In this document: positions 1-34,803 of the stretch, piece after piece
How positions within the stretch are numbered: position 1 is the stretch's first letter
Layout: each line of letters opens with the position of its first letter
Origin: a virus
DNA: 34,803 bases
Reading direction: 5' to 3' (one strand)
IMG/VR virus record: IMGVR_UViG_3300032326_000196
Coordinates: 1-34,803 of that record
Position numbers and translations under genes: made by a program
The notes under the pieces: generated by a model
Database searches by the model: none
What the model was told of the DNA's origin: nothing
What the model saw: only the letters and a program-made list of their open reading frames with translations

Positions 1-474
1 ACCGAAATACAGCGTGCCACTCGTCGTGATCGGACCACCCGTCACCGATACGTCAGCGCTTCCTTGCGCAGTCACGCTGGTCACAGTACCCGTGAACTGG
101 TCAGCCGAGGAGATCGTGAAGTTCGGATACGTGCCGGTGACGCTCGTCGTTCCAGATCCAGTAAGGACAACGGTTTGATCCGGCGCGCTGTTGATGACCT
201 CGATGGTGCCGCTGCTTGTAATCGGACCGCCTGAGATCGAGATGCCGGTGCCAGCCGTCAGCGAGACGCTGGTCACAGTACCCGTGTACTGGTCGGCGCT
301 GCTGATCGTGAAGTTCGGATAAGTTCCCGTGATCGTCGTGGTACCGCCTTGCGTGAGCGCAACGACCTGATCCGGCGCCGTGTTGGTCACCTGAATCGTG
401 CCGCTGGTCGTAATCGGTCCACCGCTAATCGAGATGCCCGTGCCTGCGGCCAGCGCAACGCTGGTCACGCTGCC
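1..474 (-). repeat. 64-residue direct repeats in the fibre gene
   Basis: Two full 192-nt units (283-474 and 91-282) are followed by a partial copy (1-90). Each carries TSV, AGTGISISGGPIT, APDQ and TGTYPNFTISSADQ. The plus-strand anchor ctggtcacagta recurs at 77 and 269, exactly 192 nt apart. A gene of this kind can easily break or collapse a short-read assembly. Confidence 0.85.
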
Positions 475-1995
475 ACCGCCTGCCGTGCTTTCGAGCGTGC
501 CTGCGTTGTAGGTCAGGCCCGATCCGACCGTGACGGTCGCAAATCCGCCGCTGCCGTTGCCAGCCAGTATGAGCGTACCAGTCGTTGCAGGCGCGAAATA
601 AGTGGTCGACTCAAACGCAGCGCTTCCGAGGCCAGAGACTTGACCAGTCGTGATCGCAATCGGCGTGTTCGCCGCCGCCGTGAGACGACCCTTTGCGTCC
701 ACAGTAAACGTGCCGACCGAACCAGCCGCACCGTAACTGCCTGCCGTGACGCTCGTGCTGGACAGACCCAGCGTAAACGTGCCGCTCGTCGTGATCGGCC
801 CGCCTGAAGACGTCACATCGCCGTCGCTGGTTACAGCAACACTCGTCACCGTGCCGCCACCACCACCGCCGCCCGTAGCCGAAAGAGTGCCGCCCGTGTA
901 CGTCAGACCAGTTCCGACCACGACCGAAGAAAACCCGCCCGAGCCGTTGCCGCTCAGGATGTCGCTGCCTGTGGTCGCAGGCGCGAAAAACGTCGTGGAC
1001 TGCAACGCGGCGCTGCCAAGTCCCGTGACCTGACCAGTCGAGATGCTGATCGTCGCATCTGCCGCAGCGGTCAAACGACCTTGGCTGTCCACCGTAAACG
1101 TGCCGACCTTGTTCGCTGCACCGTAGCTTCCTGCCGTGACTGCCGTGCTCGCAAGTGAGATCGAAAAAGTGCCGCTGGTAGTGATCGGACTGCCGCTGAC
1201 TGCGACTGCGCCATCGCCCGTCGCTGCAACGCGCGTCACAGTACCTGACCCGCCACCGCCTCCGGTCGCTGCGATCTCGATCCCGCCAGGCGTGTTCGTG
1301 ATCGTGACGTTCGATCCAGCCGTGAGCGTGTTGAGCTGGAACGTGCCGCCGTCACCGATGAGCAACTGACCAACGCCAGGCGTTCCAGTCAGATCGGTGA
1401 TGCTGTTGATGTTCGAGCCACCGCCGCCCGCACCGCGAGCAGCCAGCAGCGTCCATGACTTCGCAGACCGACTCGGCTTTTCGCGCGTCGTCTCGTTCGC
1501 GATGTAGCTGTCGCCGTTGAGCGATACGACATCAAGCGCCTGATACTCGCCAGCCTTCCACTTGCCGAGCGGTTGAAGCGTTGCAGGCACGGCAAACTCA
1601 GTCCGCGTCTTGACTGCCTCATCCAGCAATTGCGTGATCTTCTCCGGCAGTTCAGCCGCTGCGAGCTGGATGCGCTGCTCTGCGACCTCGAGCAAATGCG
1701 CGTTCTTCTCGCGCTCCTGCATCAACGCCGTGTACTTCGCGCCAGCAGCCAACTCAAGACGACTCAGCAGATCCTTGACCTCGGACGAGATCTTGCCTTC
1801 CAGCGCCTTGACTTCGTTTCCAGCCAAGACCGCCAGCTCGTCACGCAGATGCGGCTCAACGTCCTCAAGCGCCAGCGCTACTTCGTCGCGCAGTTGCGTG
1901 CGCAACTCAGGCAGCGAATCGACAATACGCGCGATTTCCTCGCGCTGCTCGATTGCCAGCTCGATCAGGTGGTCGATCTGCTTTTGCGTGTCCAT
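1..1995 (-). CDS. Repetitive tail fibre protein (C-terminus beyond window)
   Basis: The open frame starts at ATG 1993-1995 and runs 665 codons to the left edge without a stop, so the 3' end is missing. Residues ~1-125 are charged and heptad-like (coiled coil). Residues ~130-175 resemble a small carbohydrate-binding fold (LGKWKAGEYQALDVVS, then SYIANE and W-LLAARG). A glycine-rich linker follows, then tandem Gly/Ser/Thr-rich beta repeats that begin GTVTSV and contain GGPITTSGT. Such repeats are typical of phage fibres and side-tail fibres. Repeat periods are 130 aa (twice) and then 64 aa (two copies plus a partial). The gene lies 3 nt after the portal stop, and a Tfa-like gene and a glycosyltransferase gene sit at the other window edge. 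Role in host binding is inferred; the receptor-binding C-terminus is not visible. Confidence 0.85.
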   Translation of the reverse strand, partial: MDTQKQIDHLIELAIEQREEIARIVDSLPELRTQLRDEVALALEDVEPHLRDELAVLAGNEVKALEGKISSEVKDLLSRLELAAGAKYTALMQEREKNAHLLEVAEQRIQLAAAELPEKITQLLDEAVKTRTEFAVPATLQPLGKWKAGEYQALDVVSLNGDSYIANETTREKPSRSAKSWTLLAARGAGGGGSNINSITDLTGTPGVGQLLIGDGGTFQLNTLTAGSNVTITNTPGGIEIAATGGGGGSGTVTRVAATGDGAVAVSGSPITTSGTFSISLASTAVTAGSYGAANKVGTFTVDSQGRLTAAADATISISTGQVTGLGSAALQSTTFFAPATTGSDILSGNGSGGFSSVVVGTGLTYTGGTLSATGGGGGGGTVTSVAVTSDGDVTSSGGPITTSGTFTLGLSSTSVTAGSYGAAGSVGTFTVDAKGRLTAAANTPIAITTGQVSGLGSAAFESTTYFAPATTGTLILAGNGSGGFATVTVGSGLTYNAGTLESTAGGGSVTSVALAAGTGISISGGPITTSGTIQVTNTAPDQVVALTQGGTTTITGTYPNFTISSADQYTGTVTSVSLTAGTGISISGGPITSSGTIEVINSAPDQTVVLTGSGTTSVTGTYPNFTISSADQFTGTVTSVTAQGSADVSVTGGPITTSGTLYFG
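475..1245 (-). repeat. 130-residue direct repeats in the fibre gene
   Basis: Two copies of a 390-nt unit start at 1245 and 855. They are anchored on the GTVT motif and on the conserved segments TAGSYGAA, VGTFTVD, GRLTAAA and GLGSAA, followed by FFAPATTG or YFAPATTG and GNGSGGF. The second copy is slightly shorter (127 codons). The period is an exact multiple of three, so the frame is kept. Confidence 0.85.
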
Positions 1996-1998
1996 GTC

Positions 1999-4266
1999 TT
2001 AGGCGCTCGGATTCAGTTGACGTTGGCAGACTGCGTAACGTTGCGACTCGTCGGGAAACTCAGCAACGACAGTTGCGTCTCCCATGCAGCGAGTCAGGAA
2101 CTCCTCGCCGCTTTCCGCCGCAGCCGGCGTCGGAAGGACAAACTCCTTTTTCTTTTCGGACAGCTCGCGACGATAAGCCGCAATTGAAGACAGCCAGTCT
2201 TTCGATGAAAGCCGACGAGCAGCAAAGTCTGCTTCGACTTCTGACTTGAGCTGGACCTTGGGCGTTTCATCGGCGTTCTCCTTTCGGTTTAGCCGTTCGA
2301 CAATGGCATTCGCCCAGGTGCGGCCAGCGTCACCACCCCAGCCATTCCATGCCTGCCAGCCTTTGCCTTGCTCGTCCCAGGTTGCGCCTTGCTTGTCTAC
2401 TTCATGCCGATCGAAGTAGGCTTTCATGCGTCGTACAGTGTCGGCAGACAAAGAACGCTTGTTGATGATGTCTCTCGCTCGAGCCAAACCAACGGCGGTC
2501 ATTCCGCGTTCCGAAGCAGGCTTCGACTCACGAACATCCAAAGCGCGCTTTGCGTTGGCCGCCATTGAGTCGTTCGGAACGTAGCCATCCTCGGCAAAGT
2601 CGATGACGATGCGTTGATCGTGCAGCTCGGAGTCTGCCTGCGATGCTTCAGGAGCGGGAACAGCAGCGACTGCCTTTGCATCCGCTGCCCCCTTGGCTGT
2701 CGCGTTGACCGCATCAACCGCGTCCTGCGTGACCTGACCACCGAGCGCAGACGCCATCGCCGGATTGGCTGGCAACTGTTGAGTGACCATGCGGATCGAA
2801 GTTTCCGGCACGCCGTAGCGCTGCGCTAGTTCCGAGATGAAGTTTGCCTCAATCGCAATCTGCTCAAGACGACCGAAAGCGTCGGTGCCTTCCTCGGCTG
2901 CAATCTCTTGCAGCGACTTAGCGCCTTGGCGGTTCTCGTTCAGATTCGCCGCAGACTCGCGCCCGATGTCGATCGTCAGCTTGGCTGGGAAGCGCCACTC
3001 GCCGCGAGTCGCACGCTTCATCGCCTGCACGACCGTCTCACCCTCACGACGCGGAGGCGGCGGGATCAGTTCGCGCGCGATAGCATCGAGGATAACTTGG
3101 TTCTTGATCGGATCGAGCACCTTGTCTTGCAACAGTCCTTGATGGCGCGTGAACACGCGATCAGCCGCCGCAAAGTCAGCGCGAACGCTCGGTCCCTTGT
3201 AGTTCTGTGTACCGAACAGAACGCCTTCGGGAATGCCGACACCGATTGCGATCTCGTGCATCAAGTGCTGGACGAAGCCCTCAAAGGCTGCGCTCGGCCT
3301 CGACGGCATCACCTCGATCTTGTCTGCGCTGCCGAAGTATCGAATGTTGCCGATGTCGCTCAGTTCGTTTTTCTGCGTTTGACCGTTCGGGAGCGTCGAC
3401 GCCGGCGTCGGCGTGAACAGGTTTCTGCCGTTGGCAGTTCCTCGGTCAGAAAATACGAGGGCGGCTTGCTGACTAGCAAAGCGGACGCCAGCTTTCTCAG
3501 CTTCCAGAATCTCGTAGAGCATACGAGCCGTGCGGATTGCAGCGTGGAAGTCAGTAACTCCACGGTATTGATCCACGCGAAACGGATCGTAGTAATGGCA
3601 GAAGAACTGACTTTCGATGTCTTCAGGATCATAATAGACGCCCTCTCTGGTCACGCGGAACACTCGGTACGCCACAGGACGACCGAACTCATTCGTGAAG
3701 ATGCCTTGGAAGTAGTTAGCCGGGTCCGCGCCGAGTGCGTTCGGATTGCCGATGCGCGTGCCAGGTACAAGCTGGATCTTAAGTTCACCATCGACGCGAC
3801 GAATCACAAAGCCGCAGTCGCCGTCAACTGGTCGCTGCTCGGCTGCAAGCTGGATCAGTTTCTTAAAGGTGTGCCGGTTCGTGACGTCGCACGTCTTGCA
3901 CCACTCGTGGAAGTAGTCCGACACAATCGCGTTGTACTCACGATCGCCGGTCGTCGGTGAGTACTCGTGCGGAGTCAGGTAGTTGCCGAACTTGCGGCTG
4001 ATCTCGCGCGCTTCGGGAAAGTTCTCAACGAGGTCGCGAGCTTCCCACATCATGACGATGCGGTCGCGGACGGTCGTGTTCGACTCGGACGGCAAGCCGT
4101 ACTGTTTCGGCGCGTAGAGTCGATTGGTCTGCGCTGCGTTGTAGTTGAAAAGCGCCGCCTGCACGCGCGACTCCATGCGCTTCAGTCCCCACGCCGGCGC
4201 AACTGCCGAGATTGCCTTATCGTACCACGGTGCCGAGGCGATGACCTTTGAAGCGTCGAAGTCCAT
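1999..4266 (-). CDS. Portal protein, lambda gpB family, with extra C-terminal domains
   Basis: This is a 755-residue lambda-type portal, the dodecameric DNA channel at the capsid vertex. The N-terminus MDFDASK is followed by a tyrosine/arginine-rich region with NRLYAPKQYG, DRIVMMWEARDLVENFP and later GVLFGTQNYKGPSVRADFA, typical of the family. I chose ATG 4264-4266, which follows the gpW-like stop directly. An in-frame ATG at 4299 overlaps that gene and has no ribosome site. From residue ~548 it departs from the classical length. It carries a domain with YVPNDSMAANAKRAL, GLARARDI, RRMKAYFDRHEVDKQ and WNGWGGDAGRTWA (~562-660), then a cysteine-containing tail EEFLTRCM...EFPDESQRYAVCQRQL (~721-750). 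Both modules are, from memory, more often seen on phage maturation proteases or other structural proteins. Confidence 0.93.
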   Translation of the reverse strand: MDFDASKVIASAPWYDKAISAVAPAWGLKRMESRVQAALFNYNAAQTNRLYAPKQYGLPSESNTTVRDRIVMMWEARDLVENFPEAREISRKFGNYLTPHEYSPTTGDREYNAIVSDYFHEWCKTCDVTNRHTFKKLIQLAAEQRPVDGDCGFVIRRVDGELKIQLVPGTRIGNPNALGADPANYFQGIFTNEFGRPVAYRVFRVTREGVYYDPEDIESQFFCHYYDPFRVDQYRGVTDFHAAIRTARMLYEILEAEKAGVRFASQQAALVFSDRGTANGRNLFTPTPASTLPNGQTQKNELSDIGNIRYFGSADKIEVMPSRPSAAFEGFVQHLMHEIAIGVGIPEGVLFGTQNYKGPSVRADFAAADRVFTRHQGLLQDKVLDPIKNQVILDAIARELIPPPPRREGETVVQAMKRATRGEWRFPAKLTIDIGRESAANLNENRQGAKSLQEIAAEEGTDAFGRLEQIAIEANFISELAQRYGVPETSIRMVTQQLPANPAMASALGGQVTQDAVDAVNATAKGAADAKAVAAVPAPEASQADSELHDQRIVIDFAEDGYVPNDSMAANAKRALDVRESKPASERGMTAVGLARARDIINKRSLSADTVRRMKAYFDRHEVDKQGATWDEQGKGWQAWNGWGGDAGRTWANAIVERLNRKENADETPKVQLKSEVEADFAARRLSSKDWLSSIAAYRRELSEKKKEFVLPTPAAAESGEEFLTRCMGDATVVAEFPDESQRYAVCQRQLNPSA

Positions 4267-4267
4267 G

Positions 4268-4507
4268 TTAGTTCCCGTTGAAGCTGACGTAAGTGACATC
4301 TGCGCTGGTGCCGTTCTGGTAGTCGATAGCAGCCACGATCTGGCCCAGCATGACGTTGAGGCGGGAAAGGTCTGCGCGCGTGACGCTCTTTCCGTTCAGC
4401 GAGTAGGAGCTGTTAACCAGCACAGCGCGAATCGCGGCCAGAGTCTCGGTCTTCAGCGTGGCGAGCGTGGCAAGATCCAAGCCCTCAAACGGGTTGTCAG
4501 TTCCCAT
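4268..4507 (-). CDS. gpW-like head-tail joining protein
   Basis: A 79-residue protein sits between large terminase and portal, the position of W in lambda. The C-terminal half, GKSVTRADLSRLNVMLGQI, resembles the helical part of gpW-family proteins (a beta hairpin with a Gly-Lys turn, then an R-A-x-L helix). gpW binds at the portal vertex after packaging and prepares the capsid for FII and tail addition. The N-terminal ~20 residues are longer than in lambda W. The stop lies 1 nt from the portal start, which suggests coupled translation. Assignment rests on position plus weak sequence similarity. Confidence 0.72.
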   Translation of the reverse strand: MGTDNPFEGLDLATLATLKTETLAAIRAVLVNSSYSLNGKSVTRADLSRLNVMLGQIVAAIDYQNGTSADVTYVSFNGN

Positions 4508-4508
4508 A

Positions 4509-4530
4509 CTTTAACGCCAAAACGTTAAAG
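4509..4530 (-). promoter_or_regulatory. Perfect hairpin just before the gpW-like start codon
   Basis: CTTTAACG and CGTTAAAG form an exact 8-bp inverted repeat around a 6-nt loop (4517-4522), ending 1 nt before the ATG at 4505-4507. There is no U-run after it, so it is not an intrinsic terminator. In mRNA it would sit across the ribosome landing site. It may control translation or be a processing site (inference). Confidence 0.5.
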
Positions 4531-4555
4531 GCAGGAGCAACCGACTGCGCTAGCG

Positions 4556-6343
4556 TTAATCCTTTTTCGGCGGCGTGTAGCGAATGACGCCGGCGATGGT
4601 CGCCATACAAAGCAGCATGGCCGACGTGTCCAGACCGTGATTCGGTGCGTTGCTGCGGACCTCGCGCCACTCCCAAACGCCCGTGCGCACCTCGACCTTA
4701 GACTCGCCCTTCAGATGCTCGACGTAGAGTGGGTTGACGTCGGACGGTAACTCCCACTTAAGGTCGCCTTTGCCATCGAGCGCTGCCGCTAGCGTATCTT
4801 TGAAGTAGTCACCAGACCACTCGTAAAAGTAAACGTCGCCGCCTCGGTAATCACTCACGCGAGGCTCGCTGAACGGGAAGTTGATGAGCTGGTCTGTGTG
4901 CTCGTCTCGCATCGTCCAGGTCTTGCGCCCGTAACCACGCATACCGCGCCAGCCGAACTCGGCGCAATCGCGGTCAACGTCGGATGGACGGTATCCTCTG
5001 TCCTGCGCAACGCACGAATCCGGCACAGCGTACCGCCGCTGGATCTCGCGCAGGTGGTCGCGCGTGTCCACGCGGCCAAACCACAACTGACGGTAGCGCG
5101 GACCAGTCGCAGTCGAGAACGCGCCGATCTCGACCCACCAATGGTCGAGCTGACGGTCAAGCGCCATAAATCGGATCACCTCGTTGTCGATCTTTTGGCC
5201 GGCGGTGTACTGCTGCGACGAATAGTCAGCCTGCGTGGCTTGGAACAAGTTGATCGTTTTCTTGACGACCAGCCACGGCTTTGCCTCGCGCTTCGTGCGG
5301 AAGTCCACGCGCATCTGGTCATCGCCGGTCCGCAGTGAGTGGTTCTCGGCCTCGAGGAACTCCTCGACAAGAAACTTCATCGGACGCGCGACGACTGCCT
5401 CGATGCGGAATGACACGTTCTCCGGTTGCGCGTCTGTGCGCGTTGCAATGAAGCGTCCTGTTTTCTTCCAGGCTTCGCGCGTTGCGTCTGAGTCCGACGA
5501 CTCATGACCGCAATGCACGCAGCGAAAGCGAGTAGATGCGACCGCGCGCGCTACGTCCCATGAGTTGTCGTCGCGCTTTGCCTCGCGGTCCCATACCACG
5601 CCGGCGCGCTGGTCACCGCTGGACTGGTCGAAGACAATCGGATGTGGCTTGTGACAGCTCGGACAGTCTGCGTGCCACTCCTGCTGGTTGCCGCCGACGT
5701 AGCTTGCGTGCTCTACGTTGCCTGTCTGCTCGTCCATCACGCACGCTTGGCTCACGTTGTAGACCTTGCTTCGTCCGACTTCCTCAAACTTGGACACGCG
5801 CGCGACGGCGTGACCATAGACTTCCTGCCAGCGCGGGAGCCAGATCTCGTCGTTGATCTTGTAACGGATCGACTGCGACTGCTGCGTCGAAAGGTTGGCG
5901 GCGTTGAGCGTCAGGAAGAATCCGCCAAAGTAGATCTCGGTTGTCGTGCGATGTGGCCCAGGCTTAGGCAGCATCTCGGCAACTGGTCGGCAGCGTTCTA
6001 GCAGCGGCCACAGCCGCGTCTTGGCGTGGCGCTCGACCATGTCGTCGGTCTGCATTGTCCAGCTAACCGGTCCCGGATCGTTGGCGATGATCCAAGGCAG
6101 CCAGACGTCGGCTACTAGGGTGCCGCCGATCTGAACGGCCTTGCGGAAGTGTACGCGACGGATCAGCGGATCCTTGAGTGCGTCGAAGATCGGAACGAGC
6201 CACGGCGACAAGCGCACGTTGAACGGTCCAGGTGTCGCGTAGCTTTCCGGCAACTGGACGTGCCGCCGCGCCCAGTCGTAAATCGGCGCGCGGTCCGGTC
6301 GCGGGAAACGCAGCTCGGCCAAGGAGTCTTCGGCTTCGGTCAT
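4556..6343 (-). CDS. terL: Terminase large subunit, lambda gpA family
   Basis: 595 residues, close to lambda gpA. This is the DNA-packaging motor ATPase and endonuclease. A Walker-A-like loop lies at ~66-76 (FRKAVQIGGTL), a degenerate P-loop as in gpA. A Walker-B-like INDEIW follows. A four-cysteine zinc ribbon is visible (CPSCHKPH, then FRCVHCGHE), a known feature of gpA-type large subunits. The C-terminal nuclease region includes AQDRGYR with candidate metal-binding acidic residues. The start overlaps the upstream methylase-like stop as ATGA. gpA-type terminases usually work with an Nu1-like small subunit and cohesive-end sites, so cos packaging is likely but not shown. Confidence 0.97.
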   Translation of the reverse strand: MTEAEDSLAELRFPRPDRAPIYDWARRHVQLPESYATPGPFNVRLSPWLVPIFDALKDPLIRRVHFRKAVQIGGTLVADVWLPWIIANDPGPVSWTMQTDDMVERHAKTRLWPLLERCRPVAEMLPKPGPHRTTTEIYFGGFFLTLNAANLSTQQSQSIRYKINDEIWLPRWQEVYGHAVARVSKFEEVGRSKVYNVSQACVMDEQTGNVEHASYVGGNQQEWHADCPSCHKPHPIVFDQSSGDQRAGVVWDREAKRDDNSWDVARAVASTRFRCVHCGHESSDSDATREAWKKTGRFIATRTDAQPENVSFRIEAVVARPMKFLVEEFLEAENHSLRTGDDQMRVDFRTKREAKPWLVVKKTINLFQATQADYSSQQYTAGQKIDNEVIRFMALDRQLDHWWVEIGAFSTATGPRYRQLWFGRVDTRDHLREIQRRYAVPDSCVAQDRGYRPSDVDRDCAEFGWRGMRGYGRKTWTMRDEHTDQLINFPFSEPRVSDYRGGDVYFYEWSGDYFKDTLAAALDGKGDLKWELPSDVNPLYVEHLKGESKVEVRTGVWEWREVRSNAPNHGLDTSAMLLCMATIAGVIRYTPPKKD

Positions 6344-7095
6344 AGCTTAGACCATTGATCAGCCATTGCTTCAGCGATGCCCAAATACGTCTCAGAGCGA
6401 ATCGCCCATCGGTCCTCGCTCGGTGCTAGCTTGTTCTGACCGGAGGCGGTCTGATTTGCCCAGCGACCACTTGCCGGCTTTTCCAGCACGTTGCTCGGTA
6501 TGAGCAGCGGAAGTCCTTTGAGCCAAAGACACGTTGACTTGCTTTCGGGATGGCCGAACTGCCAAGGCTGGATGATCTGCTCAGGTCGCCGGATTCGCGT
6601 CGAGATACAGCCAATCGGATTCTCCAACGCGATCTTGGCAATCGGCGCATCGAGGAGCAGACGCACAAAGTCGAGCGCCTCCTCGGTCAGTTGTGCGCGA
6701 CCTTCACGCCGCTTGTTCCAATGCAGCCCGGAACTGCAAAGATAGGTGCATGGCGGATGAGCGATCATCAAATCCCATTGCGGTCGGTCCTCTGGTCGAC
6801 CGAACAAAACACCATCGCGCTCCATGTACTCGACTCCGTCCTGAGTAGGTCCAAGACAGCCACAGGCGTCGGTGCAATTGTCGGAGATGCGGCAAACTCC
6901 GTCTGCTTCTGGATCGCATTCACCGAAAAAGCGAACGGGAGTCCAGCCGTCGAGGATGTGCCTGACGTCTCCTTGATAATGCAGACCGGCAGTCTTGGCC
7001 GGCAAGAGATCGCACGACCAAGCATCACAGCCGCGCGCAGTGAATGCGTCACGAACAGCGCCGGAAAACTCGCACGCAACGAGGACACGTTTCAT
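6340..7095 (-). CDS. Cytosine-C5-methylase-like DNA modification protein
   Basis: 251 residues. The N-terminus VLVACEFSGAVRDAF resembles the AdoMet-binding motif I of C5-cytosine methylases (F-x-G). HPPCTYLC at 113-120 carries the Pro-Cys catalytic dipeptide (C116), and ALENPIG at 157-162 matches the ENV/ENP motif that contacts the cytosine (E158). The large target-recognition part of restriction-type enzymes is reduced. Between motifs lies a cysteine-rich insertion (C60, C68, C74, C78, C80) that could bind zinc. Likely role: methylation of phage DNA, for protection or to mark DNA for packaging. Both ends overlap neighbours as ATGA, so it is co-translated with the terminase genes. Confidence 0.78.
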   Translation of the reverse strand: MKRVLVACEFSGAVRDAFTARGCDAWSCDLLPAKTAGLHYQGDVRHILDGWTPVRFFGECDPEADGVCRISDNCTDACGCLGPTQDGVEYMERDGVLFGRPEDRPQWDLMIAHPPCTYLCSSGLHWNKRREGRAQLTEEALDFVRLLLDAPIAKIALENPIGCISTRIRRPEQIIQPWQFGHPESKSTCLWLKGLPLLIPSNVLEKPASGRWANQTASGQNKLAPSEDRWAIRSETYLGIAEAMADQWSKL

Positions 7096-7292
7096 GGTAT
7101 GCGAAGGAGGATGTCGGCCAAGATTTGCCGTGATGGTCGCTCCTCGCCAATCGGCCAGACCAGCGGAGAAAGTGAGACCATCTCGCCCGCTAATCCCCCA
7201 GAGGTTACCTCGTAAACGATCTGCGGCTCGTCTTTCGCGCGATGGTACGGCTGTACGACCACGATGTCACCGACACGGTATTCGCTGATCAT
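7092..7292 (-). CDS. Small hypothetical protein between terminase subunit genes
   Basis: 66 residues, beginning MISEYRVGDIVVVQPYH. The N-terminal half looks like a small beta barrel (a GDIVVV turn as in SH3- or KOW-like folds) and the C-terminus is helical. ATGA overlaps on both sides tie it to small terminase and the methylase-like gene. I do not recognise the family. Confidence 0.75.
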   Translation of the reverse strand: MISEYRVGDIVVVQPYHRAKDEPQIVYEVTSGGLAGEMVSLSPLVWPIGEERPSRQILADILLRIP

Positions 7293-7801
7293 TCTGCCTC
7301 CTCGTCGCTGCCTGCGCCTGACTTGCTCTGCTTTACGGCGTCGGTCTCAAAGCGCGAAAGGTTTGCGTTCACGACTTCTCGGATCTCGTCCAGGATCAAA
7401 GAGCCTTCGACGTTTGCCTCGGCTGCGGACTTGCCAGCCACGCGCGGCCCTAGCTCAACCTCCAGCTTGAGCCGAAGCAGCAGATCCAGCTTAGACCCGA
7501 GCAGCCGCAGCATAGCCTTGACCACCGCGCGGTCAACCACGTCGCCACGCATGGCCGCGAGCTTCACGTCCTTGAGCGCGATGTCGCGTTGCAAGGACTG
7601 TGCTTTAAGTTCCGCTAGGTTGCCCGTGTCCTGCGTGATGTAAACTCGCTGCAAACCGTTCGCGTCGGCCCAGGCCTTTACGTCATCGGCGCTGCCGCCT
7701 AGCGGAAAACCTTCACGCTTGCGCCAGTCGTAAATCGTTTGCCGCGTAACACCAACTGCTCTTGCAAGAGCTGTTGCAGATGTTTTGTTTTCCGTGGTCA
7801 C
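7289..7801 (-). CDS. terS: Terminase small subunit, Nu1-like
   Basis: 170 residues starting at GTG 7799-7801. The N-terminus has a winged-helix/HTH signature (ATALARAVGVTRQTIYDWRKREGFPL), as in lambda Nu1, which binds cos DNA. A following helical region (AELKAQSLQRDIALKD...) suits oligomerisation and contact with the large subunit. The tail is acidic. The gene heads the packaging block, and upstream lies a 218-bp stretch without a gene that may hold the recognition site. The ribosome site before the GTG is weak, so a slightly different start is possible. Confidence 0.87.
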   Translation of the reverse strand: MTTENKTSATALARAVGVTRQTIYDWRKREGFPLGGSADDVKAWADANGLQRVYITQDTGNLAELKAQSLQRDIALKDVKLAAMRGDVVDRAVVKAMLRLLGSKLDLLLRLKLEVELGPRVAGKSAAEANVEGSLILDEIREVVNANLSRFETDAVKQSKSGAGSDEEAE

Positions 7802-8019
7802 GCTATTGCGTCAGGATTGCACTCGGAACAAAAACCGTTTTTTTGCGCTAGGTGTCGGAACCCGCAAGCCTTGGTAATGCAAAAAAGATTCCTTTACCCC
7901 ACCCCCCTCTTTGCATCTGCAATCGCGTGCAACAGCCGGCCAGCGCAACAGCATCCCGCCTGCATCGTTTCCTTGCTCTATACGAGGCGATCGGCATCGA
8001 CCCGCTATGATGGTATAGG
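7802..8019. other. Gene-free stretch upstream of small terminase
   Basis: No convincing gene in either strand. It contains a 7-bp inverted repeat (ATGCAAA at 7877-7883 and TTTGCAT at 7910-7916) around a C-tract on plus (CCCCACCCCCC, 7897-7907), a short A/T palindrome (AAAAACCGTTTTT, near 7830-7843) and no clear promoter. In lambda the cos site lies directly upstream of Nu1, so this is the best place for cos or pac (inference). Confidence 0.45.
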
Positions 8020-8475
8020 TCAGGCATCGTTTGCCTCGTTTTGGCCGCTAGAACGGCCCGCAAGCCGCATCGCATCAGCTGCGCTCATCGTTTCTTCGTG
8101 ATGGGACACCGTGTCGCGAAGATCTTGCAGCATCAGCGCGAGTTGGGGGAAGATAGCTTTGATGGCCTTCTGGTCTTGAGACCATTGCCAATGGAGCGCC
8201 TGCCGTGTCAGTCCACGACCCTTGACCTGCTCCTCGTAGCTCGCGACCACAGCTCCCACCTGACCACAGCCGACGTGCAGAACCGTGCGATACGCACTCG
8301 GTGACAGGTCGGCTATGGTCGCCAGCCGGCGGACTAGTGCAGCTCCCTCGCTGTGCTTGACCTCGTCCAGCTCAATCAGCCGCTCGCAGATCTCGGACAA
8401 GAGCTTCGCGGCCTCGCTGGTCGCAGCCGCAGACGGTCGGTTGATAGGCGTGCGCCCCAGCGAGTACGTTATCAC
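8020..8475 (-). CDS. Putative HTH DNA-binding protein
   Basis: 151 residues starting at GTG 8473-8475 behind a strong site (GGAGGGG, 6 nt away). The middle (ATIADLSPSAYRTVLH) and especially GRGLTRQALHWQWSQDQKAI look like helix-turn-helix segments, the second with the R-Q-A-(V/L)-H pattern seen in sigma-like and Nu1-like HTHs. It is the last gene before the packaging block, where lambda-like phages place late regulators, so a role in late transcription is possible. No family is recognised with confidence. Confidence 0.72.
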   Translation of the reverse strand: MITYSLGRTPINRPSAAATSEAAKLLSEICERLIELDEVKHSEGAALVRRLATIADLSPSAYRTVLHVGCGQVGAVVASYEEQVKGRGLTRQALHWQWSQDQKAIKAIFPQLALMLQDLRDTVSHHEETMSAADAMRLAGRSSGQNEANDA

Positions 8476-8476
8476 G

Positions 8477-8725
8477 TCAGAGCCCCTCCGATGGGTTGAG
8501 GATCAGCTTTTCGTCGTCCTCGGTGAGCTGGATCGCGTCCAGGCCCTCCATAGGCAACACGCCCATCTGGTCGCGTGCCTGCACCATCTCGATGATCTTC
8601 GCGAGCCGCTTGAGCCGCTCGTTGTATTCTCCCACCACCGCCTTCTTGTGCGCCTCGAGTTGCGTGATGGCGCGCAATGCGCGAGCCGTCAGTCGTAGCG
8701 CTTCCAGTTCTTTGCTGTCTGACAC
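8477..8725 (-). CDS. Small helical hypothetical protein
   Basis: 82 residues starting at GTG 8723-8725 with AAGGAG 9 nt upstream. Almost entirely predicted helix (LEALRLTARALRAITQLEAH, then EYNERLKRLAKIIEMVQ), likely a coiled coil, with a short acidic C-terminus. It ends 1 nt before the next gene. Function unknown. Confidence 0.75.
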   Translation of the reverse strand: MSDSKELEALRLTARALRAITQLEAHKKAVVGEYNERLKRLAKIIEMVQARDQMGVLPMEGLDAIQLTEDDEKLILNPSEGL

Positions 8726-8865
8726 GTCTTGATCTCCTTTTTGAGCTTAGCAGTAAGCCTGATATGCTTCTGCCACGCATGGTTACTTACGAGTTTAGGT
8801 TTGCCTGCCACAAATTCTGTCCAGCGCAGATCGTGCGCGTAGTCAATGACATAATACGTTCTGGC
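8689..8865 (-). other. Open frame directly after the helicase-loader stop
   Basis: The 140 bases between loader and next gene stay open in the loader frame for 58 codons past its TGA (8866-8868). The deduced peptide (YVIDYAHDLRWTEFV..., then HAWQKHIRLTAKLKKEIK) looks protein-like. It has no ATG, and the first GTG would leave only ~40 residues. It could be a small gene with a rare start, a UGA read-through extension or chance. Confidence 0.25.
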
Positions 8866-9681
8866 TCAAAACATCACAGGTTCGCATGACTCAGCAATGC
8901 GCCGGCGGATGTCGACGCCCAGCACCGAGTCACCGAAGCGAGCCTCGAAGTCAGCGCCGCCGTACCGCGTGGTGATGACCATCGGTCGCCGGTTAGCGTA
9001 CCGCGAGTCGATCAGCTCCCACAGGAGCGCAGCCACGCTGGCAGTCAGCTTCTCCTTGCCGAGATCATCGATGAGCAGAACTCGGCAATGCGTCAGGTGC
9101 TTGATCGACTTGATGTCCCGCGCGGCCTCGCTGAGTTGGCGCTGAAGCTCCACGGCAGTCACAAAAACGCAGCCATATTCGCGACGTTCCAGCTCGCGCG
9201 CAAGCGCCCACATCGCCGTCGTCTTGCCAGCGCCAGACAGCCCGGTAATGACCAGACCCTTGCCGTTCTGTGACGGAACGTACTGCGTGACGTGGTCGTA
9301 GCCTTTGCGCCGCACCGTGTCCGGTACGTTGTCGACCAGCTCCTTGTACAGCGCAGGACAGTTTTCGTCCCACCACGGCGTGCGTGAGGTGACCTGCTGC
9401 TCATTGGCCGTGCGCGAGTAGTGCGCGTCACGAATCGGCGTGCAGTCGTCACAGCAGCCGTAGACGAACACCGTCTCGACGCCGAGAATCTCAAACACTC
9501 CGCGCGAGATCGGCAGACGGTTGCCGCAAATCTTGCACTGGCCTTCTGCCCAGGTTGCGGATCCGTCGCCCCACTTGCGCGCAAGACGGCGCTCCATGTC
9601 GCTGCGGAACTCGGCCTTCGGTTCGATACTGATGCCTACGGCGTCGTAGACGGCTAATGCCTCGTAGTCGGTGTGGCTCAT
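8866..9681 (-). CDS. DnaC-like helicase loader ATPase
   Basis: 271 residues. The ATG at 9679-9681 has GGGAGGG 9 nt upstream. The N-terminal part has a zinc-finger pattern, C49-x2-C52 and C76/C77-x2-C80, as in phage DnaC/IstB-type loaders. Walker A is GLSGAGKTT (147-155) and Walker B is VLLIDDLGKE with D205/D206; a sensor-1-like region (MVITTRYGG) and arginine-rich end (VDIRRRIAE) follow. Such proteins place the replicative helicase on phage origin DNA. It follows the initiator gene with a 2-nt gap, as P follows O in lambda, although the sequence is AAA+ DnaC-like rather than P-like. No phage helicase gene is visible, so the host helicase is the likely partner. Confidence 0.92.
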   Translation of the reverse strand: MSHTDYEALAVYDAVGISIEPKAEFRSDMERRLARKWGDGSATWAEGQCKICGNRLPISRGVFEILGVETVFVYGCCDDCTPIRDAHYSRTANEQQVTSRTPWWDENCPALYKELVDNVPDTVRRKGYDHVTQYVPSQNGKGLVITGLSGAGKTTAMWALARELERREYGCVFVTAVELQRQLSEAARDIKSIKHLTHCRVLLIDDLGKEKLTASVAALLWELIDSRYANRRPMVITTRYGGADFEARFGDSVLGVDIRRRIAESCEPVMF

Positions 9682-9683
9682 GG

Positions 9684-10487
9684 TCAAAACCCTCCCTTTT
9701 CCCAAGCAAACTGACCGCCAGCGGCAGCACGTTCCCGGCTGACTTGGTCGGCCCCAGTCGTGGCGCGTGGCTTGGCAGCAGCGCAGACCGCCCAATGCTT
9801 CGACAAGGCAGTCGGCGTCAGCGCAGCGCCATCGAAATGCGTGCGGTAGTTCGCAGCGCGGCGGCGGACCTCGTCAGGCGTTACGTCGGGACTGACCACA
9901 ACGATCTCGGCGCGTGCAGCGATGGCCGGTCCCCATTGCGTAACCTCCTCCGGCTTGCCGCCTCCGACCGTTGCCAGCGCATCGAGCAGCTCATTGCGTG
10001 CGCGCGGCGCGCCGACAGGCGCAAAGGATTGGTTATCCTTCCTATTCCTTTTCTCTTCCTTTTCTTTTCTTTTCTTTTCGTTGCGGCACTCCTGCCAGGA
10101 GTCCTTCAAGGAGTCCTTCAAGCTATCCTCAAGCATAGCTTGCGGCTTAGCTTCAACCCTAGCTTTAGCAGAGCTTAAACCACCCTTGCGGCCTCCCTTG
10201 CGTTTAGCTTCAAGCTGAGCTTGAGCGGTGTTCGGATAAGACCACACAATCAGGTCTTCTCCTTCCCAAGACAAAAGCGGCGCCGAGGCGTCCACTTCGG
10301 CCAATGTCACACCGCACAATTGCTGCCATTGTCGGTCCTTCCATGCCTTGGCGCCAGCGAGCGTGCCGCCGTTTTCTTGGTCAGCGCAGTAGGCCAGCAC
10401 ACAGAACCAAGTTGCGCGCGCGACTGGATCGCAGCCGAGAAACTCAGGCGCGCGAATGTTAGGAATGTAAATGTTGAGCCAATTCAT
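9684..10487 (-). CDS. Replication initiator / replisome organiser, O-like
   Basis: 267 residues. ATG 10485-10487 overlaps the previous stop as ATGA. The N-terminal ~110 residues (MNWLNIYIPNIRAPEFLG..., ATWFCVLAYCADQENGG, QQLCGVTLAEV) look like the winged-helix domain of phage replisome organisers. The centre is very lysine-rich (KRKEKEEKRNRK) and contains repeated SLKD units. The C-terminal region (PDEVRRRAANYRTHF, LTPTALSKHW) resembles DnaD/primosome-type helicase-interaction segments. It sits immediately before the helicase loader. The repeat-bearing centre may itself be the origin. Confidence 0.83.
   Translation of the reverse strand: MNWLNIYIPNIRAPEFLGCDPVARATWFCVLAYCADQENGGTLAGAKAWKDRQWQQLCGVTLAEVDASAPLLSWEGEDLIVWSYPNTAQAQLEAKRKGGRKGGLSSAKARVEAKPQAMLEDSLKDSLKDSWQECRNEKKRKEKEEKRNRKDNQSFAPVGAPRARNELLDALATVGGGKPEEVTQWGPAIAARAEIVVVSPDVTPDEVRRRAANYRTHFDGAALTPTALSKHWAVCAAAKPRATTGADQVSRERAAAGGQFAWEKGGF
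10037..10222. other. Candidate replication origin inside the initiator gene
   Basis: On plus, AGCTT recurs at 10137, 10149, 10161 and 10172, then 10206 and 10218, mostly 12 bp apart. A perfect 10-mer TTAGCTTCAA lies at 10147 and 10204, and a perfect 12-bp tandem repeat AGGAGTCCTTCA at 10097-10120. Next to them is an A/T-rich pyrimidine tract (about 10037-10079). Iterons beside an AT-rich segment within the initiator gene are how lambda ori is built. Confidence 0.55.
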
Positions 10488-10993
10488 TGCTTTTCGGGTT
10501 GTCGGGTTGTTTCGTAGCCATGCGGCGCGACCTCGCGGAACTTGGACAGCGGAATCAGGATCAGCGGCTCTATGTTCGATCGGCTGTCGGTGCCTCGCGA
10601 GTGGCATCCGCCGATGCGGATGAAGTGCGCGTCGACGGTTCGCACGTCCACCCAAGCGGTCCAGTCAGACCACTGCGAAACGTAAATCGGAGGAACGCCC
10701 ATTCCCTCGCCGGCGAGAAGCAGCGCGAGCCACTTTCGCAGACTGAGCAAAACGGTGTCGAACTTCCGCGAGTGCATTCGATGGATCTTGAGTTCGCCAA
10801 CGCCGACAATTCGGTCGTTCCGATTAAAGACCCAGTCGATTGCAGCCAAGCGCGCCATCGGATGCGCCTGACAAGAGAAGTGCGCCTCGACCAGCTTTGC
10901 GATTGCTGCTTCGTTCGCGTCGTCTTCGGCAGTCTTGAAGATCAGGCTTCCGTCGATGTGGGTTTGTGGCTTGCGATCGTAGAAGCTATTCAT
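10484..10993 (-). CDS. PD-(D/E)XK nuclease-like protein
   Basis: 169 residues. The core (AAIDWVFNRNDRIVGVGELKI) carries D53, then E67-L-K69, the order expected of PD-(D/E)XK nucleases, followed by a helix with K/R residues (HSRKFDTVLLSLRKW). The C-terminal strands (IYVSQWSD, WVDVRT) fit the same fold. It lies between a winged-helix gene and the replication initiator, with ATGA overlaps on both sides, so a role in phage DNA processing is likely. Substrate unknown. Confidence 0.7.
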   Translation of the reverse strand: MNSFYDRKPQTHIDGSLIFKTAEDDANEAAIAKLVEAHFSCQAHPMARLAAIDWVFNRNDRIVGVGELKIHRMHSRKFDTVLLSLRKWLALLLAGEGMGVPPIYVSQWSDWTAWVDVRTVDAHFIRIGGCHSRGTDSRSNIEPLILIPLSKFREVAPHGYETTRQPEKQ

Positions 10994-11253
10994 GCTCCCT
11001 CCTTTCGCAGCCGATAAAACGAATGCACCTTGCCAGCCCGTCGAACGCTCGTCTGCTCTATGTCGTACCCGCGCTTTCGCAGATCAGCCACGCGCGAATG
11101 TACCGCGTAGCCGCCCGAGATCGCGACGAGCTGCGGCAGTGTGACCCAGCCGTCAGCTACGGCGCATTCCGTTGAAGCGCGAAGCAGAGCATCAAAGATC
11201 CGGTCAGCTTGAGATACGCCAGCGCCTGACCGTTCGTAGGTCGTCTGGTTCAT
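10990..11253 (-). CDS. Winged-helix DNA-binding protein
   Basis: 87 residues. The pattern DGWVTLPQLVAISGGYAVHSRVADLRKRGYDIEQ is a winged helix with a recognition helix (AVHSRVADLRKRG) and wing (VRRAGKVHSFYRL). Such small proteins are common in phage early regions. ATGA overlaps with both neighbours. Regulator or replication accessory role is inference. Confidence 0.78.
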   Translation of the reverse strand: MNQTTYERSGAGVSQADRIFDALLRASTECAVADGWVTLPQLVAISGGYAVHSRVADLRKRGYDIEQTSVRRAGKVHSFYRLRKEGA

Positions 11254-11642
11254 GGCTGGCGCTCCTTAGTCATCGCGCCTCTCATAATCACACGAACATC
11301 CAAGATGAAGTTGTCAGGCTTGTACTTGAACATGATTGCTTCGATGTTCCCATTCATCCAGTCGAGGATTTCTTTATCTTCCCGCAGCGCGGAGTTTTGG
11401 TTCACAAGTACGCTTATCTCATCCCAACTGACTTTCATCTTTTCACGCAATGCCGCGTTCTCGCGTTCAAGCTGTTCGATCCTCCCTTGCAACGAGTATT
11501 CACGCTCGCTGCCCTTAGCGTTGAGCGTGCATTGCTCTTTCACCTCTGCCCGCAACTCGGCGTTTTCGGTTTCGAGGTTGCGGATACGCCGTGCAGCCGC
11601 ATCGGGATTAGCCTTCGCCCATTGCCAAGATGTGCTGCTCAT
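11250..11642 (-). CDS. Coiled-coil hypothetical protein
   Basis: 130 residues. ATG 11640-11642 lies behind AGGAGGG (8-nt spacing); an upstream in-frame ATG at 11702 would overlap the previous gene. Residues ~20-85 are strongly heptad-like (RRIRNLETENAELRAEV, RIEQLERENAALREKM). The end (KPDNFILDVRVIMRG) may be a strand. Function unknown. Confidence 0.75.
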   Translation of the reverse strand: MSSTSWQWAKANPDAAARRIRNLETENAELRAEVKEQCTLNAKGSEREYSLQGRIEQLERENAALREKMKVSWDEISVLVNQNSALREDKEILDWMNGNIEAIMFKYKPDNFILDVRVIMRGAMTKERQP

Positions 11643-11788
11643 AGCTGGCCCTCCTTTTTCCGCACCGCCGCCTGAGCAGCCTCGATCTGCTGCACGCTGC
11701 ACTGTTCTTCCAGCGCAACGATGTACTCAGTAAGCTGCGCAATCAGTTTCCGGTAATGACTCGGAAAGTCGTTCGTCGGCTCAATCAC
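11639..11788 (-). CDS. Small 49-residue helical protein
   Basis: Starts at GTG 11786-11788 overlapping the resolvase stop, and ends at TGA 11639-11641 overlapping the next ATG. The peptide (DFPSHYRKLIAQLTEYIVAL, EEQCSVQQIEAAQAAVRKK) is helical and charged. It exactly fills the space between two genes and carries the ribosome site for the next one in its last codons. Function unknown. Confidence 0.68.
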   Translation of the reverse strand: MIEPTNDFPSHYRKLIAQLTEYIVALEEQCSVQQIEAAQAAVRKKEGQL

Positions 11789-12246
11789 AGCGCACCTCCT
11801 TGCCGCTGCGCATAATCCAGCAGCAACAGCGCATCACAGTTGTCGAGCGTCACGCGCAGACCAGACGCAGCAAACCGCCGCGCAGCCTCGTCCCGCAGCG
11901 CACGCTTGCGTTCCGGTCCCTTCAGCGACGATCCGGCCAGACCCTTCTGCCACGTCTGCGGCCTGACCAGCAGAGTGCGCACCTCGAGCGCCGCAAGTAG
12001 TCCAAGCCAGAAACCAAAGTTCTGGCCAAACTTAAACATAGCAGACCCAGGCTGCGGCTTGCCGACGTATCCGCCGACCTGCTCGACATAGGCGACGGCC
12101 CGTTCAGCGCCGGAGATAGCATCGCGCAGCGCGTCGAGTGGCGGCGTTGTCTTTGTCAGATGCACGACGACCGCTGGACTGCCCGCAGGCTGGAACGCAA
12201 GCGCACCGTTAGCGCCGGGATCGATTGCAATGTAGCGCGTGCTCAT
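11785..12246 (-). CDS. RuvC-like Holliday junction resolvase
   Basis: 153 residues with an RNase H-like fold: IAIDPGANGALAF with D9, AYVEQVGGY with E55, and the C-terminal helix DNCDALLLLDYA (D135, D138, D144) matching the acidic cluster of RuvC family resolvases. It would cut branched phage DNA formed during replication or recombination before packaging. The gene starts within the last base of the SSB-like stop. Specificity (Holliday junctions or general branches) cannot be read from sequence. Confidence 0.88.
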   Translation of the reverse strand: MSTRYIAIDPGANGALAFQPAGSPAVVVHLTKTTPPLDALRDAISGAERAVAYVEQVGGYVGKPQPGSAMFKFGQNFGFWLGLLAALEVRTLLVRPQTWQKGLAGSSLKGPERKRALRDEAARRFAASGLRVTLDNCDALLLLDYAQRQGGAL

Positions 12247-12536
12247 CAGAATGGCACTCCTTCCGTGTCGTCTAACCGCGCGACCTGCACGACCTTTGGC
12301 TGTGGAGCCGGCGGCGCATAGGACGCACCGGGAGCTGCATCTTTGCGTTCGGCTTTGCCTCGGATGTATTTGCTGCCCGCGTTCTGACCGTTCTTGACCT
12401 CGGCAATCCAGCCGCTCAAGCGGTACTGCGTGCCGCCGATCGTGATCTCGCCCTTGTAGTCGGGTCGTTTCGGATTGTCCGCCTTGTCATTCCTGAAAAG
12501 GCGAAACGTTAGTTCGTTGTCGAATTGGTTGTTCAT
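12246..12536 (-). CDS. SSB-like protein with acidic C-terminal tip
   Basis: 96 residues. The N-terminal half (LFRNDKADNPKRPDYKGEI, YRLSGWIAEVKNGQNAGSKY) resembles the small OB-like phage proteins related to DUF736. The tail is disordered and proline-rich, ending RLDDTEGVPF. That matches the acidic-then-PF tip of bacterial SSB, which recruits other DNA enzymes. Context between exonuclease and resolvase supports ssDNA binding. Confidence 0.72.
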   Translation of the reverse strand: MNNQFDNELTFRLFRNDKADNPKRPDYKGEITIGGTQYRLSGWIAEVKNGQNAGSKYIRGKAERKDAAPGASYAPPAPQPKVVQVARLDDTEGVPF

Positions 12537-12922
12537 TGGTTGATCTCCTTGATGCGAATGCCGCCGACTGCCTTACCGCCGAACCGCACGTCGGGATCGT
12601 GGTAAAGGTAAATGGTCTGACCGCGCCAGGTCTGCGTGTTCGCGCCGAACATACGAACCAGCGCGCGTCGATTGGCTGACGTGCGCAGGACAAGTTGCTT
12701 CGCCTTGCCTCGAAACTTGAGCGCCGGAACGTTGCGTTCCTTGCGACCCTTGTCGAACGCGACTTCGTCATAAAGCAGCACGTCCTCGATCTCTGCCGGA
12801 ACGTCACCGAGTCCGACCAGATCTTCCGACGCAAGCCAAGGCGAGGTTCGCAGCATACCTGAAAGGCCGGTGAATGACTTTGGCTCGCTCTTGGCTGGAC
12901 TCAACTGGTCGTCGGTACTCAT
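12533..12922 (-). CDS. Phage protein of unknown function, recombination block
   Basis: 129 residues. The C-terminal domain (LKFRGKAKQLVLRTSANRRAL, then TWRGQTIYLYHDPDV, then GGKAVGGIRI) matches a small beta domain I recall in many phages near SSB or recombinase genes, where the strand pattern ends in GGK..GIRI. The N-terminal half is variable. It sits between a DUF-type gene and the SSB-like gene with ATGA overlaps. No recombinase of the RecT or Beta type is seen elsewhere, so a role in strand annealing is possible but unproved. Confidence 0.72.
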   Translation of the reverse strand: MSTDDQLSPAKSEPKSFTGLSGMLRTSPWLASEDLVGLGDVPAEIEDVLLYDEVAFDKGRKERNVPALKFRGKAKQLVLRTSANRRALVRMFGANTQTWRGQTIYLYHDPDVRFGGKAVGGIRIKEINQ

Positions 12923-13215
12923 GACTGGTCCTCTTTGATCTTCGCGCGTTCGGCCAGCATAGCGTCGGCCAATTCATAAGCTTCCTCAGCCACACAGGCT
13001 AACCGTCCGCGACTGTGATCTTCATTCTCCCCAGCGAGGCCGTCAAACGCCTCTTGTGCGATCAAGGGCAACCCTTCGCTGCGATAGCCTGCGAGGATCT
13101 GCGGCATCGCCGCCGCCGCGAAGTAGTCGCGCAGGGCCATGCCCGGAAGCGGATAAACTGAGCCGTGTTCCCACGAGACCGGAAACGCGGGACCGCCGTC
13201 TTTGAATGTTTTCAT
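12919..13215 (-). CDS. Hypothetical protein, tandem paralog 2
   Basis: 98 residues in a small phage family recognisable by MKTFKDGGPAFPV, MALRDYFAAAAMPQILAG and AYELADAMLAERAK. It is a paralog of the gene just upstream (13212-13451), sharing all three blocks. Function unknown. The family is common in phage early regions. Confidence 0.82.
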   Translation of the reverse strand: MKTFKDGGPAFPVSWEHGSVYPLPGMALRDYFAAAAMPQILAGYRSEGLPLIAQEAFDGLAGENEDHSRGRLACVAEEAYELADAMLAERAKIKEDQS

Positions 13216-13451
13216 GCAGCACCCCCATTCGTCTTGGCGCGTTCGGCCGGCATGGCGTCGGCAATGTCATAACAGTTCGCGTCCAAAGTCTGGACGTGGA
13301 TTTTGTGGCCCTGCGCCGCGTCAATAGACGCCAAGATGCCCTGCATCTCCGCCGCCGCGAAGTAATCGCGGAGGGCATCGGGAAGGGAATAAGCCGAACC
13401 GTGGTCCGTTGTGACCGGAAACGCCGGCCCTGCGTCTGTTAATGTTTTCAT
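13212..13451 (-). CDS. Hypothetical protein, tandem paralog 1
   Basis: 79 residues with MKTLTDAGPAFPV, ALRDYFAAAEMQGILAS and YDIADAMPAERAK, the same three blocks as the downstream gene but with a shorter middle. ATGA overlaps both neighbours. Probably a tandem duplication, now diverged. Confidence 0.8.
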   Translation of the reverse strand: MKTLTDAGPAFPVTTDHGSAYSLPDALRDYFAAAEMQGILASIDAAQGHKIHVQTLDANCYDIADAMPAERAKTNGGAA

Positions 13452-14344
13452 GCGGTGGTCCCCTTCGTCAAACCCTCAAGCGCGGTCTCGTCGACGTAAA
13501 CCCATTTAGGTAGGTCGATCGTGTTCATAAGTCCGACATCCTTGTCGTGGTAATCCGGCCAACGTCCAGTTGTTCGGCACCCAGCCAGCGTCTCAAGCAG
13601 CTTGTCGATTTCCTCGTCTGCGTAATCAATCGCCGCCTCGTCCAACTTCCAGACGTTCACGCGCGGGATCGGATCGGCTTCAATTGCGACGAACCAGAAC
13701 TCAAACCGCACGTTCTTGTCGATGAACTGAGCGATCAAGCGACGATACCACGCTGCCTGCCGGTGGTAGCCGCGTTGCAGGATCGTCTTGCTAAAGGCAG
13801 ACAGCCGCGCGTCCTGCGTGGTCTTCACGTCGATGACCTGCACGCGATCTCCTCGGAAGTTCACCGCGTCCATGCGACCCTTGCCCCAAGCCGCTCCGGT
13901 CTGAGATGCGCCGAAAACAGACAGCTCCTTGTGCGCTCCCTTCAGTAGATGCGCGACAGTTTCGTGCGCGAGTGCGTGCCGAACAGCACATTCAAGCGCG
14001 TCTGCCTCATCAGCCGAGAAGATGGTTTCGCCAGCGTGGCGAGCCATCCACTCCTTGCACTCCTTGGCGGCACCGTGCCACGGCTTGTCCTCGGGACCGT
14101 AGGTCTCAGGCTTGATGACGTACCGCGTCTGACCTTCCAGCAGCAGCGAGTGCAGCGCGCGCCCGAACGACATCGCGGAGGAGTCCTGCCGCTCGACGTG
14201 CTTAAAGAGCGCAGGTGACTCGGCAAATCGGTTTAGGTCAGACTGCGTCAGTCCAGGCGCTGCACGGTAAGCTTCATCAGTCATGCCGGCGACTGCGCAG
14301 GAGGTGTGAGGCTGCCATGCGCTAGGCGTTGTAAGCGTAATCAC
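13448..14344 (-). CDS. RecE/exodeoxyribonuclease VIII-like PD-(D/E)XK exonuclease
   Basis: 298 residues starting at GTG 14342-14344, overlapping the previous TGA. Motifs of the RecE-like exonuclease family are in order: LTQSDLNRFAESPALFKH, GRALHSLLLE (H65), HKELSVF (E140), GKGRMDAV (D159), QVIDVKTT (D172, K174), then QRGYHRQAAWY (Q190, Y193, Q196, Y200). These enzymes resect double-stranded ends to make 3' single strands for annealing. It heads the recombination cluster and is followed by SSB-like and RuvC-like genes. An in-frame ATG at codon 21 is an alternative start that would keep all motifs. Confidence 0.88.
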   Translation of the reverse strand: MITLTTPSAWQPHTSCAVAGMTDEAYRAAPGLTQSDLNRFAESPALFKHVERQDSSAMSFGRALHSLLLEGQTRYVIKPETYGPEDKPWHGAAKECKEWMARHAGETIFSADEADALECAVRHALAHETVAHLLKGAHKELSVFGASQTGAAWGKGRMDAVNFRGDRVQVIDVKTTQDARLSAFSKTILQRGYHRQAAWYRRLIAQFIDKNVRFEFWFVAIEADPIPRVNVWKLDEAAIDYADEEIDKLLETLAGCRTTGRWPDYHDKDVGLMNTIDLPKWVYVDETALEGLTKGTTA

Positions 14345-14643
14345 AGCGCACCACCTTCCAGCGCCTCGGCCTGCGCAACGAGCTTTGCAGCGCGCTCGCG
14401 CAGCTCATCGGCTGACCGAGTCGACAGATGCTCGATAGCCTCGGCTGGCGTGTCGCAGTAAGTGCTTGCCAAGTGCTCCTTGCCAACGGCGATGCCGACT
14501 CCGAAGAAGACCTTGTTGTCGCCCCAGTATGCAACGGTGACCGAGTGGTGGCTCGCACCGGGAAAAGCGTTCTGTAGCTGACTCATAACCGGAGCAAGGA
14601 GAACGCGAGCCTGCTCCGCGGTTGTTGTGTTGTTGTGTTCCAT
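14341..14643 (-). CDS. Hypothetical protein upstream of the exonuclease
   Basis: 100 residues from ATG 14641-14643 (MEHNNTTTAEQARVLLAP). A longer form from 14766 adds 41 residues but overlaps the HTH gene by 103 nt. The sequence alternates strands and helices (HSVTVAYWGDNKVFFGVGIA, then EHLSTRSADELRERAAKLV). TGA overlaps the exonuclease GTG. Family not recognised. Confidence 0.7.
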   Translation of the reverse strand: MEHNNTTTAEQARVLLAPVMSQLQNAFPGASHHSVTVAYWGDNKVFFGVGIAVGKEHLASTYCDTPAEAIEHLSTRSADELRERAAKLVAQAEALEGGAL

Positions 14644-14663
14644 AACGGAAAGTTTAATCCGAG

Positions 14664-15047
14664 CTACTCGGTATGCGGCACGCTGACGCGCTGCGCGGAT
14701 GAGCTGGTCGCACCTTTCAGGAGTGAGAGTTTCAAAGCGTGCTCGATCTGTGTGCGCCTCTGCCATACTAGACCATAGGAGATGCCGAGTTGAGCAGCCA
14801 GGCTGCGCGTGGTCTGCTTAGTCTCAATCGCCTTTCCGACTGCCGCGATCTCCTCTGCCGTCCAGACCCGCTGCACGGTTCCCGGCTTGCGCTTGCTTGG
14901 CTTGACCTGCGGCTGCTCCTTGGTCTTTGGCGCTTGGCTGGCCGAAGGCGCGACGTGCCTCGACTGCTCGCGCTCCCACTTGGAAAACGCTTTTTCGAGG
15001 AACCGGACGCAGCTCGCTGCTTCCTGACCCGTGACGTGAAGTGACAT
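14664..15047 (-). CDS. Putative HTH (Myb/SANT-like) DNA-binding protein
   Basis: 127 residues. The N-terminal 35 residues (EAASCVRFLEKAFSKWEREQ) are followed by a basic, proline-rich linker (KPSKRKPGTVQ). An HTH follows at ~62-105: VWTAEEIAAVGKAIETKQTTRSLAAQLGISYGLVWQRRTQI. The W-T-x-E-E opening and R-S-x-A-x-x-L-G helix fit a homeodomain-like or resolvase-type HTH. No clear ribosome site precedes the ATG. It overlaps the C-terminal half of the frame at 14824-15183. Confidence 0.7.
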   Translation of the reverse strand: MSLHVTGQEAASCVRFLEKAFSKWEREQSRHVAPSASQAPKTKEQPQVKPSKRKPGTVQRVWTAEEIAAVGKAIETKQTTRSLAAQLGISYGLVWQRRTQIEHALKLSLLKGATSSSAQRVSVPHTE

Positions 15048-15183
15048 GAATGGGATCTGCGTAGAGGTAGAACCGACGTTTGCGCCAGCGCTGATACTCG
15101 CGACGTGCGAGAACGAGGACGATGACCGAACCGGCGAGACTAAGTCCGCCGAGGATCGTAGCGCAGAGCGTCAGCGCATTCAC
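14824..15183 (-). CDS. Small membrane protein overlapping the HTH gene
   Basis: Starts at GTG 15181-15183, sharing GTGA with the previous stop. Residues ~2-26 (LTLCATILGGLSLAGSVIVLVLA) form one transmembrane helix followed by a basic stretch (RREYQRWRKRR). These first ~45 codons fill a gap that otherwise has no gene. The remaining ~75 codons overlap the HTH gene in another frame and are low-complexity. A lysis-accessory role is possible given the nearby lytic enzyme, but not shown. Confidence 0.45.
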   Translation of the reverse strand: MNALTLCATILGGLSLAGSVIVLVLARREYQRWRKRRFYLYADPIHVTSRHGSGSSELRPVPRKSVFQVGARAVEARRAFGQPSAKDQGAAAGQAKQAQAGNRAAGLDGRGDRGSRKGD

Positions 15184-15326
15184 CGAGGCGTGTCGAGCAT
15201 CAGACGCACCGCCTCGCGGACGACGTCGGATAGACTCAGTTGGCGCTGGACGGCGATGTCGCGCAACGCGGTTACTTGTTCGGTCGTCAGTACGACCGAG
15301 ACCTTAGCTTTAGACGGGAGGTGCAT
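15180..15326 (-). CDS. Ribbon-helix-helix protein (48 residues)
   Basis: ATG 15324-15326 to TGA 15180-15182. The core KVSVVLTTEQVTALRDIAVQ followed by LSLSDVVREAVRLMLD is a textbook MetJ/Arc/CopG fold: one strand for DNA contact and two helices for dimerisation. The start lies inside the previous small gene in another frame. Likely a phage repressor-type regulator; target unknown. Confidence 0.75.
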   Translation of the reverse strand: MHLPSKAKVSVVLTTEQVTALRDIAVQRQLSLSDVVREAVRLMLDTPR

Positions 15327-15489
15327 TGCGTTCGATGATGCGGGAGAGAAGTTCGGACGGTTGCAGACCTTGCTTCGCTGCCTGCCAGCGCAGGCGCTCT
15401 ACGAGGCGAGGCGACACGCGCCAAGGTATCATAACCTTGACGCCGACCGGCGACGGCTTGCGTCCCGGCTTGGCTGGCGTGCGGCTCAT
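15310..15489 (-). CDS. Second small ribbon-helix-helix-like protein (59 residues)
   Basis: ATG 15487-15489 overlaps the lytic-enzyme stop as ATGA; the gene ends at TAA 15310-15312. After a basic proline-rich start (SRTPAKPGRKPSP) comes VKVMIPWRVSPRLVERLRWQ and GLQPSELLSRIIER, the strand-helix-helix order of a CopG-like protein. It sits in tandem with a second such gene. Confidence 0.68.
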   Translation of the reverse strand: MSRTPAKPGRKPSPVGVKVMIPWRVSPRLVERLRWQAAKQGLQPSELLSRIIERNAPPV

Positions 15490-15869
15490 TGCATGGCCCT
15501 CCGAACTCGCGCTGCGTAAGCCTTGGTCTGTGGCTTGCTGGCTCCTCTTGGTCCACCGTTCCAGGTCCGCGCCAACACGTCTATGTCGGCGTTGACATAG
15601 GCTGTCGGGACATAGCGTTTGAAGTAGGCTTCGGCTACGCGCCGACTGTACGCAAGATCATCGACCTGCTCGTACCGTCCACCGATGCGCGCGTCTTGCC
15701 AGACGCTGCGCTGAATCTGCAAGGGACCACGGCTGCGGCCTTGATCGCCAAGGATGAGACCGCCACGGCGACCGCTACTTTCTACGACGTGCAGCGCACG
15801 CCAGAACGACTCAGGAGGTGCAGCGCGCAGGCTGGCAGTCAGGCTCAGGAGGATGAGTAGGGAGCGCAT
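15486..15869 (-). CDS. Secreted lytic transglycosylase / lysozyme-like endolysin
   Basis: 127 residues. A signal peptide is visible (MRSLLILLSLTASLRAA, residues 1-17). The mature part has the lysozyme-superfamily SLT pattern: ALHVVESSGRRGG with the catalytic glutamate E30, RGPLQI (47-52), and ARTWNGG (100-106). It would cleave peptidoglycan in the periplasm. The length suits a compact phage enzyme. With a signal peptide it could reach the cell wall through Sec instead of a holin pore. It lies in the early/middle region, away from the holin-like genes at 32537-33162, which is not the usual cassette. Confidence 0.8.
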   Translation of the reverse strand: MRSLLILLSLTASLRAAPPESFWRALHVVESSGRRGGLILGDQGRSRGPLQIQRSVWQDARIGGRYEQVDDLAYSRRVAEAYFKRYVPTAYVNADIDVLARTWNGGPRGASKPQTKAYAARVRRAMQ

Positions 15870-15871
15870 GG

Positions 15872-16075
15872 TTAGGCGTTGGTAAGTTCTTCGTAGGACT
15901 GTTCGACCGCGAGCTGTGCTGCGCGCTTCTCGTTCTCCGCGAGGCCAAGACCAAGCACGTCGAGACCGTGGCTCAAGTGCTGGTAGTAAAGCGCGAAGTG
16001 GCGGCGCTCAAAGTACGGGTTGCAGTTGCACGCTGCGTTGACGAGCGTTTCCTTGTCGATGGTTTCGGTCGTCAT
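15872..16075 (-). CDS. Small hypothetical protein
   Basis: 67 residues (ETLVNAACNCNPYFERRHF, HGLDVLGLGLAENEKRAAQ). Helical, with two cysteines near residues 16 and 18. It lies 2 nt upstream of the secreted lytic enzyme gene and 2 nt after the previous stop. Function unknown. Confidence 0.68.
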   Translation of the reverse strand: MTTETIDKETLVNAACNCNPYFERRHFALYYQHLSHGLDVLGLGLAENEKRAAQLAVEQSYEELTNA

Positions 16076-16077
16076 GA

Positions 16078-16341
16078 TTAGGAAGCGCGGAAGCTAGCCA
16101 ACTGGGCTGCGCGCAAGCATTGAACCGCAAGGTGTAGAAGACCGCGAATGTCGTGCTGACCTTGAAACGGGAGAACGACCCAGCCGCCCGTGATCTTGTA
16201 AGATTCACCGGATTGAACTGCTTCAATGGCGCGGCGCTCAATGCCTTGGCGAATGCAGTCTTTGACGCTGGCAGCGCTAAGCTTGTAACGGCGGCGAATT
16301 TGAGCGTCAATCTGGCGAATCGTGGGAGCCTTGGTATTCAT
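16078..16341 (-). CDS. Small hypothetical protein, possible HTH
   Basis: 87 residues from ATG 16339-16341. The frame stays open back to TTG 16390-16392, and a TTG at 16366-16368 has GGGAGG 11 nt upstream, so the start is uncertain. The segment APTIRQIDAQIRRRYKLSAA followed by CIRQGIERRAIEAV is helical and may bind DNA; a strand (YKITGGWVVLPF) follows. Function unknown. Confidence 0.6.
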   Translation of the reverse strand: MNTKAPTIRQIDAQIRRRYKLSAASVKDCIRQGIERRAIEAVQSGESYKITGGWVVLPFQGQHDIRGLLHLAVQCLRAAQLASFRAS

Positions 16342-16402
16342 GGGTCGTTGGTTGTGTACCGACCACAATGCAGACAGAGCCTCCCGACTCAAGCGGAAAT
16401 TT

Positions 16403-16417
16403 GCGGAATTTATCCGC
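16403..16417. promoter_or_regulatory. Operator-like palindrome in an intergenic gap
   Basis: GCGGA-ATTTA-TCCGC is a perfect 5-bp-arm palindrome. A direct near-copy of its left part, GCGGAAATTT, abuts at 16393-16402. The gap 16342-16456 is one of the few without a confirmed gene, and the palindrome overlaps a weak -10-like ATAAAT on the minus strand. A binding site for one of the nearby RHH or HTH proteins is plausible. Confidence 0.45.
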
Positions 16418-16456
16418 CCTTGCGTTGCCTACTAACTAACAACGACTTACGCAGTT

Positions 16457-16660
16457 TTAATCCGCGTTGATCGGATCTCTCTGCCGCTCCCCAGCCTCGA
16501 TCTCCAGGTCAGACCTGACCTCCTCGGAGCCGCTCGCATCTGCTAGCAGATACTCAACCGATGCCTGCCGATAGACGTGGCCGACAACCACGAAGCCGCA
16601 GCTCGGGTCGATGCGCGACCGCACCAGCTCTCCAAGTTGGAACTGCGGCGGTTTGTCCAT
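16457..16660 (-). CDS. Small hypothetical protein
   Basis: 67 residues with a small beta-barrel look (FQLGELVRSRIDPSCGFVVV, then SVEYLLADASGSEE). It resembles the small SH3-like proteins of phage early regions. No good ribosome site. It is followed by a 115-base gap. Family not recognised. Confidence 0.65.
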   Translation of the reverse strand: MDKPPQFQLGELVRSRIDPSCGFVVVGHVYRQASVEYLLADASGSEEVRSDLEIEAGERQRDPINAD

Positions 16661-16694
16661 GGCACAAATAATCGGTTTTGTGTTCCAGGACCAA

Positions 16695-16952
16695 TCAAAG
16701 CGGACGATACCAGACGCGCCGCGTCATCTTTTTGTCGAGCTTCACCGAGCCTACGAACTTCTCGACCTTCTTCTTTGCGACCATCTCATGCACCAGCGAA
16801 TACGCGCGATCTGTGCCGACCTTCAGCTTTGCCGCCAATTCAACCACGGTGACCCAGCCGTCGCCTACAGGTCGGCGCTCGTTCTTGTGCAGCGCCTCCT
16901 TGAGCAGTCCGACCCATTTGTCCTCAGTACTTCGCGATGCCTTGCGCTGCAT
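16695..16952 (-). CDS. Winged-helix/HTH DNA-binding protein
   Basis: 85 residues from ATG 16950-16952, which has GGAGG 8 nt upstream inside the end of the phosphoesterase gene (29-nt overlap). The pattern WVTVVELAAKLKVGTDRAYSLVHEMVAKKKVEKFVG is a winged helix, with a basic C-terminus (KLDKKMTRRVWYR). A regulator or replication accessory. Confidence 0.75.
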   Translation of the reverse strand: MQRKASRSTEDKWVGLLKEALHKNERRPVGDGWVTVVELAAKLKVGTDRAYSLVHEMVAKKKVEKFVGSVKLDKKMTRRVWYRPL

Positions 16953-17667
16953 AGAATGAGCCTCCGATTTTCTTAGCTTGGAAAAGCTGATACGTCCCGT
17001 CGTCGAACAAGACACCGTAGCACCAGGCGTTGTCGTGCCTCAGTTTGCCGACCATGTGCTGGTTGTATCCCATGTCGATCTTGCAGGTGCAGCCGATGCC
17101 GCGCGCTTCTGCCGGACCGTCGATTGATTCCACCGGCGCGCTGTCGGTCGAGTGAGTGTGGCCGAATATGCAGTTGCCGTAAGCGATGCTGTGCCGACGT
17201 GCTGCTCCGAGTCCCGCGAAGTAGCCGTGTACGACTCTCAGGTGTCCCAGACGGAGTACGCCAAAGCGCGAGTCATACGGCAGCATCCGCGCCTTTGCCT
17301 GCGTGACAACGCGCTCCGCTCGCTTGATGCCATCGGTTGCGTAGTCGCGCACCAGTCCTGCGGCGTTGTGAGCGAAGTGCCACAGCCGTTCGTCGTGGTT
17401 TCCTCGTAGGAAGTGGTTCTCACGTCCACCGTCGAAGAACGTGCGAAGCCATTCGACGCCAGCTTCCCAGTCGTCTTCAAGGCTGTGCGCTTTCTCATCG
17501 TCAGAGGCTCCTTTGCGTAGGTTGCGAAAATCCCAGTTATCCCCTGCGTGGATACGAATCTCGGGTCGGAAGTCAGCGAGGAACGACTTCAGCGACTTGA
17601 ATGTTGCCTCGTCGTACTGGTCGCCATGGTTGTCTGACGCGACGACGAAGGGACGTCCCTTAGACAT
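16924..17667 (-). CDS. Calcineurin-like metallophosphoesterase
   Basis: 247 residues. The dimetal motifs are in order: ASDNHGD (D12, H14), IHAGDNWD (D43), LRGNHDER (N90, H91, D92), VVHGYF and FGHTHST (GHTH). These fit phosphodiesterases and nucleases of the Mre11/calcineurin-like superfamily. The C-terminal region carries CTCKIDMG with two cysteines. It starts inside the end of the tail-associated gene at 17660-18004. Substrate unknown. A nuclease or nucleotide-clearing role in early infection is inference. Confidence 0.87.
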   Translation of the reverse strand: MSKGRPFVVASDNHGDQYDEATFKSLKSFLADFRPEIRIHAGDNWDFRNLRKGASDDEKAHSLEDDWEAGVEWLRTFFDGGRENHFLRGNHDERLWHFAHNAAGLVRDYATDGIKRAERVVTQAKARMLPYDSRFGVLRLGHLRVVHGYFAGLGAARRHSIAYGNCIFGHTHSTDSAPVESIDGPAEARGIGCTCKIDMGYNQHMVGKLRHDNAWCYGVLFDDGTYQLFQAKKIGGSFYAAQGIAKY

Positions 17668-18004
17668 CCTCTGCCTGCGCTAAGTCAGGCACGCTTACGC
17701 CGTTGATGATCTTCACGCACGACGGCTCGGTTTTCGCGATGTGATAGAGCTGGGACAAGAAGTTCACATTGGGAGCCTTGAGCGCTGCGTTGCTCAGGTG
17801 ATCGGTAAACGGCAGGCCACGCACGTTGATCTGTGCGACCAGCGCCAGAGGATGCGCCGGCGCTGCGTCGGCTTGCGCTTTGTTCAGATACAAGGCGAGG
17901 TAAGCCAACGCGCTTTCAAGGTTGCGGTCCCACTCAACGTTGACCAGTCGCAGATAGTCGCCAGACGCGCCGTTCGGAAGTGTGATGCTAAGTTTGAGTG
18001 CCAT
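17660..18004 (-). CDS. Hypothetical protein following the tail tip gene
   Basis: 114 residues (LKLSITLPNGASGDYLRLVN, ESALAYLALYLNKAQADAAP, PFTDHLSNAALKAPNV). Beta-rich start and helical middle. It follows the J-like stop by 3 nt, so it is probably a tail-associated protein of the same transcript. A similar small gene after the tail tip is common in lambda-like phages, but I do not recognise the family. Confidence 0.75.
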   Translation of the reverse strand: MALKLSITLPNGASGDYLRLVNVEWDRNLESALAYLALYLNKAQADAAPAHPLALVAQINVRGLPFTDHLSNAALKAPNVNFLSQLYHIAKTEPSCVKIINGVSVPDLAQAEDV

Positions 18005-18007
18005 GAC

Positions 18008-21000
18008 TTAAGGGACCAGACCGTGATGCTGTAGAGCGGAAATGACTTCGTTTAGGGTTGTCGGCGTTGTGCCGTAGCGTGTCGACAAAACCTTTGAAGA
18101 CTGGACGTAGACCTCGCCCGTCGCGTTATCGACGCGCAGCTTTTGCGTCGTCGTGTTATCGTAGACACGCAGATTGACCGCGTAGACATCGACTGCGGTC
18201 GTCTCGTTAGCCTCAAGTCCTCGGTACTGCGTACCGGAAACGGTAATCGGCACCTTGACCTTGGTTGCGGTAATGCTGACCGCATTCATGGTCACCGAGT
18301 TGACCGTGCCTCCTGTCACCGAGACGTTACTCGATTCCTGCCTGCCAAGTGAGGTGTAGCCTGTGTTGGCTGCGCTGTTCGCGTTGCCGCCATAAACCCA
18401 AGTGCTCGCAACCTTGGCGCGATTGACGCTGCGGACGTAGACGTAACCGGCGTTCAGTAGTGCGTTGTAGAAGTACGCCTCGTTCTCGCGCGTCTGAAGC
18501 AGCCCGCCCGTAGGTCCAGGCGTCCAGTTGTACGATGTCGAGTTCGGATCGTTCGTACTGACGACCTTCGCCTCGTAGTAGGAAAAATCGGTTTCCGTCG
18601 AAGCGTCCCACAAAACGCGCGTGCCGAATAGGAGAACCTGAGAACCGGGAAAGTATTCGGGAATGATTCCGGTTGACGTGATCGACACGTTGGTCGGAGC
18701 AGCAGGCGCCGTTGTGCTGCTGGCTGCCGTGCGAGTCAGCGCAGTCGAAAGTGCCGAGTATATGCCGGAAGCGTTGACGCCACGACAAGCAAAGTCGTAG
18801 GACACGCCAGGTGTCAGGTCGTCTACCTCAAACGCTGACGCAGCAACGTTGTCGATCTGACCTTCGACCTTGTAACCGTCAGCGCCAGACACGCGCGAGA
18901 GGACGTCGAGTGCAACACCACCAGACGGGACAGCCGGAACGGTCAAGACAATCGCCGCAAGAGCGGTGCCGTCCGAGGCGAGATAGGTCCGCTCGCTCTT
19001 AAACGTGGGCGCGCTGGGCGTGCTGGGAGGCGTCAGGTCGGGTGACGCTGTGACGCCAAGCGGTCGAGCAAACGCGCGATTTGAGAAGTCCGACACGTTC
19101 TCTAACCGATCGTAAGCGTTGACCCAGTAGTAATAAGTAGTACCGACCGTGACCTCGGCATCGAAGAATCGCGAGCTGCGCGTCTCGGCAATCTTGTCTG
19201 CGACCGTGCTCGCCGGCGTGACTCCGGTCGTGTTGCGATAAACGCCATACTCGCTAAGATCTGCGACGGTGACGTCATCCCAGTCTAGCGACACCGCCTT
19301 GCCCGTGCCGATGTTTGCCGTGAGGCTGGTCGGAACGGATGGCGCAACCGTGTCCTTCTGGACCGTGACCACGCCGGAAACGTAGCTAGACGAGACCTTG
19401 AAATACGACTCGCCGTAGATCCGCACGTTGTAGCCGGTGCCGATGCGAACATCCGAGGAGATAAACTCAAGAGTCTGATCTCCCGGCACGCGGCCCCAGG
19501 TTAGATAGGTCGTGGACGTTGTCTCCTTGTACTCAATGCCGACGAAGCCGCCCGACTGCACAAATTCCTCGGACGGCGCGGACCATGAGACTCTGATACG
19601 CGGCAACGCGGTGCCGTCTGCTTGGTACTGCTGAGTCGTGCCATCTGCCACTAGCGACAGCGACGTCGGTGCAGCGATCGTGAACGGATTAGGCAGCGTC
19701 GTGTTTTTCGCATCAGCAACCGCGATCTCATCTGAGACGGTCCATGAGTATACGGTCGAGTCGATCTCGCGCAGAGTCATGTCGACCGCAAGCTGCGGCG
19801 GCTGACCGTCTGCAACGAATCGCCATTCCATGATCTCGAAAACCTTGTTCGCCCATCCGAGCTTGCTGTTGGAGATCATCACCGTCTCGCCGGCGCGTAG
19901 CTGCATTGCCTCAAGGCGGAAGCGAGCGGTCAGCACAATCTCCTGACGCGCACGTCGCAGCTCAATGACTGCCAAGCGCTGCGCGCAAGATGGCGAGATC
20001 GTGAACGGCAGCGACACGTCGCGCGTGTACTTAATCGAGTTGTCCTGCGTGACGTAGGTTGCGGACGTGATGACCGGAAAGTCGGACGGTTGCCATTGGT
20101 TCTCCTCCGAGACGTAGACGCCCTTAACCGTGTTTACGCGGTCGCGAGCGCTGGTTCGCGTCGTGACCGACAGAGGACCGACAAAGTGCTTCTCGCTTAG
20201 GCTGATCGTCGGGATCTGATACGTTCCAGCATACATCACAACCTGACCCGACGAGTAGGCAGTCAGACCAGCCATTGCCGACAGCAGCTTTGCGATGGCA
20301 GCGTCGGGAGATTCGCTGGTCGAGATCACGCCGTTGGTCTCGTAGCGTTTTTCGTAGGTGGTAGGCGAGACCGGCAGGATCTGCACCTGCTCGTCGCATT
20401 CATTCGCAGCGACCGTGCAGGCTGTGTCGTCAATCTCGCTCGATGACATCGCCATGCCAAGCGACGACGTCAGGTAGTCACGCAGACACAGCGCCGAGTT
20501 GGTCGAATAAGCGGTCGTGGCTGTGCGCGGGTCGTAGACCTTCTTGCCCTTGACGATCAACGAAACGTTCGGAATGCCGCCGACGAAGACTTCGGTGTTC
20601 CACTTCAGTCGGACGTAGACGCACGCAATGTTGGTCAGCTTGTGATCGGATGTCCACTTGCCGTCGGTCAGGCTTGCCGTGTCGGTGATTAGCGTTGCAA
20701 AAGCAGTCTGACCAGATGCACCGCGCTTCTTGTAGATCTCAGCATACCCAGCATACTTGCCAGTCGCGCTGCCGTCGCCGGCCCCAGTTAGGACCAAGTC
20801 CTCGTTGAAGTAGACGTCGCCTAGCTCCTCGACCTCATGACCGGCGACCGCCAGCACCATATGCAGGAACTCGTTTTTGCTCCCGGTCGTGGAAAGGTAA
20901 ACGATTGCTCCTGCGACCTTCGCTCGACCATAGATGATTTGTCGCGCTGCAATCGGTGAGCGGATCATCTGACCTCGCGAGCCGAGCGAGTCGGCCATAC

Positions 21001-21160
21001 TCGGCATCTTCGGCGCAAGCAGCTTCGATGTAGCCATCGACGCGCCGATGACAGCGATGCTCTTGACGATGAAGATCGCGGTTGCCTGCGAGATCGCGAT
21101 GCCGACCGTCTGTAGGCCAAGCCAAAGATAGTAAGCAGCGTTTACGATTAGCGTCGGCAT
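18008..21160 (-). CDS. Tail tip / host-specificity protein, J-like
   Basis: 1050 residues. A hydrophobic N-terminus (LQTVGIAISQATAIFIVKSI) is followed by GQMIRSPIAARQIIYGRAK, a motif typical of J-type tips, and a hub region to ~490. About four fibronectin type III-like domains follow (~495-930), with SWSAPSEEFVQSG, LDWDDVTVADLSEYGVYRN, FACRGVNASGIYSAL and LWDASTETDFSYYEAKV. The C-terminus (~930-1050) is a beta-rich fibre-like region. J forms the tail tip and contacts the receptor. It is the last of the tail genes, as in lambda, and about the usual length for J. Confidence 0.92.
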   Translation of the reverse strand: MPTLIVNAAYYLWLGLQTVGIAISQATAIFIVKSIAVIGASMATSKLLAPKMPSMADSLGSRGQMIRSPIAARQIIYGRAKVAGAIVYLSTTGSKNEFLHMVLAVAGHEVEELGDVYFNEDLVLTGAGDGSATGKYAGYAEIYKKRGASGQTAFATLITDTASLTDGKWTSDHKLTNIACVYVRLKWNTEVFVGGIPNVSLIVKGKKVYDPRTATTAYSTNSALCLRDYLTSSLGMAMSSSEIDDTACTVAANECDEQVQILPVSPTTYEKRYETNGVISTSESPDAAIAKLLSAMAGLTAYSSGQVVMYAGTYQIPTISLSEKHFVGPLSVTTRTSARDRVNTVKGVYVSEENQWQPSDFPVITSATYVTQDNSIKYTRDVSLPFTISPSCAQRLAVIELRRARQEIVLTARFRLEAMQLRAGETVMISNSKLGWANKVFEIMEWRFVADGQPPQLAVDMTLREIDSTVYSWTVSDEIAVADAKNTTLPNPFTIAAPTSLSLVADGTTQQYQADGTALPRIRVSWSAPSEEFVQSGGFVGIEYKETTSTTYLTWGRVPGDQTLEFISSDVRIGTGYNVRIYGESYFKVSSSYVSGVVTVQKDTVAPSVPTSLTANIGTGKAVSLDWDDVTVADLSEYGVYRNTTGVTPASTVADKIAETRSSRFFDAEVTVGTTYYYWVNAYDRLENVSDFSNRAFARPLGVTASPDLTPPSTPSAPTFKSERTYLASDGTALAAIVLTVPAVPSGGVALDVLSRVSGADGYKVEGQIDNVAASAFEVDDLTPGVSYDFACRGVNASGIYSALSTALTRTAASSTTAPAAPTNVSITSTGIIPEYFPGSQVLLFGTRVLWDASTETDFSYYEAKVVSTNDPNSTSYNWTPGPTGGLLQTRENEAYFYNALLNAGYVYVRSVNRAKVASTWVYGGNANSAANTGYTSLGRQESSNVSVTGGTVNSVTMNAVSITATKVKVPITVSGTQYRGLEANETTAVDVYAVNLRVYDNTTTQKLRVDNATGEVYVQSSKVLSTRYGTTPTTLNEVISALQHHGLVP

Positions 21161-21163
21161 GGA

Positions 21164-21583
21164 TCAGAATTTCCAGAATGTAGCGTCGGGATCCTCGTCG
21201 GTACGCGCGAAACGTAAGCCGTCTTCCCCTACAAAGGCGCTGTTTAGTCCAAGGACGATGCCAACGCACTTGCCTTGGCCTGACTCGCGGACGATTAGAT
21301 CGCCAGCCGATGCCTGCTCTTGCGACACGCGCACAAATCCAGCATCACGAAGGCAATTCCTCACCAGCGCAGGAACACCACCGAACTGGGTATAGATGTC
21401 ATGCGCTCCCATTGCCGACGAGTAGGACTGGCGAAACGCTATCGCTGGATCCTTGCCTGTAACAAGCGCGACCCAGTCGGCAGCGAACAGGCAGCAGTCG
21501 TGCGAACCCCACTCAAAGGCGCGCTCGCGACGTGCCTCGATAAAGTCAGCCAAAAGCGTGCGCCAGTTGTCCGCTCGGCTCAT
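21164..21583 (-). CDS. NlpC/P60-like (DUF6950-type) tail protein
   Basis: 139 residues. GSHDCCLFAADWVAL carries the candidate catalytic cysteine (C30 or C31) and AGDLIVRE precedes KCVGIVLG. In active NlpC/P60 enzymes the latter position usually reads H-V-G-I; here it is Cys, so activity is doubtful. It stands between the DUF2163-like and J-like genes, where lambda has K. It probably forms part of the tail tip, with a possible peptidoglycan-cleaving role. Confidence 0.75.
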   Translation of the reverse strand: MSRADNWRTLLADFIEARRERAFEWGSHDCCLFAADWVALVTGKDPAIAFRQSYSSAMGAHDIYTQFGGVPALVRNCLRDAGFVRVSQEQASAGDLIVRESGQGKCVGIVLGLNSAFVGEDGLRFARTDEDPDATFWKF

Positions 21584-22227
21584 ATGATGCGGTCAGGATT
21601 CCGATCGGTTTCCGGCGCATCGTTGCCGCCGTTCCACAACCCAGGATTTGTGGGATTAGGACTGCCCCAGTAGATCGTCTTTTCTTGGATTGCATTGACG
21701 AACTCCAGGCCCTTGTCGGTCGCGTCGATCGTTCCTTGCTCCTCGTCGGTGTAGCGCGACTCCTTCACGCGCCTAAAATCCACTAGCCGAGATTCGGCGC
21801 TCATCGTGATCTGTGCAGTCTCGCCGTCGTCCGAGATTGCCATCACGTCCATGCGACCTAGAAAAACGGTAACTGGCGAAGCGATCAGTCCAGCCGTGGT
21901 AGACAGCGCGCCAAGCTGTACCGAGCAACTTCTGCCTTGGTAGTTCTCATTAAGCGCCAGCGAGATGAAGGCAGTCGGAATGCCCGAAAGCTGAAACATC
22001 AGACCACGCGCCGAGAGATCCGTCGTCTCCTCGATTGGCGCAATCGTTCCCATGTCGCCTGTGCCAAGGTATGCCTTTCCTGCGTAAGTCAGAGTTCCAT
22101 ATCCGGTCCACAGATAAACCGGAGTTGAGAAAGCCATCTCGACCATCAGAATCGGTGACAGCTGCGCAGTCGTGACCTCGGCCACCATGCCAGCCGTCAT
22201 GGTTCTGCCTGCTGCGGTGATGCTCAT
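21580..22227 (-). CDS. Distal tail/baseplate hub protein, DUF2163-like
   Basis: 215 residues: MSITAAGRTMTAGMVAEV, YLWTGYGTLTYAGKAYLGTG, TTDLSARGLMFQLSGIPTAF and VTVFLGRMDVMAISDDG. This beta-rich pattern matches the family between tape measure and tail tip in many siphoviruses and in gene transfer agents. It takes the place of lambda L or the M/L pair. Confidence 0.72.
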   Translation of the reverse strand: MSITAAGRTMTAGMVAEVTTAQLSPILMVEMAFSTPVYLWTGYGTLTYAGKAYLGTGDMGTIAPIEETTDLSARGLMFQLSGIPTAFISLALNENYQGRSCSVQLGALSTTAGLIASPVTVFLGRMDVMAISDDGETAQITMSAESRLVDFRRVKESRYTDEEQGTIDATDKGLEFVNAIQEKTIYWGSPNPTNPGLWNGGNDAPETDRNPDRII

Positions 22228-22805
22228 TGCGGAATCTCCTCTACGATAGAAAACGACACGCCGTAAATGCCGGCCAATTCAATCGACCAGTCGGTCTGAT
22301 TGTTGCCTAGACGGAAGACGCCTTTAGGACTTGAGGTCACAATTGACGTGCCAGCTGCGTAGCTCGCACGCAGCACGGGAAAGACATCTACGGAACTTGA
22401 TGAGTTGACCTGAATGACCTTGTAGAGCGACGTTGAGATTTGCAGCCAGTCTCCCACGGCGAAGGTGCCAGTCGCGCCAGAGATGCCAAGCGTCGTTCCG
22501 TTGGCCGTGGCGCTCGCGACGGTCAGCGTGCCAGTGACATTGCCACGCGGAGCGCTGTTGCTGTAGTCGCGGAAGTAGAACGTGCCACGCTGCGCAGCCA
22601 ACAGAAATGCGATGACCTGCTCGGCGTCCGAGCGCACCATCGGAGGACACTCGACTGAGCCGAGCCACCCCTGCCCAGGCCAGTTGTACTGCTGCACCTG
22701 AAACGTGAACGGAGAGACCGAGCGAGAACGCGCCGAGACTCCGGTCAGCGATAGCTTGCTAACCTTAAACGGCGAGGGCGGCGTGAGTGGGTATGAAATA
22801 GCCAT
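22224..22805 (-). CDS. Distal tail protein
   Basis: 193 residues. SLTGVSARSRSVSPFTFQVQ and GQGWLGSVECPPMVRSDAEQ, then AFLLAAQRGTFYFRD, and VTGTLTVASATANGTTLGIS form a beta-sandwich that joins tube and tip in comparable phages. It is encoded directly after the tape measure, as lambda M. Exact family not certain. Confidence 0.7.
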   Translation of the reverse strand: MAISYPLTPPSPFKVSKLSLTGVSARSRSVSPFTFQVQQYNWPGQGWLGSVECPPMVRSDAEQVIAFLLAAQRGTFYFRDYSNSAPRGNVTGTLTVASATANGTTLGISGATGTFAVGDWLQISTSLYKVIQVNSSSSVDVFPVLRASYAAGTSIVTSSPKGVFRLGNNQTDWSIELAGIYGVSFSIVEEIPQ

Positions 22806-22808
22806 GGC

Positions 22809-24005
22809 TTAGGCAAAGGCGCTCCGGTAAGAACCACCGCGGCGCACAAGGTCAGGAATCTCGACGCGCAGACGCTTGCGCTCATTCTCAAGGATGGGCT
22901 GCAACTCAGCGCGAGAAACACCGGACTGGATATTGTAGGAGATGTTGATCGTGGGACCGCCGGCCGCGCTGCCAACTTGCCCCATTCGGTCGTTCGGAAT
23001 CACGGTTCCGCTCGATCCAGGCACGAACAGCTCCGGCCCTTTTTCACCGACGATGTAGGGTGAGCCAGCCTTGGCGGGTCCACCTTCAGCCAAGAAGCCG
23101 AGGCCAGCGTTGATGAAGTTACCAATCGACGACGCCAGCGGAGCGGTAATGACGTTGCGGAAGATCAGCCGCATCAGATCCAACGCAAGATTCTTGAGGA
23201 CCGCGGATAGTTTCTCGCCGGAGAAAATGGCATCCTCAAAACTCATCGCGATCATGTCGCCGGCCTCTCGTCCCAGTCGGCGCTGTTCTTCAAGTAACGG
23301 CGCAAGTTTTTCGTAAACCTGCGTCAGTTCCTTCATTTTCTCGGTGCGCAGTTCGATGTCGTCTGCACCGATGGACGCCATGTCCTTGAGGATCGTTGCT
23401 TCTCGTGCGCGAATGCCGGTGATCCGATCAGCAAGTGATGCTTGGCCGGAGTAAATGCGCGACTGTGCAGCACCGAGATCCTCGATTGATGCCTGATAGG
23501 CTTTCTGAGTCGCTAGTTGATCCTCCTCGATCTTGCGACCGAGGGTGAGAATGTTGAGCCGCGTCTGACTCAGCGCGATCTGATCCTCAAGAAGCCGATT
23601 AGCTTGCTCGGTGGTGTCGGCTGAGTTGTTCGCAATGCGCGACTGGAGTTGCTCGGCCTCAAGATTGAGCGCAATCAGTTGCTGGGCATCGGTTCGCTTT
23701 GCTACTGCCAAAGCTTCGGCAGCCGCGGCCTGTTGCTGCATCAGCTGGAGATTCTTAGTCTGCGCTTCTAGCTCCTCCTTGTTCGTGCCGGTGATGACGT
23801 TTGAAATCTTCTCAGCAATTGCGTCCATGCTGAGACCCAGCGCGACCATCGCCATCGAGACGCCACGCTGGATACTGAAACTGCGCTGAATGCTTCGACC
23901 TGCTTTTTCCGCAGTATTTGATAATCTTCCAAGGCTGTTTTGCACAGAAGCAAAAGCCTGCCGAGTCGAATCAACTGCGCGGATATTGAATACTGCTTCA
24001 GCCAT
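22809..24005 (-). CDS. Tape measure protein (short)
   Basis: 398 residues. ATG 24003-24005 overlaps the G-T reading frame by 8 nt. The body is long helix (~70-250), with two hydrophobic stretches (SMAMVALGLSMDAIAEK and TAPLASSIGNFINAGLGFL). The C-terminus has the hallmark GSPYIVGEKGPELFVPGSSG. Tape measures set tail length at roughly 1.5 angstrom per residue, which suggests a tail of ~60 nm. That is short for a lambda-like virion. Confidence 0.9.
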   Translation of the reverse strand: MAEAVFNIRAVDSTRQAFASVQNSLGRLSNTAEKAGRSIQRSFSIQRGVSMAMVALGLSMDAIAEKISNVITGTNKEELEAQTKNLQLMQQQAAAAEALAVAKRTDAQQLIALNLEAEQLQSRIANNSADTTEQANRLLEDQIALSQTRLNILTLGRKIEEDQLATQKAYQASIEDLGAAQSRIYSGQASLADRITGIRAREATILKDMASIGADDIELRTEKMKELTQVYEKLAPLLEEQRRLGREAGDMIAMSFEDAIFSGEKLSAVLKNLALDLMRLIFRNVITAPLASSIGNFINAGLGFLAEGGPAKAGSPYIVGEKGPELFVPGSSGTVIPNDRMGQVGSAAGGPTINISYNIQSGVSRAELQPILENERKRLRVEIPDLVRRGGSYRSAFA

Positions 24006-24479
24006 GTTTCTTGGTCACCTGCTGTTGATAATGTAGATAGGCAAGCCAGCCGGTCAGTTCTTGTGCTGGCATCTGCATGACCTCATGCGCGAACTTGCCG
24101 AGTTTCTCCGCTAGTGCATAGATGGCGAGGAGATCGGCACCCTCGCCACCGTGAATCAGTTTTTTAGTTCTTCAACTGGCGGCGCAGCCTCCGACAAGAT
24201 GAAGTTAGCCACTCGCGCAATGAGATTAGAGTCCGCCTTGTGCAGCAAAGTCATCCGGTGGTCAGCGTTGAACAGCTTGGTGCCGTCCTTGTCTGTTGCC
24301 TTCAGAATGAGAACGTCCACGAGAAGTTCCATGTCGTTCTCTTTGGCTTTGCGGTATAGGCGATTCTTCTCGGCCAGCGTGACTGGCGTTGCGTAGATCG
24401 TCAGCTTCCACTCTGGCACCTCGATTGAGCGAGTGCCGAGTGCGGCGAAGTGTTCGCGTACTAGGTCGATTGCATCCAT
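23998..24479 (-). CDS. Tail assembly chaperone G-T (by -1 frameshift)
   Basis: Same start as the 107-residue G. A -1 shift at A AAA AAC (24159-24165) continues the reading from 24159 to TGA 23998-24000, adding 53 residues (LIHGGEGADLLAIYALAEKL, then FAHEVMQMPAQELTGWLAYL). Total 160 residues. The added frame is open, has no start of its own and fills the gap exactly to the tape measure. The heptamer and arrangement match lambda G-T, where both products are needed for tail assembly. Confidence 0.85.
24156..24479 (-). CDS. Tail assembly chaperone G
   Basis: 107 residues; AIDLVREHFAALGTRSIEVP and WKLTIYATPVTLAEKNRLYR fit the helical chaperones that coat the tape measure. It starts in the tail tube stop (TAATG) and ends with a slippery run before TGA. 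Product of normal termination at the frameshift site. Confidence 0.88.
   Translation of the reverse strand: MDAIDLVREHFAALGTRSIEVPEWKLTIYATPVTLAEKNRLYRKAKENDMELLVDVLILKATDKDGTKLFNADHRMTLLHKADSNLIARVANFILSEAAPPVEELKN
24159..24165 (-). promoter_or_regulatory. Slippery heptamer A AAA AAC, -1 programmed frameshift
   Basis: In frame it reads CTA AAA AAC TGA; the heptamer lies exactly before the stop, and tRNAs can re-pair after slipping one base back. Strongly slippery in bacteria according to established frameshift studies. I did not establish a downstream hairpin. Confidence 0.85.
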
Positions 24480-24865
24480 TAGACCGTAACGGTGCTCAGA
24501 GCGCCGTTCCCTTCGATGGAAATTGCAGCTTCTACCATCCCGTCGAACGCAGCGCTGATGTCGAACTTTGTCACGATACCACCGCCCGAGTAGTAGGTAT
24601 CGCCAGAGTCGGCACCTTCCGGATAGAGGTTGACCGTGACGGAGGAGCCGATGGTCAGCGATAGCTGGCCGGCATCAGCCTCGTCCCAGTAGAGATCGCC
24701 CGACACCGACCAAGTCTTCATCGTGGCCTTGCGGGTGCGGTAGGTATCTCCGATGACGGAGTCTTCGACGACATCCGACGAATGCGCGAGCGAGTAGTTG
24801 CGCAATTCACCGATGGTGGTGCTGCTGATTTTAACGGTGCCTTCGCGGCCGAGGTGGTTAGCCAT
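24479..24865 (-). CDS. Major tail tube protein
   Basis: 128 residues. A beta-rich protein (VKISSTTIGELRNYSLAHSS, ATMKTWSVSGDLYWDEADAG, FDGMVEAAISIEGNGAL) in the position of lambda V. The pattern of the tube subunit, two sheets with a C-terminal E-A-x-I-x-x-E-G strand, fits common tail-tube families of ~130 residues. No ribosome site is visible before the ATG although the product is needed in many copies. Confidence 0.83.
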   Translation of the reverse strand: MANHLGREGTVKISSTTIGELRNYSLAHSSDVVEDSVIGDTYRTRKATMKTWSVSGDLYWDEADAGQLSLTIGSSVTVNLYPEGADSGDTYYSGGGIVTKFDISAAFDGMVEAAISIEGNGALSTVTV

Positions 24866-24866
24866 A

Positions 24867-25301
24867 TTAGTCAGTGGTTAGATAAATGCAGTTGAAGGTA
24901 TGACGCGCGACGCCCCAGCGCTTGTCCTCGTCGTCCTCTATCACATATTGGACGTTTGTCAGATGTAGGTCATCGCAGACACCGCCGAGCGTAACGTCTT
25001 CCAAAACAGCGGCCTCGACCGCAGCCGAGCCATCGTCGAATAGGTCGTCAATGTAGGTCACGCCGGTCTGTGCCGTGAAGTAGTCCACGTTCACGGTAAG
25101 CTGGCGATACTGGACGCGGTTGCTTGGCGCTAGCGACCGGACCTCGATCTGCTCGTCAACAGCGTAGACTGCCGCGGAAGGAAAGGAAACCGATTGGAGC
25201 GTGTTGTTTCGCCCTAGCAGCAAATTAGCGGTCGGCACGACAGCACCACCGGCGGTTAACTTCGCGCCAATTGCGTTTCGGATCTGTGTTCTAGTACTCA
25301 T
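24867..25301 (-). CDS. Tail terminator, U-like
   Basis: 144 residues. RTQIRNAIGAKLTAG starts the protein. Later parts, YRQLTVNVDYFTAQTG, LGGVCDDLHLTNVQYVIEDD and RWGVARHTFNCIYLTT, resemble the lambda U family that caps the tail tube. Position between Z-like and tube genes agrees. Confidence 0.8.
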   Translation of the reverse strand: MSTRTQIRNAIGAKLTAGGAVVPTANLLLGRNNTLQSVSFPSAAVYAVDEQIEVRSLAPSNRVQYRQLTVNVDYFTAQTGVTYIDDLFDDGSAAVEAAVLEDVTLGGVCDDLHLTNVQYVIEDDEDKRWGVARHTFNCIYLTTD

Positions 25302-25302
25302 G

Positions 25303-26130
25303 CTACTTGCTCAAAATGAATTTAACTCCAGTTCCGGACTCATGAAGACCGATCAAAGGATTTACTTTCATCGGCCTTTCCTTTACACGCATAAATCCAA
25401 GGTTAATAGCTTTGCCGGCCAAAACTCGTTCCAGCTTGATTTCAGTTGTGGCAATTCTGCTTCTTAAAACTGCATCAACTGTTCTTTGATAGTTTGGAAT
25501 TTTTACGTTCAAATTCCGACCAACTATAAATGGGTTCCTTCCGAAGTTGTACTGAACCGAACCAGACTTTCCTTTGAATCTATCGGAAAACTTTTTGTAC
25601 CGAACGCCTGTTACTCGTGCAGATGGAATCCATCCAGAAGCAGTCCAGCCTACACGACTTTGGATCTCATTCCTCAGCGCCTTAAAATCTCCAGAATACG
25701 AAGCAAAGTTAGTTTTACTTGGAATTCGTCCTCTGATGTTTCGCTTCTTCTTATGTTCTGCCGCTAGTTGATCGACGCTATTAAAAAGGTGCATTCCGTA
25801 CCAATGCTTGAGATTCGGGTTTTGGAATAGCTGATTGAGCTTTTCGGTCTGCCGCGTTCTTACATATCGAGAAATGCTTTTATAAAATCCACCTTCAGTG
25901 ACTCGCGATTTGAAGTATTCGTATTTTAGCGGAACCGAAAGTCGGTTCATGTCTCCAGAAATCGCGTTCCTTCCCTCGGATAGACTTTTAGGAGGAGTAA
26001 ACTGGATCAAAAGTTTCGTGACGTATCCTGCTTCTTCGCGAATCACGCTGCCATAATCTACACGCGCAGCGTCTGCCAGCCGTGCCAGCTTCATTTCCAA
26101 CTCACGAGAACGGAAATCAACTGCGATCAT
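25303..26130 (-). CDS. Tail completion protein, Z-like, in an AT-rich gene
   Basis: 275 residues, basic (KKKRNIRGRIPSK, RVTGVRYKKFSDRFKGK). The place between FII-like and U-like genes is that of lambda Z, though lambda Z is ~190 residues. The first part (EMKLARLADAARVDYGSVIR, YVTKLLIQFTPP) resembles HK97 gp10-type completion proteins. The gene is much more AT-rich than its neighbours: three 60-base lines (25321-25500) hold 26, 26 and 21 G+C, against 35 in 24901-24960. Signs of a replaced gene module. Confidence 0.75.
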   Translation of the reverse strand: MIAVDFRSRELEMKLARLADAARVDYGSVIREEAGYVTKLLIQFTPPKSLSEGRNAISGDMNRLSVPLKYEYFKSRVTEGGFYKSISRYVRTRQTEKLNQLFQNPNLKHWYGMHLFNSVDQLAAEHKKKRNIRGRIPSKTNFASYSGDFKALRNEIQSRVGWTASGWIPSARVTGVRYKKFSDRFKGKSGSVQYNFGRNPFIVGRNLNVKIPNYQRTVDAVLRSRIATTEIKLERVLAGKAINLGFMRVKERPMKVNPLIGLHESGTGVKFILSK

Positions 26131-26444
26131 ATCGACTTGCGAACCTCCATCTGCACGCCGGATCCTTCCGCGTCGAACTCCAGGTTCTCGATAAAGTAGG
26201 TTACGCCAGCGCGCACAACGTTAGTCGTGAGCTGCGGTGCCGTGACGACCTGCGACGCCAAAAAGAACACCGTATACCGACCCTCATCGCGCCGCTGATC
26301 CTCAAAGGACTGAAACACGTTGCGCGAGTTCGCCCAAACGCCCGTGATGGTCACTCCAAAGATCGAGAACGTGATGCCGGCTTGATCTTGAATGGCGCTG
26401 AAGTCGGCTTCCAGCAGAGCAGGATCGAAATCGCGGACGGTCAT
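26127..26444 (-). CDS. Head-tail joining protein, FII-like
   Basis: 105 residues from ATG 26442-26444, 2 nt past the previous stop. FDPALLEADFSAIQDQAGIT, ITGVWANSRNVFQSFEDQRR and VRAGVTYFIENLEFDAEGSG are a small beta protein with the length and location of lambda FII (117 aa). It would complete the connector after packaging. Confidence 0.7.
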   Translation of the reverse strand: MTVRDFDPALLEADFSAIQDQAGITFSIFGVTITGVWANSRNVFQSFEDQRRDEGRYTVFFLASQVVTAPQLTTNVVRAGVTYFIENLEFDAEGSGVQMEVRKSI

Positions 26445-26446
26445 AC

Positions 26447-27154
26447 CTATGCTCCAAATGTCACAACCACTGACTTTTCGGTGATGGTGTCGTCCTGCGG
26501 CGTACCTGAAGGTATATGGTAGTACCTCTCGCGGACGGCATCGCAAATGATTGCGGGAGCGCTGTTGATCGTCATGACCTCGCGAGCGTCACGCAAGATG
26601 CGGATCAGCTCGGGAATATCGCGAGCGGTAATGAACAGCGACTCAGACCAGCCACGCCAGACGCAGGCTTCCACCTGCTTAGGGTCGGCAAGGATACGCA
26701 TCGGTGCCTTGAACTGCGCGAAGGCGTACTGACAGACCATCGCTGGGTTGTACTGGACGGTCTGCGAATAGCCAAACGGCGAGACAATCGCCGTCAGCGG
26801 CCCCATAATCGCGTCGTCCATCGCCGGTCGCGGATCGAGCTTGTCGAAGACAATGCGACGATCCATGCCGGCCAACTCAGGAACAAGACCGTAAACGTAA
26901 TCAGCCCACGACTTGCCGCTAGCTCGAAAGTCTGCGTAGCGCTCAGGCCAAATCTGTAAGTCGATCCTCTTGGCCTTTCCTGCTCGACCAGGCGCAACAG
27001 GCGTTGCGTAGCTGACGACATCAAAGAGCGAGTGATACTGCGGCAGGCACTCAATCAGCACCTCGACGCCTTGACCTGCAAGATGTCGCGCAATGGGCAG
27101 GCAGCGCAGCACGTCTCCGAGCCGCTCATGGTAGACCAGCACAACGTTTTTCAT
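26447..27154 (-). CDS. GT9-like (heptosyltransferase-type) glycosyltransferase
   Basis: 235 residues from ATG 27152-27154, in ATGA overlap with the previous gene. The N-terminus VVLVYHERLGDVLRCLPIARHL matches the signature of ADP-heptose:LPS heptosyltransferases (R-x-G-D-V-L near residue 10). The C-terminus (TINSAPAIICDAVRERYYHI) resembles the S-A-P-x-H-I nucleotide-sugar binding part of GT-B enzymes. Shorter than bacterial heptosyltransferases (~330-350 residues), so perhaps a minimal or inactive form. Last of a four-gene cassette between capsid and connector genes. Confidence 0.72.
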   Translation of the reverse strand: MKNVVLVYHERLGDVLRCLPIARHLAGQGVEVLIECLPQYHSLFDVVSYATPVAPGRAGKAKRIDLQIWPERYADFRASGKSWADYVYGLVPELAGMDRRIVFDKLDPRPAMDDAIMGPLTAIVSPFGYSQTVQYNPAMVCQYAFAQFKAPMRILADPKQVEACVWRGWSESLFITARDIPELIRILRDAREVMTINSAPAIICDAVRERYYHIPSGTPQDDTITEKSVVVTFGA

Positions 27155-27924
27155 ATGTCGCCAGCGATGACCCAAGGTTGCTTGTCGAGGAACTTGAAAT
27201 AGTCGCACAGCCGCACGTCGCCCTTGCTTTTCTGCAATCGACGCCAGCCGTCGACTAAGCCTTCGTACTGGTAGAACTGCTCCTTAAATGCAACCTGCTC
27301 CTCGGTGAAGTAGGCGTAGTGGTCGAACACAAGACCCATCGCTCGCGTTGTCTCGCGCGGAACGTAGCTCGCCCAAGCGTTCAGCACCGGAGGTTCGTGG
27401 CTGTTGAAGCGGAGTCCCGGCGCCATCTTCCACGCGCGGAACCATTCGTATGACATCGAGCCAAATCCTTGCCGCGTCGTCACGACCTTGCTCGGCCCGA
27501 CGAAGTAAAAACAGTCGAACTGCGCGAAGTCGCCAGGCTGCTTGTCCTGCAACATCTCGTAGATTCGCTCTAACTGGTCAGCAGTCCAGAACTCGTCGGC
27601 GTCGATCTGCATGACGACGCCATCGGTGACGTCTTCCATGGCTGCATTGACCATTGCGATCTTGCCAGCCCAAGGACCGAGCCTCCACGTCACGCGCACG
27701 CGCGGATCATTGATGCTGTCTAGGTACTCAGTTGTCCCGTCGATCGATAGCCAGTTCCGGTGCCAGCGGTCCTGCACCTCGGCACACCAGCTTGTACACT
27801 CCTGCGGACGCGAGACGCCTTCGACAATGTGCCAGCGCCACGGGATCGTTAGCTTCTGGAAAATCGGCAACTGCTTATCGATGAACGGTTTCCCGTTCAA
27901 AACGATTGTGAAGATGGTCAGCAT
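27151..27924 (-). CDS. GT2-like glycosyltransferase
   Basis: 257 residues from ATG 27922-27924, overlapping the methyltransferase end by 7 nt. LTIFTIVLNGKPFIDKQLPI is the GT-A entry strand. WAGKIAMVNAAMEDVTDGVV leads to MQIDADEFWTADQLERIYEM, containing the D-A-D metal/nucleotide-sugar site. The rest (FNSHEPPVLNAWASYVPRET, then LVFDHYAYFTEEQVAFKEQF) resembles phage and bacterial glycan GT2 enzymes. Sugar and acceptor unknown. Confidence 0.85.
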   Translation of the reverse strand: MLTIFTIVLNGKPFIDKQLPIFQKLTIPWRWHIVEGVSRPQECTSWCAEVQDRWHRNWLSIDGTTEYLDSINDPRVRVTWRLGPWAGKIAMVNAAMEDVTDGVVMQIDADEFWTADQLERIYEMLQDKQPGDFAQFDCFYFVGPSKVVTTRQGFGSMSYEWFRAWKMAPGLRFNSHEPPVLNAWASYVPRETTRAMGLVFDHYAYFTEEQVAFKEQFYQYEGLVDGWRRLQKSKGDVRLCDYFKFLDKQPWVIAGDI

Positions 27925-28466
27925 TGCGTGATCCAAGACTGACCGACAATCGTGTATCGCCCGACCGTCTCAGCGACAGCGCGTCGCACTCCATCGTATC
28001 CGCCGAAGTCATGACCAGCCAAGTAGCCGCCAGGCTGCACCTTTTTGCTCCAATGGATAATGTCCGAAAGGACATCCTCGTACTGATGCGATGCGTCGAT
28101 GAAGACCGCAAACACCGACTTGTCGTCGAACAGCTTTGATGCCTCGGTCGACGGCAGCGGCAAGCAATGCACCGCGTGCAGGATCGGCTTAATGTTCTGA
28201 AGGAAGTGACCGACCATTGAACCAGTCGCAAGTTGCGGATGGCCTGCGTGCTCGATACTGCCTCGGAACGTATCGACCGCGTAAAGCTGCAACTGTTTCT
28301 GGCTCTTGATCGCCTCGACTCCGAGGAACGCCATCGACCGACCACGCCACGAACCGACCTCAACGATCGTCGCACCGACCGGCGCTTCCTCGATAAAGCG
28401 CGAGTAAATGTTCGCGTAGTCGAACCAGTTCTCACCGAACCGCGACTCATGGAAAAAGTGGTTCAT
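27918..28466 (-). CDS. Class I SAM methyltransferase (Methyltransf_24-like)
   Basis: 182 residues. IVEVGSWRGRSMAFLGVEAI is motif I with the AdoMet loop; LYAVDTFRGS has the acidic end of strand 2; VFIDASHQYEDVLSDIIHWS and PGGYLAGHDF complete the class I core. The D-A-S-H-x-Y-E pattern marks a family often found in glycan loci that acts on sugars. ATGA with the GT upstream. Probably methylates the same glycan. Confidence 0.87.
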   Translation of the reverse strand: MNHFFHESRFGENWFDYANIYSRFIEEAPVGATIVEVGSWRGRSMAFLGVEAIKSQKQLQLYAVDTFRGSIEHAGHPQLATGSMVGHFLQNIKPILHAVHCLPLPSTEASKLFDDKSVFAVFIDASHQYEDVLSDIIHWSKKVQPGGYLAGHDFGGYDGVRRAVAETVGRYTIVGQSWITQC

Positions 28467-30154
28467 GGATTGCGTGCCTCAAACAGTTCCTTGCCGCGCT
28501 TGTACCGCTCGCTCTTGTTGTTGTGGTGGTAAGTCGGATCGAGTGGACCGTTGCTGAAGTGCGGATGATCGTGAACGAACGTCACTTTGTCGCGCGCATC
28601 AACGACGATGTTGTCGGCCCAGGCTCGATGACTGAACTCGTTGTCTGAGAATACCGACTCGTAGCCGGCGAAGAACATATCACCTTGAGCCTCCCAGCGA
28701 GCGCGCGACATAATCGCCATGCACATCAGCTCGTCTTTGCGGTGCCCGTCATGTACGGCGATGGCTAGTTGCTCCTTCTTAAGATCACGCAGCGCGACTA
28801 GTTCCAAGAGCTGCAAATCCCAATGCAGCGGCGGCAGCCAGTCGTCGGAAAGCTGGATCAGCAGGTCGCCGCGCGCCTTGCGTGCGCCCAGGTTCCAGGC
28901 TGCAACGCAGCTCTGCTCCTTACTGGTGACGTGGACGAACTGCTGCGACATCTCCATCGAGACGCTGTCATCAAGGTCCACACAGAAGATGTGCTCGACG
29001 TTGGCCGGATTGGCAGCGGCTTGCAGGAAGGCTTCACGGCAGGCAACGGCTTTGCTGGATCGACCGCGCGTGGCATGGATCAGCGAGATCGTCGGCTGCT
29101 TGCCGGCGTGAAAGTGGTCTTGTAGGGCCTGCGCTCGCTCGACGTGGCCTGCGTAGCGTGCCGCGCGTGCCGCTAGATCGATTCCGTACCAGCCGTAATG
29201 CTTAGCCTCATGCGTCCACGGTCGGTCCTCTAATGGCGGTTCTGGACGCTCTAGCGCTCGTTCTGCCCAGTAGTAGGCACGCTGTCGGTCGCCCTTCTCA
29301 AAGTAGAGCAGGATGAGCGCGTTCAGCGCCTCGCGACACCACGGGAAGACGCCATGCGCTTGCAGACAGTAGTTGATGGACTCGCGATGATTACCGCAGC
29401 AGCGCGCCACGTTCAGCAATGCCTCGTACTTAAACGAGTCTTGCAGGTTCGGCATCGAGATCGCCAGCTTGCCGAACTCCTCCGCCGCCTTGAAGTTGCC
29501 AGAGCAGTAGTGCTCTTGGTGAATGTAGAAATACTGCGACGCAGCGTCCCGTACCGAGTTCCGCAGGATCCGCAGGTTGCGGTGCCGGTTCTCGCGCTTG
29601 ACCTCCAGCGGCGCATGGATCCAAACCGGATCGTCGAGGTCGATGTGCTTGTCGCCGGCGAGCAGCAGCAGGTTTTCGTGGACATCGTGATGCCACTTGC
29701 GACCAGCCTCAAAGACCGTGCGCCGGATAGCACGCTCGCGGAACAGCTTCTTGCTGGTGCCTCGGACGTCGTAAAGGAAGCGCGCCATCGACACCTCATC
29801 AGGCAGACCAGCCAGAACCTCCTTGAGCCGATCTGCGTTGTCGAGCAGGTCGTCGCAATCGCACCAGATCAGCCAATCTCCGGTGCCTTGGCGAAAGGCT
29901 TCGTTGCGCGCTTCACCGAACGAGTCGACGTGCTCCCAATGTTCGGATCCAGGCTGGTTTAGGTGCTCGCGGAAACGGAATGTCTTGTCCTTGGCCTCGC
30001 ACCAGTCACGCGCGATGGACAGCGTGCGGTCAGGCTGGCGGGCGCCGATAGCTCGTACCAGCGACAACTCATCAAAGGCTGGACTGAATGAGTCCAGCAT
30101 TCGCTCAATGTGGTGTTCCTCGTTCCCGCAGATGACGCAAAGCGATACGCGCAT
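28463..30154 (-). CDS. Two-domain GT2 glycosyltransferase with TPR-like middle
   Basis: 563 residues from ATG 30152-30154, chosen because the terminator lies upstream in the same frame. Domain 1 (~1-230): SLCVICGNEEHHIERMLDSF, FGEARNEAFRQGTGDWLIWC and a D-C-D-D site. The middle (~230-360) is a helical repeat region resembling TPRs (AAEEFGKLAISMPNLQDSF, ALNALILLYFEKGDRQRAYY). Domain 2 (~360-563): ISLIHATRGRSSKAVACREA, FCVDLDDSVS with a second D-x-D-D, LLIQLSDDWLPP, and a glycosyl-acceptor region. Two catalytic cores in one protein suggest sequential addition of two sugars, or one core that only binds. First gene of the cassette. Confidence 0.87.
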   Translation of the reverse strand: MRVSLCVICGNEEHHIERMLDSFSPAFDELSLVRAIGARQPDRTLSIARDWCEAKDKTFRFREHLNQPGSEHWEHVDSFGEARNEAFRQGTGDWLIWCDCDDLLDNADRLKEVLAGLPDEVSMARFLYDVRGTSKKLFRERAIRRTVFEAGRKWHHDVHENLLLLAGDKHIDLDDPVWIHAPLEVKRENRHRNLRILRNSVRDAASQYFYIHQEHYCSGNFKAAEEFGKLAISMPNLQDSFKYEALLNVARCCGNHRESINYCLQAHGVFPWCREALNALILLYFEKGDRQRAYYWAERALERPEPPLEDRPWTHEAKHYGWYGIDLAARAARYAGHVERAQALQDHFHAGKQPTISLIHATRGRSSKAVACREAFLQAAANPANVEHIFCVDLDDSVSMEMSQQFVHVTSKEQSCVAAWNLGARKARGDLLIQLSDDWLPPLHWDLQLLELVALRDLKKEQLAIAVHDGHRKDELMCMAIMSRARWEAQGDMFFAGYESVFSDNEFSHRAWADNIVVDARDKVTFVHDHPHFSNGPLDPTYHHNNKSERYKRGKELFEARNP

Positions 30155-30172
30155 TGCGTAGCGCGAACCGTC

Positions 30173-30210
30173 AAAAAGAAAATCCCCCCACCCGCTACGC
30201 AGGTGAGGGG
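30173..30210 (-). terminator. Intrinsic terminator after the major capsid gene
   Basis: On the minus strand, CCCCTCACC (30210-30202) pairs with GGTGGGGGG (30192-30184) with one mismatch, around a 9-nt loop. A U-rich tail ATTTTCTTTTT (30183-30173) follows. It stands 25 bases past the capsid stop and before the glycosyltransferase gene. It would lower transcription of the GT cassette and the tail genes relative to the capsid genes. Confidence 0.82.
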
Positions 30211-30234
30211 AGAACACAACAACCCTAACAGAGA

Positions 30235-31200
30235 TTAGCTATACTGGGTCGCCACGAGCTGGGCACTATTTGCATTGACCACCTTCTCCGAGACGTAGTG
30301 CGAAGCGCGAACGATGTCGCTCTTGATCGCCTCGTCACGGTAGGTGAACACGCCGGTCGGACTGCCGTACTCCTGCCAGTTCAGCGTAAAGCCCGTGCCG
30401 CCGCCGAAGTAGCCGGAGGAAGCATCGGTCACCGAACCGACCCAGATGTAATCGGTCGACCAGACGTTAGCACTCGAAAACGCCAGACCTTCCTTCGCCG
30501 CATCGTAGCTGGCGCGACCGATGAGAACCTCGGCAACGCCGAAGACCTCGGCAGCGGCCTGCTGCGAAGCATTGAGGATCGTGTCGGTCGAAAGACCCGT
30601 GCCGCGCAGACGATTCTGGAACTTCGTCGAAGCCTTGATGCGCGTCCAGACCGGGTTGCTCATGACAACGCGGAGGTTGTCGCGGCTTTCGCCCAGCGCC
30701 AGGATGCGATCAATCGCGGACTCAACGTCCAGACCCACATCGAACGTCGCCAAATTGCCCGTCGTGTAGGCGGTGCCAGAGTTGGTCGACGTGAAGGTCG
30801 AAGCGTTGAAGATCTGCGCAGCAACGCGCAGCTCATGAGCGAGGAGGAGCTTGCGCAAGCAGAGCTTGGCAGCAACGACCTCGGCGTCGAAGAAACGGCT
30901 CACGTCAAGCGCGACCGTATCGTCTACGGCTTCCTCATATCCGTATTCAGAAGCTGTATACGTTTCCTGAGTGAAGGAACGAGTGCCGCGCGCGTACGTC
31001 GAGTACGGCGTGCGGTTCTTGACGTCGCTCTTGAGGAGCTGGCCTTCCTTCAGCTTGAACGAAGGATACTGACCAGCGCGGAGAGGAACGTTGAGGATGG
31101 GCATCACGCGCGTGCCGATCAGGTTGGACTCCCAGTCCTTGGCCTGCTCGACAACGCCAGCGAGATCGGAACGGTAAATGGCAGCAGCGTTAGTATACAT
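30235..31200 (-). CDS. Major capsid protein, HK97 fold, lambda E-like
   Basis: 321 residues. DLAGVVEQAKDWESNLIGTR and PLRAGQYPSFKLKEGQLLKS are followed by the spine and P-domain region (FDVGLDVESAIDRILALGES, LRVVMSNPVWTRIKASTKFQ). Late parts include AEVFGVAEVLIGRASYDAA, the pattern of the E-type capsid, and FTYRDEAIKSDIVRASHYVS. Located after decoration protein, as lambda E follows D. Termination right after it is normal for high capsid output. Confidence 0.9.
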   Translation of the reverse strand: MYTNAAAIYRSDLAGVVEQAKDWESNLIGTRVMPILNVPLRAGQYPSFKLKEGQLLKSDVKNRTPYSTYARGTRSFTQETYTASEYGYEEAVDDTVALDVSRFFDAEVVAAKLCLRKLLLAHELRVAAQIFNASTFTSTNSGTAYTTGNLATFDVGLDVESAIDRILALGESRDNLRVVMSNPVWTRIKASTKFQNRLRGTGLSTDTILNASQQAAAEVFGVAEVLIGRASYDAAKEGLAFSSANVWSTDYIWVGSVTDASSGYFGGGTGFTLNWQEYGSPTGVFTYRDEAIKSDIVRASHYVSEKVVNANSAQLVATQYS

Positions 31201-31212
31201 GGTAGGTGCTTA

Positions 31213-31566
31213 TTAGAGGTTCTTCGCGATGAACTCGATGATGGAACCATCGGTGCTCGCGCTGGTGAGGCTCTTGCCGATGATGACGGTCCCGGCAGGA
31301 CCGACTTGGCCCGACGCACCGGCATAAATGGTGTCACCCACCGTTACCGGACCGCCGACGAGCGTACCCTTCTGGGTGCCGCCTTGGTTGAGAAACTTCA
31401 CGGTGACATAGTCGCCGGAAGCCGCATCGATCTGAGCGATGCCGTCAACGCTGCCAGCCGTAGCCGACAGACCGACGCCACCGTTCGTGGAGATGACCAC
31501 AGCGCGGAAAGCGGTGATGGTCGCATTGGCAAGGAAGGATCCCGTGCCGAAGTACTGGGTGCTCAT
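31213..31566 (-). CDS. Head decoration protein, lambda D-like
   Basis: 117 residues, close to gpD (110). GTGSFLANATITAFRAVVIS, VTVKFLNQGGTQKGTLVGGP, VGDTIYAGASGQVGPAGTVI and TSASTDGSIIEFIAKNL match the beta-tulip decoration family. Trimers of D stabilise the expanded capsid. Its location between protease and capsid is the same as lambda. Confidence 0.85.
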   Translation of the reverse strand: MSTQYFGTGSFLANATITAFRAVVISTNGGVGLSATAGSVDGIAQIDAASGDYVTVKFLNQGGTQKGTLVGGPVTVGDTIYAGASGQVGPAGTVIIGKSLTSASTDGSIIEFIAKNL

Positions 31567-31572
31567 GGTTAG

Positions 31573-32007
31573 TTAGAGTTTGATGACTTCACCGGCCTGC
31601 ACGCGGGAGCGGAAGGCGGCGTATTCGTTGGAGTGATTCTTCACGCAGAACGCGATGGCCGCGCTCTTGTCGCCCTTCAGCTCGGAAGCCTTAGCGGCAA
31701 CCAGCTCCTCAAACTTCTGCGCAACCGGAGCGGGAGCGGCAGGAGCCTCGGAGGCAATGGGCTTGGTGACCGGAGCGCCAAAGGACTTGGCGAACTCCTT
31801 GACAGCAGCGAGACCAGCCGCCTCAGCAGCGAGCTTAATCTCGTCGTTACGGGAAGCCATAGCGACTTCCTTGTCCTCAGGCTTCGGCAGCATCGACTCC
31901 AACTTGGAGAGGCGCTCACCCAGGCCCATCATAGCCGACTCAATCATGCCGGCAATGGCGTTCTTGGTTTCGTCATTCATGGGGAATTCGATCTCGATGG
32001 AACCCAT
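31573..32007 (-). CDS. Probable nested scaffolding protein (internal start)
   Basis: In lambda, Nu3 is made from an in-frame start in C. Here ATG 32005-32007 (MGSIEIEFPMNDETK) lies at residue 171, with GAGG 5 nt upstream. It would give a separate scaffold of 144 residues. The use of this start is inference. Confidence 0.5.
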   Translation of the reverse strand: MGSIEIEFPMNDETKNAIAGMIESAMMGLGERLSKLESMLPKPEDKEVAMASRNDEIKLAAEAAGLAAVKEFAKSFGAPVTKPIASEAPAAPAPVAQKFEELVAAKASELKGDKSAAIAFCVKNHSNEYAAFRSRVQAGEVIKL

Positions 32008-32517
32008 CGGCTCCTCGACTTCTTGAAGTTTCTTCATGCTGAAAAGTCCGTCAGCGTTCGCGGCAGGCTCGCTGACCAGATCGCAAGAATAGATCTCAGA
32101 GCAGCGTTGCAGGACCGTCTTCTTGTCCGACGCCATCTCTGTCGGACCAGAGAAGGCAATCGACATGCCGAACGTGTCGGGAATCTTGTCCGCGATCTCG
32201 AAAATGTACGCGCGATGCGGCGTGTTTTGCAGGACGTGGAAGTTAGCGATCAGCTTGTTGCCGGCGATGCGGAACTCGGTCAGGTAGCCGACGATGTCAG
32301 CCGCGCCGCCGCCGTGATCCATCTTCACCTTCAGACCGCCGCTGTAGGTCTCAGCCTGCGCCTTGACCTGCTCAAGCGTGGTCGCGTCGATGTTGACGCC
32401 ATGACCCAGCGCGCGTCCTTCGGTGATGACCGCAACGTCGTGAATCACGCCAGCCGCTTCATCGATCTGTCCGACGAAACCGCGCGCAAAGTTCAGAAGT
32501 GGACTTTCAGTCATCAC
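31573..32517 (-). CDS. Prohead maturation protease with C-terminal scaffold
   Basis: 314 residues; start at GTG 32515-32517 or ATG 32514. The N-terminal ~160 residues have an assemblin-like triad: VKMDHG (H68), FGMSIAFSG (S119), YSCDLVSEPAAN (D146). The C-terminal half (~171-314) is helical: MNDETKNAIAGMIESAMMGL, RLSKLESML, then a charged region and AAFRSRVQAGEVIKL. That matches a scaffold domain as in lambda C/Nu3. It guides capsid assembly, then is cleaved before DNA entry. Confidence 0.87.
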   Translation of the reverse strand: MMTESPLLNFARGFVGQIDEAAGVIHDVAVITEGRALGHGVNIDATTLEQVKAQAETYSGGLKVKMDHGGGAADIVGYLTEFRIAGNKLIANFHVLQNTPHRAYIFEIADKIPDTFGMSIAFSGPTEMASDKKTVLQRCSEIYSCDLVSEPAANADGLFSMKKLQEVEEPMGSIEIEFPMNDETKNAIAGMIESAMMGLGERLSKLESMLPKPEDKEVAMASRNDEIKLAAEAAGLAAVKEFAKSFGAPVTKPIASEAPAAPAPVAQKFEELVAAKASELKGDKSAAIAFCVKNHSNEYAAFRSRVQAGEVIKL

Positions 32518-32536
32518 AATTGCCGCAAGCGTTAAA

Positions 32537-32734
32537 TCACGGTTCTTCCTTGTCGCCGTGTTCCAAGGACTTGAGCTTCTTCTGAAGCCACATCATCGAA
32601 AGAATCGACACGCCGAGTGACGCTAGACCCGACAGAATCGCGATAACCACCTGTACGTTTTGCAGGCTGATAATGGTTCCGAGCCATGCGCCGACGTTGG
32701 CGAACAGCAGTTTAGCTCCAGCGTGGTCGTTCAT
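32537..32734 (-). CDS. Small membrane protein, possible holin or antiholin
   Basis: 65 residues. A hydrophobic region (ANVGAWLGTIISLQNVQVVIAILSGL...) makes two helices, and the end is charged (LQKKLKSLEHGDKEEP). It overlaps the GTA-type holin gene as ATGA. Length and topology fit class II holins. Confidence 0.6.
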   Translation of the reverse strand: MNDHAGAKLLFANVGAWLGTIISLQNVQVVIAILSGLASLGVSILSMMWLQKKLKSLEHGDKEEP

Positions 32735-33162
32735 CGTTTCGATTGATTAATCTGCGTCGTCATGCGTGAGCCGAACCACCATGCTACGGACGTTCCGGCG
32801 AGCATCTGGAAAGACTGTAGCGCGTTAGCCTTCACGGATTCGTCATCGATGATCAGAATCGCGATGAACGCGCCGACGACGAGAAAGGCAGTCAGCGCCG
32901 GTCGAGTGACCGCGCGCACGTTAGCGGCCCAAGGCGCGACCTTCTCGGTCATATCCGATGCAGATGCGGACTGTGACGCCGTAAATGCAGACCAAGCCGC
33001 AACCGCCTCGGCTGACGCTGCTTGCTTGTCGAGCAGATCAAGCTGGAACTGGTTATCCAGCTTCTTCTCGCGTAGGCGCATCCAAGTCGTCGCCAGCGAG
33101 CCGACCATGCCGAACAGACCGCCGCTGCCAGCGTTAAAAAGGAGATCAGTTATCCAGCCCAC
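32731..33162 (-). CDS. Holin, GTA 3-TM family-like
   Basis: 143 residues from GTG 33160-33162. GLFGMVGSLATTWMRLREKK, then VRAVTRPALTAFLVVGAFIA, and FQMLAGTSVAWWFGSRMTTQ. The VRxxTRP motif and WxFGSR ending are hallmarks of the three-TM gene-transfer-agent holin family. It would open the inner membrane. No endolysin follows directly; the only visible cell-wall enzymes are at 15486-15869 and 21164-21583. Confidence 0.78.
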   Translation of the reverse strand: MGWITDLLFNAGSGGLFGMVGSLATTWMRLREKKLDNQFQLDLLDKQAASAEAVAAWSAFTASQSASASDMTEKVAPWAANVRAVTRPALTAFLVVGAFIAILIIDDESVKANALQSFQMLAGTSVAWWFGSRMTTQINQSKR

Positions 33163-33184
33163 ATAGAAGCGGCTGGCGTTAAAC

Positions 33185-33628
33185 TTACTCGGGCTGGCTA
33201 GGCCAAATAACGTTGAACGGAAAGCCAGGCTGCGCAGGAACGTCTCGAAGCGCCTGACGGTAGCTCGCCCACTGAGCTTTTGCCACGTTGTCGAGCGGCG
33301 TGTCGTCTAGCTGCGTCCAGTCGCACTGAGAGATGCGACCGTTGCGATCATGCCGGACGTGCTTCTTCTTGTCCTCGGTCTCCTTGGCGATCTCCTCGGC
33401 GGTCTTGTACCGATAAACGCGCGTCTCAACAACCTTGTCGGCCAGCACCTGCACAACGGTCTTATCCAGCACTTCTCCTCCGTTGTCGATGGTCTCATAT
33501 GGCAACCAACCCAGCGCGCGCAAACTCTCGTCGCCCATGTAGCACAGACCAGACACGTTGCGCCAGCCGTTGGGCAGCGAACGCGGACCGTCGATGACCT
33601 GACCGTTTTCGGTGTAAGCGTATTTCAT
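33185..33628 (-). CDS. Tail fibre assembly (Tfa)-like protein
   Basis: 147 residues. SQCDWTQLDDTPLDN, then AQWASYRQALRDVPAQPGFPF and NVIWPSQPE are the C-terminal signature of phage tail fibre assembly chaperone-like proteins. The N-terminal half (YAYTENGQVIDGPRSLPNGW, VSGLCYMGDESLRALGWLPY) is like fibre-tip modules. ATGA overlap with the GT9-like gene upstream. Supports a fibre locus at this end of the window. Confidence 0.77.
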   Translation of the reverse strand: MKYAYTENGQVIDGPRSLPNGWRNVSGLCYMGDESLRALGWLPYETIDNGGEVLDKTVVQVLADKVVETRVYRYKTAEEIAKETEDKKKHVRHDRNGRISQCDWTQLDDTPLDNVAKAQWASYRQALRDVPAQPGFPFNVIWPSQPE

Positions 33629-34803
33629 AATTCAGCGACAGCGTTGCGCAGTTCCTCCATAGGATGGTGCCATTGACCAAAGACGCTTTGACGGAACAGC
33701 CTCATCGAGTCGCAGTAAGGCGTTTTCGGTCCCGGCAAGGCGTAGAGGTAGTAAGCCATCACGGGAATGACGATCCAGGTCTTGACTCCCATTGCCGCAG
33801 CCAAGTGCGAAACGGACGTGCAAGAGCTGATTACGAGGTCGCAGGACGCAACGGCGCGCTGCGTATCTAGCCACGAGTCGAGCGGAACAGTCTCGACCCA
33901 ATCAGGCTTGGCATCGAGATCGGCGTCACGTTGCAGCGAGATGAACCGCACACCGTCGCGCTTCACCGCGTCGAAGAACGGCGCAGGCGGGAACAGCTTG
34001 TGATGCTCCTTCTCGAACTGCTTGTTACCAGACCACCGCAGGCCAATCGTTAGCCGATCCTTCGCGACGTGCGGACGTGCGATGTACGGCTTGCCTGAGA
34101 TGTCAGCCAGTTCAAGACCGAGCGGCACCGGAGCAGACATTGCCGGAAGCCAGTAGTCGTGATACACGCCAAACTCTGCGCCGTGCTGGACGACGGCAGA
34201 CACGCCCGCAATGTCCTTGAGCAACGCGCACAGACTGCCGCTGGCCGATAGCACCACCTTGCAGCCACGCGCGACGAGATTGGCCGTGTACCGCGCTTGA
34301 TGAATCTGATCGCCTAGACCGCCTTCCAAGCGCAGCAGCACCGTGCCGACTTGGCCGTTCCAGAGCGGCTGCGGCGTGTGCGGTGCCTTGTCGCCAAAGA
34401 TGCCGACGCGACGGCCTTGGTGCATCAGTCGGTAGCCGTCTTGAATCTTGCCGTCGCGCAGTTCGTACCAGCCACGATTAAAGGCAGCACGCGAGTCATC
34501 AGGTCTTTCGTTCGCCAGCTTGTCCGCGATGCGCCGCCCATCTTCAAAGTTTCCGATCATCGACGCGGACAGTTGCAGGTCGAGGTCGTCAATCTGCGGC
34601 AGCGTGGTCGGCTTGTCGCGCCAGAACTCAGGATGGCAGAACTTGGCGTAGTGGTATCCGAGAACGTCCTTGGCCGACTGATTGTGCTGTCGTGCCAGCT
34701 TCGGCTTGATGTCGTGCATTCCGGCGTAGCCGTGAACGAACTCGTCGTTTTCCTTCACGCTTGAGCCGTCGATGTGGTCGAGGTCGTAGTCGAACGGAGG
34801 CAG
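33625..34803 (-). CDS. TPR / GT9-like glycosyltransferase (5' end beyond window)
   Basis: The frame is open to the right edge, so the start is unknown; GTG 34756-34758 is a possible internal start. After a fibre-like or linker start come helix repeats (SMIGNFEDGRRIADKLANER, AAFNRGWYELRDGKIQDGYR), a GT-B region (LLRLEGGLGDQIHQARYTAN), IGLRWSGNKQFEKEHHKLFP and CDLVISSCTSVSHLAAAMGV. This matches the TPR plus GT9-like family seen in phages and in LPS or flagellin glycosylation. In the same frame as the fibre gene at the left edge if ends are joined. Substrate unknown. Confidence 0.78.
   Translation of the reverse strand: MPPFDYDLDHIDGSSVKENDEFVHGYAGMHDIKPKLARQHNQSAKDVLGYHYAKFCHPEFWRDKPTTLPQIDDLDLQLSASMIGNFEDGRRIADKLANERPDDSRAAFNRGWYELRDGKIQDGYRLMHQGRRVGIFGDKAPHTPQPLWNGQVGTVLLRLEGGLGDQIHQARYTANLVARGCKVVLSASGSLCALLKDIAGVSAVVQHGAEFGVYHDYWLPAMSAPVPLGLELADISGKPYIARPHVAKDRLTIGLRWSGNKQFEKEHHKLFPPAPFFDAVKRDGVRFISLQRDADLDAKPDWVETVPLDSWLDTQRAVASCDLVISSCTSVSHLAAAMGVKTWIVIPVMAYYLYALPGPKTPYCDSMRLFRQSVFGQWHHPMEELRNAVAEL

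Follow-up and report, generated by a model that had tools for sequence, protein, structure and literature searches.

A predicted sulfotransferase-glycosyltransferase gene at a phage tail fibre locus appears to be paired with the gene for an RCC1 propeller

The stretch of DNA analysed here (the window) is the complete IMG/VR virus record IMGVR_UViG_3300032326_000196 of 34,803 bases, which is linear and has no end repeats. The coding strand of its main genes is the minus strand (Table 1). Read on this strand around the ends, the gene order is terminase, portal, fibre, the two contig ends, the gene at 33625-34803(-), the tail fibre assembly gene (Tfa), a holin-like gene, head protease, capsid, a glycosyltransferase (GT) cassette and tail genes. 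This order makes both ends of the window candidates for a single interrupted locus. The original prediction, made from the window sequence, had placed the gene at 33625-34803 opposite the fibre gene across the window ends, had coupled it to a Tfa-like gene and had linked it to the tail fibre locus, and all of this was borne out. The truncated fibre gene lies at the other end, the start of the Tfa gene overlaps the stop of the GT gene by 4 nt, and complete relatives unite both ends. In the related locus L016, for which most shared proteins are 82-91% identical to those of the window, portal and fibre (1,220 aa) are followed by a 370-aa RCC1 protein, a 582-aa protein composed of a sulfotransferase (ST) and a GT (ST::GT), Tfa, a holin-like protein, protease, decoration and capsid protein. 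The same order was found in L057 and L268, in which no Tfa was recognised. The Ser/Thr/Gly-rich fibre of the window is 83% identical to that of L016 (residues 1-657), the C-terminus of which matches a PHROG tail fiber protein. As judged from the relatives, both window ends belong to one locus with the order portal, fibre, RCC1, ST::GT, Tfa.

Table 1. Features of the window that are discussed in the text.
Feature	Position (strand)	Extent	Basis or remark
Tail fibre	1..1995 (-)	665 of about 1,220 codons	3' end lost at contig end
Portal protein	1999..4299 (-)		PF05136, E 1.3e-37; directly upstream of fibre gene
Gene without family match	26447-27208
GT2	27151-27936		Supported as GT
Methyltransferase	27918-28466
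Protein with two GT stretches	28463-30217		Supported as GT
Tail fibre assembly (Tfa / Phage_tail_APC) protein	33185..33628 (-)		PF16778, E 4.5e-25; PHROG tail fiber assembly, E 8.7e-22
ST::GT, C-terminal part	33625..34803 (-)	392 codons	5' end lost at contig end; open 5' frame and relatives
GT9-like GT-B domain	33628..34347 (-)	Residues 153-392	Predicted structure and invariant motifs
TPR-like helical hairpins	34405..34587 (-)	Residues 73-133	AlphaFold2 model, helices 73-82, 86-99, 104-116 and 120-133

With L016 as a template, about 3.4 kb is predicted to be missing from the window, of which the fibre accounts for about 1.7 kb, RCC1 for 1.1 kb and ST for 0.57 kb; the RCC1 gene and the ST domain of the window's own phage are predicted to lie in this gap. 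If the ends were closed bluntly the fibre and GT reading frames would be in frame, but a fibre-GT fusion was rejected because relatives hold about 3.4 kb at this point, including the whole RCC1 gene. An exact search with the GT end matched one public contig (L002), which ends at the identical base (window 34803, L002:1); the same search with the fibre end found no matching contig. The first codons at the 34803 end of the window show 100% DNA identity with phage L003, and plausibly the assembler halted where the sequence is identical to L003. That the window and L002 break at the same base, where the sequence turns identical to another phage, probably reflects a branch in the assembly graph.

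The gene at 33625-34803 had been described as encoding a TPR and GT9-like protein. Its open frame of 392 codons, TPR-like helices and GT-B domain (pLDDT 90 in the model) agree with this description, but the gene is not whole. All 14 relatives that were examined and retain DNA upstream extend the frame by about 190 codons in the 5' direction, and this N-terminal extension corresponds to Sulfotransfer_3 (PF13469; E 1e-14 to 4e-17). In six relatives tested the domain, itself missing from the window, scored 55.7-63.7 bits against a curated cut-off of 27. By comparison with these relatives, the open reading frame 33625-34803(-) is the C-terminal two thirds of a protein of about 583 aa, in which an ST would be followed by TPR-like helices and a GT9-like GT-B domain. 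An alignment of 11 relatives shows no variation in the P-loop PRSGST of the ST (5'-phosphosulfate loop) or in its R117...S125 (the 3'-phosphate-binding Arg/Ser of the PAPS site). A weak match to the protein-tyrosine sulfotransferase profile was obtained over residues 4-190 (E 0.002-0.006); by eye, there is no obvious catalytic Glu where the protein-tyrosine sulfotransferases have one, and the RCC1 blades of L016 are poor in Tyr. A weak match to NoeE was also observed. In the TPR-like region the match to the TPR_16 profile remained below threshold. In one ST::GT gene (L030:6446-8227), ST and linker share 84-97% DNA identity with L003 and L016, and residues from about 320 to 440, the N-lobe of the GT, share 46-66%. 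This pattern suggests an exchange of the GT lobe that would be expected to bind the acceptor.

The GT part of the window protein was modelled with AlphaFold2 together with 60 diverse sequences (pLDDT 90.2); an earlier model of full-length ST::GT with 11 close relatives reached a pLDDT of 62 and was set aside. In structural comparison residues 153-392 of the model matched WaaC (Z 16.5, rmsd 3.1 over 227 residues), RfaF (1psw, Z 16.1) and TibC (Z 15.1, rmsd 3.1 over 236 residues), and the following matches fell to Z 13 and 11. Foldseek E values of 1e-4 to 1e-5 were obtained for SPY/OGT, WaaC and TibC. Arabidopsis SPY held the first rank, but with a TM of 0.33/0.23, and SPY was absent among the VIA-align matches listed. 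The predicted GT-B fold of the terminal gene is therefore closest to WaaC and TibC, and in the model it is of the WaaC/RfaF type. The Pfam GT9 profile (PF01075) scored 11.4 bits, below its cut-off of 22, for which reason the domain is called GT9-like and not a member of GT9. In the 60 sequences G162-x-G164-D165 and H333 are invariant and T329 is nearly so. In the sequence alignment of the GT family the residue preceding T329 is Cys, not Asp. The GT9 motif of WaaC, which we take to be G-x-G-D in the N-lobe and D-T-x-x-x-H in the C-lobe, would have its C-lobe Asp at the position that reads Cys here. The donor may therefore be other than ADP-heptose.

At least four GT-type proteins had been counted in the window. 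The count holds for the terminal gene, for 28463-30217 with its two GT stretches and for 27151-27936, but not for the methyltransferase gene and the gene without a family match. The cassette at 26447-30217 adjoins the major capsid gene in relatives, whether RCC1 is present or not. It looks like a separate core locus and a second, independent system, the target of which is perhaps the capsid. The possibility that the GT2 cassette and the terminal GT form one system was rejected, because the cassette belongs to the core and shows no linkage to RCC1. The cassette GT is only weakly similar (22%, E 1e-6) to a gene of the RCC1 cluster of Synechococcus phage S-SRM01.

The 370-aa protein encoded between fibre and ST::GT in L016 is an RCC1 beta-propeller of seven repeats (PF00415, E 3e-97), and the RCC1 genes of the relatives also carry seven such repeats (E 1e-74 to 1e-97). 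To describe its association with the GT, viral contigs were scanned from the GT side with the window protein, with an ST::GT alignment (best 80 of 456 relatives) and with divergent GTs (best 80 of 495). The ST::GT loci were dereplicated at 95%, and an RCC1 gene was called immediately upstream if it ended within 200 nt. Among the matches listed, RCC1 lay immediately upstream in 34 of 34 distinct ST::GT loci that could be tested. For the divergent GTs, most of which stand alone, it was directly upstream in 45 of the 63 matches listed and directly downstream in 2; another 14 had it no more than 5 kb away and 2 lacked it, so that 61 of these 63 have RCC1 adjacent or within that distance. The GT2a family, i.e. 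the window gene 28463-30217 and its relatives from the same phage lineage, served as the control; RCC1 was adjacent in 0/79 and within 5 kb in 3/79. Fisher's test of adjacency against this control gave p 7e-33, a value that overstates the certainty because the loci are of common ancestry and not phylogenetically independent, although the contrast is still plain. Pairing with RCC1 is thus near-obligate among the matches listed. It is kept across differing phage backbones and with ST and GT either fused or as separate genes, and in many phages RCC1 genes are found on both flanks of the enzyme. Complete RCC1 reading frames mostly hold 7, 14, 21 or 28 repeats, equal to one to four propellers. In L238, L241, L245, L252, L259 and L263 the frames have between 28 and 39 repeats, enough for some four propellers or more per chain, and each is followed by a stand-alone GT. 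Two loci of the same phage type (L011:997-1959 and L012:997-2109) differ by exactly one RCC1 blade of 150 bp (6 versus 7), which is either a true loss of a blade or an assembly collapse of near-identical repeats.

When RCC1 was used as the query instead, a GT and/or ST was present in 56 of 76 loci, a proportion biased upward because the queries were taken from GT-linked RCC1s. The other 20 had neither in the sequence available, which implies that RCC1 does not always need the enzyme. A scan of 84,980 species yielded six loci only; in 4 of the 5 MAG contigs RCC1 lay next to an ST::GT fusion, and these are probably viral. A bacterial origin of the module was rejected on these results. On these gene orders, the gene paired with the GT is that of the RCC1 propeller, a gene missing from the window. 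The adjacency is a sign of shared function and not, by itself, of an enzyme-substrate relation.

The partner was further considered in loci of the window's backbone in which the interval between fibre and head protease is visible. This slot contains both RCC1 and GT in 12 loci, which reduce to about six independent positives once repeat contigs are removed, neither in 17 and a single one of them in 0. L267, which is 96-98% identical in most backbone proteins, keeps the same fibre shaft with a different fibre C-terminus and has neither RCC1 nor GT. In L276 and L282 a Gly-rich protein occupies the slot instead, and none of the alternative slot contents carries a GT. The slot behaves, to judge from its contents, as an exchangeable receptor-binding cassette, and the GT belongs to one version of it. 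In L267 the place of RCC1 and ST::GT is taken by a long C-terminal part of the fibre (L267:3-3620), in which SGTTxTV-like motifs recur and which, on inspection by eye, may be a further propeller.

The Ser/Thr-rich repeats of the fibre had been proposed as the acceptor, together with a comparison with relatives that lack the GT gene. According to this explanation ST::GT would glycosylate and sulfate the fibre repeats, and RCC1 would be a mere neighbour. The composition of the fibre, rich in Ser, Thr and Gly, and the position of the enzyme gene, two genes downstream of the fibre and overlapping the fibre assembly gene, are in agreement with it. However, L267 and other backbone relatives keep the shaft without the enzyme, enzyme and RCC1 also occur together behind unrelated fibres (collagen-like in L003 and L041, other types in L035 and L040), and many phages have RCC1 on both sides of the enzyme. 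We therefore consider the fibre an unlikely acceptor and this part of the original prediction probably wrong. As the same shaft exists without the enzyme and RCC1 and GT are gained and lost jointly, the comparison points to RCC1 and not to the fibre repeats as the partner, and the RCC1 propeller is the more likely acceptor.

Within the propeller the blades combine a conserved scaffold with hypervariable codons (9, 11, 12, 42 and 43), a pattern that a binding face would be expected to show. In three RCC1 genes (L016:5539-6651, L026:2422-3573 and L028:2245-3396) the blades within a gene are about 90% identical in DNA outside these codons. The hypervariable codons of these genes end in C in 92-96% of cases versus 40% elsewhere, and the variation is mostly in the first two bases. 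This NNC-rich variation resembles, in its codon pattern, adenine-template diversification. A diversity-generating retroelement as its source was rejected, since reverse transcriptase (PF00078) was found in 0 of 19 records, many of them fragments, and no full blade-like template copy outside the RCC1 reading frames of the loci examined. A comparison of 1,241 GT-linked with 93 GT-free blades, the latter from 14 proteins only, revealed no acceptor Ser, Thr, Asn or Tyr position specific to the GT-linked blades; conserved Ser/Thr positions are common to both.

RCC1 genes in similar surroundings are found in cultured and other phages. In S-SRM01 the long tail fiber distal subunit is followed by RCC1, a hypothetical gene, RCC1, TPR/GT, a 2OG-Fe(II) oxygenase, four hypothetical genes, RCC1, a sulfotransferase, a hypothetical gene, a GT, a hypothetical gene and a nucleotide-sugar epimerase. 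The products of the three RCC1 genes are gp335, gp337 and gp344. The oxygenase within this cluster (L093:5953-6411) could, as a hydroxylase, prepare an acceptor residue. BUCT-ZZ01 has the order tail fiber, hypothetical gene, RCC1 of 14 repeats and GT, and the marine virus AG-345-E08 the order RCC1, RCC1, GT, RCC1, ST. In Clostridioides, Brevibacillus, Bacillus (SP-15) and Listeria phages RCC1 genes are located in the tail fibre region with no annotated GT or ST adjoining. The RCC1-like gp1 of phage GAP32 was detected among the structural proteins by mass spectrometry (PMC5259590), and the propeller of Staphylococcus aureus phage phi11 is a putative receptor-binding platform (PMC4901313). Together with the RCC1 genes of tail fibre regions this makes a role of RCC1 as a tail adhesin in the window's group a well-motivated proposal by analogy, the virion evidence coming from one other phage.

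It is fairly probable, from the gene associations described above, that ST::GT serves specifically the RCC1 propeller encoded next to it, and this propeller would probably be the receptor-binding protein. Late in infection the tail fibre and a separate seven-bladed propeller would be made, the propeller serving as or capping the receptor-binding tip. The TPR-like segment would dock the GT-B half on its substrate, the GT-B half would transfer a sugar onto the propeller, and the fused ST half, if active as well, would move sulfate from PAPS to the added sugar or its acceptor, after which the modified adhesin would be mounted on the virion. ST and GT form one chain in some loci and are encoded side by side by single genes in others, which suggests that they catalyse consecutive steps. 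As ST is absent from many loci, glycosylation would be the core step and sulfation an addition. In this way the phages would probably attach a sugar, perhaps a sulfated one, to the protein with which they grip the host. More tentatively, a widespread phage module may make sulfated glycoprotein adhesins, in which a dedicated GT-B enzyme would glycosylate a hypervariable RCC1 propeller at the fibre tip, a fused or neighbouring ST would sulfate the glycan, and receptor binding would depend on this phage-encoded modification.

The enzyme could instead alter LPS, capsule or exopolysaccharide of the host, to block superinfection or to release progeny, RCC1 then binding the unmodified form. Seroconverting phages are well established, the nearest folds include the LPS heptosyltransferases WaaC and RfaF, and the NodH/NoeE-type sulfotransferases, to one of which ST is weakly similar, act on glycans. 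Nevertheless, the gene lies in the fibre slot of the late structural operon and is strictly associated with RCC1. This argues against a host surface target, as do the absence, by eye, of a membrane segment in the enzyme and the proximity of the fold to the protein glycosyltransferases TibC and TPR-OGT/SPY, so that this explanation is improbable. That RCC1 and GT merely travel together in a recombination-prone adhesin slot with no common biochemistry would fit the swapping of the slot among relatives and the domain-level recombination of L030, but is very unlikely given that the pair is retained across different backbones, with ST and GT fused or separate and with 7, 14, 21 or 28 blades, that alternative slot contents have no GT and that the catalytic motifs are conserved.

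The proposed modification of RCC1 by ST::GT can be compared with known systems. TibC, a heptosyltransferase with a protein substrate, hyperglycosylates the repetitive adhesin TibA, and the BAHT family (TibC/AAH) is characterised by an iron-finger motif with four conserved Cys (PMC4358343). Like TibC and AAH, which act on TibA and AIDA-I, the terminal GT has a heptosyltransferase-type GT-B fold (Z 15.1) and a gene paired with that of a repetitive, beta-rich adhesin. Unlike these enzymes, the window protein has no CxxC pair at all and thus no iron finger, its GT-B domain is preceded by a helical TPR-like region and, in relatives, a sulfotransferase further upstream instead of an N-terminal beta-barrel, and the partner of this ST-fused GT is an RCC1 propeller. 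The terminal GT is not a member of the TibC family. With OGT and SPINDLY (GT41), the latter at Foldseek rank 1, it shares the order of TPR-like helices followed by a GT-B domain, but its TPR segment is very short, the global match is weak (TM 0.2-0.3) and in the second aligner it is nearer to GT9.

For mycobacteriophages (Che8 and relatives), the account in PMC11256854, citing Freeman et al. (2023), describes phage-encoded GTs that glycosylate virion proteins, with modification of the major capsid protein and a proposed glycan shield. The GT studied here is likewise phage-encoded, its virion target being a proposal from the genes; its partner, in contrast to the Che8 capsid protein, is the RCC1 propeller encoded at the fibre locus, and a sulfotransferase comes in addition. 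Beta-propellers as (putative) receptor-binding domains of virions are found in phi11 Gp45, PRD1 P2 and phiKZ gp131C (PMC4901313), whereas here the RCC1-type repeats are encoded by a gene of their own, accompanied by one for a putative dedicated modifying enzyme. The jumbo phages GAP32, phAPEC6 and 121Q also have RCC1-like proteins, for which a role in DNA organisation was suggested (PMC5259590, PMC7247149); there, too, several genes per phage are common and one product was detected in virions, but here the genes linked with RCC1 are those of tail fibres, GTs and sulfotransferases. The sulfotransferases of cyanophages S-SKS1, S-SRM01 and S-SCSM1 belong to the same superfamily as that of ST::GT (23-30% identity), but stand alone with no role stated in the annotation, that of S-SRM01 directly downstream of an RCC1 gene. 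Phage virion glycosylation (mycobacteriophage capsids), phage RCC1 proteins and phage sulfotransferases are thus already known separately; no report of an RCC1-GT-sulfotransferase pairing was found in the open-access literature searched.

GTs and sulfotransferases in the structural operons of phages are usually classed as auxiliary or host-takeover genes. Here the GT has a specific partner, a repetitive propeller of the fibre locus, in phages of dozens of distinct lineages, cultured cyanophages among them, which makes its substrate directly testable. For the phage RCC1 proteins, earlier suggested to be DNA organisers, a role in adhesion is more likely. If the proposal is true, host recognition would involve a covalent, phage-encoded modification of the adhesin, and recombinant adhesins produced without the enzyme would miss this modification.
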